From: Lachnospiraceae bacterium
GTDB lineage: Bacteria > Bacillota > Clostridia > Lachnospirales > Lachnospiraceae
Assembly (NCBI GenBank): GCA_017480445.1
Contig: JAFVAO010000054.1
Location: forward strand, 1-53,955
Direction of reading: 5' to 3'
Length of the DNA stretch: 53,955 nucleotides
The position numbers and the translations under genes were made by a program. The notes beneath the pieces are model-generated. The model did not search any database and was not told the origin of the DNA. It saw nothing but the letters and a program-made list of their open reading frames with translations. This document shows, piece by piece, positions 1 to 53,955 of this stretch (position 1 is the stretch's first letter; every line of letters begins with the position of its first letter).

Positions 1-475
1 CCTCCCAGGAGACCTCTCTGACCGCCACGGAAAATTCTGCCCCCTTTTGTCTGTGGAACTGCAAAAACTCACTGTAATCCTGCTTGCAGATCTGATCCCC
101 CGACAGGATGATCACACATTCCGGTTCGTAGCGCTCAATGAAAGCAATATTTTGATAGATCGCGTTTGCCGTCCCCTTATACCAGTCTGATCCCTTCGCA
201 GACTGATAAGGCGGGAGCACATGTACCCCGCCGCCTATGCCGTCCAGGTTCCATGGCTGTCCGTTTCCGATATACTCGTTAAACACAAGCGGCTGATACT
301 GCGTCAGAATGCCTACCGTATCGATCCCTGAATTGACGCAGTTTGACAGCGGGAAATCAATCATGCGATATTTCCCGCCAAACGGCACTGCCGGCTTTGC
401 CAGATTTTGTGTCAACGCATAAAGTCTGGAGCCCTGTCCACCGGCCAGAAGCATTGCTATCATTTCTTTCGCCAA
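1..475 (-). CDS. glgC: Glucose-1-phosphate adenylyltransferase, N-terminal part (cut by window edge)
   Basis: Makes ADP-glucose from glucose-1-phosphate and ATP, the committed step of bacterial glycogen synthesis. About 155 N-terminal residues are visible, with the nucleotide-binding [10 protein letters not shown] signature directly after the start, then [20 protein letters not shown], and an LSGD metal-binding motif near residue 120. The rest runs off the left edge. A TTG start at 475 is preferred because GGGGGGA lies 6 bases upstream; ATG at 463 is the alternative. A TATAAT-like -10 (567-572) and a repeat cluster (524-563) lie upstream. Other glg genes would be expected to the left. Confidence 0.93.
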
Positions 476-523
476 ACTGCATCCCCCCATTCCGATAAAA
501 TTTCTTCTATCTAAAAAATACCT

Positions 524-563
524 CTTTCTAAAGAAAGTTTCTTTCTAAAGAAAGTTTCTTTCT
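524..563. repeat. 17-bp tandem repeat, 2.4 copies, upstream of glgC
   Basis: Two identical 17-bp units, CTTTCTAAAGAAAGTTT, sit at 524-540 and 541-557, followed by a partial third copy. Each unit contains the inverted arms CTTTC/GAAAG, so the run can fold. It lies between the likely glgC -10 hexamer (567-572) and the glgC start, so it would be in the 5' leader of the glgC mRNA. Function unknown; it could be an operator array, an mRNA structure or simple replication slippage. Confidence 0.7.
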
Positions 564-566
564 TTT

Positions 567-595
567 ATTATACTGTATTTTTAGAAAATTTCCAT
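567..595 (-). promoter_or_regulatory. Possible glgC promoter
   Basis: On the minus strand a consensus TATAAT -10 (567-572) is preceded 17 bases upstream by ATGGAA (590-595), a poor -35. The good -10 and its position before glgC make it a plausible sigma-A promoter that may need an activator. Confidence 0.4.
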
Positions 596-706
596 ATCTT
601 TTAGGAAATTATTCGATAATTTATGCACAAAATCAGGAAAGAACAGAAAACTGATCTTGTGCAGTCGTTACTCTCTATTCTTTCCCTGTTTTTCAGTTTT
701 TATTGA

Positions 707-2833
707 CTATTTTGCAAGAAGCATCATAATTTCATTGCTTCTGGCCACAAATTTGGTCATCGACTCCGATGAAAGCGGTGCCTGCTGCAATTTCGCAAGA
801 TCATAGAGCTGCTCACAGATCATTTCTGTGTTCTCACCCTCCTCATGCTCTACCACATACTGCACCAGAGGATGGTTGGCATTCAGGATCAGGGTCTCTC
901 CGCCTCCGCCGAAATCTCCCATGCCCATACCGTTCATGGAATACATCTTCATCATATCCTGCATCCGCCTCGTCTCCTCCGAGAGCGTCAGCACGGAAGA
1001 AATCTTCTTATTCTTTAGCTTTTCCACCTTGATGGTGATCTTGTCATTCTTAAGCGCCTTCTTCATGATACGGCCGATGGTCTCCGCCTGTTTCTCCAAC
1101 TCCTCCTGCGCTTTCTTGGAGGTTTTGGCTTTCAGCGCATCCGTCACATCCGCGTCGATCCGCAGGAATTTCACGCCTTCATTTTTGCTCTCCAACTGTG
1201 AAATAAACGGCTGGTCAATGTTGTGTGTGAGGATCACCGCATCCATTTTGGCCGCCTTAAACATATTGATATACTGGCTCTGCTGCTGCTCGTCCGTCAC
1301 ATAATAAATGATCTTTTCCTTCTTTTTATCCTCTGCCGCCTGCTCATCCGCTGTCGTCCGCTCATCCGCAACGATCTCTGCTTCCACTTTTTCGCCGTTC
1401 TCGTCAACAGCCTGTCCTGCGGCATCCGCTCCGCTCCGGTCGTCCTCCTCGCCTTCCGTATCGATGGGCTTTGTCTCCAGACACTCCGGCAGCGTAAGAT
1501 ACTTGCCGTCCAGATTCTTAAAGAGGATGTAGTCATTCATTTTCTCACAGAACTTGTCATCCTTCAAGCAGCCGAACTTGATGAACGGGCTGATATCGTC
1601 CCAATATTTATCATACTCTTCTTTCTCGGTCTTGCACATACCGGCCAGCTTGTCCGCCACCTTTTTCGTGATATACTCCGCGATCTTCTTCACGAAGCCG
1701 TCATTCTGCAGCGCACTTCGGGACACGTTGAGCGGCAGATCCGGACAATCGATCACGCCCTTTAACAACAGCAGGAATTCCGGAATGACTTCCTTGATAT
1801 TGTCCGCGATAAACACTTGATTGTTGTACAGCTTAATGGTACCCTCGATGGATTCGTACTCCATGTTGATCTTGGGGAAATATAAAATACCCTTAAGGTT
1901 GAACGGATAATCCATATTCAAATGGATCCAGAACAACGGCTCCTTGTAATCCTGAAATACCTTGCGGTAAAACTCCAGATATTCCTCCTTGCTGCACTCA
2001 TTGGGATGCTTTGCCCAAAGCGGCGTTGTCTCATTGACCAGCTCCGGACGTTTCTTGATCTTATATTTCTTCTCTTCCGGCTCCTTGGTCTCCTCGTCGC
2101 TTGTCGCCTCCGCGTCGTCCTTTTTCTCTGGTGCGATCTCCTCGATCACCTCGTCATCCGGCAATTTCTCAGACTCCTTGACGATCTGCGTCTCCTTGGT
2201 ATCCGCCTTCGACAGGTAGATCTCCGTGGGTATGAAAGAACAATACTTTTTCACAACCTCCCGCGCCTTGTACTCATTACAGAACTCCAGACAATCCTCA
2301 TTTAAAAACAGCGTGATGGTCGTACCGACTTCCGTCCGGCTGCCCTCCTCCATGGAAAACTCCGTGCCGCCGTCACACTCCCAGTGCACCGGCTTGGCGT
2401 CTGCCTTATACGAAAGCGTATCGATATGCACCTCATCCGCCACCATAAACGCGGAATAGAACCCTAACCCAAAGTGCCCGATGATCTGATCCGCATTGCT
2501 CTTATCCTTGTATTTCTCGATGAAATCCGTTGCGCCGGAGAACGCAATCTGATTAATGTACTCCTCCACCTCGTCCGCAGTCATGCCCAGACCGTTGTCC
2601 TGAAATGTCAGCGTCTTTTTATCGGGATCCACAATCACATCCACTCTCGCCTTGTACCCCTCCGGCAGTGTATACTCGCCCATCATGTCCAGCTTCTTCA
2701 GCTTGGTCACCGCATCACAACCGTTGGAAATTAACTCCCTGTAGAAAATATCATGATCCGAGTACAGCCATTTCTTGATAATGGGGAAAATATTCTCACT
2801 GTTAATTGACAAGTTACCGCTTTTTGCAACCAT
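707..2833 (-). CDS. htpG: Molecular chaperone HtpG (Hsp90), long form with acidic insertions
   Basis: Cytosolic ATP-dependent Hsp90 chaperone. The N-terminal GHKL ATPase domain shows FYRELISN, DNGLGMT and GHFGLGFYSAFMV. The protein has 708 residues, against roughly 620-630 in typical bacterial HtpG. The extra length lies in two charged stretches: one around residues 215-260 rich in E/D/K, at the place where eukaryotic Hsp90 has its charged linker, and one around residues 460-520. The ATG at 2833 is chosen because AAGGA lies about 11 bases upstream; a GTG at 2842 is too close to that site. A sigma-A promoter and a CIRCE element lie directly upstream, so HrcA control of heat-shock expression is expected. 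Confidence 0.95.
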   Translation of the reverse strand: MVAKSGNLSINSENIFPIIKKWLYSDHDIFYRELISNGCDAVTKLKKLDMMGEYTLPEGYKARVDVIVDPDKKTLTFQDNGLGMTADEVEEYINQIAFSGATDFIEKYKDKSNADQIIGHFGLGFYSAFMVADEVHIDTLSYKADAKPVHWECDGGTEFSMEEGSRTEVGTTITLFLNEDCLEFCNEYKAREVVKKYCSFIPTEIYLSKADTKETQIVKESEKLPDDEVIEEIAPEKKDDAEATSDEETKEPEEKKYKIKKRPELVNETTPLWAKHPNECSKEEYLEFYRKVFQDYKEPLFWIHLNMDYPFNLKGILYFPKINMEYESIEGTIKLYNNQVFIADNIKEVIPEFLLLLKGVIDCPDLPLNVSRSALQNDGFVKKIAEYITKKVADKLAGMCKTEKEEYDKYWDDISPFIKFGCLKDDKFCEKMNDYILFKNLDGKYLTLPECLETKPIDTEGEEDDRSGADAAGQAVDENGEKVEAEIVADERTTADEQAAEDKKKEKIIYYVTDEQQQSQYINMFKAAKMDAVILTHNIDQPFISQLESKNEGVKFLRIDADVTDALKAKTSKKAQEELEKQAETIGRIMKKALKNDKITIKVEKLKNKKISSVLTLSEETRRMQDMMKMYSMNGMGMGDFGGGGETLILNANHPLVQYVVEHEEGENTEMICEQLYDLAKLQQAPLSSESMTKFVARSNEIMMLLAK

Positions 2834-2896
2834 TTCTATCACATTCCTTTCTTAAAAAATGAAATACTATAATAAATACGTCTCATCCTGAACATC

Positions 2897-2925
2897 AGTT
2901 TAAAACAGACAAATCCAAAAGTCAA
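2897..2925 (-). promoter_or_regulatory. htpG sigma-A promoter
   Basis: On the minus strand, -35 TTGACT (2920-2925) and -10 TAAACT (2897-2902) are separated by exactly 17 bases. Transcription would start near 2890, giving a leader of about 55 bases before htpG. The CIRCE element ends 7 bases upstream of the -35. Confidence 0.75.
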
Positions 2926-2932
2926 CAAAAAA

Positions 2933-2959
2933 TTAGCACTCATTCAAGATGAGTGCTAA
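2933..2959. promoter_or_regulatory. CIRCE element (HrcA operator)
   Basis: TTAGCACTC - 9 bases - GAGTGCTAA is a perfect match to the CIRCE inverted repeat bound by the heat-shock repressor HrcA. It stands just upstream of the htpG promoter rather than between promoter and gene, where CIRCE usually sits. hrcA itself is not in the window. Confidence 0.95.
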
Positions 2960-3010
2960 TAATTTGTCTGGAAGTGCCTGTTTATCGGGCTTTCCAAGAT
3001 TCTAAAATTT

Positions 3011-4105
3011 TTATGAAGTACCGTTAGAACCATCCTGCGGAAAATATTTTTCGTATACCTGAAAGAAATTATCCGTCGTCACACCATCGTCGTGCAAGAG
3101 TTCCACCTCGTCCCACAGACTGTGGTTCAAGTCTCTGGCCAGTGTCTCCACAAAGGCGTCATATTCCTGGGCGACCGCTTCTTTACGGCGCTTTTCAACA
3201 AGCTTTACCTTGTTTGCGTCCGTCTCCTCCCGATTGAAGGTGCTCAGGCACTTGATGATATGGTATCCGCTCTCGCTCTCCACCACATCGCTGATCTCGT
3301 TAGTCTCCAGCTGAAACGCCGCTGCCTCAAAGGCAGGATCCAGATCTCCCTTGCCGAAATAATACGTGATGTTGGCATCCTCGCTGTAGCGCGATGCGAG
3401 CTCTGCAAAATCTACATCCCCTGCGACAGCCTGCTCGCGGATCTCCTGAGCCCTCTGGTACAGCACCGCTTTCGCCTCGTCGGTGTACGCTGTCTTTTTG
3501 CCGGATCCGTTTACCGTGTACGTCCGCAGCAAAATATGCTGTACGGTAATCGTTCGCGCTTCGTCGTCACTGATCTCCGGATTGATATCCGCAATCAAAA
3601 TCCGGTACACCTTCTGGGCCAGCGCATATTCCTCGTACAGTCCCTGAACGGTCTCCTTCGACACCTGCATCTGCGCGATCTCCGTCTTGTTCAGAGATGC
3701 ATAATACTCGTCCGCCGCCCGCTCTACCAGCGCAGCCTCCTGCGCATCCAGCGTCACGCCGCGGTCTTTCGCAAGCAGATACATGGTCTTCACCTGCGCG
3801 ATCCGCGCAAGCACGGTATCCTTGATGTTTTCCTCGAGCGTCACACCGTCTAATGACACATCCCAGATCTGCTCTCCGTATACCGACTCGTACTGGTTTT
3901 GTATCGTTGTCAGATAGACCATGATCTCCGGCAGACGACAGGTCTCGTCCTCAATCCGGAACACCTCATCCTTTGCGAATCCCTTGGTAAACACCACCCG
4001 CGTGTCCTTGCTCCGACAGGCGACAGGCACCAGCATCCCCGTCAGGATCAGCAGGATGCAGCCGATCATTTTTTTGATTACATTCCTGTTTATATGTCCT
4101 CTCAC
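3011..4105 (-). CDS. Parvulin-type peptidyl-prolyl isomerase, exported, probable lipoprotein
   Basis: Likely a PrsA/SurA-like foldase acting on secreted proteins outside the membrane. The N-terminus carries basic residues, a hydrophobic segment (about residues 13-28) and a Cys at residue 30 in PVAC, an imperfect lipobox. A SurA-N-like helical region follows, then a PpiC domain at about residues 185-290 with TVQHILLRT, FAELASRYSED and GYHIIKCL. The start is a GTG at 4105 with GGTGGA close upstream; it is not certain. It lies 17 bases downstream of ilvE and is probably cotranscribed with it. Confidence 0.85.
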   Translation of the reverse strand: MRGHINRNVIKKMIGCILLILTGMLVPVACRSKDTRVVFTKGFAKDEVFRIEDETCRLPEIMVYLTTIQNQYESVYGEQIWDVSLDGVTLEENIKDTVLARIAQVKTMYLLAKDRGVTLDAQEAALVERAADEYYASLNKTEIAQMQVSKETVQGLYEEYALAQKVYRILIADINPEISDDEARTITVQHILLRTYTVNGSGKKTAYTDEAKAVLYQRAQEIREQAVAGDVDFAELASRYSEDANITYYFGKGDLDPAFEAAAFQLETNEISDVVESESGYHIIKCLSTFNREETDANKVKLVEKRRKEAVAQEYDAFVETLARDLNHSLWDEVELLHDDGVTTDNFFQVYEKYFPQDGSNGTS

Positions 4106-4122
4106 AGATCCACCGTACAGTC

Positions 4123-5148
4123 TTATTTGATCACATGAATCCAGCCTTCGGGTGCCTCAATACGTCCCATCTGGATACCGGTCAATGTCTCATACAGCTT
4201 CTTCGTAACAGACCCCATCTCTGTCATACCGCTGGGCAGGCAGATCTCTTTGCCGTGATCCACAATCTTGCCGACAGGAGAGATTACCGCTGCCGTGCCG
4301 CACAGACCGCACTCTGCAAAATCCTTAACCTCATCCAGATATACTTCTCTCTCCTCCGCCTCGAGACCCAGATATTCCTTTGCCACATAGATCAGGGAAC
4401 GGCGTGTAATGGAAGGAAGAATACTGTCAGACTTCGGTGTTACCACCTTGCCGTCCTTGGTCACAAACAGGAAGTTTGCACCGCCGGTCTCCTCCACCTT
4501 GGTACGTGTGCCGGGATCCAAGTACATATTCTCATCATATCCCTCTTTATGTGCAGAAACGATCGCATGCAGGCTCATCGCATAGTTCAGACCCGCCTTG
4601 ATATGACCGGTTCCGTGCGGTGCAGCACGATCGAAATCGCTGACACGAATTGTCAAAGGCTTTACACCGCCCTTAAAATAAGGACCTACCGGCGTACAGA
4701 GAATACGGAACTGGTACTCGTCCGCAGGCTTTACACCGATGACCGAATTGGAGCCAAACATATAAGGACGCACATACAGCGTCGCACCGCTGCCGTAAGG
4801 GGGCACAAATGCCTCATTCGCCGCAACAACCTCTGTCACCGCCTGAATGAAACGCTCCTCAGGGAACACGGGCATCTCCAGTCTCGCCGCAGAGTCCGCC
4901 ATACGGGAAGCATTCAAGTCGGGACGGAATGTAACAATATGACCGTCCTCGGTAGTATATGCCTTCAATCCCTCAAACACAGTCTGCGCATACTGCAATA
5001 CACCCGCACACTCATTCAGGATAATGTTGGGATCGTCAGAGAGCGTTCCCTCATCCCATGCGCCATTTTTATAAAGAGAAACATATCTCTTGTCTGTCTG
5101 CACATAGCCAAATCCAAGATTTCCCCAGTCAATGTTTTTCTTTTCCAT
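4123..5148 (-). CDS. ilvE: Branched-chain amino acid aminotransferase
   Basis: PLP-dependent transamination of leucine, isoleucine and valine with their 2-oxo acids. The 341-residue protein has the class IV aminotransferase layout of the larger BCAT subgroup: FEGLKAY near the N-terminus, RPDLNASRM, the PLP-lysine segment GHIKAGLNYA around residue 185, and KVEETGGANFLFV. GGAA-type ribosome binding sequence precedes ATG 5148. A good promoter lies at 5217-5245. The downstream foldase gene is 17 bases away. Confidence 0.95.
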   Translation of the reverse strand: MEKKNIDWGNLGFGYVQTDKRYVSLYKNGAWDEGTLSDDPNIILNECAGVLQYAQTVFEGLKAYTTEDGHIVTFRPDLNASRMADSAARLEMPVFPEERFIQAVTEVVAANEAFVPPYGSGATLYVRPYMFGSNSVIGVKPADEYQFRILCTPVGPYFKGGVKPLTIRVSDFDRAAPHGTGHIKAGLNYAMSLHAIVSAHKEGYDENMYLDPGTRTKVEETGGANFLFVTKDGKVVTPKSDSILPSITRRSLIYVAKEYLGLEAEEREVYLDEVKDFAECGLCGTAAVISPVGKIVDHGKEICLPSGMTEMGSVTKKLYETLTGIQMGRIEAPEGWIHVIK

Positions 5149-5216
5149 CGGTTTTTCCTTCTTTCCTTTATTTTCTCATAAATATCTCTTTGGAATGACA
5201 CAAAAATGCTTTATTT

Positions 5217-5245
5217 ATTATCGTACTTTTATTTTCAAAAGTCAA
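5217..5245 (-). promoter_or_regulatory. ilvE sigma-A promoter
   Basis: Minus-strand TTGACT (5240-5245), 17-base spacer, GATAAT (5217-5222), about 65 bases before ilvE. It separates ilvE from the thyA-folA operon upstream. Confidence 0.65.
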
Positions 5246-5276
5246 TACACAGTTGCCTTGAGCCGTCTGCATACGA

Positions 5277-5771
5277 TTATTGCTGTTTGCGCTCATACTG
5301 CAGGAACTGGTACGGGATATCAAAATAGGTCAGCTCATCGCTCTCCGCCGTGATCTCCCAGTCGTCATCCTCGTCCAAATTGGGAAAATACGCATCCGCC
5401 TCATAGGTATGGTCGATCTTCGTCACATGTGCCACATTGCAGTAAGGCAGCAGCTGTTTATAGACACTGTCGCCACCGATGATATAGATATCCTCATCCG
5501 CGTATTTTTTCAGTTCCTCGAGCAGCTCGTCCACCGAATGGACCACGATCGCGTCCTTCACCTGATACTCCTGCTTTGTCGACAGGATAATGTTCGTGCG
5601 ATTCTTGAGCGGAAGTCCCTGCGGAAACGTTTCTAACGTCTTCCGTCCTAACACCACGACCTTACCCGTCGTCTCCTCCCGAAAATGCTTATGATCATTG
5701 GGAATCCGAATCAACAACTCATTCCGGTTGCCGATTGCCCAATGGTTGTCCACCGCTACAATGAGATTCAT
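5277..5771 (-). CDS. folA: Dihydrofolate reductase
   Basis: Reduces dihydrofolate to tetrahydrofolate with NADPH, regenerating the cofactor oxidised by thymidylate synthase. The 164-residue protein begins MNLIVAVDNHWAIG, followed by the substrate-binding RIPNDHKHFREET, the NADPH-binding VVVLGRKTLETFP and the IYIIGGDSVYKQLL segment. ATG 5771 is chosen because GGAGG lies 7 bases upstream and because it overlaps the stop of the preceding gene as ATGA, a sign of translational coupling. A longer frame upstream is inside that gene. Confidence 0.95.
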   Translation of the reverse strand: MNLIVAVDNHWAIGNRNELLIRIPNDHKHFREETTGKVVVLGRKTLETFPQGLPLKNRTNIILSTKQEYQVKDAIVVHSVDELLEELKKYADEDIYIIGGDSVYKQLLPYCNVAHVTKIDHTYEADAYFPNLDEDDDWEITAESDELTYFDIPYQFLQYERKQQ

Positions 5772-6265
5772 TTTCTTTCCTCCGTCCCTTGATGATTCGG
5801 CGCTCCCACACCGTTTTTCTTCATGATCAGCTTCATAAAAAGCGGCATAAAGATCCAGATCAGCACATATCCCACGCACAGACTGATGAGCATCGACCGA
5901 AGCATCATCGGCACATACGGGATCTGCGCGCCATGGCTCACCGCATTACGCCAGGCCAACGTCACCATACAAAACGTAATAATCGGCGTATAGATCAGAT
6001 CCGACACCAATGCATCCAAACATCGCGCCGCCAGTGTGCGGGGTCTGATGCCCAACCGTTCGTCCAGCCGGTCTGTCACCTTCTTCATGGGCACCAGCAG
6101 TCCGATGATCATACTGATCACAAAACTCACCGCGAAATTGATGCAAAACGCCGGCAGTGTAAATTGCCCTGCACTGAGCAATCCCGTAAGTGACAGGAAA
6201 AAGCTCAGTGCCGTACCCATCAACAGGCTCATCTGTATACCGATTTTTCTCATCTGTTTTTCCAT
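5768..6265 (-). CDS. Small integral membrane protein, DUF2798-like
   Basis: 165 residues with about four hydrophobic spans (roughly 10-30, 36-58, 88-110, 122-145) and a basic loop, resembling DUF2798 membrane proteins. Function unknown. It lies between thyA (60-base gap) and folA (4-base overlap), so it is cotranscribed with both; whether it has a link to folate or nucleotide transport cannot be told from sequence. Confidence 0.7.
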   Translation of the reverse strand: MEKQMRKIGIQMSLLMGTALSFFLSLTGLLSAGQFTLPAFCINFAVSFVISMIIGLLVPMKKVTDRLDERLGIRPRTLAARCLDALVSDLIYTPIITFCMVTLAWRNAVSHGAQIPYVPMMLRSMLISLCVGYVLIWIFMPLFMKLIMKKNGVGAPNHQGTEERK

Positions 6266-6325
6266 CTGTTTTTATCTTGCCTTTCTGTTTATATTTTCCG
6301 GCTATCTCTCCGCCGGTTGCATCCT

Positions 6326-7174
6326 CTATATCGCGATCGGAATGTTCGTGATCTGCTCTCCAGTCTCGTATCCGTCCACCCGTACATCGTCTCTGGTGAA
6401 TGCATAGAAATCATGAATCTCCGGATTCAACCAGAATGTCGGTGCCGGCTTCGGCTCCCGCTTGATCAGTTCTTCAATGATCGGCACATGTCTGTCATAG
6501 ATATGCGCATCGGCAATCACATGCACCAGCTCGCCCACCTGCATGTCGCAGACCTGCGCCAGCATATGCACCAGCACCGCATACTGCACCACATTCCAAT
6601 TGTTCGCCGCCAGCACATCCTGGGAGCGCTGGTTCAAAATCGCGTTGAGGGTCAGCTTGTCCTCGCCCTTTCGCTGCGTTACATTGAAGGTCATGCTGTA
6701 GGCGCAGGGATAGAGCCGCATCTCATGCAGATCCTGATGCACATAAATATTCGTCATGATGCGGCGGCTGAAGGGATTGTTCTTCAGGTCATAGATCACC
6801 CGATCCACCTGATCCATCATGCCCTCCTTGTACCGGTGCTGCACCTGCATCTGATAACCGTAGGCCTTGCCGATGGAGCCGTTCTCATCCGCCCATTCGT
6901 CCCAGATGTGGCTGTGCAGATCATGAATATTATTCGACTTCTGCTGCCAGATCCAGAGCACCTCATCCGTGGCGGATTTTAACGCCGTGCGGCGCAGTGT
7001 CATGATCGGGAATTCCTTGCGCAAGTCATAGCGGTTCACCATGCCGAATTTCTTGATCGTATAGGCGGGCGTCCCGTCCGGCCAGTGGGGGCGCACCTTC
7101 TCACCCTCGGTGCTGGTACCGTTTTCCAAAATATCTTTGCACATATCTATAAATACGTTGTCTGCGTAACTCAT
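6326..7174 (-). CDS. thyA: Thymidylate synthase
   Basis: Converts dUMP to dTMP using methylene-tetrahydrofolate and releases dihydrofolate, which the FolA two genes downstream recycles. 282 residues; the active-site Cys is in RLYPCAYS, followed by QRSQDV and the ADAHIYDRHVPII dUMP-binding segment. The residue after the catalytic Cys is Ala where E. coli-type ThyA has His, and the N-terminal region differs from E. coli, so this is a divergent ThyA subgroup. First gene of a thyA - membrane protein - folA operon; TACAAT preceded by TG at 7237-7242 is a likely extended -10. Confidence 0.92.
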   Translation of the reverse strand: MSYADNVFIDMCKDILENGTSTEGEKVRPHWPDGTPAYTIKKFGMVNRYDLRKEFPIMTLRRTALKSATDEVLWIWQQKSNNIHDLHSHIWDEWADENGSIGKAYGYQMQVQHRYKEGMMDQVDRVIYDLKNNPFSRRIMTNIYVHQDLHEMRLYPCAYSMTFNVTQRKGEDKLTLNAILNQRSQDVLAANNWNVVQYAVLVHMLAQVCDMQVGELVHVIADAHIYDRHVPIIEELIKREPKPAPTFWLNPEIHDFYAFTRDDVRVDGYETGEQITNIPIAI

Positions 7175-7236
7175 TTATTCTGTTCCTTTCCGTCATTTTT
7201 CTTTACCTATCCGTGTTGCAACAATTCACTCTGTAT

Positions 7237-7242
7237 ATTGTA
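7237..7242 (-). promoter_or_regulatory. Probable extended -10 of the thyA operon
   Basis: Minus-strand TGT-TACAAT, an extended -10, about 65 bases upstream of thyA. A weak TTTGCG lies 16 bases further upstream. Confidence 0.45.
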
Positions 7243-7272
7243 ACACACATTGCGCTCTCGCAAAACGATTAT

Positions 7273-8067
7273 TTACGGGCGAAAGATCTCCCAAAACGCA
7301 ACCGCGCTCGCTGCTGCCACATTCAGAGAGTCCACTTCCCTCTGCATCGGGATCACCACACAATGATCCGCTCTGTCTAATATCTCTTTCGAAATTCCAT
7401 GCTCCTCATTCCCCAAGATAACAGCCTTCTTCGATGCTTGATGGTCGATCTGCCCAAGTTTGTCGGCATTTGGCATCAACGCCAGGGCATATGTTTCAAA
7501 TCCGTTTCCCTGCAGTTTGTTCATAATATCCGCATCCGAGAAGGTCCAGTCAACCTGAAAAACACTCCCCATGCTGACTCTCGCCGCCCGGCGATACAGC
7601 GGGTCTGCGCAGCCTTCCGTCAAAAGCACGGCATCCGCTCCCAGTGCTGCCGCCGAGCGAAAGATCGCACCCACATTGGTCGGATTCTCCACATCATCCA
7701 GCACAACGATGTGCCCGCACTGCCGCAGGATATCCTCCACACTTTTCAGCGTTTTCCGCCGCATCGCCATCAGAATTCCTCCGGTCAGAGAGTATCCCGT
7801 CAAAGACCGCATGTCGTCATATGAGGCAAGAAATATCGGTATATCGCGCTGTGCGACCATATCCTGAATCACTGGAAAACGCTCTTCCTGACAGAGTACA
7901 GAGATGGGCTCATATCCGGCATATAGCGCTCTGCGAATAACCTTCTCGCTTTCACAGATAAAAACGCCCTCTTCAGGCTCATAAAATCTCTTCAGCTGCC
8001 GTTCGTTCCATTGTGTATAGAATTCCAGTTCCGCCACTTCAAGATTTGTTACACGCGTCATTTTCAT
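7273..8067 (-). CDS. TrmH/SpoU-family RNA 2'-O-methyltransferase
   Basis: Predicted SAM-dependent methylation of a ribose 2'-OH in tRNA or rRNA. 264 residues: an N-terminal substrate-binding region (about 1-100) and a SPOUT domain with the three family motifs: DDVENPTNVGAIFRSA, ILGNEEHGIS and IPMQREVDSLNVAAASAVAFWE. The trefoil-knot architecture follows from family knowledge. Last gene of the 7273-12605 run, 3 bases after the metallophosphoesterase stop. The exact RNA target cannot be told. Confidence 0.9.
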   Translation of the reverse strand: MKMTRVTNLEVAELEFYTQWNERQLKRFYEPEEGVFICESEKVIRRALYAGYEPISVLCQEERFPVIQDMVAQRDIPIFLASYDDMRSLTGYSLTGGILMAMRRKTLKSVEDILRQCGHIVVLDDVENPTNVGAIFRSAAALGADAVLLTEGCADPLYRRAARVSMGSVFQVDWTFSDADIMNKLQGNGFETYALALMPNADKLGQIDHQASKKAVILGNEEHGISKEILDRADHCVVIPMQREVDSLNVAAASAVAFWEIFRP

Positions 8068-8070
8068 ATA

Positions 8071-8919
8071 TCAATCAAGCTCCAACATCACAATTTCCGG
8101 ATGATTAAAGTATCTGGGCAAAGGCGTACTTTCTCGGGCCAGCCCTCTGCTAACCACCATGATACTGCCGTTTGAAAGCGCATAGCTCCCACTGGCATAC
8201 TCTGCCAGAAAACCTTGATCCGGCGCAAATACCCCACGATCAATGAACGGAATCCCGATCTGTCCGCCATGCGCGTGCCCGGTCAATATCAGATCAAAAT
8301 CATACTGTTGATACACCGATACCTTTTCCGGTCGATGCGATACAAGGATCTTGATATGCGTCGCTTCCGTATCTGCGTATGCCCGACTGATCTGCTGCTG
8401 CCATTCCTGATCGCTCAGATAATCCGGATCATCCACACCGCATATATCCAGCACATAGCCGTTTATCGTGATCTTTTCACAATCCCCGGCGAGCACATAT
8501 ACCCCCCGTTCCCGGAGATAGTCTTTTATTTCCTGCGTACGTCCGCTCCAGTATTCATGATTTCCGGTCGTATAATAGCACGGATACTTCAGGACCAGTT
8601 GCTCTATGAGCGCCTTGGCGTTATCGTCTCCCTGCACGTCATCAAAAATATCACCGGCAAGGATGATGACATCCGGCTCACCCTTGTCTATCCTTTTCAT
8701 CAGGTCACTCTGTTCTTTTCCATAGAAACAGGAATGCAAATCTGTGATCAACGCGATCCGGATGCGCTCCTGCCCGTCTTCAAGCAAGTCCAGCGATATC
8801 ACTTCTGTAACGGGCACCCATGACCATAGCCATGATCCCACCAAAAGCAGTAGGATAACAACCCGCAGGATTTTATTTATTTCTCTTCGGCGCCAAAAGT
8901 TCATCAGACATCGCCCCAC
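8071..8919 (-). CDS. Membrane-anchored metallophosphoesterase (YkuE/YaeI-like)
   Basis: 282 residues. An N-terminal hydrophobic span (about 17-35) anchors a calcineurin-like phosphoesterase with DLHSCFYG (D-x-H), LAGDIFDD, TGNHEYW, LVSHRPE and LTGHAHGGQIGIP, the complete dimetal-binding set. Related enzymes act on lipid headgroups such as UDP-diacylglucosamine or lipid pyrophosphates; the substrate here is unknown. A GTG start at 8919 is supported by AGAGGTG 5 bases upstream; it follows the HAD gene by 13 bases. Confidence 0.88.
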   Translation of the reverse strand: MGRCLMNFWRRREINKILRVVILLLLVGSWLWSWVPVTEVISLDLLEDGQERIRIALITDLHSCFYGKEQSDLMKRIDKGEPDVIILAGDIFDDVQGDDNAKALIEQLVLKYPCYYTTGNHEYWSGRTQEIKDYLRERGVYVLAGDCEKITINGYVLDICGVDDPDYLSDQEWQQQISRAYADTEATHIKILVSHRPEKVSVYQQYDFDLILTGHAHGGQIGIPFIDRGVFAPDQGFLAEYASGSYALSNGSIMVVSRGLARESTPLPRYFNHPEIVMLELD

Positions 8920-8932
8920 CAGATCACCTCTA

Positions 8933-9628
8933 TCATTCTATTTCCGCCAGCGACCGTATCACACGCACACCTTCCAGCTGCGCAGGCGCAGTGCGGGAGA
9001 TGTAGATCGGCGTGATGCCCACGGCCTGCGCCGCCTCTACATCAGATGTGACGGAATCACCGATGTGGATCACTTCCTCCGGTTTTGCTCCCGCCATCTC
9101 AAGCGCTTTCTCGAAAATTTCACGATGCGGCTTGCAGGCGTTTACCAGCTCGGCTGCGACAATGCCCGCAGGACACAGTCCCTTTTCCTGCAAGGACTCC
9201 TGTATGTAGATCAGATCATCGTTCGTGACGACGTAGATCGGCACCTGCGTCCTTTCAAAAAACGGCTTCACATCCTCGTACAAAGGCGCATGTACCCAGA
9301 TCTTGCGCCAGGTGTCATGCATATAATCCAGATCACCCTTCAACCCGCAATGCGCTGTGCACCATGCAAGGATACGATCCGTCATTTCATCCTTTTTGAT
9401 GAACTGCTCTCCCTTGCACTGCGCCTCCATCTCTTTGATCTTCCCCCACACGACCCGCAAAGCCTCCTGTGGCGTCTTTAAATCACTGTGCGCAAAAAAA
9501 TATCCCAAAAGCTCTCTTGTGTAAGGCTCGTCTTCTTTTACCATGGTGCCTGTGTAGTCCAGAAAAATTGCTTTACTGCCTTTTGTAGAAAGTTCCGTCA
9601 TATACCCAAAGCGTGTAGATGTACTCAT
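8933..9628 (-). CDS. HAD-superfamily hydrolase with atypical motif I (DYTGT)
   Basis: 231-residue C1-cap HAD protein. Nucleophile Asp24 is in FLDYTGTM, motif II in VVTNDD, a Lys in CKPHREIF and the metal-binding motif HIGDSVTSDVEAA near the C-terminus. The second acidic residue of the usual DxD motif is Thr26, so the motif looks like the DKTGT of P-type ATPases; phosphatase general acid/base chemistry may be altered. ATG 9628 has AAAGGAG 9 bases upstream, which fixes the start, so the gene overlaps the preceding one by 56 bases. Substrate unknown. Confidence 0.85.
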   Translation of the reverse strand: MSTSTRFGYMTELSTKGSKAIFLDYTGTMVKEDEPYTRELLGYFFAHSDLKTPQEALRVVWGKIKEMEAQCKGEQFIKKDEMTDRILAWCTAHCGLKGDLDYMHDTWRKIWVHAPLYEDVKPFFERTQVPIYVVTNDDLIYIQESLQEKGLCPAGIVAAELVNACKPHREIFEKALEMAGAKPEEVIHIGDSVTSDVEAAQAVGITPIYISRTAPAQLEGVRVIRSLAEIE

Positions 9629-9926
9629 TATCCGGGTCTCCTTTTACTGTCCATACATACATGGGATCATAAGAACGATCATTTACAAATACAACCTTGC
9701 CTAATAGTTTATCTCTGTCAGAAGAACTGTAATCATTGGAATAATCTGCTTCATAAACGACGCCATCGATCGCAATATACTGATACTGAGTCCCGTAATA
9801 GGTTCCGATCACCTTATTTGCTCTTATGATCTTGCCGATTCCTATGATCATCAGCAAAGCAAGCATAACCGTCACGACAATATTTACTTTTTTTGTCAGC
9901 CGGTTCCTCATATTTTCCTTTTTCAT
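9573..9926 (-). CDS. Small single-span membrane protein, unknown function
   Basis: About 117 residues: a basic N-terminus, one hydrophobic span (roughly residues 16-36) and an extracytoplasmic domain with many Tyr and Asp, including VIGTYYGTQYQYIAIDGVVYEADYSNDYS. I do not recognise the family. ATG 9926 has CAGGGA 7 bases upstream; ATG 9944 is an alternative. It lies between a lipoprotein and the HAD hydrolase, overlapping the latter by 56 bases, so all are likely on one transcript. Confidence 0.65.
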   Translation of the reverse strand: MKKENMRNRLTKKVNIVVTVMLALLMIIGIGKIIRANKVIGTYYGTQYQYIAIDGVVYEADYSNDYSSSDRDKLLGKVVFVNDRSYDPMYVWTVKGDPDNEYIYTLWVYDGTFYKRQ

Positions 9927-9960
9927 TACAATTCCCTGCTTCATCTCAGAAATACCTGTT

Positions 9961-10977
9961 TCATTCAACCGCCTCAACGGAAACAGCCATGACCTTCTCA
10001 ATGGGTGTCGTCATCGATTCGTCAAATACAAAGGTGACGGCAAATTCCGTATGACCTCCCTCTCTGCTCGCATTTATGTACTTTGCAAACTCGGAATCCT
10101 TCGAGATATCCACATAGACAAAATGACTATAGTCAAGTCCGTCATCAGAGGTCGGGAGTTCTAAGATAAGCTCGCTCTGCTCCTCATTCAGTTCCATGAA
10201 GCCGCCCCGCACGACATGTTCTTTGCCGTCACCATTCAATACCGGCGTGATATCCTCGCGTTTCATGGCCCTGATACAATATCCGTCAAAACAACTGTAC
10301 GGATCTTTCTTCAGGCTCGCCGTCACTTCATACAGCTTGCCGGCATCAGAGGAATCGAAGAAAATACCGATCTGCGCCCGAACAGTGACCAAATCCCCGT
10401 TATCGTCCGCCTCATACGTCAATAAATCAGCCGCACTATATCCGCTTGCGCTCTTTCGCAAGTCAAGCATCTCTCCGTCCGCCATATTGTCGAGGGGAAT
10501 ATCCGTCCCCGTCAGAGAATACTGAATATACGCTGCCTGTGCCTTAGAAAGGAGCCCGTTATCCGCATCATAACATTCTCGCAGATAATCAAAGGAATAC
10601 CTTGAATTCAACAAAAAATTCTGTGTAAAAAGCGCGGTCCAGTATTCGTCTTCCGCCAGGTGATCCGCGGAAAAATCATCGTACAGGATCGCAAGCTGCT
10701 CCATTGCGCCCTTCAGATTTTCTCCCAGTATAAATTCATTCGGATATTCATACTCCGTTATGCCAAGTGCCGCGTAATCAATTCTACCGGCGGATTCTGC
10801 GGAAGCTTCCGACATAGACTCAAGGGAAGATTCCATAGCTGTATCCACGGAAGTCTCCACAGATGTATCCGTCCCGGCTCCGTCTCCCCTTTTGCCTGCA
10901 CATCCGCCTAACATAAACAGAGTAATGACTATGCTTATCCCGCAGACCGCCGCTCGGAGCGCTTTCCTCTTATGCAT
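9961..10977 (-). CDS. Predicted lipoprotein, unknown function
   Basis: 338 residues with a clear lipoprotein signal: basic MHKRKALR, hydrophobic core, lipobox LGGC (Cys 26), followed by a Ser/Glu/Thr-rich spacer up to about residue 64. The rest is an acidic globular domain that I cannot assign. GAAGGAG lies 8 bases before ATG 10977. It follows the beta-CASP gene by 32 bases. Probably an anchored cell-surface protein; the role is unknown. Confidence 0.75.
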   Translation of the reverse strand: MHKRKALRAAVCGISIVITLFMLGGCAGKRGDGAGTDTSVETSVDTAMESSLESMSEASAESAGRIDYAALGITEYEYPNEFILGENLKGAMEQLAILYDDFSADHLAEDEYWTALFTQNFLLNSRYSFDYLRECYDADNGLLSKAQAAYIQYSLTGTDIPLDNMADGEMLDLRKSASGYSAADLLTYEADDNGDLVTVRAQIGIFFDSSDAGKLYEVTASLKKDPYSCFDGYCIRAMKREDITPVLNGDGKEHVVRGGFMELNEEQSELILELPTSDDGLDYSHFVYVDISKDSEFAKYINASREGGHTEFAVTFVFDESMTTPIEKVMAVSVEAVE

Positions 10978-11009
10978 AAATTTTTCTCCTTCTTACTCCC
11001 ATGTATCAT

Positions 11010-12605
11010 CTACTCCCACTTATCGCAGAGCGAGTTGATCTGATCCGCGAATTTCGCCATATCCTTGTTAGCCAGCCCGTCGCTTCGGGAGATCAGTGCC
11101 ATCAAGCGCTGACCGGCAGCCACCAGACGCGCGAATACGCCGCTGGCGGGTTTCGCCTTCTTCTTGATGAGCACGGGCTCCGCCTCGTAGAGGAACTGGT
11201 TCGACAACAGGTCAAACTCCGTGCCGCTGTAGGGCGCGTAAGCGCGCTGTCCGTGTTCGATCTTTAAGCACTCCGCAAAGGACATGGTCACACTGTCCTC
11301 CCCGTGTACGATGAAAACCTTCTTCGGCTTTTCCTCAAAGGCTTCCAGCCATTCGATCAGACCGTTTTTGTCCGCGTGACCGCTCATACCGCGCAGCTGT
11401 TTAATCTGCGCGCGAACCTGAATGGACTCGCCGAAGAGCTTTACCTCCTGCGCGCCTTCAACAATGCTTCTGCCGAGAGTTCCGATCGCCTGATAGCCTA
11501 CGAACAAAATGGTACACTCCTCGCGCCAGAGATTGTGTTTTAAATGGTGTCTGATACGCCCGGCCTCACACATACCGGAAGCCGAAATGATCACCTTGGG
11601 TTCGTCGTCAAAGTTGATATTCTTGGACTCCTCGCTGGTGATGGCCAGCTTTAATCCGGCGAACGCGATCGGATTGATTCCCTCGCGCACCAGCTCCATC
11701 GCTTCCTCATCAAAGCAGTCCATGCGGTTGTCCTGAAAGACCTCCGTTGCCTCCACCGCCATGGGACTGTCTACATATACCTGAAAATGCTCATGTCCCT
11801 TTACCAGTTTTCCGACTTTTACCTGCCGCAGAAAATACAGCATCTCCTGGGTTCTGCCCACCGCAAAGGATGGAATCACCACATTGCCTCCCCGATCAAA
11901 GGTCTCCTGCAAAACCTTTGCCAGTTCATTCACGTAATTTACCTTTTCCGCATTATGGAGTCTGTCACCGTAGGTGGACTCCATAACCACGTAATCCGCC
12001 TGTGCCGTCGGCTTCGGATCCTTGAGGAGCGGCTGGTGCTTATTACCGATGTCGCCGGAAAATACAATCTTTTTCGTGCGGCCGCCCTCCGTCAGCCACA
12101 CCTCTATGCTGGCACTGCCGAGCAGATGTCCGATATCCGTAAAACGGATCCGCACACCCTCGCAGATATCAATTTCCTGATCATAATGACAGGGCACGAT
12201 ACGCTTGATGACGCCATCCGCATCCTCCATGGTGTAGAGCGGTTCCAAATGCGCCACATTCTCGCTTCTCTTCGCCTTGCGGTTACGCCACTCAGCCTCC
12301 ATCATCTGAATGTGCGCGCAGTCACGCAGCATGATGCTGCACAGATCTGCCGAGGCATCCGTCGTGAATATCTGTCCGCGGAACCCTCTTGCATAGAGCA
12401 GGGGCAATAACCCCGAATGATCCACATGCGCGTGTGTCAGAAATACATAATCGATCCGTGCTTCGTCCACCGGCAAAGGTGCGCTCTCAAAGGTGTGCGC
12501 TCCCTGTTCCATACCGTAATCCACCAATATATGCTTCCCCGCCGCCTCCAGATAATGGCAGCTGCCGGTCACCTCGTGATCCGCTCCGATAAACACTAAT
12601 TTCAT
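11010..12605 (-). CDS. MBL-fold beta-CASP metallohydrolase, CPSF/YSH1-type predicted RNase
   Basis: 531 residues. The metallo-beta-lactamase zinc motif HAHVDHSG is at residues 58-65, with IGHLLGSAS and FSGDIG completing the metal site. The beta-CASP region contains PSFAVGRTQE and ISASGMCEAGRIRHHL, and a late His is in VHGE. This is the COG1236-type family related to eukaryotic CPSF73; bacterial members are thought to cleave RNA but the physiological target is unclear. ATG 12605 has GGAGGG 6 bases upstream. First gene of the minus-strand run that ends at 7273. Confidence 0.9.
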   Translation of the reverse strand: MKLVFIGADHEVTGSCHYLEAAGKHILVDYGMEQGAHTFESAPLPVDEARIDYVFLTHAHVDHSGLLPLLYARGFRGQIFTTDASADLCSIMLRDCAHIQMMEAEWRNRKAKRSENVAHLEPLYTMEDADGVIKRIVPCHYDQEIDICEGVRIRFTDIGHLLGSASIEVWLTEGGRTKKIVFSGDIGNKHQPLLKDPKPTAQADYVVMESTYGDRLHNAEKVNYVNELAKVLQETFDRGGNVVIPSFAVGRTQEMLYFLRQVKVGKLVKGHEHFQVYVDSPMAVEATEVFQDNRMDCFDEEAMELVREGINPIAFAGLKLAITSEESKNINFDDEPKVIISASGMCEAGRIRHHLKHNLWREECTILFVGYQAIGTLGRSIVEGAQEVKLFGESIQVRAQIKQLRGMSGHADKNGLIEWLEAFEEKPKKVFIVHGEDSVTMSFAECLKIEHGQRAYAPYSGTEFDLLSNQFLYEAEPVLIKKKAKPASGVFARLVAAGQRLMALISRSDGLANKDMAKFADQINSLCDKWE

Positions 12606-12737
12606 ACGCAACCCTCCAAAATAGACTTATCCAATATTAAGGATACCATATCATCCGCCAACATTCAAGCAAAGCGCAAGTTACAGATAGTTCACTGACA
12701 GCTGCGAGAAGAACCTGCATTATTTTAAAAATAGCAG

Positions 12738-12766
12738 TTGACATGGCGCAAGACATGCGATATAAT
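12738..12766 (+). promoter_or_regulatory. Perfect consensus sigma-A promoter for tRNA-Gly
   Basis: TTGACA (12738-12743), 17-base spacer, TATAAT (12761-12766): both hexamers and spacing are exact consensus. The tRNA begins 32 bases after the -10. Confidence 0.92.
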
Positions 12767-12797
12767 ACTTTATGTTCGCAAGTAAAAATTGTGTCAT

Positions 12798-12869
<72 letters not shown>

Positions 12870-12883
12870 TTTTTATTGCAGAA

Positions 12884-12912
12884 AGGCGGTTGTGCGATAT
12901 GCACAGCCGCCT
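12884..12912 (+). terminator. Hairpin after tRNA-Gly, probable terminator
   Basis: A 12-bp stem (12884-12895 with 12901-12912, one G-T pair) around a 5-base loop, 14 bases after the tRNA. A T run (12869-12874) follows the tRNA directly; the tail after the hairpin is only moderately T-rich. Confidence 0.5.
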
Positions 12913-13037
12913 CTTATATTATATACACTATTATATACACCTAAAATTCTATAGCGATAGGTATTATTGATTTTTAAGTTTGTCAATACCTGTTCGTAAA
13001 ATTTACAGCGCAAATGCCCACCGCAGGTTTGTCACCA

Positions 13038-13823
13038 TTACCCCTGCGTGTATCTGGTCAGGAATTGTCTGGTGCGTTCCTCTCTGGGCGCTTCAATCAC
13101 CTGTCTCGCATCGCCCTGCTCCACGATGACACCGCCGTCCATGAAGATGATCTGATCTGCCACATCTCTTGCAAACGCCATCTCATGGGTCACGATGATC
13201 ATCGTTGTCTTTTGCTCCGCCAGTTCCCGGATCACCCGCAGCACTTCTCCGGTAAGCTCCGGATCCAACGCGGAGGTCGGCTCGTCAAAACAGAGAATGT
13301 CCGGTTTCAGCGCAAGCGCCCTTGCTATCGCCACACGCTGCTGCTGCCCTCCGGAGAGCTGGTGCGGATAGTGCTCCATCCGGTCTTCCAGCCCCATCTG
13401 CAGAAGCAGATCCTTACCCTGCTCGTTGATCTCGGCAAGGATCTCATTTTTTCTGCTCTTATAATCCGGCTGCTCCTTGGCCAGGAGCTCCTTCGCCAGC
13501 GTCACATTCTGCAGCGCCGTATACTGCGGGAACAGGTGAAACGCCTGGAACACCATGCCAAAATGCAGACGTTTCTTCCGAAGCTCCGCATCTCTTCCCT
13601 TATTCGCCCGCGCGGCGTCGAACAGTACCTCACCCTTTACAGAGATGGTCCCGCCGTCCGGAACCTCCAGAAAATTCAGGCAGCGCAGCAATGTCGTTTT
13701 GCCGGAACCGGAGGAACCGATGATTGCCAGCGCCTTGCCCTCTTCCAAAGAGAAGCTGACGTCCTGCAGAACTTCGGTATTTCCAAAGTGCTTTTCGATA
13801 TGATTTACCTCTAAGATCGCCAT
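13038..13823 (-). CDS. Polar amino acid ABC transporter, ATP-binding protein
   Basis: 261-residue cytoplasmic ATPase of a GlnQ/HisP-type importer. Walker A GSSGSGKTT, Q-loop QAFHLFPQ, signature LSGGQQQR, Walker B ILCFDEPTSALD and the switch His in VTHEMAFARDV are all present. It is last in a binding protein - permease - ATPase operon, 12 bases after the permease stop. Confidence 0.95.
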   Translation of the reverse strand: MAILEVNHIEKHFGNTEVLQDVSFSLEEGKALAIIGSSGSGKTTLLRCLNFLEVPDGGTISVKGEVLFDAARANKGRDAELRKKRLHFGMVFQAFHLFPQYTALQNVTLAKELLAKEQPDYKSRKNEILAEINEQGKDLLLQMGLEDRMEHYPHQLSGGQQQRVAIARALALKPDILCFDEPTSALDPELTGEVLRVIRELAEQKTTMIIVTHEMAFARDVADQIIFMDGGVIVEQGDARQVIEAPREERTRQFLTRYTQG

Positions 13824-13835
13824 TTGTCCGCCTCC

Positions 13836-14492
13836 TTACCTGAAATAATCCAGCTTGCGCTCTATAAAGTGAAACAGAAGCGTCAGGATGCCCACGAAAA
13901 TCAGATAGAAGACACCTGTGTAAAACAGCGGCCACGTAATGCCGGCTGATTTCATAAAAGAATACCCGGCAAAGGTCAGCTCGTACGCAGCGATGATTCT
14001 GGCAATCGCCGTATCCTTCACCAGCGTAATCACTTCGTTGGACATAGGCGGAACCACTCGCTTGATCATTTGCAGCAACGTCACCTTGAAAAAGATCTGA
14101 GACTTGGTCATCCCAAGCACCTGCCCGGCCTCTCTCTGTCCGACCGGAACCCCTTCGATGCCGCCGCGGAAAATGACCGAGAAATAACACGCATAGTTGA
14201 TCACAAACGCAACCACCGTCGCCGTGATACGTCCCTTTTCACCGCCGTTCCAAATGTTGTGCCCAAGCCACAAACCCGGCCCGTAGAAAATAATGATCAA
14301 CTGCAGCATTAACGGCGTCCCCCGCACGATCCACACCAGCACCTCTGTCAGGTACTTCAGGGGCTTCCACTTGCTCATACTGCAAAATCCCACGAGCAAC
14401 CCGAGCGGAAGGGCAAACAAAAGCGTCAATATGAAAATTTCAAAGGTTGTCCCCAGACCACTTAACAGGGATTTCGTTACTGTCCAAAACAT
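13836..14492 (-). CDS. Polar amino acid ABC transporter, permease
   Basis: 218-residue HisM-type membrane subunit with about five hydrophobic spans. The cytoplasmic EAA loop that contacts the ATPase is visible as EAGQVLGMTKSQIFFKVTL, and IVRGTPLMLQ is the typical family motif. Only one permease gene is present, so it would act as a homodimer. It starts 9 bases after the binding-protein gene. Confidence 0.94.
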   Translation of the reverse strand: MFWTVTKSLLSGLGTTFEIFILTLLFALPLGLLVGFCSMSKWKPLKYLTEVLVWIVRGTPLMLQLIIIFYGPGLWLGHNIWNGGEKGRITATVVAFVINYACYFSVIFRGGIEGVPVGQREAGQVLGMTKSQIFFKVTLLQMIKRVVPPMSNEVITLVKDTAIARIIAAYELTFAGYSFMKSAGITWPLFYTGVFYLIFVGILTLLFHFIERKLDYFR

Positions 14493-14501
14493 ATCAGACT
14501 C

Positions 14502-15356
14502 CTATTTGTTTACTACAACCACCTGTGCATTGTTGCAATATGCATTTGTGCACTGCATGGATTCCTTTACCTCATTGGTCAATGTCATACCGTTCCATAC
14601 CACATCGATATTCTTGGAATCGAGCTCCATGATCTTGTTGTCCCAATCGATCTCAACAAACTCTGCCTGCACACCGAGCTTGTCTGCCACGATGCGCGCC
14701 ATATCTGCGTCAAAACCGATCCACTCATTCGCGTCGTTCTTGTAATCCATCGGTGCAAAATCCGTAATACCGATGATCAGCGTACCCTTGCCCTGAATAT
14801 AAGCTACGTCTCCATCCTGCTCAGAAGCCTCGAACTGCACGGGTGCCTGCGCTACCAGAGATTCCTGTACGCCGTAGGTCTGCGCGATCGTCTGCAGAGA
14901 ACCGTCCGCATAGCAATCCGCGAACACTGCATTGATATAAGCAGCCAGATCGGAACCCTTCCGGCATCCCACACCGTATTCCTCTGTCGTCAGCTCCTCC
15001 GTGTGAATCATGTTCGGATAGCTGGTGCCCTCGCCGATCATAGCGCCTGCCATCAGCAGGTCAATGATTGCTGCGTCAGATGTGCCGGAAGCAACCTCCA
15101 TCAGTGCGTCCGCCTGGGAAGCAACAGAATTCACGCGAAATCCCTTTTCCAGTGCAACCTCCTCGCCGGCACTGCCCGCCTCTACCGCATAGACCAGCTG
15201 CTTTCCGTCGTCAGCAGATGCGGAAGACGCAGCCGCCTCAGAAGATGCCGCGCTGCTCGCTCCCGAAGCCGTGTTCGTGTCTGCGGAACCGCAGCCGGCC
15301 AACAAAAGACCCACCGTCATGCTCATTGTCAGTAACATTGCAATTCTTTTCTTCAT
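14502..15356 (-). CDS. Amino acid ABC transporter substrate-binding lipoprotein, circularly permuted
   Basis: 284 residues. Signal peptide with lipobox LAGC (Cys 22) and a Ser/Ala linker to about residue 50. The SBP_bac_3 fold is in the wrong order: residues 51-165 correspond to what is normally the second half (LVYAVEAGSAGEE, GTSDAAIIDLLMA, TTEEYGVGCRKGSDL, YADGSLQTIAQTYG), while residues 191-284 correspond to the normal N-terminal half (GTLIIGITDFAPMDY, EWIGFDADMARIVADKLGV, DVVWNGMTLT, NAQVVVV). The cut falls at the inter-lobe hinge, and residues 166-190 join the old termini. Start ATG 15356 has GGAGGAG 6 bases upstream. First gene of the transporter operon. Confidence 0.93.
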   Translation of the reverse strand: MKKRIAMLLTMSMTVGLLLAGCGSADTNTASGASSAASSEAAASSASADDGKQLVYAVEAGSAGEEVALEKGFRVNSVASQADALMEVASGTSDAAIIDLLMAGAMIGEGTSYPNMIHTEELTTEEYGVGCRKGSDLAAYINAVFADCYADGSLQTIAQTYGVQESLVAQAPVQFEASEQDGDVAYIQGKGTLIIGITDFAPMDYKNDANEWIGFDADMARIVADKLGVQAEFVEIDWDNKIMELDSKNIDVVWNGMTLTNEVKESMQCTNAYCNNAQVVVVNK

Positions 15357-15393
15357 AATATGCTCCTCCATATAATAAATAAAAACACTGCAT

Positions 15394-15422
15394 ATTTTAT
15401 CATAGGAAAATGACAAAGTAAA
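15394..15422 (-). promoter_or_regulatory. Promoter of the amino acid ABC operon
   Basis: Minus-strand TTTACT (15417-15422), 17-base spacer, TAAAAT (15394-15399) with an upstream TG making an extended -10. About 38 bases before the binding-protein start. Confidence 0.6.
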
Positions 15423-15426
15423 GACG

Positions 15427-15465
15427 TAAAAAAAGAAACGGCAATCGCTGTAAAAACGATTGCCG
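15427..15465 (-). terminator. Rho-independent terminator of the GH3 gene
   Basis: Minus-strand perfect 9-bp stem (15457-15465 with 15439-15447), 9-base loop, followed by a T-rich tail over 15427-15438. It starts 7 bases after the GH3 stop codon and separates that gene from the ABC operon. Confidence 0.9.
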
Positions 15466-15471
15466 CACACT

Positions 15472-16797
15472 TTATTCTTCTGCTATTTTGTCTGCGTATT
15501 TGATCCGGTAAACTCTCCGGAGGGAATCATTGATGCGATCCTCGGAGATCACACCGTTTTGTACCGCCTCCAGCACGCCGTTGTACGCGGTTTCAAAATT
15601 CTCCGGCATCAGAATCATATCACAGCCGGCGCGCAGTGCCATCACTGCCGCCTCATCCGCACCGTAATACTCAGTGACCGCGGAGATATTCATGGCATCC
15701 GTGATAATCACTCCGTCAAATCCCAGCTCTTTCCGCAGGATATCTGTAACCACCTTGTCAGACATGGAACAGGGCGTGTTATCCCCCGACAGAGCAGGTG
15801 CCGCCATATGGCTTACCAGTATCATATCCGCTCCCGCGTCGATCCCTGCCTGGAACACTTTGAATTCATTGGCCCTGAAATCCTCCGCCGATCTGTCCGT
15901 AGAGGCAAGTCCTTTGTCTGTATCCTGTGTGGTACTGCCCATGCCGGGGAAATGCTTCAGGCAAGCGCTGACGCCCTGTCCTTCCAGACCCTCCACCATG
16001 GCCGTCACAAAAGGAATCACCGCATCCGCGTCCGCACCGTAAGCTCTCTTGGCCATTACAGAGCCGTCCACATTCGCCAGATCCGCAACGGGCGCAAAAT
16101 CCAGATTGAATCCGTAATCAGCAAGATAGGTTCCAATGGCAGTTCCGGCCTCGGACGCCTTGGACGCATCGCCTCCCTCGCCCAGCTTTACCGCGCCCTC
16201 CTGCTTTGCCACGAGACCTTTCCCTTCCAGGGGGCTGACGCTTCCGCCCTCATCCTCAATCGCGACGAACAACGGATAGTTGGCGTACAGCTTCGTCGTG
16301 GAGATCATTTCCTTAAACTGCGCCTCAGTCTGAATATTTTTGGTATTGTAGACAATGCCGCCCACCGAATACTTGGTCAGTGCATCCTTGGTTCCGTTTC
16401 CGGCTTTCACCGCCGTATTGACACCCGTGATAGACTCCGGTGTCACCACGAACAGTCCTGCAACCTTATCCTCCAGGGGCATCACCTCGATCCCCGCATT
16501 CACGATCTCATCCAGTTTCTGCTCCGGCGTCAGCTCCGGAACCGTCTCCTCGGTGGCGCTCTCCGTCTCCGGCGCCGTCAGGGACTCCTCCGTGCTGAGC
16601 ATCTGGTCAACCTGCTCCTGCTTCTCCTGCTCATTCTGCCTGCTCTGCTTCGTCAGGAAATTGACGCCGAACACGATGCCGCCCGCCAGCACGGCCAGGA
16701 AAAGAATCAATGTGATATATGCCAAAATCTGATTGCGCACGCGCCGCTTTCTCCTCGCCTCGCGACGCTGCTGCTGATTGGTTGTATTCTGATCCAT
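15472..16797 (-). CDS. Membrane-anchored GH3-family protein (NagZ-like) with altered catalytic motif
   Basis: 441 residues: one membrane span (about 24-46) preceded by a very basic stretch, an acidic Thr/Glu linker (about 55-92), then a glycoside hydrolase family 3 TIM barrel. NagZ-type enzymes release N-acetylglucosamine from peptidoglycan. The nucleophile Asp is kept (IITDAMN, Asp 367), but the catalytic loop reads KHFPGMG-TTQDTDKGL (281-297): the His of the family D-x-H dyad is Asp 294, and the FPGHG His is Met. It may be inactive, slow, or use another acid. ATG 16797 has GAGGAG 8 bases upstream. A likely -10 TATGAT is at 16854-16859. Confidence 0.85.
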   Translation of the reverse strand: MDQNTTNQQQRREARRKRRVRNQILAYITLILFLAVLAGGIVFGVNFLTKQSRQNEQEKQEQVDQMLSTEESLTAPETESATEETVPELTPEQKLDEIVNAGIEVMPLEDKVAGLFVVTPESITGVNTAVKAGNGTKDALTKYSVGGIVYNTKNIQTEAQFKEMISTTKLYANYPLFVAIEDEGGSVSPLEGKGLVAKQEGAVKLGEGGDASKASEAGTAIGTYLADYGFNLDFAPVADLANVDGSVMAKRAYGADADAVIPFVTAMVEGLEGQGVSACLKHFPGMGSTTQDTDKGLASTDRSAEDFRANEFKVFQAGIDAGADMILVSHMAAPALSGDNTPCSMSDKVVTDILRKELGFDGVIITDAMNISAVTEYYGADEAAVMALRAGCDMILMPENFETAYNGVLEAVQNGVISEDRINDSLRRVYRIKYADKIAEE

Positions 16798-17422
16798 TCT
16801 CAAAACTCCTCTGCAGATAAATTTAAAAAACTGCTTAAAATATTCCATGTCCTATCATACATTACTTTTCGACTTTTTTCCACACTAAATCTTGAATTTT
16901 ACACTCTTTTTATGAAATCAGGGATACAACGACTGAGAGCGTATCGATCAACTGCATCAATACGCTCTCTCAAACTATGCTATCCAATGGACCCTACCTC
17001 TCTTTCTCTTATTTGCTTTCGCCTATTGTAGGTCTTAGCATATCCCCTATTCAGTTGTACTCCATCTTCCACCTCATCCTTGGTATCTTTCCACATTCTC
17101 ATTCGTATGTTGATACTGTAACGTTCCAAGATCTTTTCCTCTTTGGTAATGCGCTACTTTCTCTTCTGTGTACTCGATTCATCTATGTTAACGTTTATCG
17201 AAGGGCCGTGCGCCCTGTAACACAAAATCTTTGGTACCTTGATGGAAGATGCTTTTAAGTTGTCTCACCTCTCTCTTGTTGTTGAATTAACTATACCATG
17301 TGTCTCGACATTTGTCAACACATTTTTCCAAAAAATTTTTATTTTTTTGTATTTTCTTTTCGCGCAAATTATTTTTCAAAATATTTCGGCAAATCCTGAC
17401 AATTATCGCAAAATTTTCCGTA
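16798..17422. other. 625-base region without a convincing gene; possible degraded coding remnant
   Basis: It holds the probable GH3 leader and -10 (16854-16859), a 10-bp inverted repeat (16935-16944 with 16960-16969), and a stretch around 16980-17260 that looks like decayed coding sequence on the minus strand. There, a 57-codon open frame (16980-17150) reads ERYSINIRMRMWKDTKDEVE and continues as a hydrophilic Arg/Lys/Glu-rich peptide; a separate frame upstream reads IFHQGTKDFVLQGARPFDKR. No start codon joins them. I do not recognise the family. 17280-17422 is very A/T-rich. Confidence 0.4.
16935..16969. repeat. 10-bp inverted repeat
   Basis: GAGAGCGTAT (16935-16944) and ATACGCTCTC (16960-16969) are perfect arms around a 15-base loop. 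There is no good T tail on either strand, so a terminator is doubtful; it could mark the end of a lost element. Confidence 0.6.
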
Positions 17423-17454
17423 TAAAAAATTAAGCGCCTTAAAAAAGGCGCTTA
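17423..17454 (-). terminator. Rho-independent terminator of lysC
   Basis: Minus-strand perfect 10-bp stem (17445-17454 with 17431-17440), TTTT loop, then ATTTTTTA. It lies 8 bases after the aspartokinase stop codon. Confidence 0.93.
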
Positions 17455-17462
17455 GCGTTGCT

Positions 17463-18782
17463 TTAAATGCGTGTCTCTACAAAAATACTGTAAATGGCCT
17501 TGATCGCCGTTTCAAAATCCTCGTCAGACACACCGATGATGATGTTTTGCTCCGAAGAACCCTGATCAATCATTTTGACATTGACGTGACTGTGTGCCAG
17601 CGCAGAGAAGATTCTTCCCGCTGTACCGCGGGCCGATTTCATCCCTCTGCCCACCACGGCGATCAGCGCGATATCCGACTCGATTTCGATATTGTCCGGC
17701 TGTGCCAGGCGATGAATGCCCGCCACGACCTGCTGCTCTTTGTTCATGAATTCATCCTGATGCACAAACACCGTCATCGTGTCAATGCCCGACGGCACAT
17801 GCTCAAAGGAGATCTCCTGATCCTCGAAAGCCTGCAGCACCTTTCTGCCAAAGCCGATCTCCGCATTCATCATATCTTTCTCAATATTGATGGAGCAGAA
17901 TCCTTTCTTGCCGGCGATACCCGTGATGACGTACTTGGACTTCTGACAGGTGCTGCCCACAATCCATGTGCCTGTATCCTCCGGCGCATTGGTATTCTTG
18001 ATATTGATGGGGATACCCTGCTGGCGAACCGGAAAGATTGCGTCCTCATGCAACACACTCGCGCCCATATAGGAGAGCTCCCGCAGTTCCTTGTAAGTGA
18101 TCACTTCAATGCTCTCGGGATGGTCGATGATCCGCGGATCCGCAATCATAAAGCCGGACACATCCGTCCAGTTTTCGTATACATCCGCACCGGCTGCCTT
18201 CGCCACAATCGAACCGGTGACATCGGAGCCGCCTCGGGAGAAGGTCTTCACCGCTCCGTCCGGCAGGGAACCGTAAAATCCCGGGATGACCGCCTGTCTG
18301 CAGCTCTTCAGCTTCTCAGAGAGTACCGCATCGGTCCTGTCGGCATCAAACTCGCCTTTTTCATCAAAGAAAATCACGGTCGCGGCATCGATAAACTCGT
18401 AGCCGAGATACTTCGCCATGACAATCCCGTTCAGATACTCGCCTCTGGATGCGGCGTAATCTTTTCCTGCCTTCTCCTTGAACTTCGCCTCAATCGTTGC
18501 GAACTCATCCTTCAGGGAAAGCTGCAGCTTCAAGCCCTTGATGATCTCGTCATAACGCGCCTGAATCTCTTTTAACTCCTTGGAAAAATCCTGATCCGCA
18601 TCAGCCAATGCATAACAGGCATACAACATATCCGTCACCTTTGTATCCTTGGGATTCCGCTTTCCGGGTGCGGAGGGAACGACATATCTTCTGTGCTTAT
18701 CCGCACGAATGATCTCTCCTACCTTCTGAAACTGCTCTGCACTCGCCAGCGAACTACCACCGAATTTCACTACCTTTGACAT
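17463..18782 (-). CDS. lysC: Aspartate kinase
   Basis: Phosphorylates aspartate at the head of lysine, threonine and methionine synthesis. 439 residues: N-terminal kinase domain with VVKFGGSSLA, FSRGGSDVTGS and an aspartate/ATP-binding DADRTDA-type region; two C-terminal ACT domains from about residue 300, where feedback inhibitors bind. Monofunctional. It follows hom (52-base gap) and the ACT-domain gene, so all three are likely cotranscribed. ATG 18782 has GGAG and AAAGG upstream. The last gene of its operon, closed by a strong terminator. Confidence 0.93.
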   Translation of the reverse strand: MSKVVKFGGSSLASAEQFQKVGEIIRADKHRRYVVPSAPGKRNPKDTKVTDMLYACYALADADQDFSKELKEIQARYDEIIKGLKLQLSLKDEFATIEAKFKEKAGKDYAASRGEYLNGIVMAKYLGYEFIDAATVIFFDEKGEFDADRTDAVLSEKLKSCRQAVIPGFYGSLPDGAVKTFSRGGSDVTGSIVAKAAGADVYENWTDVSGFMIADPRIIDHPESIEVITYKELRELSYMGASVLHEDAIFPVRQQGIPINIKNTNAPEDTGTWIVGSTCQKSKYVITGIAGKKGFCSINIEKDMMNAEIGFGRKVLQAFEDQEISFEHVPSGIDTMTVFVHQDEFMNKEQQVVAGIHRLAQPDNIEIESDIALIAVVGRGMKSARGTAGRIFSALAHSHVNVKMIDQGSSEQNIIIGVSDEDFETAIKAIYSIFVETRI

Positions 18783-18834
18783 ACCTTTCTACTCCTCAGA
18801 TTTTCTTCTATAATTTTGCTTAAAACAAATTCGT

Positions 18835-20046
18835 CTAAAACATACGAATATGACTCAACACAGCTGCCCCCAGACTCTCGCAGAGCTTCTCAAAATCACG
18901 CTCTCTGATCGGGTCGGTGAACACTGCAAAATCGTTCTCTCTGCCGGGCACCGTCATCGTCTCACATGGGCCGAACGCCGCGAGCACCTGCTCCTTGGCG
19001 GATACGTCTGCGCGCACAAAATAGCGGCTCGCCACATCGGCCTGATCCGCGAGTACTGCGTCCTCTTCCTCCCAGAAACACATGATCGTCTTGCCCAGAT
19101 GTCTCGCACAATCAATCACGTCGGAGACCACCGCGCTGGCCGTGGGCAGCTTTCCTGCGCCTCTGCCATAGTACATGGAATCTCCCAACATATTGCCTGT
19201 CACAAAGACTGCGTTGAACACGTCATTGACCATGCCGAGCGGATGCTCCTTATCCAACAGGAAGGGTGCCACCATGGCAAGCACCTGACCGTTTGCCAGG
19301 GCCTGGCTTTTCGCCAACAGCTTGATGGTCTTGCCGGCTGCATTGGCATAGACAAAGTCATCCGCCGTGATTTTGGTGATCCCTTCGGTATAAATCTTCT
19401 CGGAATCCACATTTTGGCCGGTCATGAGCGAGGACAAAATCGCAATCTTACGACATGCATCATGTCCCTCCACATCTGCCTCCGGATTTCGTTCCGCATA
19501 TCCCTTCTCCTGCGCCTCTTTCAACACGCTGTCAAAATCCGCGCCCTCGCGCTGCATTTTGGTCAGAATATAATTGGTCGTACCGTTCAGGATGCCGGTA
19601 ATAGATTCGATCTTTTCTGCGGTAAGCGAATAGTTTAACGGACGAATGATGGGGATTCCGCCGCCCACACTCGCCTCAAACAGATAGTTGCACTGGTTCT
19701 CCTTCGCCAGCTTCAAAAGTTCCGGTCCATGCTTCGCAACCAGCTCCTTATTGGAGGTGCAGACACTCTTTCCCTTCATAAGCGCTGCTTTGGTAAACTG
19801 ATACGCAACGCCGACACCGCCCATCACCTCACAAATGATGGAGATCTCCGCATCATTGATTATGGTATCAAAATCATGAATGATCTTTTCTTCATACGGG
19901 TCTCCGGGGAAATCCTTCAGATCCAGAATATACTTGACATTCAACTCCTGTCCGGACTTCTTGTTCACCATGTCCTTATTTTTCTCGATTACTTCTACCA
20001 CACCGCTTCCCACGGTGCCGTATCCCAACACTGCAACTTGAACCAT
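18835..20046 (-). CDS. hom: Homoserine dehydrogenase
   Basis: NAD(P)H-dependent reduction of aspartate semialdehyde to homoserine. 403 residues: Rossmann motif VLGYGTVGSGVVEVI at the N-terminus, CTSNKELVAKHG, the family signature ILNGTTNYILTKM and GYAERNPEADVEGHDACRK with the catalytic Asp/Lys region. A short C-terminal part follows (from about 330), which could be a reduced ACT-like domain. AAGGAG lies 7 bases before ATG 20046. Confidence 0.95.
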   Translation of the reverse strand: MVQVAVLGYGTVGSGVVEVIEKNKDMVNKKSGQELNVKYILDLKDFPGDPYEEKIIHDFDTIINDAEISIICEVMGGVGVAYQFTKAALMKGKSVCTSNKELVAKHGPELLKLAKENQCNYLFEASVGGGIPIIRPLNYSLTAEKIESITGILNGTTNYILTKMQREGADFDSVLKEAQEKGYAERNPEADVEGHDACRKIAILSSLMTGQNVDSEKIYTEGITKITADDFVYANAAGKTIKLLAKSQALANGQVLAMVAPFLLDKEHPLGMVNDVFNAVFVTGNMLGDSMYYGRGAGKLPTASAVVSDVIDCARHLGKTIMCFWEEEDAVLADQADVASRYFVRADVSAKEQVLAAFGPCETMTVPGRENDFAVFTDPIRERDFEKLCESLGAAVLSHIRMF

Positions 20047-20079
20047 CGTTTTTCTCCTTTATCTATCTTTTCCGTTCCA

Positions 20080-20523
20080 TTATTCCCGCGCCAGAATCTT
20101 GACATGATGCACGCCCTTTTGCTCCTCCATCCGCTCGATCATCTTGGAGATGTCTCCGGTGGTCTTGAGCACCTGCACACTCAGGCTGAGGGATGCAATC
20201 CCGCTGATCGGAATACTCTGGTGAATCGTCAGGATATTGGCCTGATACTCCGCTATGATTTTCAGCACATCCGACAATATCCCCGGCTCATCATCCATCT
20301 GGAAAGTCAGCGTAAAGGTTGTCCCCTGCGAGTTGTCATGAAATTGAAAAATATCATCCTTGTACTTATAAAAAGAGCTACGGCTGATGCCGACCGCATC
20401 CACCGCTTCCTGAATCGTCACCACTTTTTCGGATTCCAAAAGCCGCTTCGCCTCGACCACCTTCAACAGTACCTCCGGCACCGCTTTCTGCCGTACAACA
20501 TAGTACTTTGTATTTTCTCCCAT
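20080..20523 (-). CDS. ACT domain-containing regulatory protein (PheB-like)
   Basis: 147 residues. The N-terminal half (about 1-70) includes a predicted helix-turn-helix-like segment (TIQEAVDAVGISRSSFYKYKDDI); the C-terminal half is an ACT domain beginning TFTLTFQMDDEPGILSDVLKII. It matches the B. subtilis PheB-like family found next to hom. Likely an amino acid-sensing regulator for the threonine/lysine branch. ATG 20523 has AGAGG 6 bases upstream; a longer frame upstream is not used. First gene of the ACT-hom-lysC set. Confidence 0.85.
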   Translation of the reverse strand: MGENTKYYVVRQKAVPEVLLKVVEAKRLLESEKVVTIQEAVDAVGISRSSFYKYKDDIFQFHDNSQGTTFTLTFQMDDEPGILSDVLKIIAEYQANILTIHQSIPISGIASLSLSVQVLKTTGDISKMIERMEEQKGVHHVKILARE

Positions 20524-20613
20524 AGAACACCTCTTTGTTCTTCTCAAGCGGACACTTGTTTGCCAACGAAAGATATTCTACCACAGAAAAATGCAAAGTA
20601 CAAGCCTTAAATT

Positions 20614-21369
20614 TTAAAAGGTGAATTTGCTGCGCCACTTGACCGCCTCATCCCGATATTGCTCCGCGACATGCATCAGGTCACTGTACTGATCGCTGGC
20701 GCTCTCAATCATTTTACGCAGTCTCGCGATCTCCGCCTCCTTCTCCGCCAACTGTGAAAATACTGCGTCCCGCTCCTTGCGTGGCACTGTATCCGGCTTA
20801 TTTTCATACAGAGGGATCATATGCATCTGTTCGTCCGTGCAGTAATACCGATCACCCTCCGGCGTATTCGCGCTGACGAACATCCGCCCTGAAGACGGCC
20901 AAAGCAAGATATGGCACGGTACCGGCAATGTCTCTGCGAGCACACGCGACGGTCCGTTGAACATCTGAATCTCCTCCAAAAATGCAACATTTCCGTCCGC
21001 CCGCATACCTCCGTGCAACAGGAACAGCTTGCCTGCATGCAGATAGGGCGCGAGATACGGAATATCTCCATAGTTCGGCGGTGTCGCGGTCTCTGCTGCC
21101 GCTATGCCCCGGGCTGCCTCATCCGCCCGCAGCTGGTAATATACTGTCGCATCCCGCATGTTTTTAAACAGAAAATCCCCCCGACTATTCTGATAACTAT
21201 AATAAACCGTTCCCTGATATACCACGCCGTGGAACTTGCCCGCGTAATCCTCCGCCAAAAGGAAAGGCCGTCCGATCCGGTCCGCCTCCCTGTATTGTAT
21301 CACCAACTGCTTTCCTCTGTTAAACAGGATCACCGATTGCTCCTGCTGCAATTCAAATAACACTGTCAT
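20614..21369 (-). CDS. Hypothetical protein with C-terminal coiled coil
   Basis: 251 residues, no signal peptide or membrane span. The first 200 residues look like a beta-rich cytosolic domain with several tyrosines (VVYQGTVYYSYQNSRGDFLF); about residues 205-245 form a charged heptad-like helix (DAVFSQLAEKEAEIARLRKM) suggestive of a coiled coil. I do not recognise the family. It is divergently transcribed from the Cys-rich gene at 21462, with 92 bases between them. GGAG lies 8 bases before ATG 21369. Confidence 0.7.
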   Translation of the reverse strand: MTVLFELQQEQSVILFNRGKQLVIQYREADRIGRPFLLAEDYAGKFHGVVYQGTVYYSYQNSRGDFLFKNMRDATVYYQLRADEAARGIAAAETATPPNYGDIPYLAPYLHAGKLFLLHGGMRADGNVAFLEEIQMFNGPSRVLAETLPVPCHILLWPSSGRMFVSANTPEGDRYYCTDEQMHMIPLYENKPDTVPRKERDAVFSQLAEKEAEIARLRKMIESASDQYSDLMHVAEQYRDEAVKWRSKFTF

Positions 21370-21407
21370 CGCTTCTGCTCCGAAGTGGTTTTATTTTATC
21401 TTATGGT

Positions 21408-21434
21408 CACAAATGCAAAGTAGAACATATTATA
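21408..21434 (+). promoter_or_regulatory. Possible sporulation (sigma-K-like) promoter of the Cys-rich gene
   Basis: CATATTATA (21426-21434) matches the sigma-K -10 pattern CATANNNTA, and a CAC (21408-21410) containing the AC of its -35 lies 15 bases upstream. The same stretch contains a vegetative TATAAT (21431-21436) but without a decent -35. Weak motif, suggestive only. Confidence 0.35.
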
Positions 21435-21461
21435 ATACAAAGAACTGAAAGGATTTTAATT

Positions 21462-22418
21462 ATGGCTAAATGTAGATGCGGATCCAATCCGCGTATTGTC
21501 AGTAGCGTGGTACAGTCCATGGGCAACAACGGGCGCTGTAGAGATGTATGTGCTAATCCGATCTGCGGCGAACCCGATATGCTGGGTACCTGTGCCCCTG
21601 TGATCTATGATGCAATCGGCATCAATCTCTGCACCTCTTTTGATGTAGGAGCAGAGATTGCTACAGAATATCCCACAGCGGTGAGTGCATCCATTCGTCT
21701 GATCGACGCAACCTACAGCTACGGTGACGAGAATGTGAACATTGAGGCACTAAGCAACCGACCCAACTGTTATCGGATTACCCTCTCCAATATCACCGCG
21801 TTATTTGCCATGAACCTGTATGACAGTGCCGGCCGCCTGCTGGATACCCTTTATCCCACGGCTGTCTATCTGCCGTCCTCCACTACAGATCCCACCTATG
21901 ATGAGGATACCAACCCCAACTCTGTAGAGCTGGATATCTACGCACCCTATGGATTGTCCTATGACACAACCGGCGCTACACCGACCCCCGTCATTCCCTT
22001 TATCGGATTTAACGCTGCGGGAAATACGGTCATTCAGGGAATCACCTTGAACGGTATGGCGAAGCTGTTGGACTTTGACACGGACGACAGTAGCGTTTCC
22101 GTAGGCCTTACCCTGTGCCTGCAGAGTATCTATTTTGCAGGCTATAAGCTGGCCACCTCCGGCAAGATCAACGTGCCCAAGGGCAGCATTGTCGCCCCGG
22201 AGGACACAGAGTGCATCCGCTTTGTGGCCGGCGACCTCTTAAACCTTGCCATCAAGCCGTTGGAGCTTGGCGAGCCGCTCTATGAGGAGCGCTATAAGCA
22301 GGAATGCTGTGGTACCGACAGCGGTGGCTGCAATACCTGCAGTCCCTGCAACACGTGCAATACGGTAGACGATACCACCGTGATCATTGAAGCACCGGCA
22401 GAGGAAGCAGGCACCTGA
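21462..22418 (+). CDS. Cys-rich protein of unknown function, possible spore-surface protein
   Basis: 318 residues with no signal peptide. Cysteines cluster at both ends: MAKCRCGSN...GRCRDVCANPICG in the first 40 residues and CCGTDSGGCNTCSPCNTC near residues 287-306. The middle (about 45-275) is acidic, beta-rich and repetitive in Thr/Asp/Asn. Clustered terminal cysteines suggest metal binding or disulfide cross-linking, as in spore coat or exosporium proteins, and a sigma-K-like promoter is present; both are inference. AAAGGA lies 8 bases before ATG 21462. No relative recognised. Confidence 0.75.
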   Translation: MAKCRCGSNPRIVSSVVQSMGNNGRCRDVCANPICGEPDMLGTCAPVIYDAIGINLCTSFDVGAEIATEYPTAVSASIRLIDATYSYGDENVNIEALSNRPNCYRITLSNITALFAMNLYDSAGRLLDTLYPTAVYLPSSTTDPTYDEDTNPNSVELDIYAPYGLSYDTTGATPTPVIPFIGFNAAGNTVIQGITLNGMAKLLDFDTDDSSVSVGLTLCLQSIYFAGYKLATSGKINVPKGSIVAPEDTECIRFVAGDLLNLAIKPLELGEPLYEERYKQECCGTDSGGCNTCSPCNTCNTVDDTTVIIEAPAEEAGT

Positions 22419-22457
22419 ACCATGTAACCAATCAACTGACACGCATGCGGCAAGCCA

Positions 22458-22503
22458 GATATGGCGCAAAACACAAAATCTTATTGTGTGTTTGCGCCAT
22501 ATC
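22458..22503. repeat. Long hairpin, 19-bp stem
   Basis: Arms 22458-22470 and 22491-22503 are perfect 13-bp complements (GATATGGCGCAAA/TTTGCGCCATATC), extended inward by a 6-bp stem (22471-22476 with 22484-22489) with one bulged G. It starts 40 bases after the Cys-rich gene. No T run follows on the plus strand, so it may be a 3'-end structure or a small inverted-repeat element rather than a classical terminator. Confidence 0.7.
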
Positions 22504-22534
22504 AGAGTTTGCGGCCGGGCGAGGTCTGAAACAA

Positions 22535-22574
22535 AAAGATGTCTCTCGGAACAGGCTTTCCAAGAGACATCTTT
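22535..22574 (-). terminator. Terminator of the glyA - epimerase unit, perhaps bidirectional
   Basis: A perfect 12-bp stem (22535-22546 with 22563-22574), 16-base loop; on the minus strand it is followed by TTGTTTC. It lies 50 bases after the epimerase stop. On the plus strand the tail CAATCTTTG is weaker, but it may also stop transcripts of the Cys-rich gene. Confidence 0.7.
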
Positions 22575-22623
22575 CAATCTTTGCCATATATATTACTATA
22601 TTATTGATGATACATATCATCGG

Positions 22624-23826
22624 TTACCGGCCGGAATCTTCCAGTCTGCGAACCATCTCGATGCACATCCGCCCGTTGTGATAGGGACACTTCCACTCAT
22701 GTGCAAGTCCCTGCGCCGGATCGATCGAGCCATCCGCCTTCACGCTTTCAAACCACTCTCCGCAGCGTTTATCCACCTGCTTTTCCTGCACAAAGTGCCA
22801 GACGCTTTGCGCGGCATCCAGATAGGTTTGCCGATCCGTCGCCGGCGGCTGCTGCCCGGACAGCTTCTGATACAGGTTATAAAACCCGATCACACTCTCC
22901 GCCTGCACCCACCAGATCTTCTGCCGGTCTACCGCATTGCCTTCCCGCTCATTGTTCAGCCCGCCCTGTACCGGATCAAAGGCATGTGCATAGGCGACTT
23001 CCGCCAGCCGCTCGGTCATGGGTTCATACTGTGCACGCACGACAGGATCCCCCAGTATCGCGCACGCGCGATCCAAAAGCCACGAAGCCTCGATATTGTG
23101 TCCATAGGACTCCAGATCGAGCAGGCTGCCGTATGCCATGTCAAAAAACACCTTGCAGCTGCCCGTCTCCTGATCATATATCTTGTCAGCAAATAGTTGA
23201 AGCGCTTCGCGCAATGACTTTTCCACCGCCGCATCTCGGCTCACCCGATACAACTCCATATACGCTTCTGTCACGTGCAGCAGTGTGTTCATGGTTCGAC
23301 CGGCCATCACGCCGTTCTCCGAAAGCTTGTCATTGTCCGTCGGTGAAAAATCCCGTGCGAAAGCCTCCAGATATCCACCGGCGTCTCTGCATCTGCTCTC
23401 AATCAGTGCATACAAGGACATCGCGAGATCCAGCGCCTCCTGGCATGCACACGCATCCGCGTAGGATGCCAGCGCATAGATGCCAAAGGCCTGATTGTAG
23501 GTGTGCTTGACTGTGTCCGCCGGCTGACCGTCATAGGTCACCGACCAGAACAGTCCGCCATATTGTGCATCCAGACAATATGCTTTAATAAACCGGAACG
23601 CATGATCCGCCATATCCCGCAGTCTTTGCTCTCCAAGCAGTGCATACGCGTTCGCGTAAAACCACAGGATCCGGCTGTGCAGAATCACGCCCTTATCACT
23701 CCGGAAATCCTTGTGCAGCGCGTGATCCACGCTGCCGCAAAAACCTCCGTTTTGTTCATCGCGCAGACTATTCCAGAAAGGAATGATCTGCTCCGTTAAG
23801 TGCCTGCGAAACGAATCTGCCTGCAT
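22624..23826 (-). CDS. Cellobiose 2-epimerase (AGE family)
   Basis: Predicted epimerisation of the reducing-end glucose of cellobiose or related beta-1,4 disaccharides to mannose. 400 residues in an alpha/alpha barrel of the N-acylglucosamine 2-epimerase superfamily. Segments typical of cellobiose 2-epimerases are present: KHTYNQAFGIYALA, NTLLHVTEAY, SYGHNIEASWLL, WWVQAESVIGFYNLY and EWKCPYHNGRMCIEM, carrying the conserved catalytic His, Trp and Glu positions. It sits 36 bases downstream of glyA, probably on the same transcript. GGGGGA lies 6 bases before ATG 23826. An N-acylglucosamine epimerase is less likely. Confidence 0.87.
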   Translation of the reverse strand: MQADSFRRHLTEQIIPFWNSLRDEQNGGFCGSVDHALHKDFRSDKGVILHSRILWFYANAYALLGEQRLRDMADHAFRFIKAYCLDAQYGGLFWSVTYDGQPADTVKHTYNQAFGIYALASYADACACQEALDLAMSLYALIESRCRDAGGYLEAFARDFSPTDNDKLSENGVMAGRTMNTLLHVTEAYMELYRVSRDAAVEKSLREALQLFADKIYDQETGSCKVFFDMAYGSLLDLESYGHNIEASWLLDRACAILGDPVVRAQYEPMTERLAEVAYAHAFDPVQGGLNNEREGNAVDRQKIWWVQAESVIGFYNLYQKLSGQQPPATDRQTYLDAAQSVWHFVQEKQVDKRCGEWFESVKADGSIDPAQGLAHEWKCPYHNGRMCIEMVRRLEDSGR

Positions 23827-23862
23827 TTTCTGTCCCCCTCTGCCCGTCCCACAACCAACCGG

Positions 23863-25101
23863 TTACAGCAAAGGATATTTGTCCGTCAGCGCCTGTACAA
23901 TTGCTCTCGCCTCGGGCACCTTCTCCTCACCGCCCTTGATCACCATTGCGATCGCGTCTGCAATCTTGTCCATATCCTCGGTGTTCATGCCTCTGGAGGT
24001 AACCGCCGGCGTACCCAGACGGATACCGCTGGTCACGAACGGAGACTGCGGATCATTGGGAATCGTGTTCTTATTACAGGTGATGTGCGCCTGATCAAGC
24101 AGCTTCTCAACCGCCTTGCCGGTCAGACCGTATGTCGTCAGATCAACCAGCATCAGATGGTTGTCCGTGCCGCCGGAAACGATCTTGATATCTCTGCCAA
24201 GCAACCCCTTGCAAAGTGCCTGCGCATTGTCCACAATCCCCTGCTGATACGTCTTGAACTCATCGGAAAGCGCCTCTTTGAAGCAGACTGCCTTTGCCGC
24301 GATCACATGCATCAGAGGACCGCCCTGGATACCGGGGAAGATCGCCTTGTTAAAGTTGAACTTGTCCGCTGCAGCCTGATTGCACAGAATCAAGCCACCG
24401 CGGGGACCTCTCAGCGTCTTATGGGTCGTGGTGGTCACCACATCCGCATAAGGGATCGGTGAGGGATGCAGGCCTGCCGCCACAAGACCGGCGATGTGTG
24501 CCATATCTACCATGAGCACAGCGCCCACCTCATCCGCAACCTCGCGGAATTTCTTGAAATCAATGGTACGCGCATACGCGGATGCACCCGCGATGATCAT
24601 TTTGGGCTTCGCCTCCAACGCGATTTTGCGCAGCTCATCATAATCGATAAAGCCCTCGTCATTTACTCCGTAAGGAACAATGTTGAAATATTTGCCGGAC
24701 ATGTTCACCGGTGAACCGTGTGTCAAATGTCCTCCATGCGCCAGATTCATGCCCATGATGGTGTCCCCGGGCTGGCATACCGCGAACTGCACTGCCATGT
24801 TGGCCTGGGCGCCGGAATGGGGCTGTACGTTGGCGTAATCGCAGCCGAACAGCTTCTTCGCTCTGTCAATCGCCAGATTCTCCACCACGTCCACACACTC
24901 GCAGCCGCCGTAATATCTCTTGCCGGGATATCCTTCCGCGTACTTGTTGGTAAGGGGGCTGCCCATTGCAGCCATCACTGCCTTGCTCACCCAGTTCTCG
25001 GACGCAATCAGCTCGATGTGACTGTTCTGTCTCGCCTGCTCGTCTGTGATCGCCTGGGCGATCTCGGGATCAACAAGCTTTACTTCATCCAATGAATACA
25101 T
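23863..25101 (-). CDS. glyA: Serine hydroxymethyltransferase
   Basis: PLP enzyme interconverting serine and glycine while charging tetrahydrofolate with a one-carbon unit. 412 residues. The PLP lysine is in [40 protein letters not shown] and the C-terminal [14 protein letters not shown] are standard. ATG 25101 has GGAGGA 6 bases upstream. It feeds the thyA/folA folate cycle encoded elsewhere in the window. A small hairpin lies in its leader (25123-25137). Confidence 0.97.
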
Positions 25102-25152
25102 GTTTTGTCCTCCTGTCAAAATGCGGCACAGGGCCGCTTGTTTTCAGTATAC

Positions 25153-25158
25153 AGTATA
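25153..25158 (-). promoter_or_regulatory. Probable extended -10 of glyA
   Basis: Minus-strand TGT-TATACT about 55 bases before glyA, an extended -10 without a clear -35. The transcript would include a GCGGC/GCCGC hairpin at 25123-25137 just upstream of the ribosome binding site. Confidence 0.5.
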
Positions 25159-25197
25159 ACACGAGAAATTCGGAAAGAAAAGAGGAGATTAAAACAT

Positions 25198-25226
25198 TTG
25201 CAATAACCCCCGCGATATTATATAAT
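25198..25226 (+). promoter_or_regulatory. Malic enzyme sigma-A promoter
   Basis: TTGCAA (25198-25203), 17-base spacer, TATAAT (25221-25226), 29 bases before the malic enzyme start codon. Confidence 0.75.
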
Positions 25227-25255
25227 AGAAAAAATCCAAGAAAAGAGGTATTGTC

Positions 25256-26410
25256 ATGACAACCAATGAAAAAGCGTTAATGATGCATGAGCAGTGGAAC
25301 GGCAAATTAGACGTCGTAGCCAAGAGTCCCGTAAAGTCCCGCGAGGATCTCGCCATCGCCTACACCCCCGGTGTGGCGGAGCCCTGTAAGGTAATCGCAG
25401 AGGATCCGGAGGCTGCTTACAAATATACCATGAAGGCCAACACGGTGGCTGTCGTTTCCGACGGAAGCGCTGTCTTAGGTCTGGGCAACATCGGTCCCCA
25501 CGCGGCGATGCCCGTGATGGAGGGAAAAGCGGTGCTGTTCAAAGAGTTCGGCGGCGTCAATGCGGTTCCCATCTGTCTGGACACCCAGGACACCGAGGAG
25601 ATCATCAAAGCGGTCACCTGGCTTGCACCGGGCTTTGGCGGCATCAACTTAGAGGACATCAGCGCACCCCGCTGTTTTGAGATTGAGGAACGCCTGAAGG
25701 CAACCCTGAACATCCCCGTCTTCCACGATGACCAGCACGGCACTGCCATCGTGGTACTGGCAGGCATCATCAATGCCCTGAAGGTTGTCGGCAAGCAGAA
25801 AGAAGACTGCCGTGTCGTGGTAAACGGTGCGGGAAGCGCCGGGGTGGCGATTACCAAGCTGCTGCTCACCTACGGATTCCCCAATATCATTTTGTGTGAC
25901 CGTTCCGGCATCATTTACAAGGGCAGAGACGGCCTGAACTGGATGAAGGAGCAGATGGCCGAGGTCACCAATCCGGACAACAAGACCGGCGATCTCGCAG
26001 AAGCGCTGAAAGGCGCAGACATCTTCGTGGGCGTGTCCGCTCCCGGCAGTGTGACCCCTGAGATGGTATCCTCCATGAATCATGACGCGATCCTGTTCGC
26101 GCTGGCCAATCCCGTTCCCGAGATTATGCCGGACATTGCAAAGGCTGCCGGCGCACGCGTGATCGGTACCGGACGCAGCGATTTCCCCAATCAGGTGAAC
26201 AACGTGGTCGCCTTCCCCGGCATTTTCAAGGGTGCATTGGAGGGACGCGCACCGCAGATCACAGAGGAAATGAAGCTTGCGGCAGCCAATGCCATCGCCT
26301 CTCTGGTACCCGAGAATGAGTTGAACGAGAACAACATCATGCCCGAGCCCTTCAATCCGAAGGTGGCCGAGCTGGTAGCTGAAGCGGTAAAGTCACACAT
26401 CAAACGATAA
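25256..26410 (+). CDS. NAD(P)-dependent malic enzyme
   Basis: Oxidative decarboxylation of malate to pyruvate, producing NAD(P)H. 384 residues, the short bacterial form without a phosphotransacetylase domain. Malate/metal-binding stretches are SREDLAIAYTPGVAEPC, GLGNIGPHAAMPVMEGKAVLFKEF and FHDDQHGTAIV; the Rossmann motif is VVNGAGSAGVAI, and LANPVPEI and GTGRSDFPNQVNN follow. AAGAGG lies 7 bases before ATG 25256. Followed closely by a radical SAM gene. Confidence 0.95.
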   Translation: MTTNEKALMMHEQWNGKLDVVAKSPVKSREDLAIAYTPGVAEPCKVIAEDPEAAYKYTMKANTVAVVSDGSAVLGLGNIGPHAAMPVMEGKAVLFKEFGGVNAVPICLDTQDTEEIIKAVTWLAPGFGGINLEDISAPRCFEIEERLKATLNIPVFHDDQHGTAIVVLAGIINALKVVGKQKEDCRVVVNGAGSAGVAITKLLLTYGFPNIILCDRSGIIYKGRDGLNWMKEQMAEVTNPDNKTGDLAEALKGADIFVGVSAPGSVTPEMVSSMNHDAILFALANPVPEIMPDIAKAAGARVIGTGRSDFPNQVNNVVAFPGIFKGALEGRAPQITEEMKLAAANAIASLVPENELNENNIMPEPFNPKVAELVAEAVKSHIKR

Positions 26411-26415
26411 GCACA

Positions 26416-27507
26416 ATGTGCCTTTGGCAAGGTATGAACACAGATCACTTTTCTACAAAACACACAGCGATCCCTGTGCACTGGAACGGCAAGCGCTACT
26501 ACTCGCTGGATGCCTGGTGCAAACATACACTGGGACGAAAATGTTATAAAGTCGCACTGAATGCCCATATGACCTGTCCCAATCGGGACGGGTCATTAGA
26601 CACTCGGGGCTGTATTTTTTGCAGTGCAGGCGGAAGCGGCGATTTTGCAAAAGCGCTCGATGACGGGCAGATACTGACCGAGACAGCCTCTCTGCACCGC
26701 ACCGACGCGCCCTGTCTGATCGCCTATTTTCAGGCCTATACCAACACCTATGCGCCGGTGTCGTATCTGCGTCAGATTTACACTCTGGCGCTTGCGCATC
26801 CCGCCGTATGCGGTATCTCTATCGCCACCAGACCGGACTGTCTGCCAAACGATGTGTTGGAGCTGCTCTCGGAGTTAAAAGCTACCTATCCGGACAAATT
26901 TATCTGGATTGAGCTGGGGCTGCAGACCATCCATGCAAGCACTGCTGCCTTTATCCGCAGAGGCTATGCACTGCCCTGTTTTGAAGCGGCTTTTCGCGCG
27001 TTGAAAGAACGGGATATTCCCGTGATTGTCCACCTGATTCTGGGGCTTCCCGGGGAGGACATGCATATGCTGGAGCAAAGCATTCACTATCTGAACGAAC
27101 TGCATCCGTTCGGTGTGAAATTACAGCTGCTGCACATTTTAAAGGGCACGGATCTGCACACACTATATATGGCCCAGGAGGGATCCGCGGTGCCAGACAG
27201 TGCGGAGGCAGCGCAGCCGGCATCCGGTTCGCCGGACAGCGCAGGTGCAGCACCGCCGATCCGCCCTTTGGAATGCGAGGAATATCTGGCGGCTCTGATC
27301 CACTGTATCCGGCAGCTGGCACCGGATATCGTGATCCATCGCGACACCGGAGACGGTCCCAAAGAGCTCCTGGCCGCTCCTCTCTGGAGCCTGAATAACC
27401 GCAAGGTGCTGAACCGGCTGCATCAGGAAATGAAGCAGCTTGACGCACTACAGGGCGATCTGGTGCCCGCTTACGGAACCTACGAACTGCCGGATTCCGT
27501 ATCTTAG
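26416..27507 (+). CDS. Radical SAM protein, TIGR01212/YhcC family
   Basis: 363 residues. The cluster-binding cysteines follow the unusual spacing of this family, CPNRDGSLDTRGCIFC (C-x11-C-x2-C), and HWNGKRYYSLD and PVIVHLILGLPGED match it. Members are predicted radical SAM enzymes of undefined substrate. A low-complexity Ala/Pro/Ser insert (about residues 256-283) interrupts the region before ECEEYLAALI. The start is uncertain: ATG 26416 has no clear ribosome binding site and ATG 26434 has AAGG only one base away. It begins 5 bases after malic enzyme and may be translationally coupled. Confidence 0.85.
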   Translation: MCLWQGMNTDHFSTKHTAIPVHWNGKRYYSLDAWCKHTLGRKCYKVALNAHMTCPNRDGSLDTRGCIFCSAGGSGDFAKALDDGQILTETASLHRTDAPCLIAYFQAYTNTYAPVSYLRQIYTLALAHPAVCGISIATRPDCLPNDVLELLSELKATYPDKFIWIELGLQTIHASTAAFIRRGYALPCFEAAFRALKERDIPVIVHLILGLPGEDMHMLEQSIHYLNELHPFGVKLQLLHILKGTDLHTLYMAQEGSAVPDSAEAAQPASGSPDSAGAAPPIRPLECEEYLAALIHCIRQLAPDIVIHRDTGDGPKELLAAPLWSLNNRKVLNRLHQEMKQLDALQGDLVPAYGTYELPDSVS

Positions 27508-27558
27508 TACTTTTGCTTGTAATGATACAGATTTATTTTGACAGACAAGGAGAACCCC

Positions 27559-28074
27559 ATGCTGCAAGACCCGTTGACTCTCTATAAGTTAATCGTATTA
27601 TATATGCTGAACCGTGTGCCCTTTCCGCTCACCACTGCCCAGATCAGCGACTTCATTCTGGAGCGGGAATACACCAATTTCATCACGCTGCAGCAGGTGC
27701 TGTCCGAGCTTGCGGACGCGCGTCTGGTTACTGCACAGGCCGTGGGCAACCGCACGCACCTCTCCATCACCGAGGAGGGAAGCCGTACCCTGTCTTATTT
27801 TGACAATCGGATCGGTGCCTCCATCAAGGAGGATATCGATTCCTATCTGCGGGAAAATGAAATGACCCTGCGCAATGAAGTATCTGTGCAGAGTCACTAT
27901 TATAAATCTACCTCCGGAGAATTTGAGGCCAATCTGATCGCGAAGGATCGTGAGATCAACCTCGTGGAACTCACCCTGTCCGTGCCGACGGATGAACTCG
28001 CCGCGGCCATCTGCGCCAACTGGCAGAACAAGAACGAATCCATCTATCAGTATCTGGTGCAGGAGCTCTTCTGA
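27559..28074 (+). CDS. DUF4364 family protein (winged-helix-like)
   Basis: 171 residues. The N-terminal 75 residues look like a winged helix-turn-helix (LYKLIVLYMLNRVPFPLTTAQISDFI), followed by a region typical of DUF4364 proteins ending in QNKNESIYQYLVQELF. Likely a transcription regulator; no target is known. ATG 27559 has AAGGAG 6 bases upstream; a TTG at 27538 is not favoured. Its stop lies 19 bases from the converging rarA stop, with no terminator hairpin between. Confidence 0.85.
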   Translation: MLQDPLTLYKLIVLYMLNRVPFPLTTAQISDFILEREYTNFITLQQVLSELADARLVTAQAVGNRTHLSITEEGSRTLSYFDNRIGASIKEDIDSYLRENEMTLRNEVSVQSHYYKSTSGEFEANLIAKDREINLVELTLSVPTDELAAAICANWQNKNESIYQYLVQELF

Positions 28075-28093
28075 CGCTCGCCGCAGGTGCATA

Positions 28094-29428
28094 CTATTGC
28101 TCCTCTTTTGCCGCCTCCCGGATGCGCTTCATATGTTCTTTGATCTTCTCCTCATATCCGTTGCCGGACGGCGTGTAGAACTCTCTGCCGCTTAACTCAT
28201 AGGGCAGATATTGCTGTTCGACATAATGGTTCGGATAATCATGTGCATATTTATAACCAATCCCATGTCCCAATTTTGCAGCCCCCTTGTAATGTGCATC
28301 CTGCAGATGTGCAGGAATCGGCAAATTGCCGCTGCCCGCCACCTCCGCCATCGCGGTATCGATCGCAACACAGCTTGCATTGGATTTCGGCGCGCAGGCC
28401 ACATAAGTCGCCGCCTGCGACAGAATGATCTGCGCCTCCGGCATACCGACCCGCTCCACTGCCATGGATGCATTGGTCGCCACCACGAGCGCCATGGGAT
28501 CCGCATTGCCCACATCCTCCGACGCACAGATCATGATCCGTCTGGCCACAAACGTCACACTCTCACCGGCGTACAGCATCCGCGCCAGATAATACACTGC
28601 CGCGTCCGGATCAGATCCCCGCATGCTTTTGATGAACGCGGATATGGTATCGTAATGGTTATCACCGTTTTTGTCATAGCGCACGGCGCGCTTTTGAATA
28701 CACTCCTGCGCCACATCCAGCGTGATGTGAATCTTGCCGTCCGCACTGCGCTCTGTGGTCATAATCCCCAGCTCAATCGCGTTGAGTGCATGCCGCGCAT
28801 CCCCGCCGGAGATATCCGCGAGGAAGTCCAGCGCTGCCTCGTCAATCTCGGCACCATAGCTGCCCATCCCCCGCTCCGTATCGTAAACCGCTTTCCGAAG
28901 CAGCTCTTTGACCGCCTCCGCAGGAATCGGCTTCAGTTCAAAGATAATGGAGCGCGAGATCAAAGCGCCGTTCACCTCAAAATACGGATTCTCGGTCGTC
29001 GCACCGATGAGCACCACCGTGCCGTCCTCCACAAAGGGCAGCAGATAATCCTGTTGACTTTTGTTAAAGCGATGAATCTCATCGATGAACAGAATGGTGC
29101 GCTTGCCGTACATCCCCTGTACATCCTTGGCCTTTGCCACCACTTCCTCCATATCCTTTTTGCCTGCGACCGTTGCATTGATCTGTGTAAACTCGGCGCT
29201 GGTGGTATTGGCAATCACCTTGGCCAACGTCGTCTTGCCGGTGCCGGGCGGCCCGTAAAAGATCACCGAGCTGATCTTGTCCGCCTGAATGGCTCTATAC
29301 AGCAATTTATCCTTCCCGATGATATGCTCCTGTCCCACCACCTCGTCCAGCGTGCGGGGCCGCATCCTCGCTGCCAGCGGAGACTCTTTCTCCATATTCG
29401 CGCTGCGCATATATTCAAATAAATCCAT
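28094..29428 (-). CDS. rarA: Replication-associated recombination protein A (AAA+ ATPase)
   Basis: Acts at stalled replication forks. 444 residues; the AAA+ module contains Walker A GPPGTGKTT, Walker B LFIDEIHRFNKSQQD, sensor 1 GATTENPYFEVN and Arg-finger/sensor regions (SGGDARHALNAIE). The C-terminal MgsA/RarA tetramerisation part shows SGNLPIPAHLQDAHYKGA and QQYLPYELSGREFY. ATG 29428 has GGAGAG 5 bases upstream; the upstream extension of the frame is not coding. It is followed on the other strand by a converging DUF4364 gene. Confidence 0.95.
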   Translation of the reverse strand: MDLFEYMRSANMEKESPLAARMRPRTLDEVVGQEHIIGKDKLLYRAIQADKISSVIFYGPPGTGKTTLAKVIANTTSAEFTQINATVAGKKDMEEVVAKAKDVQGMYGKRTILFIDEIHRFNKSQQDYLLPFVEDGTVVLIGATTENPYFEVNGALISRSIIFELKPIPAEAVKELLRKAVYDTERGMGSYGAEIDEAALDFLADISGGDARHALNAIELGIMTTERSADGKIHITLDVAQECIQKRAVRYDKNGDNHYDTISAFIKSMRGSDPDAAVYYLARMLYAGESVTFVARRIMICASEDVGNADPMALVVATNASMAVERVGMPEAQIILSQAATYVACAPKSNASCVAIDTAMAEVAGSGNLPIPAHLQDAHYKGAAKLGHGIGYKYAHDYPNHYVEQQYLPYELSGREFYTPSGNGYEEKIKEHMKRIREAAKEEQ

Positions 29429-29501
29429 TTGTTCTCTCCATTTATCCTTCCGTAACAGCTCTAGACATTCTACCATAATGCATCGATCATTTCCACCGCT
29501 T

Positions 29502-30224
29502 TTAGTCAAGCAATAGCTCATCCACCGTGACAAACCGGTACCCTTCCGCCAGCAGCGCGTCCACCACTGCAAGCGCCGCAGTCACAGAGGTATCGTAAGA
29601 ATCATGCATCAAAATAATGTCGTTTTCTCCCGCCTTTTCCAGAATCCGCCTCGTCACACAGGAGGCATCCTGCGAGCACCAATCCAACGGATCTACAGTC
29701 CACAGTACCGGAAACATATTCAGCTTCGCCTCAAAGCTTTTGTCCCAGGAGCCATACGGCGGACGCACATATTCCACATCCTGTCCGGTGATCTCCTGCA
29801 GCACGTCATTCGTCCTGCGAAGCTCCTCCTCGAAGAGGTCCCGATTGTCCTTCCGCAGCTGGATATGGCTGTAGGTGTGATTGCCGATCAAATGCCCGTC
29901 CTGCACCATACTGCGAATGAGGTCGGGATGTAATGCCGCATGTTCTCCGGTGACAAAAAAGCTGGCTCTGACGCCCCGTTTGCGCAGACCGTCCAACAAT
30001 TGCTGCGTGTATTGCGGATGGGGACCATCATCAAACGTGAGGGCGATCATTTTCACTTCCGTCCCTCCGTCCGCATCCCTCTCCTCCGTGTCCCCTGCCG
30101 TCTCCGGTGCAGACACCGCGATCGCCTGCTCTGTCCGTTCCTGCCCCTGTCCTGCCCAAAACACAAGCAGTGAACCCAGCAGTACACCGGCACCCATCCG
30201 CCTGATCCACCTGTTTCCCTTCAT
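29502..30224 (-). CDS. Polysaccharide deacetylase (CE4), membrane-anchored or secreted
   Basis: 240 residues. Basic N-terminus and a hydrophobic segment (about 9-26), a variable Thr/Glu linker, then a NodB domain. All CE4 motifs are present: TFDDGPH (63-69), HTYSH metal ligands (116-120), RPPYGSW (154-160), DPLDW (178-182) and ILMHD near the C-terminus, so it should be an active metal-dependent deacetylase of peptidoglycan or another surface glycan. ATG 30224 lacks a strong ribosome binding site; a GTG at 30233 is possible. Confidence 0.9.
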   Translation of the reverse strand: MKGNRWIRRMGAGVLLGSLLVFWAGQGQERTEQAIAVSAPETAGDTEERDADGGTEVKMIALTFDDGPHPQYTQQLLDGLRKRGVRASFFVTGEHAALHPDLIRSMVQDGHLIGNHTYSHIQLRKDNRDLFEEELRRTNDVLQEITGQDVEYVRPPYGSWDKSFEAKLNMFPVLWTVDPLDWCSQDASCVTRRILEKAGENDIILMHDSYDTSVTAALAVVDALLAEGYRFVTVDELLLD

Positions 30225-30310
30225 AACGCACACACGCTTCTATGTTCTCTATTGAACCTATGCAAAAAGAAGCTGTCCTATGCGCTCATACGCGGGACTC
30301 GCCTTCCCGA

Positions 30311-31672
30311 TCAACCTCTGTCCAACTGCATCCGCTCCAGGTACAGGGTTGAGAAATCCGGATGCTCCGCCAAATTCAGGATCTGCAAATGTTCCCGTCC
30401 GATCCGGTCCACGGCAAAGGTCTCAAAGCGTTCGTCTTCTGCGGCACTCCGTATCCATTCCACGCCGATCCGTTTCGCGCCGGACAGTGCGGTGTTGCCG
30501 CCGGAGACCGTCCGCGCCGTCAATCCATGCGGCAGCAGACCGATCCGGTCCGCATCCGCAGGTCGAAGATAATATCCAAAACCGCCTGCCAGAATCACCC
30601 GCTCGATGGCTTCGTAATCAGCGCCGATCCCATACGCTTCGGCCAGAATGTCAATTCCTGCGCGGATAGCACCCTTGGCCAACTGAATCGCCCGCACCGA
30701 TTGCTGCGTCACCAATACATCGCCAATCCGAATCCCCGTGTCAAAATAGGGATCCGCCAACAACCCTGTCTCATCCAGCACCTGCGCATCGCGCAGTCCG
30801 GCCAGCAACCGGATCATATCCGCTCCCCAGATGCCGCGGTTGACGCCGCCTTCGAACGCCGGTCCTGCCGCCGTCGCGCAGGCAATCTGCCGCTTGCGAT
30901 TGCCCAGCACCATTTCTCCGTTGGTACCCAGATCAATGAGCAGCGTCAGCCGCTGCTCCTCCTGCAGCCCGCAGGCATATACGCCGGCGCTGATATCGCC
31001 GCCTACAAATGCGGAAAATCCGGGCATCACACCGCAGCGCACGCCCGCAATCTCCACCTCGTCTCCCTGTAGATAGGTCGCCGTAAAAGGCGCACGCCCA
31101 AGCTCTGCCGGATCATGGCCCAACAACAGATATGTCATCGTGGTATTACCTGCCAGTACCAGACGCAGCTCTTCCTCCGGCGCCAGCAGCGCGCGGAACC
31201 GTGTCAGTCCCTCCTCCAGCTTCTCGCGCACCATCTGTCGCATGTGCTCCGCCGCCCGCCCCTTCGTCCCGCAGGCCGCAATGCGGGAGAGTACATCCGC
31301 GCCATAGATACTCTGTGGATTGACACAGACATATTCCGCCGCCACGCCGCCCGCGCGATCATATAACTGCATGGCGATCGTGGTCGTACCGATATCTGCC
31401 GCCGCGAGTCTTGGCGTGGAGGAGCCTTCCTCCGCAGCAGACGAATGTCCGTCTGCCTGCCGCACCGGTGGCAGATCATCCTCCGCGTGCGACCGTCCGT
31501 CTGTCCGCCGCCACAGCGGCGGGCTGTCCTCCTGCTCCATCGCGGCCGTCACCACCTGCATCGCATCATTTGCTGCCACACAGCGCCCGCAGCCGATGCA
31601 CACATCACATCGGGTACCCCGAAATCGATTTTCAGACAAATTGGTTTCTGCTTGTATCATAATGGTAATCAA
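30311..31672 (-). CDS. ASKHA/DUF4445 protein with N-terminal Cys cluster (corrinoid-activator-like)
   Basis: 453 residues. The C-terminal two thirds belong to the ASKHA-type DUF4445 family that includes RACo/RamA activators of corrinoid proteins: AADIGTTTIAMQL, NPQSIYGADVLSRI, GNTTMTYLLLG, LIDLGTNGEMVLG, GPAFEGGVNRG and VILAGGFGYYL. Instead of the N-terminal 2Fe-2S domain of RACo it has a short CDVCIGCGRC motif (Cys 22, 25, 28, 31), a possible Fe-S site, then a low-complexity charged linker (about 45-85). The start at 31672 lacks a clear ribosome binding site and overlaps the DUF4250 gene by 41 bases, suggesting coupling. Confidence 0.75.
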   Translation of the reverse strand: MITIMIQAETNLSENRFRGTRCDVCIGCGRCVAANDAMQVVTAAMEQEDSPPLWRRTDGRSHAEDDLPPVRQADGHSSAAEEGSSTPRLAAADIGTTTIAMQLYDRAGGVAAEYVCVNPQSIYGADVLSRIAACGTKGRAAEHMRQMVREKLEEGLTRFRALLAPEEELRLVLAGNTTMTYLLLGHDPAELGRAPFTATYLQGDEVEIAGVRCGVMPGFSAFVGGDISAGVYACGLQEEQRLTLLIDLGTNGEMVLGNRKRQIACATAAGPAFEGGVNRGIWGADMIRLLAGLRDAQVLDETGLLADPYFDTGIRIGDVLVTQQSVRAIQLAKGAIRAGIDILAEAYGIGADYEAIERVILAGGFGYYLRPADADRIGLLPHGLTARTVSGGNTALSGAKRIGVEWIRSAAEDERFETFAVDRIGREHLQILNLAEHPDFSTLYLERMQLDRG

Positions 31673-31805
31673 TGGCTGAAAGCCGCTCCTCTATCTCCTG
31701 CCTGTCCACGTCCAGATCCGCACAGAGCGCATCCAGACTTCCGTAATAATCTCTCAGCTTTAAATTGAGAAAGCTCAACAACATCACCGGATCCTGCGGT
31801 ATCAT
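31632..31805 (-). CDS. DUF4250 family small protein
   Basis: 57 residues: MIPQDPVMLLSFLNLKLRDY followed by a short Asp/Glu-rich helix pair ending in YHYDTSRNQFV, the pattern of DUF4250 proteins. Function unknown. ATG 31805 is chosen because GGAGGAG lies 4 bases upstream. It overlaps the ASKHA gene by 41 bases and is cotranscribed with it. Confidence 0.8.
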   Translation of the reverse strand: MIPQDPVMLLSFLNLKLRDYYGSLDALCADLDVDRQEIEERLSAIDYHYDTSRNQFV

Positions 31806-31840
31806 ACATCTCCTCCGTTCTGTACGCCATGCGCTGCATG

Positions 31841-31882
31841 CTCTATATTCCGCGCACTGTGTTCCGTACGTTGTATTCCGTA
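31841..31882. repeat. 14-bp degenerate tandem repeat in the DUF4250 leader
   Basis: Three consecutive 14-base units on the minus strand: TACGGAATACAACG, TACGGAACACAGTG and CGCGGAATATAGAG. They lie between a possible -10 (TACAAT, 31887-31892) and the DUF4250 start, so would be in the transcript leader. Confidence 0.55.
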
Positions 31883-31939
31883 CTCTATTGTAATGGATTC
31901 TCTCCCAAAAATCCATACCTATCCTCGTTTATATTTTTG

Positions 31940-31969
31940 TTTACATCGCTTCGAAAAATATAGTAAAAT
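31940..31969 (+). promoter_or_regulatory. Promoter of the ABC exporter pair
   Basis: TTTACA (31940-31945), 18-base spacer, TAAAAT (31964-31969), 48 bases before the first exporter gene. Confidence 0.55.
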
Positions 31970-32017
31970 ATACCTTGTAGATTTCTGACACACTTTATAC
32001 AGAACCGAGGTTACAAC

Positions 32018-33733
32018 ATGCTGAAATACTTGAAAAAATATTGGATGTTCTGTCTGCTTGCACCGCTTTTCATGCTGGGAGAGATCGGTATGGATCTGAT
32101 TCAGCCGGGGATGATGGCCACCATCGTGGACGACGGTGTGCTGGCACAAAACCTGGATGTCGTGATGCACGAGGGCATCCGTATGATCCTGCTTGTTCTG
32201 TTCGGCGGTCTTTCCGGCATTCTGTGCGGCGTGTTCGCCAATCTGGCCTCCCAACAGTTCGGAAATGATCTGCGCAAGGATCTCTTTGACCGGATCATGC
32301 ATTTATCCTTCGCACAGACAGATCATTTTTCCACCGGCTCGCTCATCACGCGTCTGGTCAGCGATGTCACGCAGATTCAACAGATGGTCGCCATGTCCGT
32401 GCGCGGCGTCGTGCGCAGCTCGGTCATGTTCCTGGGCGGTATTTATATGCTGTACCGCCAGTCCCCCCGGCTTGCCTTTGTGGCCCTGTGCGGACTCCCG
32501 TTTATCTTCGGCTTCGTGGTCTTTTTCCTGAAAAAGGCCTCCCCCATGTTCCATGTCGTACAGCAGAAATTAGACATTGTCAACAACTGTCTGCAGGAGA
32601 ATATCGCAGGTGCCAGAGTGGTCAAGGCATATGTCAAGGAGGATGCGGAGCTGCTCCATTTCAATGACGCCAACGACGCACTGTGCGCCACCACCCTGCG
32701 GGTACAGACCTTGTTAGCCTTCATGACACCCTGCATGAATATTGTGCTGAACTTATGTCTGGTGGCCATCCTCTATGTGGGCGGACACGCCGCGCGCACC
32801 ACCGGAGATATCTCCTCCGGACAGCTGATGGCCGCATTGACTTACATCGCCATGATCCTGCACGCAGTAACCTTCATGGCCAATATTTTCCAGACCTTTA
32901 CCAGAGCGCAGGCCTCCGTCAAGAGAGTCAACGAGGTGTTGCACTGTGAGGACGTGCCTGCGACTTCCTATTCGCATGCGACCTTCGACACGTTCGATAC
33001 GCTGGAATTTCGCCACGTCTCCTTCGCATACCCCGGCACTGCCGGCACCATTTTACAGGATATCAATCTCACCATCCACCGCGGTGAGACCATCGGCATC
33101 ATCGGTGCCACCGGCAGCGGTAAATCCACGCTGCTGCAGCTGATCCCGCGCTTTTATGATGTCACGGAGGGCAGCCTTCTGTTAAATGGCCGGGATGTGA
33201 GAGCTTATGCGCCCGAGACGCTGCGGGAGCACATTGCCATCGCCATGCAGCGCGCGGAGCTCTATTCGCGCTCCGTGGAGGCCAATATCCGCTTGGGTCG
33301 TCCCGAGGCGGATGTCTGGGCGATCAAACACGCCGCCGAGACCGCGCAGGCAGACGACTTTATCTGCCGCATGAAAAACGGTTATTATACCCTGGTCTCC
33401 GAGGGCGGACATTCCCTCTCCGGCGGGCAAAAACAGCGCATTTCCATCTCCCGCGCGATTCTGAAAGACGCGCAGCTGCTTTTATTTGACGACACCACCA
33501 GCGCGCTGGATCTGCACACCGAGAGCAGACTGTATCAGGCGCTGGAGAAAGCGTGTCCGCATACGACCAAAATCATCGTCGCACAGCGCGTCGCGTCTAT
33601 TAAAGACGCGGATCGCATTGTCGTGTTGGACGCAGGCCAGATTGCCGCCTGCGGCACCCATGAGGAACTGCTCGGCACCTCGCCGATTTATCGCGATATC
33701 TGCAGCTCCCAGTTAAAGGAGGCAACCGTATGA
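32018..33733 (+). CDS. ABC exporter half-transporter A (degenerate ATP site)
   Basis: 571 residues: six-helix transmembrane domain (about 1-310) fused to an ATPase domain with Walker A GATGSGKST, signature LSGGQKQR and Walker B LLFDDTTSALD. The catalytic Glu after Walker B is Asp, the hallmark of the non-hydrolysing site in heterodimeric exporters such as BmrC/BmrD or TM287/288. GAGG lies 6 bases before ATG 32018. Its stop overlaps the next start as ATGA. Probable export of drugs, peptides or lipids; substrate unknown. Confidence 0.93.
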   Translation: MLKYLKKYWMFCLLAPLFMLGEIGMDLIQPGMMATIVDDGVLAQNLDVVMHEGIRMILLVLFGGLSGILCGVFANLASQQFGNDLRKDLFDRIMHLSFAQTDHFSTGSLITRLVSDVTQIQQMVAMSVRGVVRSSVMFLGGIYMLYRQSPRLAFVALCGLPFIFGFVVFFLKKASPMFHVVQQKLDIVNNCLQENIAGARVVKAYVKEDAELLHFNDANDALCATTLRVQTLLAFMTPCMNIVLNLCLVAILYVGGHAARTTGDISSGQLMAALTYIAMILHAVTFMANIFQTFTRAQASVKRVNEVLHCEDVPATSYSHATFDTFDTLEFRHVSFAYPGTAGTILQDINLTIHRGETIGIIGATGSGKSTLLQLIPRFYDVTEGSLLLNGRDVRAYAPETLREHIAIAMQRAELYSRSVEANIRLGRPEADVWAIKHAAETAQADDFICRMKNGYYTLVSEGGHSLSGGQKQRISISRAILKDAQLLLFDDTTSALDLHTESRLYQALEKACPHTTKIIVAQRVASIKDADRIVVLDAGQIAACGTHEELLGTSPIYRDICSSQLKEATV

Positions 33734-35619
33734 GTGAACAAAACACCCTGCCGAAGGGCTTTGAAACCGGCGCACAGGAAACATTTCAATTTCGCAGCAG
33801 TGAGGTCAAAAACAATGCGCCTGCCGTCAATTTCAACGGCAGACGCCGCATGGGTTCCGGCGCCCTCGGACAGGCCGTGGAGAAACCCAAAGACGCCTCC
33901 CAGACCCTGGTGCGCCTTTTTACCTACCTTGGCACAGAGAAAAAACTGTTGCTTGTGCTGTTTCTCTCCGTCATTCTGGTGACCCTGACAGCCCTGGCGG
34001 CGCCCGCCCTGCAAGGACAGGCGATCGATCTGATCTTCGCAGGAAACTGGCCGCGCCTCGGTCTGCTGCTCGTCACACTGCTTGGCGTATATCTGGTGAG
34101 CACGCTCTGCACCCTGTGCCAGACTTATGTATCCGCACACCTGAGCCAACGGATCGTGCGCAGACTGCGCCATGACCTGTTCGCCAAAATAGACAGACTG
34201 TCCATTCCCTATCTGGACACGCACTCCTCCGGCGACATCATGAGCCGCATGGTCAACGATGTGGACAATATCTCCACGTCCATCTCTCAGAGCATGGGCT
34301 CCCTTTTCTCCGGCGTCTTGACCATCATCGGCACCGTGTGTATGATGTTTTATTACTGTTGGCAGTTGACGCTGATCACCATGATCACCGTCGTCATCAC
34401 CGTCATCGTCACCAAGCAAATGTCGCTGCTCATGGCGCGCGTCTATCGCATGCGTTCCAGAGTGCTCGGCCAATTGAACGGCCACGCCGAGGAAATGATC
34501 ACCGGCTACCGCTCCATCGTGGCGTATAATCGGCAGGAAGACATCATTGCGGAATTCAACAAGACCTCGGATGAACTGACGAAGGTCAGCATCCGCGCGG
34601 AAATTCTGGGCGGCTCCATGGGTCCGCTCATGAACTGCATCTCCAATATCGGCTTTGTGATCGTCTCGGCTTTTGGGGGCTATTTTGCGCTGAAGGGCCT
34701 GATCACCGTGGGTGTGATCTCCGCCTTTATCATTTACGCAAAGCAATTCTCCCGCCCCATCAACGAGATCGCGCAGCTCTACGGCAGCCTGCAGACCGCT
34801 GTAGCCGGCGCAGAGCGCATTTTTGAACTGATGGATCAACCGGACGAAGACAACAGCGGCACCGTGGAACTGGAGGAGGTAAAGGGAGAAATCACCTTCC
34901 GCAATGTCAACTTTTCCTATGTGCCCGGCACGTCGGTTCTGACAGACTTTAACCTCACGGTAAAACCCGGGCAAAAGATTGCGCTCGTCGGTGCCACCGG
35001 CAGCGGCAAGACCACCGTGGTCAATCTGTTGATGCGTTTTTATGGATTGGATTCCGGCGAGATTTTGATCGACGGCGTCAATATTCAGGATCTGAAGCGG
35101 GATTTTCTGCGCCGCAATACCGCCATCGTTCTGCAGGATACCGTGCTGTTCACCGACACGATCGAGAACAATATCAAATACGCGAATCCCGATGCGACCG
35201 AGGCGGCAGTGCTAAACGCAGCGCAAATGAGCAACTGCCATCGCTTCATCAAACGCCTGCCGCAGGGTATGCAGACCGTCCTGATCCAGGCCGGCGCACA
35301 TCTCTCACAGGGGCAGCGCCAGCTGCTCACCATCGCCAGAGCCGTACTGGCCGATCCGAAGATTTTGATTCTCGATGAGGCTACCTCTTCCGTGGATACC
35401 CGCACGGAAAAAAATATTCAGGACGCCATGGTCAAGCTTATGAAGAATCGCACCAGCCTGATCATCGCACACCGTCTGTCCACCATACAGGACGCTGACA
35501 AAATCGTGGTGATGGATCACGGCCGGGTCGTGGAGATGGGCAATCATGCCGAATTACTCGCAAAAAAGGGGCGCTACTACGCACTGTACATGACACAGTT
35601 TGCAGGAAGCGCCACCTAA
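33730..35619 (+). CDS. ABC exporter half-transporter B (catalytic ATP site)
   Basis: 629 residues. An N-terminal extension of about 70 residues precedes the transmembrane domain (about 75-355); the ATPase domain has Walker A GATGSGKTT, signature LSQGQRQL, Walker B LILDEATSSVD with the catalytic Glu, and switch IAHRLSTI. It overlaps the upstream half-transporter by 4 bases and should form a heterodimer with it, contributing the canonical Walker B. It ends 21 bases from the converging ptsI stop without a terminator between. Confidence 0.94.
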   Translation: MSEQNTLPKGFETGAQETFQFRSSEVKNNAPAVNFNGRRRMGSGALGQAVEKPKDASQTLVRLFTYLGTEKKLLLVLFLSVILVTLTALAAPALQGQAIDLIFAGNWPRLGLLLVTLLGVYLVSTLCTLCQTYVSAHLSQRIVRRLRHDLFAKIDRLSIPYLDTHSSGDIMSRMVNDVDNISTSISQSMGSLFSGVLTIIGTVCMMFYYCWQLTLITMITVVITVIVTKQMSLLMARVYRMRSRVLGQLNGHAEEMITGYRSIVAYNRQEDIIAEFNKTSDELTKVSIRAEILGGSMGPLMNCISNIGFVIVSAFGGYFALKGLITVGVISAFIIYAKQFSRPINEIAQLYGSLQTAVAGAERIFELMDQPDEDNSGTVELEEVKGEITFRNVNFSYVPGTSVLTDFNLTVKPGQKIALVGATGSGKTTVVNLLMRFYGLDSGEILIDGVNIQDLKRDFLRRNTAIVLQDTVLFTDTIENNIKYANPDATEAAVLNAAQMSNCHRFIKRLPQGMQTVLIQAGAHLSQGQRQLLTIARAVLADPKILILDEATSSVDTRTEKNIQDAMVKLMKNRTSLIIAHRLSTIQDADKIVVMDHGRVVEMGNHAELLAKKGRYYALYMTQFAGSAT

Positions 35620-35640
35620 AGAGACTACACTTATGCTATT

Positions 35641-37275
35641 TTATTTGCTGAGGTCCAACTTGCGCACTGCATCCCGCAGCGGCAGCACGAACGGCGCGGA
35701 TACGGATAGCTCATCAATTCCCATGCGCAGGAAGTTTTCCGTAAGCGTTGTATCTGCCGCCAATTCGCCGCAGATACCGATCCATGCACCATGCTTATGG
35801 GCATTCTCCGCCGCCATCTCGATCAGGCGCAGGATCGCCTCGTGATGCGTGTCGCAGAAAGGCTCCAGCTTTGCGTTTTGCCTGTCAATCGCCAATGTGT
35901 ACTGGGTCAGGTCATTCGTACCTACGCTGAAGAAATTCACAAGCGGTGCCAGCTTGTCACTGATCACAGCCGCTGCCGGCGTCTCAATCATGATCCCGAC
36001 CTCTGTCTGCTCATCATAAGGCACACCTGCCGCCTTCAGTTCCGCTTTTACCTCCTCACATATCGCAAGGATCTGTTCCACTTCGGATACGCTGGTAATC
36101 ATAGGGAACATGATACCCAGATTGCCGTATGCGGAGGCGCGATAGAGCGCGCGCAGCTGGGTCTTGAAGATCTCCGGTCTGGTCAGACAGATACGGATCG
36201 CCCGAAATCCCAGCGCCGGATTTTCTTCCTTGTCCAACTGAAAATAATCAATCTGTTTATCCGCGCCGATGTCCAGTGTGCGGATAATCACTTTTTTGCC
36301 CGACATATTCTCCAGCACCTTGCGATACGCCTGGAACTGCTGCTCCTCCGTGGGATAATCCGTACTCTCCAGATACAGAAACTCACTGCGGAAAAGTCCG
36401 ATTCCCCCCGCATCATTGGCGAGTGCCGCGCCCACGCCGCCCACGCCGCCTATGTTGGCAAAGATATTGACCTTGGTCCCATCCAACGTCACATTCTCTT
36501 TGCCCTTCAGCTCCTGCAGCAACGCTTTCCCGCGCAAATCCTCCTCTTGCTTCCTGCGCATGGCGCTCTCGGTCTCCTCGTCCGGATCCAGGATCACCTC
36601 CCCCGTATAGCCGTCTACCAGAATCCGTTTCCCGTCCTCTGCCGCTTTGAGGAAATCCTCCCCCACACCGATGACCGCCGGAATATTCATATTTCTGGCA
36701 AGAATCGCCGTGTGTGAGTTGGAGGAACCAAAAGCCGTCACAAAAGCCAGCACCTTATCCTTATCCAGCGAGACGGTCTCACTGGGCGCGAGATCATCCG
36801 CGCAGATCACCATTTTCTGAGTCAGCTCCTCTCTGGTCTGTTCGCCCTCGCTCAGACAGGCAATCAACCGATTGGAGATATCTCTTACATCCGCCGCCCG
36901 CGCCTGCATATAGGCATCCTCCATGGAGGCAAACATTGATGCAAAATTATCCGCTGTCGTAGCCACCGCAAACTCTGCATTGACAGACTGGGTCTTGATG
37001 ATATTGGTGATGGAGTCATTGTAGTCATCATCCTCCAGCATCATCATGTGCACCTCAAAAATCTGTGCATGGGTCTCCCCCACTTCCTTCAATGCCTTTT
37101 CATAAATCTCCGCCAGTTGCTCTGTCGCCAATGCCTTCGCATCCTCAAACCGCGCGAACTCTCCCGCAACGTCCTCCACATGGATCCGACGAACCGGTTC
37201 GTCCTGACGCTTGAACAGCGATACATTGCCGATGGCAATCGCCCCATATACGCCTTTACCCTTGCATTTTATCAT
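35641..37275 (-). CDS. ptsI: Phosphoenolpyruvate-protein phosphotransferase (PTS enzyme I)
   Basis: Takes phosphate from PEP and passes it to HPr. 544 residues: an N-terminal HPr-binding domain, the phosphohistidine loop SSNSHTAILARNMNIPAVIG near residue 190 and a C-terminal PEP-binding barrel with FRSEFLYLE, NPALGFRAIRI, GIMIETPAA and SVGTNDLTQYTLAIDRQN. Slightly shorter than the usual 570. It lies 39 bases after ptsH and is the last gene of the sucrose operon. Confidence 0.96.
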   Translation of the reverse strand: MIKCKGKGVYGAIAIGNVSLFKRQDEPVRRIHVEDVAGEFARFEDAKALATEQLAEIYEKALKEVGETHAQIFEVHMMMLEDDDYNDSITNIIKTQSVNAEFAVATTADNFASMFASMEDAYMQARAADVRDISNRLIACLSEGEQTREELTQKMVICADDLAPSETVSLDKDKVLAFVTAFGSSNSHTAILARNMNIPAVIGVGEDFLKAAEDGKRILVDGYTGEVILDPDEETESAMRRKQEEDLRGKALLQELKGKENVTLDGTKVNIFANIGGVGGVGAALANDAGGIGLFRSEFLYLESTDYPTEEQQFQAYRKVLENMSGKKVIIRTLDIGADKQIDYFQLDKEENPALGFRAIRICLTRPEIFKTQLRALYRASAYGNLGIMFPMITSVSEVEQILAICEEVKAELKAAGVPYDEQTEVGIMIETPAAAVISDKLAPLVNFFSVGTNDLTQYTLAIDRQNAKLEPFCDTHHEAILRLIEMAAENAHKHGAWIGICGELAADTTLTENFLRMGIDELSVSAPFVLPLRDAVRKLDLSK

Positions 37276-37314
37276 GCTGATACCCCCGTTTTTATAAAGC
37301 TGCCCTTCCGGCGA

Positions 37315-37572
37315 TTACAGATTCTCTTTCATAAAATCTTCAATCGCTTTTGCCGCGGCCTCTTCGTCTTCACCTTCCACCGAGAAATTCACCGTATCAC
37401 CGCATTTGATCCCCATGCCCATGAGCATCATCAATTTGGTGACATTCATACTCTTGCCGTCCTTCTCCAGCGTCACAGTGCTGGTAAACGTCTTGGCGAG
37501 CTTTGCCAACAGTCCGGCCGGTCTTGCGTGGATCCCCACCGCATCCTTGATTGTGTAAGAAAATGTTTTCAT
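37315..37572 (-). CDS. ptsH: HPr phosphocarrier protein lacking the Ser46 site
   Basis: Transfers phosphate from enzyme I to the sucrose EII complex. 85 residues; active His15 is in GIHARPAG. At the regulatory position the sequence is NVTKLMMLMGMGI (43-55) where Firmicute HPr usually has N-L-K-S-I-M-G-V-M-S-L-G-I: residue 46 is Lys, not the Ser phosphorylated by HPr kinase, although Thr45 is adjacent. It can therefore support PTS transport but probably not HPr(Ser-P)/CcpA repression. ATG 37572 has GGAGG 8 bases upstream. Confidence 0.92.
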   Translation of the reverse strand: MKTFSYTIKDAVGIHARPAGLLAKLAKTFTSTVTLEKDGKSMNVTKLMMLMGMGIKCGDTVNFSVEGEDEEAAAKAIEDFMKENL

Positions 37573-37605
37573 AGTTATATCCTCCTTTTCATTATTTTCG
37601 ATCAT

Positions 37606-38565
37606 TTAGTTTCTATAATCTTTCATGTCCGGATAGGAAGCGATCGCACCATACGCCGTGACACTTCTGCCGCAGAATTCATTGGAGAACGCCAGACATT
37701 CTGCAAGCACCTCCTGGGACAGCTCCTGCAGCCTCTCCCTGCATCCGCCGCATTCTCCCAACTTCCACAGAAATGATCCGATAAACCCGTCTCCCGCTCC
37801 GGTGGTATCCAACGCCTTCACCTTGCGTGCCGGCGCATATGCCTCCGCCCTGCGCGTATAGGCATAAGCCCCTCCGCCGCCGCAGGTATAGACCACCAGC
37901 TGTACATCCCCTGTAAATAACTGCGGCAGCGCCTTCCGGATATCTGTCTCTCCCGTGAGGAACTCCAGCTCCTCATCCGACACCTTCAGAATATGTGCCC
38001 GCGGTATAAATTCCCAGACAGTCCGCTTTAACGCTTCCGGATCCTCCCACAATTGAAAGCGCAGATTCGGATCAAAACTGATCAGGATTCCCCGCTTCTG
38101 CGCGATCTGAATGGCCGCTTCATGTGCCTCACGCATGGGAAAATCCCCCAGGGAAACGCTGCAAAAGTGCAGCGCATATGCCTCGTCAAAATACGCATCC
38201 AAAATCTGTCCGGCACTGTAAAGCATATCGGCCGATGGTTTGCGGTAGAAGGAAAACGTCCGGTTACCGTCTGCTCCCAGACTGACAAACGCAAGCGCCG
38301 TGTTGGCCTGTGTCGTCAGGGAGATACAGCTCGTGTCCACGCCGTCTCCTGCAAGCTCCTGTATGATCTTGTGTCCGAAGGGATCATCTCCCAGTTGGGT
38401 CAGAAGCCGCGCCCTGCCACCCAATTTTGCATAGGCACCACAGACATTTGCGGGCGCACCTCCCAGCTTTGGAGAAAACGCTGTGACTTCATCAAACGTA
38501 CATCCCTTTTGATCCGGTATAAAGTCGATCAAAGCTTCTCCGATCGCAAGTAGTCTGTCACCCAA
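37606..38565 (-). CDS. scrK: Fructokinase (PfkB family)
   Basis: Phosphorylates the fructose released from sucrose-6-phosphate. 319 residues with LLAIGEALIDFIP at the N-terminus, the substrate-binding KLGGAPANVCGAYAKLGG and the catalytic ALDTTGAGDGFIGSFLW near residue 260. The start is a TTG at 38565 with GGAGGT 8 bases upstream, overlapping the scrB stop by 8 bases, so translation is coupled to scrB. Confidence 0.9.
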   Translation of the reverse strand: MGDRLLAIGEALIDFIPDQKGCTFDEVTAFSPKLGGAPANVCGAYAKLGGRARLLTQLGDDPFGHKIIQELAGDGVDTSCISLTTQANTALAFVSLGADGNRTFSFYRKPSADMLYSAGQILDAYFDEAYALHFCSVSLGDFPMREAHEAAIQIAQKRGILISFDPNLRFQLWEDPEALKRTVWEFIPRAHILKVSDEELEFLTGETDIRKALPQLFTGDVQLVVYTCGGGGAYAYTRRAEAYAPARKVKALDTTGAGDGFIGSFLWKLGECGGCRERLQELSQEVLAECLAFSNEFCGRSVTAYGAIASYPDMKDYRN

Positions 38566-39886
38566 GGTTTCGTACCTCCAATCCGTCTAACGCATACAGC
38601 GTCCCGCACAGTCGCTCCATCGTGATGCGCAGTTCGCTGTCCGTCGGATAAAATCTGCTGCTCATGACCTTTTCTCCGTCATTCAGATAAATCTCCAGAG
38701 ATGCGGTATCCGCAATCAGTCGAATCTGTGTACATTGTGTCAGGCGCACATTCCGTCTGTTCCGTCCGCCGCCAACCTGCTCATCCAGGAAAAATAAGGA
38801 AAATACACCGTCCGCGTACTGTAACTGTAAACCGTCTCCCAGTCGGATCGCACACGATCCTTCCACAGGCGCAATCAGCTCGAACGGCAGCGTTGTCTGA
38901 ATCACTGCGTCCCGGGGAACCTCCTGCCTGCCTTTGCGCAAGGTCTCGAGCTCCCGCACCGGCTGCTGCCGCAGCCTGCCGTCCGCCCCCACTGTGATCT
39001 CCCGCGGGATGGTCAGACAATGCTGCCAGCCAAGTGCCGTGGTCGGGTTGGTGTACGGGATATCTCCGATCCCCATCCATCCGATTAACAGCCTTCTGCC
39101 ATCCGGCGCCGCAAAGGTCTGGGGCGCATAAAAGTCAAATCCGTAATCCCATTCTTCAAATTCCGTCTCCGTGACAAAATAGCCGGAGCTGTACACGTTT
39201 TGATGCGTAAATTCCGTGTGTGTCAATCCCTGCGGAGATATACTCAGATAGTGCTTCCCATTCAAAAGCAGCACATCCGGACATTCCCACATATACCCCA
39301 TATCCGGCACGCTTTTCTCGCACGCAAACTCCCAGTGCAGCAGATCCTCCGAGGTATAAAACAACACACAGCCGGTGTCATCCAGTTTCCTTGCGCCCAG
39401 CGCCATGTGATATCGTCCGTCTTCCTCCCACACCTTGGGATCGCGCACATGGCAGGAACAATCCGACGGGTAATCCGCATTGCGCAAAAGCACTTGCTTC
39501 GGGCTCATATGATGTCCGTCCGCGGTAGTGACCAGAATCACATTGGCTCCGCGTCCCGCCGTGATGTAGTCGTAATCTCCGGGTTCCTTCACATTGCCTG
39601 TGTAAAACAGATACAGCGTATCCCCTCGCACCAGACCACATCCCGAATACACGCCATTTTGATCCTCCGGCAGATCCGGAGAGAGCACTGTACCTGTGAA
39701 CTCCCAGTGCAGCAAATCCTTACTCTGCCAGTGCCCCCAGCACTTGGGGCCCGTGCCGAGGGCGCTCTCCGGCGCATATTGAAAATATACATGATACTTT
39801 CCCTGAAAATAACTCAAACCATTGGGGTCATTCAACCATCCGCTTTCCGGCTCCAGGTGCAGCTTTTGCCGCCAGTCATTTTTCAT
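38558..39886 (-). CDS. scrB: Sucrose-6-phosphate hydrolase (GH32)
   Basis: Splits imported sucrose-6-phosphate to glucose-6-phosphate and fructose. 442 residues, five-bladed propeller plus C-terminal beta-sandwich (family knowledge). The nucleophile motif WLNDPNG is at residues 17-23; the RDP motif appears as CHVRDPKVW and the acid/base EC motif as WECPDV. ATG 39886 is preferred because AAAGGGA lies about 8 bases upstream; two closer ATGs (39895, 39892) overlap the scrA stop. Lies between scrA and scrK in the operon. Confidence 0.93.
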   Translation of the reverse strand: MKNDWRQKLHLEPESGWLNDPNGLSYFQGKYHVYFQYAPESALGTGPKCWGHWQSKDLLHWEFTGTVLSPDLPEDQNGVYSGCGLVRGDTLYLFYTGNVKEPGDYDYITAGRGANVILVTTADGHHMSPKQVLLRNADYPSDCSCHVRDPKVWEEDGRYHMALGARKLDDTGCVLFYTSEDLLHWEFACEKSVPDMGYMWECPDVLLLNGKHYLSISPQGLTHTEFTHQNVYSSGYFVTETEFEEWDYGFDFYAPQTFAAPDGRRLLIGWMGIGDIPYTNPTTALGWQHCLTIPREITVGADGRLRQQPVRELETLRKGRQEVPRDAVIQTTLPFELIAPVEGSCAIRLGDGLQLQYADGVFSLFFLDEQVGGGRNRRNVRLTQCTQIRLIADTASLEIYLNDGEKVMSSRFYPTDSELRITMERLCGTLYALDGLEVRNLG

Positions 39887-39891
39887 ATGCA

Positions 39892-41799
39892 TCATCCCTT
39901 TTTCGTTTCAATCAGTTGATCCAGGAAATCAACGCTGCCCTCCGCAACCTTTTTCACCTCTGCATAATCGTCCGGATTGGTGATAATCACGGGCGTCACC
40001 GTCTTATATCCCTTGCTCTCAATCAATGCCTTATCAAACGTAATCAGCGTCTGACCGCGTTTAAATCTCTCACCGTCCGCAATGTGTGCGGTAAATCCTT
40101 CACCGTTCAGTTCCACTGTATTGATACCGATGTGGATCAACAGCTCCATCCCATTGTCCAATGCAAGACCGATCGCATGATGGGTGTCAAACAACGTACT
40201 CACCTCACCGTCCGCAGGTGCGATCACTTTTCCCTCCACGGGATCCACAGCCGCACCGAGTCCCAGAACCTCCGCCGCAAACGTCTCATCCGGCACATCC
40301 GCCATAGCTACTGCAGTTCCCTTCAGCGGCGCATACACAATCTGCTCATCAAATGCCCGATTCAGATCAATTGCTGTCTCCGCAGGCGCAGCCCCGGCCT
40401 GATCCGCATCCTTCTGCGCATTGTCCGCTGCAGGCACCTCATCCCTGTATATGAAATAAGATATTGCAAATGCAACAACCGTCGCAATCACAAACGTGAG
40501 CAGGTAGCCCACAAATGTCTCTGTCGTGATCAGGAACCCGAAAATACCGGTCACGCCATTTGCTGTCGCGTAGACGTTCATCAGCGATGCCACTGCCGCA
40601 CCGCAGGCTCCGCCGATCATACCTGCTACAAGCGGTTTGCCATAGCGCACGTTTACACCGAAGATCGCAGGCTCCGTGATACCCATGAACGCGGAGAGCG
40701 AAGCCGGCAGCGCCATGGAACGAACCTTTTTATTTCTGGTCTTAAAGGCCACTGCCAGAGCAGCTGCACCCTGTGCCACATTGGCAGCCGTTGCGATCGG
40801 CATCCAGGTATTCTGCCCGTTGTCAGCCAGCATCGCCAGCTCAATGGCATTGTACATGTGGTGCACGCCCGCTACCACTGTAGGCGCATATACACCGCCC
40901 ATGATAAACGCACCGATACCGAACGGAATCGCAATCAATGCCTTGGCACCGCTGAGCACCCAGGTCTCCAGCTGCGAGAACACGGGGCCGATCAGGGTCA
41001 ACGTGAGAAAGCCGGTCACCAGCACCGAAACGAGCGGTGTCACAAACAAATCAAATGTCTCCGGCACAATCTTATGCAATTTCTTCTCGATGATACACAT
41101 GACGAGCACCGCGATCACCACCGGAATGACATGTCCCTGATAGCCGGTATTCTGGATATTCCATAGGCCGAACCAGGACCACAACGTCTCTGTCTGCGCG
41201 CCGCTGCCCGCCGACCATGCATTCACCAGATTGGGATGAATCATGATCATACCGATCACAGCGCCCAGATAAATATTGCCGCCGAAAATCTTCGCCGCGC
41301 TGACCGCGATCAAAATCGGCAGGAACACCAATGCTGTATTGGAAAACATATCTAACAGTGCAAAGATATAAGAATCTGCCATTCCGGGGAATGCCTTGGA
41401 AAGGCCGCCCAAAAGGCCGTTCAACAGACCTGTGGCAACAATCGCCGGAATGATGGGTACAAAGATATCTCCTAATGTCTTGATTGCCCGCTTGTACCAG
41501 GGCGCCTGTGCTGCCGCTGCGGCTTTGACATCCTCCTTGGACGCCGCTTCCACTCCCGCAAGGGCGATGAATTCATCATATACCTTGTTAACGGTGCCCG
41601 TCCCGATGATGATCTGCAGCTGTCCCGCTGCCTCAAACACACCTTTTACGCCGTCAACTCCTTCCAGCATCGCCTTTTTGACTTTGCCGTTGTCCGCGAT
41701 GACAAGTCGTAAGCGTGTCGCGCAATGTGCTGCGCTGGCAAGGTTATCCTTGCCGCCGATCCCTGTCAAGATTTCCGATGCACATTTTTTGTAATCCAT
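39892..41799 (-). CDS. scrA: PTS sucrose-type transporter, fused EIIBCA
   Basis: Imports and phosphorylates the sugar. 635 residues: EIIB (about 1-85) with phosphocysteine Cys26 in AAHCATRLRLVI, an EIIC membrane domain (about 105-455) and a C-terminal EIIA (about 485-635) with the phosphohistidine region LLIHIGINTVEL. The beta-glucoside/sucrose class; sucrose is inferred from the scrB, scrK and scrR neighbours. AAGGAGG lies 7 bases before ATG 41799. First gene of the structural operon, with its own promoter and palindromic operator upstream. Confidence 0.93.
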   Translation of the reverse strand: MDYKKCASEILTGIGGKDNLASAAHCATRLRLVIADNGKVKKAMLEGVDGVKGVFEAAGQLQIIIGTGTVNKVYDEFIALAGVEAASKEDVKAAAAAQAPWYKRAIKTLGDIFVPIIPAIVATGLLNGLLGGLSKAFPGMADSYIFALLDMFSNTALVFLPILIAVSAAKIFGGNIYLGAVIGMIMIHPNLVNAWSAGSGAQTETLWSWFGLWNIQNTGYQGHVIPVVIAVLVMCIIEKKLHKIVPETFDLFVTPLVSVLVTGFLTLTLIGPVFSQLETWVLSGAKALIAIPFGIGAFIMGGVYAPTVVAGVHHMYNAIELAMLADNGQNTWMPIATAANVAQGAAALAVAFKTRNKKVRSMALPASLSAFMGITEPAIFGVNVRYGKPLVAGMIGGACGAAVASLMNVYATANGVTGIFGFLITTETFVGYLLTFVIATVVAFAISYFIYRDEVPAADNAQKDADQAGAAPAETAIDLNRAFDEQIVYAPLKGTAVAMADVPDETFAAEVLGLGAAVDPVEGKVIAPADGEVSTLFDTHHAIGLALDNGMELLIHIGINTVELNGEGFTAHIADGERFKRGQTLITFDKALIESKGYKTVTPVIITNPDDYAEVKKVAEGSVDFLDQLIETKKG

Positions 41800-41830
41800 A
41801 AGTATCCCTCCTTATGTCACATTTGGTTTT

Positions 41831-41872
41831 GCAACGTTTGTGGTATCGTTTTCATATCTTATGAAAATTCTA
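41831..41872 (-). promoter_or_regulatory. scrA promoter -10 and candidate operators
   Basis: On the minus strand an extended -10, TGA-TAGAAT (hexamer 41867-41872), is followed at once by a perfect palindrome with 8-bp arms TTTTCATA/TATGAAAA and a 3-base centre (41849-41867), covering the expected start of transcription. Further downstream CAAACGTTGC (41831-41840) carries the AACGTT core seen in LacI-family operators. Either could bind ScrR. Confidence 0.6.
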
Positions 41873-41937
41873 TCATGAAATATATCCGGAAATCTATTGA
41901 CATAAAGCAAAAATTTGAAAAATCATTTCAGTTGGTT

Positions 41938-42951
41938 TCACACAGTTTCATATTTTAATTCCGTTTGCTGGGTGGACTGACGCTCGATCACGTCATACCC
42001 CAACTGCAGCGACCTCGGCACGACACTCTTGCTCCGAATGGCCGACAACAGCATATTGGCAGCCTCTATACCGGCCGTTTTGTGGTGCAGTCGCGCGGTT
42101 GTAAGCGGTGTATACAAGATGCGGGCAATCTTGGAATCGCCCACCCCACAGACCATGACATCCTCCGGAACCCGCAACCCGTTCTCTCTCAAACACAACA
42201 TCGCACCTGCCGCGATATCATCCGTCGCACAAAACACAGCGTCCGGTATCTGCCTGCGCGACACGATCCGCCGCATACAGTCATAGCCGGAATCCATCGT
42301 AAACTGCGCGGTCTCCATCATCCGCGGATCACAGGTCATGCCAAACTCCTCCAACGCTTTTTCAAATCCTGCCCGGCGCGCCGCTCCGGCTGCCCGATCT
42401 TCCTGCAATACCCCGATCAGGGCAGGATGCTTTGCGCCGTTTTGCAGCATCCGTCTCGTGAGCGTGTAGGCAACCTCCTCATCGTTGTGACAGATGCAGT
42501 TAAACCCTTTGAGCTGCTGTCCCACCAGCACAATCGGAACGCGCACCTTGCTCAGGACAGACTTATGCAAATCTGTGAAAACCGTGGCCAGTAAAATGAT
42601 ACCGTCCACCCTGTTTTGCCGGAGCAGTTCCAGTGACTCAATCTCTTGATGGGCGTCATTGGCCGTGTTGATCAACAGAATCTTATAGCCCTCTCTGTTG
42701 AGCACCTCGCTGATTCCCTCCGTCACCCGGGCACAGCTTTCGCTGGAAAGCTTCGGCAAAATGACGCCCACGAGCTTCGTCACTCTGGTACGCACTGCGC
42801 GAGCCGCAATGTTCGGCGCGTATCCGGTCTGCGCGATCGCCGCTTCAATCCTTTCCCGCTTATCCTCGCTCAAATAGCCATCGTTGAAATAGCGGCTGAC
42901 CGCTGATTTGGAGACGCCCGCTATCTGGGCAAATTCTGAGATATTCATCAT
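41938..42951 (-). CDS. scrR: LacI-family transcriptional regulator, probable sucrose repressor
   Basis: 337 residues. The N-terminal helix-turn-helix reads ISEFAQIAGVSKSAVSRYFN, followed by the hinge helix YAPNIAARAVRT and a periplasmic-binding-protein-like sensor domain. It stands directly upstream of scrA in the same direction, with 138 bases between, as in scr/sac regulons, and palindromic operators lie in that gap. AAGGTGG lies 9 bases before ATG 42951; an adjacent second ATG is possible. Confidence 0.88.
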   Translation of the reverse strand: MMNISEFAQIAGVSKSAVSRYFNDGYLSEDKRERIEAAIAQTGYAPNIAARAVRTRVTKLVGVILPKLSSESCARVTEGISEVLNREGYKILLINTANDAHQEIESLELLRQNRVDGIILLATVFTDLHKSVLSKVRVPIVLVGQQLKGFNCICHNDEEVAYTLTRRMLQNGAKHPALIGVLQEDRAAGAARRAGFEKALEEFGMTCDPRMMETAQFTMDSGYDCMRRIVSRRQIPDAVFCATDDIAAGAMLCLRENGLRVPEDVMVCGVGDSKIARILYTPLTTARLHHKTAGIEAANMLLSAIRSKSVVPRSLQLGYDVIERQSTQQTELKYETV

Positions 42952-43032
42952 AATTGTACGCCACCTTGTCTGTGTTTATCCACCATCTGTTTGTCCGCGT
43001 CCTGACGGACGCAATGATCGTTAAGAGAATGA

Positions 43033-43057
43033 AAGGCACCTCAAAAAGAGGTGCCTT
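43033..43057 (-). terminator. Hairpin terminator after the flavin reductase-rubredoxin gene
   Basis: Perfect 10-bp stem (43048-43057 with 43033-43042) around a 5-base loop, 9 bases after the stop codon. The tail TTTCATTC on the minus strand is only partly T-rich. Confidence 0.75.
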
Positions 43058-43065
43058 CCCACGCA

Positions 43066-43731
43066 TCAATCGTTTGCATAGATCGGTTCAAAATCCTCCG
43101 GACCATGTCCGCAAAGCGGGCAGGAAAAGTCCGCCGGAAGCTCGCTGCCCTCATACACATAGTTACAGATCTTGCAGCGCCAACCCACGATCTTTTTCTC
43201 CTGACCGTTACCACCTCCGGCAGCATCTGTTTTATTCGCGTCTGCCTTAGCCGCATCCGCCTTGGGTTTTACATTGGCCTGATAGTCCGCATACGTAAGC
43301 GGCGGATTCTCACTCAGCACCTTCGCATCCACAACCTCTGCGATAAACAGCGTATGGCTGCCCAGATCATGACTCTCCACCACCTTGCCGCTGATCACGG
43401 CACACGCCTGCCAGTTCATGTACGGAATCCCGTTGCAATCCACCGGGCACTGCAGATTACCGAATTTGTCTACATTTCTGCCGGACTGGAAGCCAAAATG
43501 CTGAATGGTATAAAAATTACATGTGTTATCTAATAATGTGATCGCAAATACGCCGCTCTGCTTGATCAGCTCACAGGTGTAGTTCGCATTGATCACGGAA
43601 ATTGCGATCCTGGTAGGGCTGTTCGCCACCTGGATACAGGTGTTGGTGATACAACCGTTTACCGTGTCGCCGCTCTTGGTAGAAAGCATAAACACGCCGT
43701 AGCTTAAACTGTAAAGTGCCTTTTTGTCCAT
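43066..43731 (-). CDS. Flavin reductase-rubredoxin fusion (high-molecular-weight rubredoxin)
   Basis: 221 residues. Residues 1-155 form an FMN-binding flavin reductase-like domain (MLSTKSGDTVNGCITNTCIQ, FAITLLDNTCNFYTIQHFG), then a Lys/Ala/Asp linker (about 155-185) and a C-terminal rubredoxin with two CxxC knuckles (CKICNYVYEG and CPLCGHGPEDF). Such fusions (Hrb) pass electrons from NADH-linked donors to flavodiiron proteins or rubrerythrins in oxygen and peroxide defence. ATG 43731 has GGAGGT 5 bases upstream. A reverse rubrerythrin, a possible partner, is 4 kb away. Confidence 0.92.
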   Translation of the reverse strand: MDKKALYSLSYGVFMLSTKSGDTVNGCITNTCIQVANSPTRIAISVINANYTCELIKQSGVFAITLLDNTCNFYTIQHFGFQSGRNVDKFGNLQCPVDCNGIPYMNWQACAVISGKVVESHDLGSHTLFIAEVVDAKVLSENPPLTYADYQANVKPKADAAKADANKTDAAGGGNGQEKKIVGWRCKICNYVYEGSELPADFSCPLCGHGPEDFEPIYAND

Positions 43732-43783
43732 AAGATACCTCCTTTTATATATCATAAGTGAAATTACAATCGCAAATATGCCC

Positions 43784-44071
43784 TTACACTCTCTGTTTCG
43801 GTACAAACTCAATTTTAAGAACCATATCCATCCCTTCCGCTAACCGCTTCAATAGATTTACAGAAGGATTTCTGGTTCCGTTTTCAAGCTTACTGATATC
43901 TGCCTGGTTGATACCCGTACGCTCAGCCAACTCCTGCTGGGTAAGATTTTGCGACGTACGCGCATCAACAATCGCTCTGATGACATCCATCTCCGGCTGT
44001 ATCGCTTCATACTCACTGCGGAACTCTTCATCCTTCAGCTGTTCGGAAAGCATATCGTCTAATGTCCTCAT
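43784..44071 (-). CDS. HTH-XRE antitoxin, HigA-like, apparently without its toxin
   Basis: 95 residues with an XRE helix-turn-helix at about 38-75 (SQNLTQQELAERTGINQADI, KLENGTRNPSVNLLKRLAEG), ending in VLKIEFVPKQ, the form usual for antitoxins of HigB/gp49-like toxins. The upstream toxin frame survives only as a stump (44028-44153) overlapping this gene. The promoter further upstream holds a 20-bp palindrome in its spacer, a fitting autoregulatory operator. It ends 52 bases before the flavin reductase-rubredoxin gene. Confidence 0.82.
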   Translation of the reverse strand: MRTLDDMLSEQLKDEEFRSEYEAIQPEMDVIRAIVDARTSQNLTQQELAERTGINQADISKLENGTRNPSVNLLKRLAEGMDMVLKIEFVPKQRV

Positions 44072-44153
44072 ACCCTTTGCATCCTTTCAATATGATAAAG
44101 TCCTCTACCGGAGCCTCACCATTTTCTTTTTCATAAGCAATAATGGTAAACAA
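44028..44153 (-). pseudogene. Stump of a HigB/RelE-family toxin gene
   Basis: A 41-codon frame from TTG 44153, with GGAG 8 bases upstream, starts MFTIIAYEKENGEAPVEDFI, which resembles the first strand and helix of gp49/HigB-like toxins. After about 20 codons homology stops and the frame runs out of phase over the start of the antitoxin gene. The catalytic body of a normal roughly 110-residue toxin is missing, so an internal deletion is likely. Confidence 0.6.
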
Positions 44154-44173
44154 TACCGTTTCTCCTTTCTATT

Positions 44174-44202
44174 ATTTTATGGCATATATGCCATAATGTC
44201 AA
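44174..44202 (-). promoter_or_regulatory. Promoter of the higBA-like locus with palindromic operator
   Basis: Minus-strand TTGACA (44197-44202), 17-base spacer, TAAAAT (44174-44179). The spacer is almost entirely occupied by the perfect 20-bp palindrome TTATGGCATATATGCCATAA (44177-44196), placed to block RNA polymerase. Confidence 0.8.
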
Positions 44203-44357
44203 TACTATAATTTAGCGCGCTGCAGTTGCGGCTCTGCAGTTACGGCTCATTGCGGTCCCATACTTTGAAAATATGATCTATGGCCAGACTTATTTTGAAA
44301 AATTTGACGGGTTCCTCCGTATTTGTATGACTGAAAATATCTTGACTGAAATTTCGG

Positions 44358-44400
44358 TAAAAACAAATCAGGAGTGCGCATTATCATACGCATTCCTGAT
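44358..44400 (-). terminator. Terminator, duplicate of the rubrerythrin terminator
   Basis: Minus-strand 12-bp stem with one wobble pair (44389-44400 with 44367-44378), then TTGTTTTTAC. It closely resembles the hairpin at 47600-47633 after the intact rubrerythrin. Confidence 0.8.
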
Positions 44401-44434
44401 CCACTTAACTCATTCTCATCACAAATTCTAAAAA

Positions 44435-44476
44435 TTACCCGAAATATTTCTTCAGCAATCCCTCAAACGCTCTGCC
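44435..44476 (-). pseudogene. Remnant of a second rubrerythrin gene (last 14 codons)
   Basis: The minus strand reads GRAFEGLLKKYFG and a stop, against [13 protein letters not shown] at the C-terminus of the intact rubrerythrin (47678-48217). The similarity continues past the stop through the terminator, about 110 bases in all, with scattered differences. Everything upstream of the 14 codons is replaced by unrelated accessory DNA. Confidence 0.8.
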
Positions 44477-44493
44477 TATAATTCTTCTCCATA

Positions 44494-45102
44494 TTATAAA
44501 CGAATCAAATTATCCAAACATTCTTCTGTCTTTTCTACGCTTTCATAGATTATCCCCTTCATCCCGCATTGAATTGCCATATCCACATTTTCTTTCAAAT
44601 CATCTATGAATATTGTATCTTCCGGCACTAAATGATATTTTTTCAAAAGAATATCATATATGCTTTTATCCGGCTTCTTGCATGATACATGTGAGGATAT
44701 TACTCTGCCAGCTGCTCTACCGATAAAATCATATTTCTGCTCCAAATAAGCAAATCCTTCCTTAGAATAATTTGATAAGATATATAAATTATATCCCGCA
44801 TCGCACAAACTGTCATACAATCGTTCAGCATCGTCTATCTTCCGATAAACCTGCATCCACCCTGGCTTAAAAAAGCATCTGATATTATCCTCAGACTCCG
44901 AATACTGTTTGACAAAATCATTTATCGCATCATCATAAGAATCATACTCTCCCAAGTCCATTTTATCCCAATAAAATTTCTCAACAATCAAATCATATAG
45001 CTTTTCAGAGTTTTCTCTATCATATCCCAAAGTCAATATGTACTCCCATGGGTCATAGTCAATCAATACACCACCAAGGTCAAATACTATATTTCTTATC
45101 AT
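44494..45102 (-). CDS. HAD-IA family hydrolase
   Basis: 202 residues of the YihX/epoxide-hydrolase-like HAD subgroup: motif I FDLGGVLIDYD, motif II ILSNYSKEG, Lys in CKKPDKSIY and motif IV FIDDLKENVDMA. Probably a phosphatase of small sugar phosphates. The coding sequence is clearly more A/T-rich than the surrounding core genes, pointing to acquisition. Its start overlaps the end of the Rpn-like gene by 23 bases. Confidence 0.87.
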   Translation of the reverse strand: MIRNIVFDLGGVLIDYDPWEYILTLGYDRENSEKLYDLIVEKFYWDKMDLGEYDSYDDAINDFVKQYSESEDNIRCFFKPGWMQVYRKIDDAERLYDSLCDAGYNLYILSNYSKEGFAYLEQKYDFIGRAAGRVISSHVSCKKPDKSIYDILLKKYHLVPEDTIFIDDLKENVDMAIQCGMKGIIYESVEKTEECLDNLIRL

Positions 45103-45934
45103 TTAACTCATCCTTTAAAACTTTCTCCATCGCAACAACAGCTACACTATTGGGTTTTACATACCTGCCTTTTTCTATTGTAAACACTTCGGCGCCGGTA
45201 TGCAACAGAATATTATCGGTTCTGTACATACCCGCCTTTTCGCCGGAATCATAAATAGTCAAAATCGTGTCGATATCCTTGTTTAAAAATTCCGCAATTT
45301 CGGCAACACTACGCCCCTTGGCTTTATTGCTCAGTACCACATCTACGATGTGCTCCGCTTTACCTTCTGCTTTACCGGCCTTGAATTCATCCTTCATCAT
45401 TTCTTCGAACAGCATAAATCGGCTCCTCATCTCTCTGTCTGCCTTGATCTTATGGATGGATTTCTGGAACTGTTCCACAAGAGCACTCTGATAATCTGCC
45501 TCGCTCTCCTCCAGACTGGCTCCCACATATTTCATAAAAGCCGCCAATTCTGCCGAGACCTCTGCATCGTTCGTACCCTTTGTACTCAAAAAAATCGTGT
45601 GCACTCCGTCTTCATACGTTACTTGCGGAACCTCCTGTAGCACTGTACGCGAAGTATATTGATACTTGCCAGCTCCGAACGGATCAAAGTCACAAACAAA
45701 GATCACATAGCTGTCCGGCAGCTCCTCATACTCCATACCTGCAAGAAGCATCTCCATATCGATCTGTCCATGGTAATAACGAGCTCTCTTGAAGATCTTC
45801 CTGTTCACTACCTGCATCTCCACATTGTAACGCGTGTGCTCCGCATCCTCACAAAATACATCGAGCCGGATTCCCTTCTGTTCCTTTTTCTCCCTTTTTG
45901 GAGGAACCCGTACAGTCAATCTATTATAATGCAA
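45080..45934 (-). CDS. Rpn-type PD-(D/E)XK nuclease/transposase, apparently 5'-truncated
   Basis: 284 residues as read. KGIRLDVFCED and YNVEMQV carry the D...E-x-Q core of the PD-(D/E)XK nuclease family (Rpn, PDDEXK_2), followed by FKRARYYHGQIDMEML and the helical tail EGKAEHIVDVVL. Full-length members have about 40-50 more residues before this core. The only in-frame start is a poor TTG at 45934, and the upstream DNA is repetitive, so the 5' end is probably lost. The last 50 residues (from GMYRTDNILLHTGAEVFTIE) are not part of the usual family and may be a fused foreign end. Confidence 0.7.
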   Translation of the reverse strand: MHYNRLTVRVPPKREKKEQKGIRLDVFCEDAEHTRYNVEMQVVNRKIFKRARYYHGQIDMEMLLAGMEYEELPDSYVIFVCDFDPFGAGKYQYTSRTVLQEVPQVTYEDGVHTIFLSTKGTNDAEVSAELAAFMKYVGASLEESEADYQSALVEQFQKSIHKIKADREMRSRFMLFEEMMKDEFKAGKAEGKAEHIVDVVLSNKAKGRSVAEIAEFLNKDIDTILTIYDSGEKAGMYRTDNILLHTGAEVFTIEKGRYVKPNSVAVVAMEKVLKDELNDKKYSI

Positions 45935-45981
45935 TGCGGCATGTCAATGGCAAATATTGCTAAATTTAAAACGCAATTAAC

Positions 45982-46026
45982 CGAAACGCATTGCGCCGAA
46001 ATACGTTTCGCCTAAATATATTTCGG
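45982..46026. repeat. 15-bp degenerate tandem repeat, three units
   Basis: Units CGAAACGCATTGCGC, CGAAATACGTTTCGC and CTAAATATATTTCGG follow one another without gaps, and each is partly palindromic (CGAAA...TTTCG). A 15-base period would encode a pentapeptide repeat, but no frame is open over it. It stands at the broken 5' end of the Rpn-like gene. Confidence 0.55.
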
Positions 46027-46091
46027 TGTTTTGTATTGAAAACGGACGCGAAATTTGCAGAACATTTTCAGATGTCGAACTGCGGAACTAT

Positions 46092-46577
46092 TTACCGTTC
46101 ATTTTCCCCCCTAACCCGACGCATGATTTCAACGCCTCTGGCAATTTGATCTCGTTCATCCACTCCCCTTGCTTCGAGAATACGCTCAATTGCCTGAGAC
46201 GGATTGAGCGAATGATATGGGAAATAAAGCGAGCGCAATTCCTCCGGCTTTATCAATTTGAACAGCTGCTTGCTACTTTTCTCATAGGTATAGGCCCAGT
46301 ATCTATACATATATCCTATCCAATACATCTCTTCCGTACCATATTTCAACTGACCATATGCAGATGTTCCATATTGTCGATCGATTTCGTCAAAAGCATC
46401 TGTTATTCCTGTAGACTCATAGAAAAATCCTTTGGAATCTATCCTCGCAGTCAGATCCGAATACATAAACCTTCTGATGAAAATTTTTGAACTACATTCC
46501 AATCTGTCAATAGATTTTTCGAATAGTTCTGCCTGAAATGTGCAAATTTTTAAGCCATACTCATCCATATTTTTCAT
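46092..46577 (-). CDS. Partner of the HTH-DUF3990 protein (putative antitoxin or accessory)
   Basis: 161 residues, no membrane span, mixed charge, many aromatic residues: MYWIGYMYRYWAYTYEKSSK and KLIKPEELRSLYFPYHSLNP. I recall similar proteins beside DUF3990 genes but cannot assign a domain. ATG 46577 has AGAGGA 8 bases upstream and overlaps the DUF3990 stop as ATGA, so the two are translated together. By analogy with toxin-antitoxin pairs this may neutralise the ADP-ribosyltransferase-like protein; that is inference. Confidence 0.7.
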   Translation of the reverse strand: MKNMDEYGLKICTFQAELFEKSIDRLECSSKIFIRRFMYSDLTARIDSKGFFYESTGITDAFDEIDRQYGTSAYGQLKYGTEEMYWIGYMYRYWAYTYEKSSKQLFKLIKPEELRSLYFPYHSLNPSQAIERILEARGVDERDQIARGVEIMRRVRGENER

Positions 46578-47431
46578 TTTAAAATATCCTCTATATATTT
46601 TCCTTGATTTCGATACTGTTTTCGCGCCAGTTTGACTTTGTCTTGATTCATCTTGAAACCTTCCTGCCTTGAAGTCAGATAAAACTCCTTTTCGGCACCG
46701 GCAAGATAACATTTTTCCAAAAGAGTTATTCTATCAACAGCTTTCTGCGTTATAAAAACGTACTGACTACCCAGATTCGTAGCAGAAAGGCAATGCCTGC
46801 ATTGCACATCCGTTATTTCTCCATCTATAAAACTGTCAATGATTTCAAACATTCTGTTATCAGCAATAGGAGCAACAATATAATCAATCCCCGCATTTGC
46901 CTCAATCAGTTGTTTAATCACTTCTGAATTCTCATATTCTTTTAGGCCTCCCCTAAAATAAGCCACCATCAGCATCCAGTCCCTATCCACATAAAAGACA
47001 CGTTTATTAAGGCCCTCGCCATTAAACTTAAGCATATAAAGAGAAGAGTCCGGATATGTAGCGACAAACATCGCCGACTGCTCAAGGCTTTCACCACAAT
47101 AAAATCCTTTTCCGAAATCATTAATCCTTTTGCTATGACATACATCAATTCTTCCCTCTATTCCCTTTTTCGATCCATGAAAGAGAAGGATTTCGCCCTC
47201 TTTAATATAATCCTCAATATAGAATTGTTCTTTAATCTTGTTTAAGCGGATTCCTTTTTGAAAAGCATATTCATATAAAAGCTTGATGTTACTGTCGTTC
47301 ATCGCAGCTTTTCCAGAATGCCAATTATTAACCGTAACACGGCTTACACCGATATCCCTGGCAAGTTCTTCCTGCGTTATTTCCAATATTTCAATGATAC
47401 TTTCCAGATCCTGGTATACTTGATATTCCAT
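46574..47431 (-). CDS. HTH-DUF3990 protein, ADP-ribosyltransferase-like putative toxin
   Basis: 285 residues. Residues 17-55 form an XRE-type helix-turn-helix (TQEELARDIGVSRVTVNNWH). Residues 80-240 match DUF3990, a family related to ADP-ribosyltransferases: LLFHGSKKG (His 85), NDFGKGFYCGESLEQSAMF (105-122), AYFRGGL and ITQKAVDRI. A repressor domain and the toxin-like domain are thus in one chain. Upstream is a consensus promoter with a palindrome and two 14-bp direct repeats that the HTH could bind. GGGAGGA lies 4 bases before ATG 47431. A/T-rich relative to core genes. Target unknown. Confidence 0.85.
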   Translation of the reverse strand: MEYQVYQDLESIIEILEITQEELARDIGVSRVTVNNWHSGKAAMNDSNIKLLYEYAFQKGIRLNKIKEQFYIEDYIKEGEILLFHGSKKGIEGRIDVCHSKRINDFGKGFYCGESLEQSAMFVATYPDSSLYMLKFNGEGLNKRVFYVDRDWMLMVAYFRGGLKEYENSEVIKQLIEANAGIDYIVAPIADNRMFEIIDSFIDGEITDVQCRHCLSATNLGSQYVFITQKAVDRITLLEKCYLAGAEKEFYLTSRQEGFKMNQDKVKLARKQYRNQGKYIEDILK

Positions 47432-47443
47432 ATATTCCTCCCG

Positions 47444-47502
47444 AACTTATATGTAAAATATTTTACAATATACTTTTTAAATTGTCAAAACTTATTTGTA
47501 AA
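47444..47502 (-). promoter_or_regulatory. Promoter and operator repeats of the HTH-DUF3990 module
   Basis: Minus-strand TTGACA (47483-47488), 17-base spacer, TAAAAT (47460-47465). A perfect 14-bp palindrome, GTAAAATATTTTAC (47453-47466), covers the -10. Two direct repeats, AACTTATATGTAAA (47444-47457) and AACTTATTTGTAAA (47489-47502), differ by one base and flank the core promoter, 45 bases apart. Confidence 0.8.
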
Positions 47503-47590
47503 GTTTTTGACAGTCAAGTTTTCTTGCAAATATGTGTACAAAATCCAATCCAAAACCAAAAACCCTGCCACCGGATGTCATTTAAGAGCA

Positions 47591-47633
47591 AAGAAAAAAA
47601 ATCAGGAGCGTGCATTCTCCTGCACACTCCTGA
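47591..47633 (-). terminator. Terminator of the rubrerythrin gene
   Basis: Minus-strand 13-bp stem with one wobble pair (47621-47633 with 47600-47612), short loop, then TTTTTTTC. It lies 44 bases after the rubrerythrin stop. Confidence 0.88.
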
Positions 47634-47677
47634 TCCACTTAACTCATTCTCATTACATATTCACAAAATTCCGTGCC

Positions 47678-48217
47678 TTAACCGAAATATCTCTTCAGCA
47701 GTCCCTCAAACGCCTTGCCGTGTCTAGCCTCGTCGCGTGCCATCTCATGAACGGTGTCATGGATCGCGTCAAGGTTTGCAGCCTTCGCGCGCTTTGCAAG
47801 ATCGGTCTTGCCTGCTGTCGCACCGTGCTCCGCGTCCACTCTCATCTCCAGATTCTTCTTGGTGCTGTCGGTCACAACCTCGCCCAGAAGCTCCGCAAAT
47901 TTCGCTGCATGCTCTGCCTCTTCGTAGGCAGCCTTCTCATAGTACATACCGATCTCGGGATAACCCTCTCTGAACGCCACGCGTGCCATTGCCAGATACA
48001 TACCAACCTCAGAGCACTCGCCCTCGAAATTGGAGCGCAGATCCTTCAGAATATCCTCGCTGACACCCTGTGCCACGCCTACCACATGCTCGGAAGCCCA
48101 TGTTTTCTCACCGCCCTGCGCGATAAATTTGTCAGGGCCCACATGACAGATGGGGCACTCTGCGGGGGGATTGTCACCTTCATGCACATAGCCGCATACA
48201 GAACAAACATACTTCAT
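47678..48217 (-). CDS. Reverse rubrerythrin
   Basis: Peroxide-reducing diiron protein of anaerobes. 179 residues with the domain order reversed relative to classical rubrerythrin: N-terminal rubredoxin ([17 protein letters not shown]; residues 5-25) and then a four-helix diiron domain carrying the ligands in [21 protein letters not shown] and [13 protein letters not shown]. Electrons probably come from rubredoxin-type carriers such as the fusion protein at 43066. GGAGG lies 7 bases before ATG 48217; an extended -10 TGG-TATGAT is at 48291-48296. Confidence 0.93.
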
Positions 48218-48290
48218 TTTGTAATCCTCCTTTTGTTATATAAAATTTAAAATCTCCCAATGGTAAAACAAACCTTCACCTTGTTCCACC

Positions 48291-48296
48291 ATCATA
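48291..48296 (-). promoter_or_regulatory. Probable extended -10 of rubrerythrin
   Basis: Minus-strand TGG-TATGAT about 75 bases upstream of the gene; -35 poorly matched (TTTCAA at 16 bases). No clear PerR box is visible. Confidence 0.4.
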
Positions 48297-48374
48297 CCAT
48301 AAAATGCCTGATTTGAAAATAAAGAAAATCTAAAATATCACATTTTCTGCATTATCATTTCACATCGGAATGAT

Positions 48375-48902
48375 CTACTCTAAAATGCTCGCCTCAAATT
48401 GCTCCAGATTTTCATATCCGTACAGCCGTGCGGTGTTTGAAATGGTCTCCTCGGCAATATTTACACCGTTCGCCACGCACTGCACCACATGCTGTCCGTA
48501 AAGCTGGAGCATCTTGTCGGAATAGGTGCTGATCTCGCCGCGCAGATACGTCTCGTAGGAAGTGTCCACGATGTTGTCCTCATAGGTGTGCAGATTCCTT
48601 GCGTTGCCGGCCACCTTCGGGTGCTCCTCGGCGAACGCTTCCATCATGTTCATCTGCACCGCCACGAGCTGGTCGATGATCGCCTTCTGCTGCTCGGTGA
48701 GCTGCGGGAAGTTTTCCGCCATCTCCTGAAACCGCTCCGGCGTAGTGCTCTCCATCATGCGGGCATACTTTTCCGTGATCAGATTGTGTCCGCGGCGATA
48801 TTCTCTGTCAAAATCGTACAGGTACTGCAGAAGCATGGTGCGGTTCCATGTCAGGTACTGGCTCTTGCGCATCACGGAAATGTGGGCCAGTCGTTCTGGC
48901 AA
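48375..48902 (-). pseudogene. DUF4125 C-terminal part, out of frame with the upstream fusion protein
   Basis: The frame reads VMRKSQYLTWNRTMLLQYLY, NLITEKYARMMESTTPERF and ends FEASILE, the body of a DUF4125 protein. The beginning of DUF4125 (LVDRIVKLEFEAFDKVKNEG, GRAYCQNDWPTF) is the C-terminus of the overlapping 1006-residue frame (48872-51892). One extra base in the run at 48878-48880 would join them as ...PTFSVMRKSQ... . The TTG at 48902 that would start this frame alone has no ribosome binding site and sits inside the upstream coding sequence. True homology starts about 48880. Could be a frameshift mutation, a sequence error or recoding. Confidence 0.75.
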
Positions 48903-51892
48903 TACGCCCTGCCACCCTCATTTTTCACCTTGTCGAACGCCTCGAATTCCAACTTCACAATGCGGTCTACCAATTCTTCATTCGTATCTCCCGACACAGA
49001 AGCCTTCATCAAAAGTTCCTCCGTGTGCATATCCAGATACCCATCCACATCGCTGATCAGACTGCGCGCATAGATTTCCCGCGCCAGATACTCTCCCAAC
49101 TGCCCTGCGAGCGCCTCTCCCTTCGCGAGCGCTTCCCGATCCGGCAGTTTCAGACAGTCATGCAGTGCCCCCACCAGCTGCAAAAACGTATCGTCCACGC
49201 AGCCGTCGCTGCCGATGGTGCCCGTCCCCACGGTGGCGCTTCCGTTTTCCGTCCGCCCGTAAATAATATGGCGGCAGCTTTGATAAAGCCATTTATCATG
49301 CGGCGGATACAGATTGTTCATATGATGCAGCATTCGCATCGCATGCCGCATTCCCTCGCAAAGCATACTGTCCGCGGTCAGCCGGTCTCCCCGCCTGAGC
49401 ATCCGCCCGTAATTGTACTCCGCCGTCTGGGCGAATTTCGCAGCGTCCTCCGCCAGCTTGAGATATTGCATTCGCTCGGGATAGCCTTTTTGCAGTTTCT
49501 CACGAAATGCGGAAAAAATACCTTCCCCGTCCGCAAATACCTCCCCGTTCACCGCAGCCGCCAGGCAGAAGTCCTCCACCGTCTGCCAATCGATTTCCTC
49601 ATACGAAGCGGCACCGAGCAGTCTCCTGTAAAATCCCGGTATGGTCATCACGCCGCGGCGCTTTGCGCCCTGCGGGCTAATCGTCCGTTTATATCCCATA
49701 AACTCCGTGGGAAGCTTCTCATACAACGCCTGTAACTGCTCTCCGATCTCGGCGTAGGTCTCCTCGGGCACCCAGATGCACAGATCCGGTCCCCAGTCAT
49801 GATCCCTCGACGTCTCATCGTCAAAGCCGAAGCAGTCCGATCCCTCGCCCACAAGCCCCACGGCGATCCGATCCAGATACGGTGCAAACGCCTGCTCAAG
49901 CGCCGGCTTCGCACATTCCTCGTAATATTTTCTGCAAATCTCTAATCCCGTCATGCGCTCTCTTTCCTCCGTTCCCGATACCGTCTTTGATTCAGTCGCC
50001 TGATCCTGCTCTTCCCGACACCCTAACACCGCCTGACAGCGTTCGTAATTCTCTTTCAGCCGCTCATACTGTCGGTTTCTGCCGAGACTGTTCTCCACAA
50101 GCTCCATGCCGCGCTTGAACAGTTCTGCCGCCCTTTGCGACTCTCCTTTTTCATATAGGCACATGCCCAGCGCCGAAAGAGCCGCACAATAATGCGCATC
50201 ATAGAGATTCCTTTTCTCGAACAGCCGGATCGCCGTATGCGCGTAATCTTCGGCTTTCTCATAACGCTTCGCGAGCACGCAGGTGTTGGCAAGATTCGCG
50301 TAGGTCACCGCGATCTCAAAGCCGGCCTGATTTTTCTCCGCGATGGCGAGCGCCCGCAACAGGTACTGCTCCGCCGTCTCGTAATCGGACATCTCCTGAT
50401 AGAGCAGGCTGATATTGTTGAGTAGCCCCGCCATCCGCATATCGTCCTTAGGCATCTGCTGCCTGTAGATCTCCTCCGTCACCCGGTAGCACTGAAGCGA
50501 CCTGTCGAGCTCTCCGATGGAGCGATAGCCGTTAGCCGCATTGAGTGCGGTCGTCGCATAGGGGATGCTGCCCGCCAGTCCGAGTCGGTCTGCCGTCTCC
50601 AGCGCGTCACCGATCACCTGCAGCAGTTTTTCTCTCTCGGAGGTCTGTCTGTAATATCCAATCAATTCATTCAAAAGCTGTAACTGTGCGCCGCCGTCTT
50701 CCGCCTGTTTCGCTCTTTCCAGCGATGTCAGCAAAAGCTGTTCGGCTTCCTTCGCCCTATTCTCATCAAACAGATCGTCCACTTTTTGCAGGATGGCCGC
50801 AATGTCCAGGCCATCCACGGCAGACGCCGGCTGCTTACGCTGTGCCTGTTCAGGCGCCTGCTGCACATCGCGCCGCGGTTGGTCGTCACGCTGTTCACTG
50901 CGCTCCTGCTGCCGGCCATATTCCTGCAGGAACCACGCAAATGTCTCCTGCATACCTATGTTTGCCGGTGTATATGTGATGCCGCATCCACGGATTTTCT
51001 CATCATTATATTGCTCACTCTCCGCTTTCGTGAGCGGAAACGGCAGCGGAATCTGCCGTGCCTCCACCTCTGCTACGGTGAGTCCGACTCTCTCAATTTG
51101 ATCCGGCAGCGGGGGAGCTTCCTGCATGCGCTGATTCGCCCGCATGCGCCGCGCCTCTTCAACTGCGCAGTCCAGACATTCCATATACCGCGCATAATCC
51201 ATCACGCCGTCGCCGCACACATTGAATGCCTGCCCGTACGCCTGCTCATTTCCACAGCAAAACAGCAGGATCCTGGCGACATCCTGCACGTACACCATCT
51301 GAAAGGTTCCATCCGCATCCGTCGGACAGAGCACCTGCCCCGCCTGGGTAATCCATTGGAAAAACATGCCCTCTCTGGGCGCGTAATTGTGCGGTCCATA
51401 GATAAACGCAGGGCGGATGGACGTCCACGCAACGTTGTATTGTCCGGCACACGCCACAAGCTCCCGCTCCAGCGCTGTCTTCCCCAGGATGTACGCGCCT
51501 GCCGCACCGCCAAAGTCTCTGGTCTCCAAGCTGCCGCTCTCGTTGATGGGCAGGCCGGTGCCCCGCCGGTACACATCGCAGGTGCTGACAAACAGATATT
51601 GTTTGATCTGGCTGCCCAAAACATCCAAGATAGAACGAATATCCTCCTGCTGATACGCGCAGAAATCGACCACCGCGTCAAACTGTGCCCCTCGCAGCGC
51701 CCCTGTCTCCGCAAGTGTCCGCAGCGTGCGGCCGTCGTGTCTGTCCGCATGAATCTCCTCCACGGCCTCCGGTCTGCTCCACGCCACCCTGCGGCTGCCG
51801 CGGTTGAGCACCGTGACAGTGTGCTCCTTGGACGCCAGCTCCACAAATAATTTTCCCAAAAAATACGTTCCGCCAATCACCAGGATCCGCAT
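48872..51892 (-). CDS. Epimerase-TPR-nucleotidyltransferase (DUF4037) fusion, ending at a frameshift in DUF4125
   Basis: 1006 residues as read. 1-325: NAD-dependent epimerase/dehydratase with MRILVIGGTYFLGK, VSTCDVYRR and catalytic YILGK (134-138). 330-360: Gln/Arg/Ala linker. 361-625: about six TPR-like helical repeats (ALAIAEKNQAGFEIAVTYAN, MCLYEKGESQRAAELFKRGM). 645-965: DUF4037 with a nucleotidyltransferase core, GEGSDCFG and the metal pair Asp697/Asp699 in SRDHDWGPD. 971-1006: the start of DUF4125, cut by TGA at 48872. With the frame restored the product would be about 1170 residues. ATG 51892 has GGAGGA 6 bases upstream. The substrate is unknown. Confidence 0.85.
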   Translation of the reverse strand: MRILVIGGTYFLGKLFVELASKEHTVTVLNRGSRRVAWSRPEAVEEIHADRHDGRTLRTLAETGALRGAQFDAVVDFCAYQQEDIRSILDVLGSQIKQYLFVSTCDVYRRGTGLPINESGSLETRDFGGAAGAYILGKTALERELVACAGQYNVAWTSIRPAFIYGPHNYAPREGMFFQWITQAGQVLCPTDADGTFQMVYVQDVARILLFCCGNEQAYGQAFNVCGDGVMDYARYMECLDCAVEEARRMRANQRMQEAPPLPDQIERVGLTVAEVEARQIPLPFPLTKAESEQYNDEKIRGCGITYTPANIGMQETFAWFLQEYGRQQERSEQRDDQPRRDVQQAPEQAQRKQPASAVDGLDIAAILQKVDDLFDENRAKEAEQLLLTSLERAKQAEDGGAQLQLLNELIGYYRQTSEREKLLQVIGDALETADRLGLAGSIPYATTALNAANGYRSIGELDRSLQCYRVTEEIYRQQMPKDDMRMAGLLNNISLLYQEMSDYETAEQYLLRALAIAEKNQAGFEIAVTYANLANTCVLAKRYEKAEDYAHTAIRLFEKRNLYDAHYCAALSALGMCLYEKGESQRAAELFKRGMELVENSLGRNRQYERLKENYERCQAVLGCREEQDQATESKTVSGTEERERMTGLEICRKYYEECAKPALEQAFAPYLDRIAVGLVGEGSDCFGFDDETSRDHDWGPDLCIWVPEETYAEIGEQLQALYEKLPTEFMGYKRTISPQGAKRRGVMTIPGFYRRLLGAASYEEIDWQTVEDFCLAAAVNGEVFADGEGIFSAFREKLQKGYPERMQYLKLAEDAAKFAQTAEYNYGRMLRRGDRLTADSMLCEGMRHAMRMLHHMNNLYPPHDKWLYQSCRHIIYGRTENGSATVGTGTIGSDGCVDDTFLQLVGALHDCLKLPDREALAKGEALAGQLGEYLAREIYARSLISDVDGYLDMHTEELLMKASVSGDTNEELVDRIVKLEFEAFDKVKNEGGRAYCQNDWPTFP

Positions 51893-52050
51893 GCCAATTC
51901 CTCCGGATTTTCATATAGGGATACTCTATCATACCCTCGAAAGCTCGCTGCTTCGCAACCCTTTAATTTGCTTCGCAGCCGCTTGTTTTTCCTCTGCATG
52001 TTATATATTTTACCATAGATACGGGAAAATCTCAATTCTTTTGCCCTTGC

Positions 52051-52080
52051 TGGACAAACCCTCCACAACTGTGCTATAAT
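52051..52080 (+). promoter_or_regulatory. Promoter of the diguanylate cyclase gene
   Basis: TGGACA (52051-52056), 18-base spacer, TATAAT (52075-52080) with upstream TGC giving an extended -10; 30 bases before the GTG start. Confidence 0.65.
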
Positions 52081-52110
52081 TGTACCATATTGTTTACAAG
52101 GAGCAAGACT

Positions 52111-53196
52111 GTGTATAACGAATTTTTACAGGAACTGGTACAGCTGAATTTCCTCCCCCTCGGCATTGTACTGTTTCTTGTTATTTTTTTACAGTTTAAT
52201 CATACCTATGAGGCGAGGCTGACGCGACAGTTTACCGTACCGTTGGCTTTTTTGGTGTGGCTTGTCATCGTTGACAACATTGACTATTACCTGATCAACG
52301 ACAACAGCACCTCACTGGTGCGTGTAGCCATCTCCTTTTTGGGATACAATATCCGGATTTTTCTGATGTACTCGCTCGTACTGATTGCGGCGCGAAGTGC
52401 CAGTCGGCGCGAAAAAATATTTACCATGATTCCTGCAATTCTGAACCTGTGCATCACATCGCTCGCCTTTTTTACCAAACTGGTATTTTGGTACGCACCG
52501 GACGCTTCTATTATGCGCGGTCCGCTGGCTTACACGCCGCACGTGATCTCCCTCGTGTACTCCCTGCTCCTGTTCTGGCATGCCTATCGACTGCGTCAAC
52601 AAGGCAAAGCGCAGGAGGGTATCATTATTTCCGTAGCCGTCGTATTATGTCTGGCTGGCACCTTTGTGGAGATGGCGTTCCAACTGCGCGGCATCTTGAT
52701 CGGCGTGATCGCCATGAATGTCACGTTCTACTACCTGTACATTCACATTGAATACTTTAAGGTGGATATTCTGACCGGCACGCTGAACCGCCTGAGCTTT
52801 TATGCAGATATTGAGATGTATAAGCAGCGGAAAACCAGCGTCTATATTCTTTCGGTGGACTTAAACGGCTTGAAGCAGATCAATGACACCTATGGGCACG
52901 CCAAGGGAGATGAAGCGATCAAGTACGCCGCCAAATTCATTCGTGAGGCAATCCCCTCTCACGCCAGACTCTACCGCATCGGCGGAGACGAGTTTGTCGT
53001 TCTGTTCCCCAAGGATGGAAGCTCCTATTCGATCAGCACTGAGCTCATGAAACGGGCGCAGCATGCCGAATACAGCTTTGCAGTGGGAGAAGCGTTGTGG
53101 GACAGCAGTACACCCTTTGAAAAGGCTTACGCCGAGGCAGACCGTCAGATGTATGCCTGCAAGAAGAAGCAAAAGGGCGCGCACTGCGAATCATGA
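52111..53196 (+). CDS. Membrane diguanylate cyclase (GGDEF)
   Basis: 361 residues: six to seven hydrophobic spans in the first 210 residues, a short linker, then a GGDEF domain (about 220-355) starting DILTGTLNR, with SVDLNGLKQINDTYGHAKGD and the intact active-site motif RIGGDEFVVLF near residue 295. It should make cyclic-di-GMP from GTP. There is no RxxD inhibitory site five residues before GGDEF. GTG 52111 has AAGGAG 7 bases upstream and is preferred to TTG 52090. No EAL or PilZ partner is in the window. Confidence 0.92.
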   Translation: MYNEFLQELVQLNFLPLGIVLFLVIFLQFNHTYEARLTRQFTVPLAFLVWLVIVDNIDYYLINDNSTSLVRVAISFLGYNIRIFLMYSLVLIAARSASRREKIFTMIPAILNLCITSLAFFTKLVFWYAPDASIMRGPLAYTPHVISLVYSLLLFWHAYRLRQQGKAQEGIIISVAVVLCLAGTFVEMAFQLRGILIGVIAMNVTFYYLYIHIEYFKVDILTGTLNRLSFYADIEMYKQRKTSVYILSVDLNGLKQINDTYGHAKGDEAIKYAAKFIREAIPSHARLYRIGGDEFVVLFPKDGSSYSISTELMKRAQHAEYSFAVGEALWDSSTPFEKAYAEADRQMYACKKKQKGAHCES

Positions 53197-53221
53197 TTGA
53201 CAGAGAAGAGGCTTTTGACAT

Positions 53222-53941
53222 ATGAAACAATTTATCCGAGGATTAAAGGCCGGCATACCGATTGCGCTGGGCTATGTATCCGTCTCATTTACATTCGGCA
53301 TCATTGCCGTTTCCTATGGATTTTACTGGTGGCAGGCTGTGCTGATCTCGCTGAGCTGCCTGACCAGCGCCGGCCAGTTCTCCGGCATCACCACCATGCT
53401 GGTGCCGGGACAATATCTGGATATGCTGATCTCCCAGATCACGATCAACATCCGCTACTCCTTTATGTCCATCTCCTTATCGCAAAAGGTCAATGAACGT
53501 TTTCGCGGCGTGTGGAGACTTCTGTTCGGTGCCGTTATCACGGATGAGATTTTCGCGGTGGCAGTGAGCGAGACAGAGGTCTCGCGCTTATTCATGGCGG
53601 GTCTGGCCCTGTTGCCTTATATCGGCTGGGGCGGCGGGACTCTGCTCGGTGCGGTTCTGGGCAACATTCTGCCCGCCCGGATCATGAGTGCGCTGGGGCT
53701 TGCCATCTATGGCATGTTCATCGCGATTGTCATGCCGGAAATGCGGCGTTTCCACCCCACGGTGGTCGCCGTGGCTGCAGCGGCGGTACTGAGCACATGT
53801 TTTACCTATGTGCCGGTACTTAATCAGCTCTCCGCAGGGCTGTCCATCAGTGTATGTGCCATCGTCGCCGCCGTGCTGGCATCGATTCTGTATCCCGTAT
53901 CCACAGAAGAAAAGGAGGAGACCGACCATGCCCAACCATAG
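53222..53941 (+). CDS. azlC: AzlC-family branched-chain amino acid exporter, large subunit
   Basis: 239 residues with about seven hydrophobic spans; IPIALGYVSVSFTFGIIAV at the N-terminus and the conserved SCLTSAGQFSGI, which carries the family AGQ motif, identify AzlC. With the small AzlD subunit it exports leucine, isoleucine or valine analogues. It overlaps the azlD start by 14 bases and follows the diguanylate cyclase by 25 bases. Confidence 0.93.
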   Translation: MKQFIRGLKAGIPIALGYVSVSFTFGIIAVSYGFYWWQAVLISLSCLTSAGQFSGITTMLVPGQYLDMLISQITINIRYSFMSISLSQKVNERFRGVWRLLFGAVITDEIFAVAVSETEVSRLFMAGLALLPYIGWGGGTLLGAVLGNILPARIMSALGLAIYGMFIAIVMPEMRRFHPTVVAVAAAAVLSTCFTYVPVLNQLSAGLSISVCAIVAAVLASILYPVSTEEKEETDHAQP

Positions 53942-53955
53942 CTTTTTTCTCTATC
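53928..53955 (+). CDS. azlD: AzlD, first codons only (cut by window edge)
   Basis: ATG 53928 with AAAGGAGGAG upstream begins MPNHSFFLY and runs off the right edge. The identification rests on its position after azlC, overlapping its stop, as in azlCD operons. Confidence 0.7.

Follow-up and report, generated by a model that had tools for sequence, protein, structure and literature searches.

A predicted natural circular permutant of the SBP_bac_3 binding-protein family in an ABC importer operon of a Lachnospiraceae bacterium

Circular permutation is usually regarded as rare and is recovered by structure comparison. A natural case among lipoprotein binding proteins is TpMglB-2 (Tp0684), for which a type Ic (cluster Bc) was proposed. 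In this protein, the first three strands of the N-lobe are moved to the C-terminus and a fourth crossing is added, and both ligand binding and a conformational change were demonstrated experimentally (PMC4990184, available text). By this account, natural permutation is already known for type I binding proteins. An engineered case is the sensor R-ncp-iGluSnFR1, in which GltI was circularly permuted and glutamate was still bound (PMC6335823, available text); the GltI permutation is not mentioned in the available text of a review describing the sensor (PMC6819510). In the tandem substrate-binding domains of GlnPQ (6h30), two canonical domains placed head to tail contain the order lobe 2-1b-1a in frame, 1a and 1b being segments of lobe 1. 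No report of a natural permutant of the SBP_bac_3 family was found among the papers listed in searches of the open-access literature, and two papers on the detection of permutations contained none of the binding-protein terms.

The window, that is, the whole stretch of DNA analysed here (53,955 nucleotides from a Lachnospiraceae bacterium), encodes a protein that resembles GlnH, HisJ, ArtJ and TmArgBP of the SBP_bac_3 family (cluster F) in the homology of both lobes, in its lipobox and in its operon with a HEQRo-type permease and a GlnQ/TcyN-type ATPase. Unlike these four proteins, it has the order 2-1b-1a, its predicted termini lie in lobe 2, and the Arg that holds the ligand carboxylate is replaced by V/T. 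With TpMglB-2, as described in the available text, it shares the apparent circular permutation in nature of a lipoprotein substrate-binding protein (SBP). TpMglB-2, however, has a type I sugar-binding fold and a different break, and no MglB-type match to the window protein was present among the best 60 of 78 PDB matches. The GlnPQ tandem differs from the window protein in that both of its copies are complete and canonical and, by its title, belong to a permease protein. R-ncp-iGluSnFR1, according to its available description, is a man-made sensor derived from an unpermuted natural GltI, whereas the window protein is predicted to be a natural permutant. Judging from the sequence, the window gene very probably encodes the SBP of an importer and is a natural SBP_bac_3 permutant, with termini moved to lobe 2, that originated by duplication and arose once in its clade.

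The operon and the order of the binding-protein segments

The window gene is best explained as encoding the substrate-binding lipoprotein of a polar-amino-acid-type ABC importer, in an operon of the order SBP-permease-ATPase. The features of the locus were as follows.

14502..15356, minus strand: predicted circularly permuted SBP_bac_3 lipoprotein gene, 284 aa (ORF, Pfam, PDB matches, doubled-copy alignment)
15291..15356, minus strand: signal peptide and lipobox (LAGC, Cys22), residues 1-22 (sequence reading)
15201..15290, minus strand: tether from Cys22 to lobe 2, residues 23-52 (sequence; tether lengths of relatives)
14982..15200, minus strand: lobe 2 without its first strand, residues 53-125 (homology; exact limits inferred)
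14868..14981, minus strand: second inter-lobe crossing and segment 1b, residues 126-163 (homology; exact limits inferred)
14790..14867, minus strand: junction of the old C- and N-termini, residues 164-189, QESLVAQ / APVQFEASEQ / DGDVAYIQG (comparison with canonical tails)
14541..14789, minus strand: lobe 1 segment 1a, residues 190-272 (Pfam, PDB matches, segment profiles)
14526..14540, minus strand: putative first inter-lobe crossing, residues 273-277 (homology)
14505..14525, minus strand: C-terminal strand Q278-V282 and two further residues, homologous to the first strand of lobe 2 (PDB lobe chains)
13836..14492, minus strand: cognate ABC permease (BPD_transp_1; HEQRo_perm_3TM)
13038..13823, minus strand: cognate ABC ATPase (TcyN/GlnQ-like)
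15438..15466, minus strand: candidate terminator-like hairpin between the upstream GH3 gene and the operon, weakly supported because the scan found 3 such hairpins where 2.7 were expected

The permease and ATPase genes come after the window gene, in agreement with the operon partners named in the original prediction. In a scan of genome contigs, at least 520 relatives were confirmed, and the best 80 were kept, ranked by similarity to the rotated query. The cognate permease was next within the distance limits in 77 of these 80 loci, and in the other three the open frame overlapped further; the ATPase was present in 76, and the other four stretches ended within approximately 1.6 kb of the start of the gene's frame. 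The permeases beside 15 of the 17 canonical orthologues examined were 56-67% identical to the permease of the window, and those beside other binding proteins tested were 27-41% identical to it. A matching permease was not found in the fetched stretches of two canonical loci (L019, L020) and two permuted loci (L272, L273). One further canonical orthologue (L017) had the same operon context and a frame that was broken in its genome, by mutation or assembly error.

The signal peptide claimed to be intact was indeed present, together with the lipobox. The promoter claimed alongside it did not stand out from chance in the scan (5 found; mean 3.1, sd 1.6), and a GGAGGAG sequence was visible upstream of the start of the window gene. 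The neighbouring minus-strand stretches 15472-16848 and 17463-20046 encode a family 3 glycoside hydrolase, an aspartate kinase and a homoserine dehydrogenase, with no obvious functional link to the transporter. Just past the end of the operon, the plus strand carries a consensus promoter match (12/12), a tRNA-Gly(gcc) and a 13-pair terminator-like hairpin (12738-12912).

The Pfam model SBP_bac_3 (PF00497) matched the window protein with 92.8 bits against a cut-off of 26.4, only over residues 194-284 (model positions 2-92 of 132); because only the 1a segment was reported, the protein looks truncated. When it was tested as a cluster F SBP, homology to solved chains pointed to the presence of both lobes and both inter-lobe crossings. 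The canonical order 1a-2-1b was absent, and the order 2-1b-1a was found with PDB matches, segment profiles and doubled copies alike; the protein was therefore filed as a permuted SBP_bac_3 variant. In the phmmer search against the PDB, each of the three alignments displayed contained two stretches of one chain in swapped order. Residues 6-104 of 6svf matched residues 187-284 of the window protein and 120-222 matched 55-157, with 58.8 and 30.0 bits. A single copy of a canonical orthologue matched the window protein as two swapped pieces for all four orthologues used (L280, L282, L018, L134). The doubled copy of each gave one colinear piece of 214-259 columns with 55-66% identity and E values of 2e-92 to 5e-110, one of them extending over 245 columns at 64% identity, and in a single canonical-versus-canonical control doubling brought no gain. 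Compared segment by segment, permuted and canonical orthologues were 60-74% identical. The canonical L018 was colinear with TIGR01096 (residues 63-278 on model positions 24-249), and the same model matched the window protein and its relative L028 in two stretches each. No solved permuted chain was present among the PDB matches listed. The window protein is thus identified by its sequence as a natural circular permutant of SBP_bac_3 (type II, cluster F) with the segments lobe 2-1b-linker-1a, as had been proposed at the outset.

The predicted break site, the junction and the ligand site

The break had originally been placed at the inter-lobe hinge. Residues Q278-V282 of the window protein align to residues 98-102 of 6svf. 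In 6gpm, an isolated lobe-2 chain of the Thermotoga arginine-binding protein (92 residues), residues 20-92 of the chain correspond to 116-188 of 6svf, so the chain should start at approximately 97, provided that its first 19 residues are native. In the isolated lobe-1 chains 6gpc, 6y16 and 7a99, the match ends before the strand equivalent to Q278-V282 and resumes at approximately 186. The isolated-lobe chains thereby place the C-terminal strand in lobe 2, and a break at the hinge was rejected on this homology. This strand is probably the first strand of lobe 2, and the chain appears to be opened in the lobe-2 loop that follows it, just past the hinge. Approximately 14 residues of this loop in the canonical orthologues are missing from the window protein.

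With the break in this position, neither inter-lobe crossing should be lost. The old termini, which both lay in lobe 1, would have been joined and new termini opened after the first strand of lobe 2, so that by homology the cleft between the two lobes should remain able to open and close and the lipid anchor would now lead into lobe 2 rather than lobe 1. The median tether length was 14 residues in the window clade (88 permuted proteins) versus 17 in canonical proteins (81 rows), and 6, 1, 19 and 1 in other permuted groups (6, 7, 9 and 5 rows), the tether start being taken from the profile envelope for the canonical and the other permuted groups, a measure that differs from that of the window clade. 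A shorter tether as a common effect of permutation was considered and found no support in the window clade.

The junction had been predicted at residues 166-190 (DNA 14787-14862), close to the position found here (164-189). Of its 26 residues, approximately 7 resemble an old C-terminus and approximately 9 an old N-terminal spacer. In the junction of the permuted relative L007, YGV is followed by QESLVEQ-AACEYVV-AAESDVAYIQG and then by KGTL. The canonical L280 ends with YGV, QDAVVAQ and a stop, and after its lipobox it begins with ...SSAAESDAAYIQD followed by KGTL. The middle of the junction in the window protein, APVQFEASEQ, is longer and less alike than in L007. From its sequence, the junction is read as the old C-terminus, about 7-10 unassigned residues and the old mature N-terminal spacer, and this composition fits a head-to-tail duplication with in-frame fusion and trimming.

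Most likely, the gene was duplicated head to tail and the copies were fused in frame; the first 1a segment would then have been deleted and the second copy cut short within its lobe 2, a route suggested by the junction and by natural tandem pairs. The solved tandem domains of GlnPQ (6h30) hold the permuted unit colinearly, residues 40-265 of the query corresponding to 103-324 of the chain. Among the loci collected, L173, examined up to its C-terminal part, encodes a canonical tandem, and L171 encodes a permuted tandem followed by a permease. No duplication intermediate was found within the window clade, and no direct or inverted repeats were detected as scars in the window gene at the settings used.

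In amino acid-binding SBPs, the Arg of a TxxR motif holds the α-carboxylate of the ligand, and an Asp of lobe 2 binds its α-amino group. The Arg is not kept in the window protein, in which V263 aligns to the Arg of the TEER motif of 6svf. At this position, 79 aligned clade members had V (69) or T (10) and none had Arg; a pattern count over 95 rows gave V 81, T 10 and G 4, and the aligned count is preferred. Canonical relatives had V in twelve cases (L018, L134-L137, L279-L285), L in L019 and M in L020. V was also present in L270, L271, L288 and L289, and Arg was kept in L272-L278, that is, in seven of the nine permuted relatives L270-L278. Because canonical relatives also carry V, the change came before the rotation. 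D99 aligns to the lobe-2 Asp of 6svf and was invariant in a 46-row alignment. The missing carboxylate Arg makes an amino acid doubtful as the ligand, and an amino-acid-like ligand is a guess from the sequence.

Three cysteines, C131, C269 and C274, were invariant in all 79 aligned clade members. All three were also present in the canonical L280 and L282, and the eight canonical relatives found first had F at position 131. A disulfide staple that replaced a lost crossing as a result of the permutation was rejected, since the canonical L280-L282 have C131 too and no crossing seems to have been lost. The three cysteines might still serve in a disulfide or in metal binding.

Conservation, origin and alternative explanations

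All of the best 80 loci had the rotated order and ended shortly after NAQV; since they were ranked by likeness to the rotated query, this is not a prevalence figure. They included records titled as the strains Roseburia porci, Bacterium 0.1xD8-71 and Bacterium 1xD42-87. Sixteen further binding-protein ORFs in these loci comprised 13 canonical and 3 unclear ones, two of the latter (L062, L105) being later classed as 1b-1a-2. Of the 61 genomes listed for the genus, 12 contained close colinear matches (11 besides the source genome); such matches were also found in 6 of 200 genomes drawn from the family, the source genome included, and in one genome (L133) besides the source genome among 299 drawn from the phylum. 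The dN/dS ratio was 0.018-0.112 in 21 of 23 close pairs, the other two giving no dS, and these values are rough for the 9 of 21 pairs in which dS exceeded 1. It may be concluded that the window gene is kept by selection. The search for homologues with the same order was thus successful, and the lone case that the original prediction implied turned out to be a member of a widespread clade in a family with further permutations.

For the 79-row thinning, the tethers, an early SBP tree and the junction comparison, members of the window clade were recognized by the presence of NAQV among their last 40 residues. The permease tree (42 of 45 rows) united the partners of 30 permuted proteins on one side with support of 100/99, nested among five canonical ones; it carries the caution that long branches of the outgroup join the ingroup, so that its root may be misplaced. 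In an SBP tree with closer canonical rows, which used 20 of the 30 thinned permuted rows together with L286 and L287, the permuted clade was again supported at 100/99 and lay among canonical rows; it adjoined the canonical L280-L282 at only 95/66. In a tree of 97 rows, the branches placing these rows were supported at 68/72 to 70/71. In two focused SBP trees without the closest canonical rows, the permuted rows did not form one side, and the AU test favoured neither arrangement (p 0.533 and 0.5). Taken together, the trees of the permeases and of the binding proteins point to a single origin for the window clade. Most likely, a canonical gene of the orthologous operon was permuted a single time, at the base of the clade.

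The source genome consists of 82 contigs at 83% completeness, and an assembly or binning artefact in which the halves were joined in the wrong order might be considered; it is hardly credible given that the order and the C-terminus are common to all 80 loci, strain records among them, that the gene is colinear in 11 other genomes of its genus, and that it and its close relatives are under purifying selection. A swapped order alone would also be compatible with a fusion of two partial genes, so that the lobe-2/1b half and the lobe-1a half would stem from two different binding-protein genes. Such a chimera is very unlikely: the nearest canonical relatives of the two halves are the same few proteins, separate quick trees of each half placed the window clade and L018-L020 on one side of a branch, and the junction is similar to the tails at the old C- and N-termini.

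Rather improbable, too, is that the permuted order was ancestral in the orthologous family and the canonical genes are reversions. Changes counted on an unrooted tree do not show whether an order was gained or lost, permuted types occupy the basal rows of the subfamily (L277 and L278, type A; L272-L276, type B), and the early SBP tree placed the outgroup among permuted rows. Against these points, the permuted clade is nested inside canonical ones in the permease tree, long branches notwithstanding, it lies among canonical rows in the SBP tree with closer relatives, and among the PDB matches listed (at most 60 per table, each with its best stretch) no solved chain but the tandem 6h30 matched a permuted query colinearly over most of its length. 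As for function, a short strand that subunits could exchange is left at the C-terminus by the break in lobe 2, and the chain might fold only as a domain-swapped dimer, or the protein might be a scavenging receptor that no longer serves its permease. This is unlikely, as conservation of the strand extends to the protein's end, the operon is kept, and glutamate is still bound by an engineered permutant of GltI, a member of this family (0.9 μM in the fusion; PMC6335823, available text). A single rotation of a canonical importer SBP is the preferred reading.

Further rotations in the family

Among 220 loci, segment profiles assigned 115 ORFs to 2-1b-1a, 102 to 1a-2-1b, 10 to 1b-1a-2 and 5 to a split inside lobe 2, some loci having been fetched twice and counted as such. 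Within the orthologous family of the window gene, L277 and L278 have its order at 43-46% identity, and L270-L276 have the order 1b-1a-2. This second rotation was found in at least two separate lineages (L117, L119-L123, L191, L062 and L256-L258, as well as L270-L276), and three more such genes were present among 20 stretches from genomes of the genus. A third break site, inside lobe 2 (2b-1b-1a-2a), was found in L169, L175 and L182, which are followed by permease and ATPase genes. Outside the orthologous family, lipoproteins of both rotated orders and SBP-permease fusions were found. In the profile-classified cases the new termini lie in lobe 2, a pattern that the queries used may have favoured.

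When 97 rows were rotated to the canonical order, the tree required 12 changes between canonical and permuted, at least 7 of them forced by well-supported branches; these changes may include reversions. L105_7300 and L004 were left out of this tree and of the half trees as long branches. A single clade of all permuted rows was rejected by the AU test on a tree of 79 rows, thinned by identity from 237 (p 1.4e-4), as was a single clade of all type A rows (p 2e-5), the groups tested having been named after the tree was viewed. One clade for the permuted rows also failed in the quick half trees (p 2e-7 and 7e-41). Most likely, other lineages of the family made comparable rotations independently.

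As a tentative proposal, in which we place somewhat less than even confidence, the type II binding proteins of this phylum may be a natural laboratory of circular permutation, with at least seven forced changes among 97 proteins, several of them in one orthologous operon family, and with both non-canonical rotations and a third break site. Termini in lobe 2 would keep the hinge crossings, and selection may repeatedly favour a tether, whether lipid or permease, that is moved from lobe 1 onto lobe 2, tandem duplication being the route. Because rotations recur and orthologues of both kinds, permuted and unpermuted, have the same partners in orthologous operons, both the route and the effect of chain order on fitness are testable. 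Repeated, apparently separate rotations provide a natural test bed for protein rewiring, and the window clade is a source of natural templates for sensors built on binding proteins whose termini have been relocated.

The source genome itself has four SBP_bac_3 matches, two of which are permuted, namely the window gene and L003 (G000:C60:8822-9106 region). L003 encodes a protein of 533 aa in which a permuted 2-1b-1a unit is fused directly to an ABC permease. L124, L129, L132 and the permuted tandem L171 group with L003 in trees.
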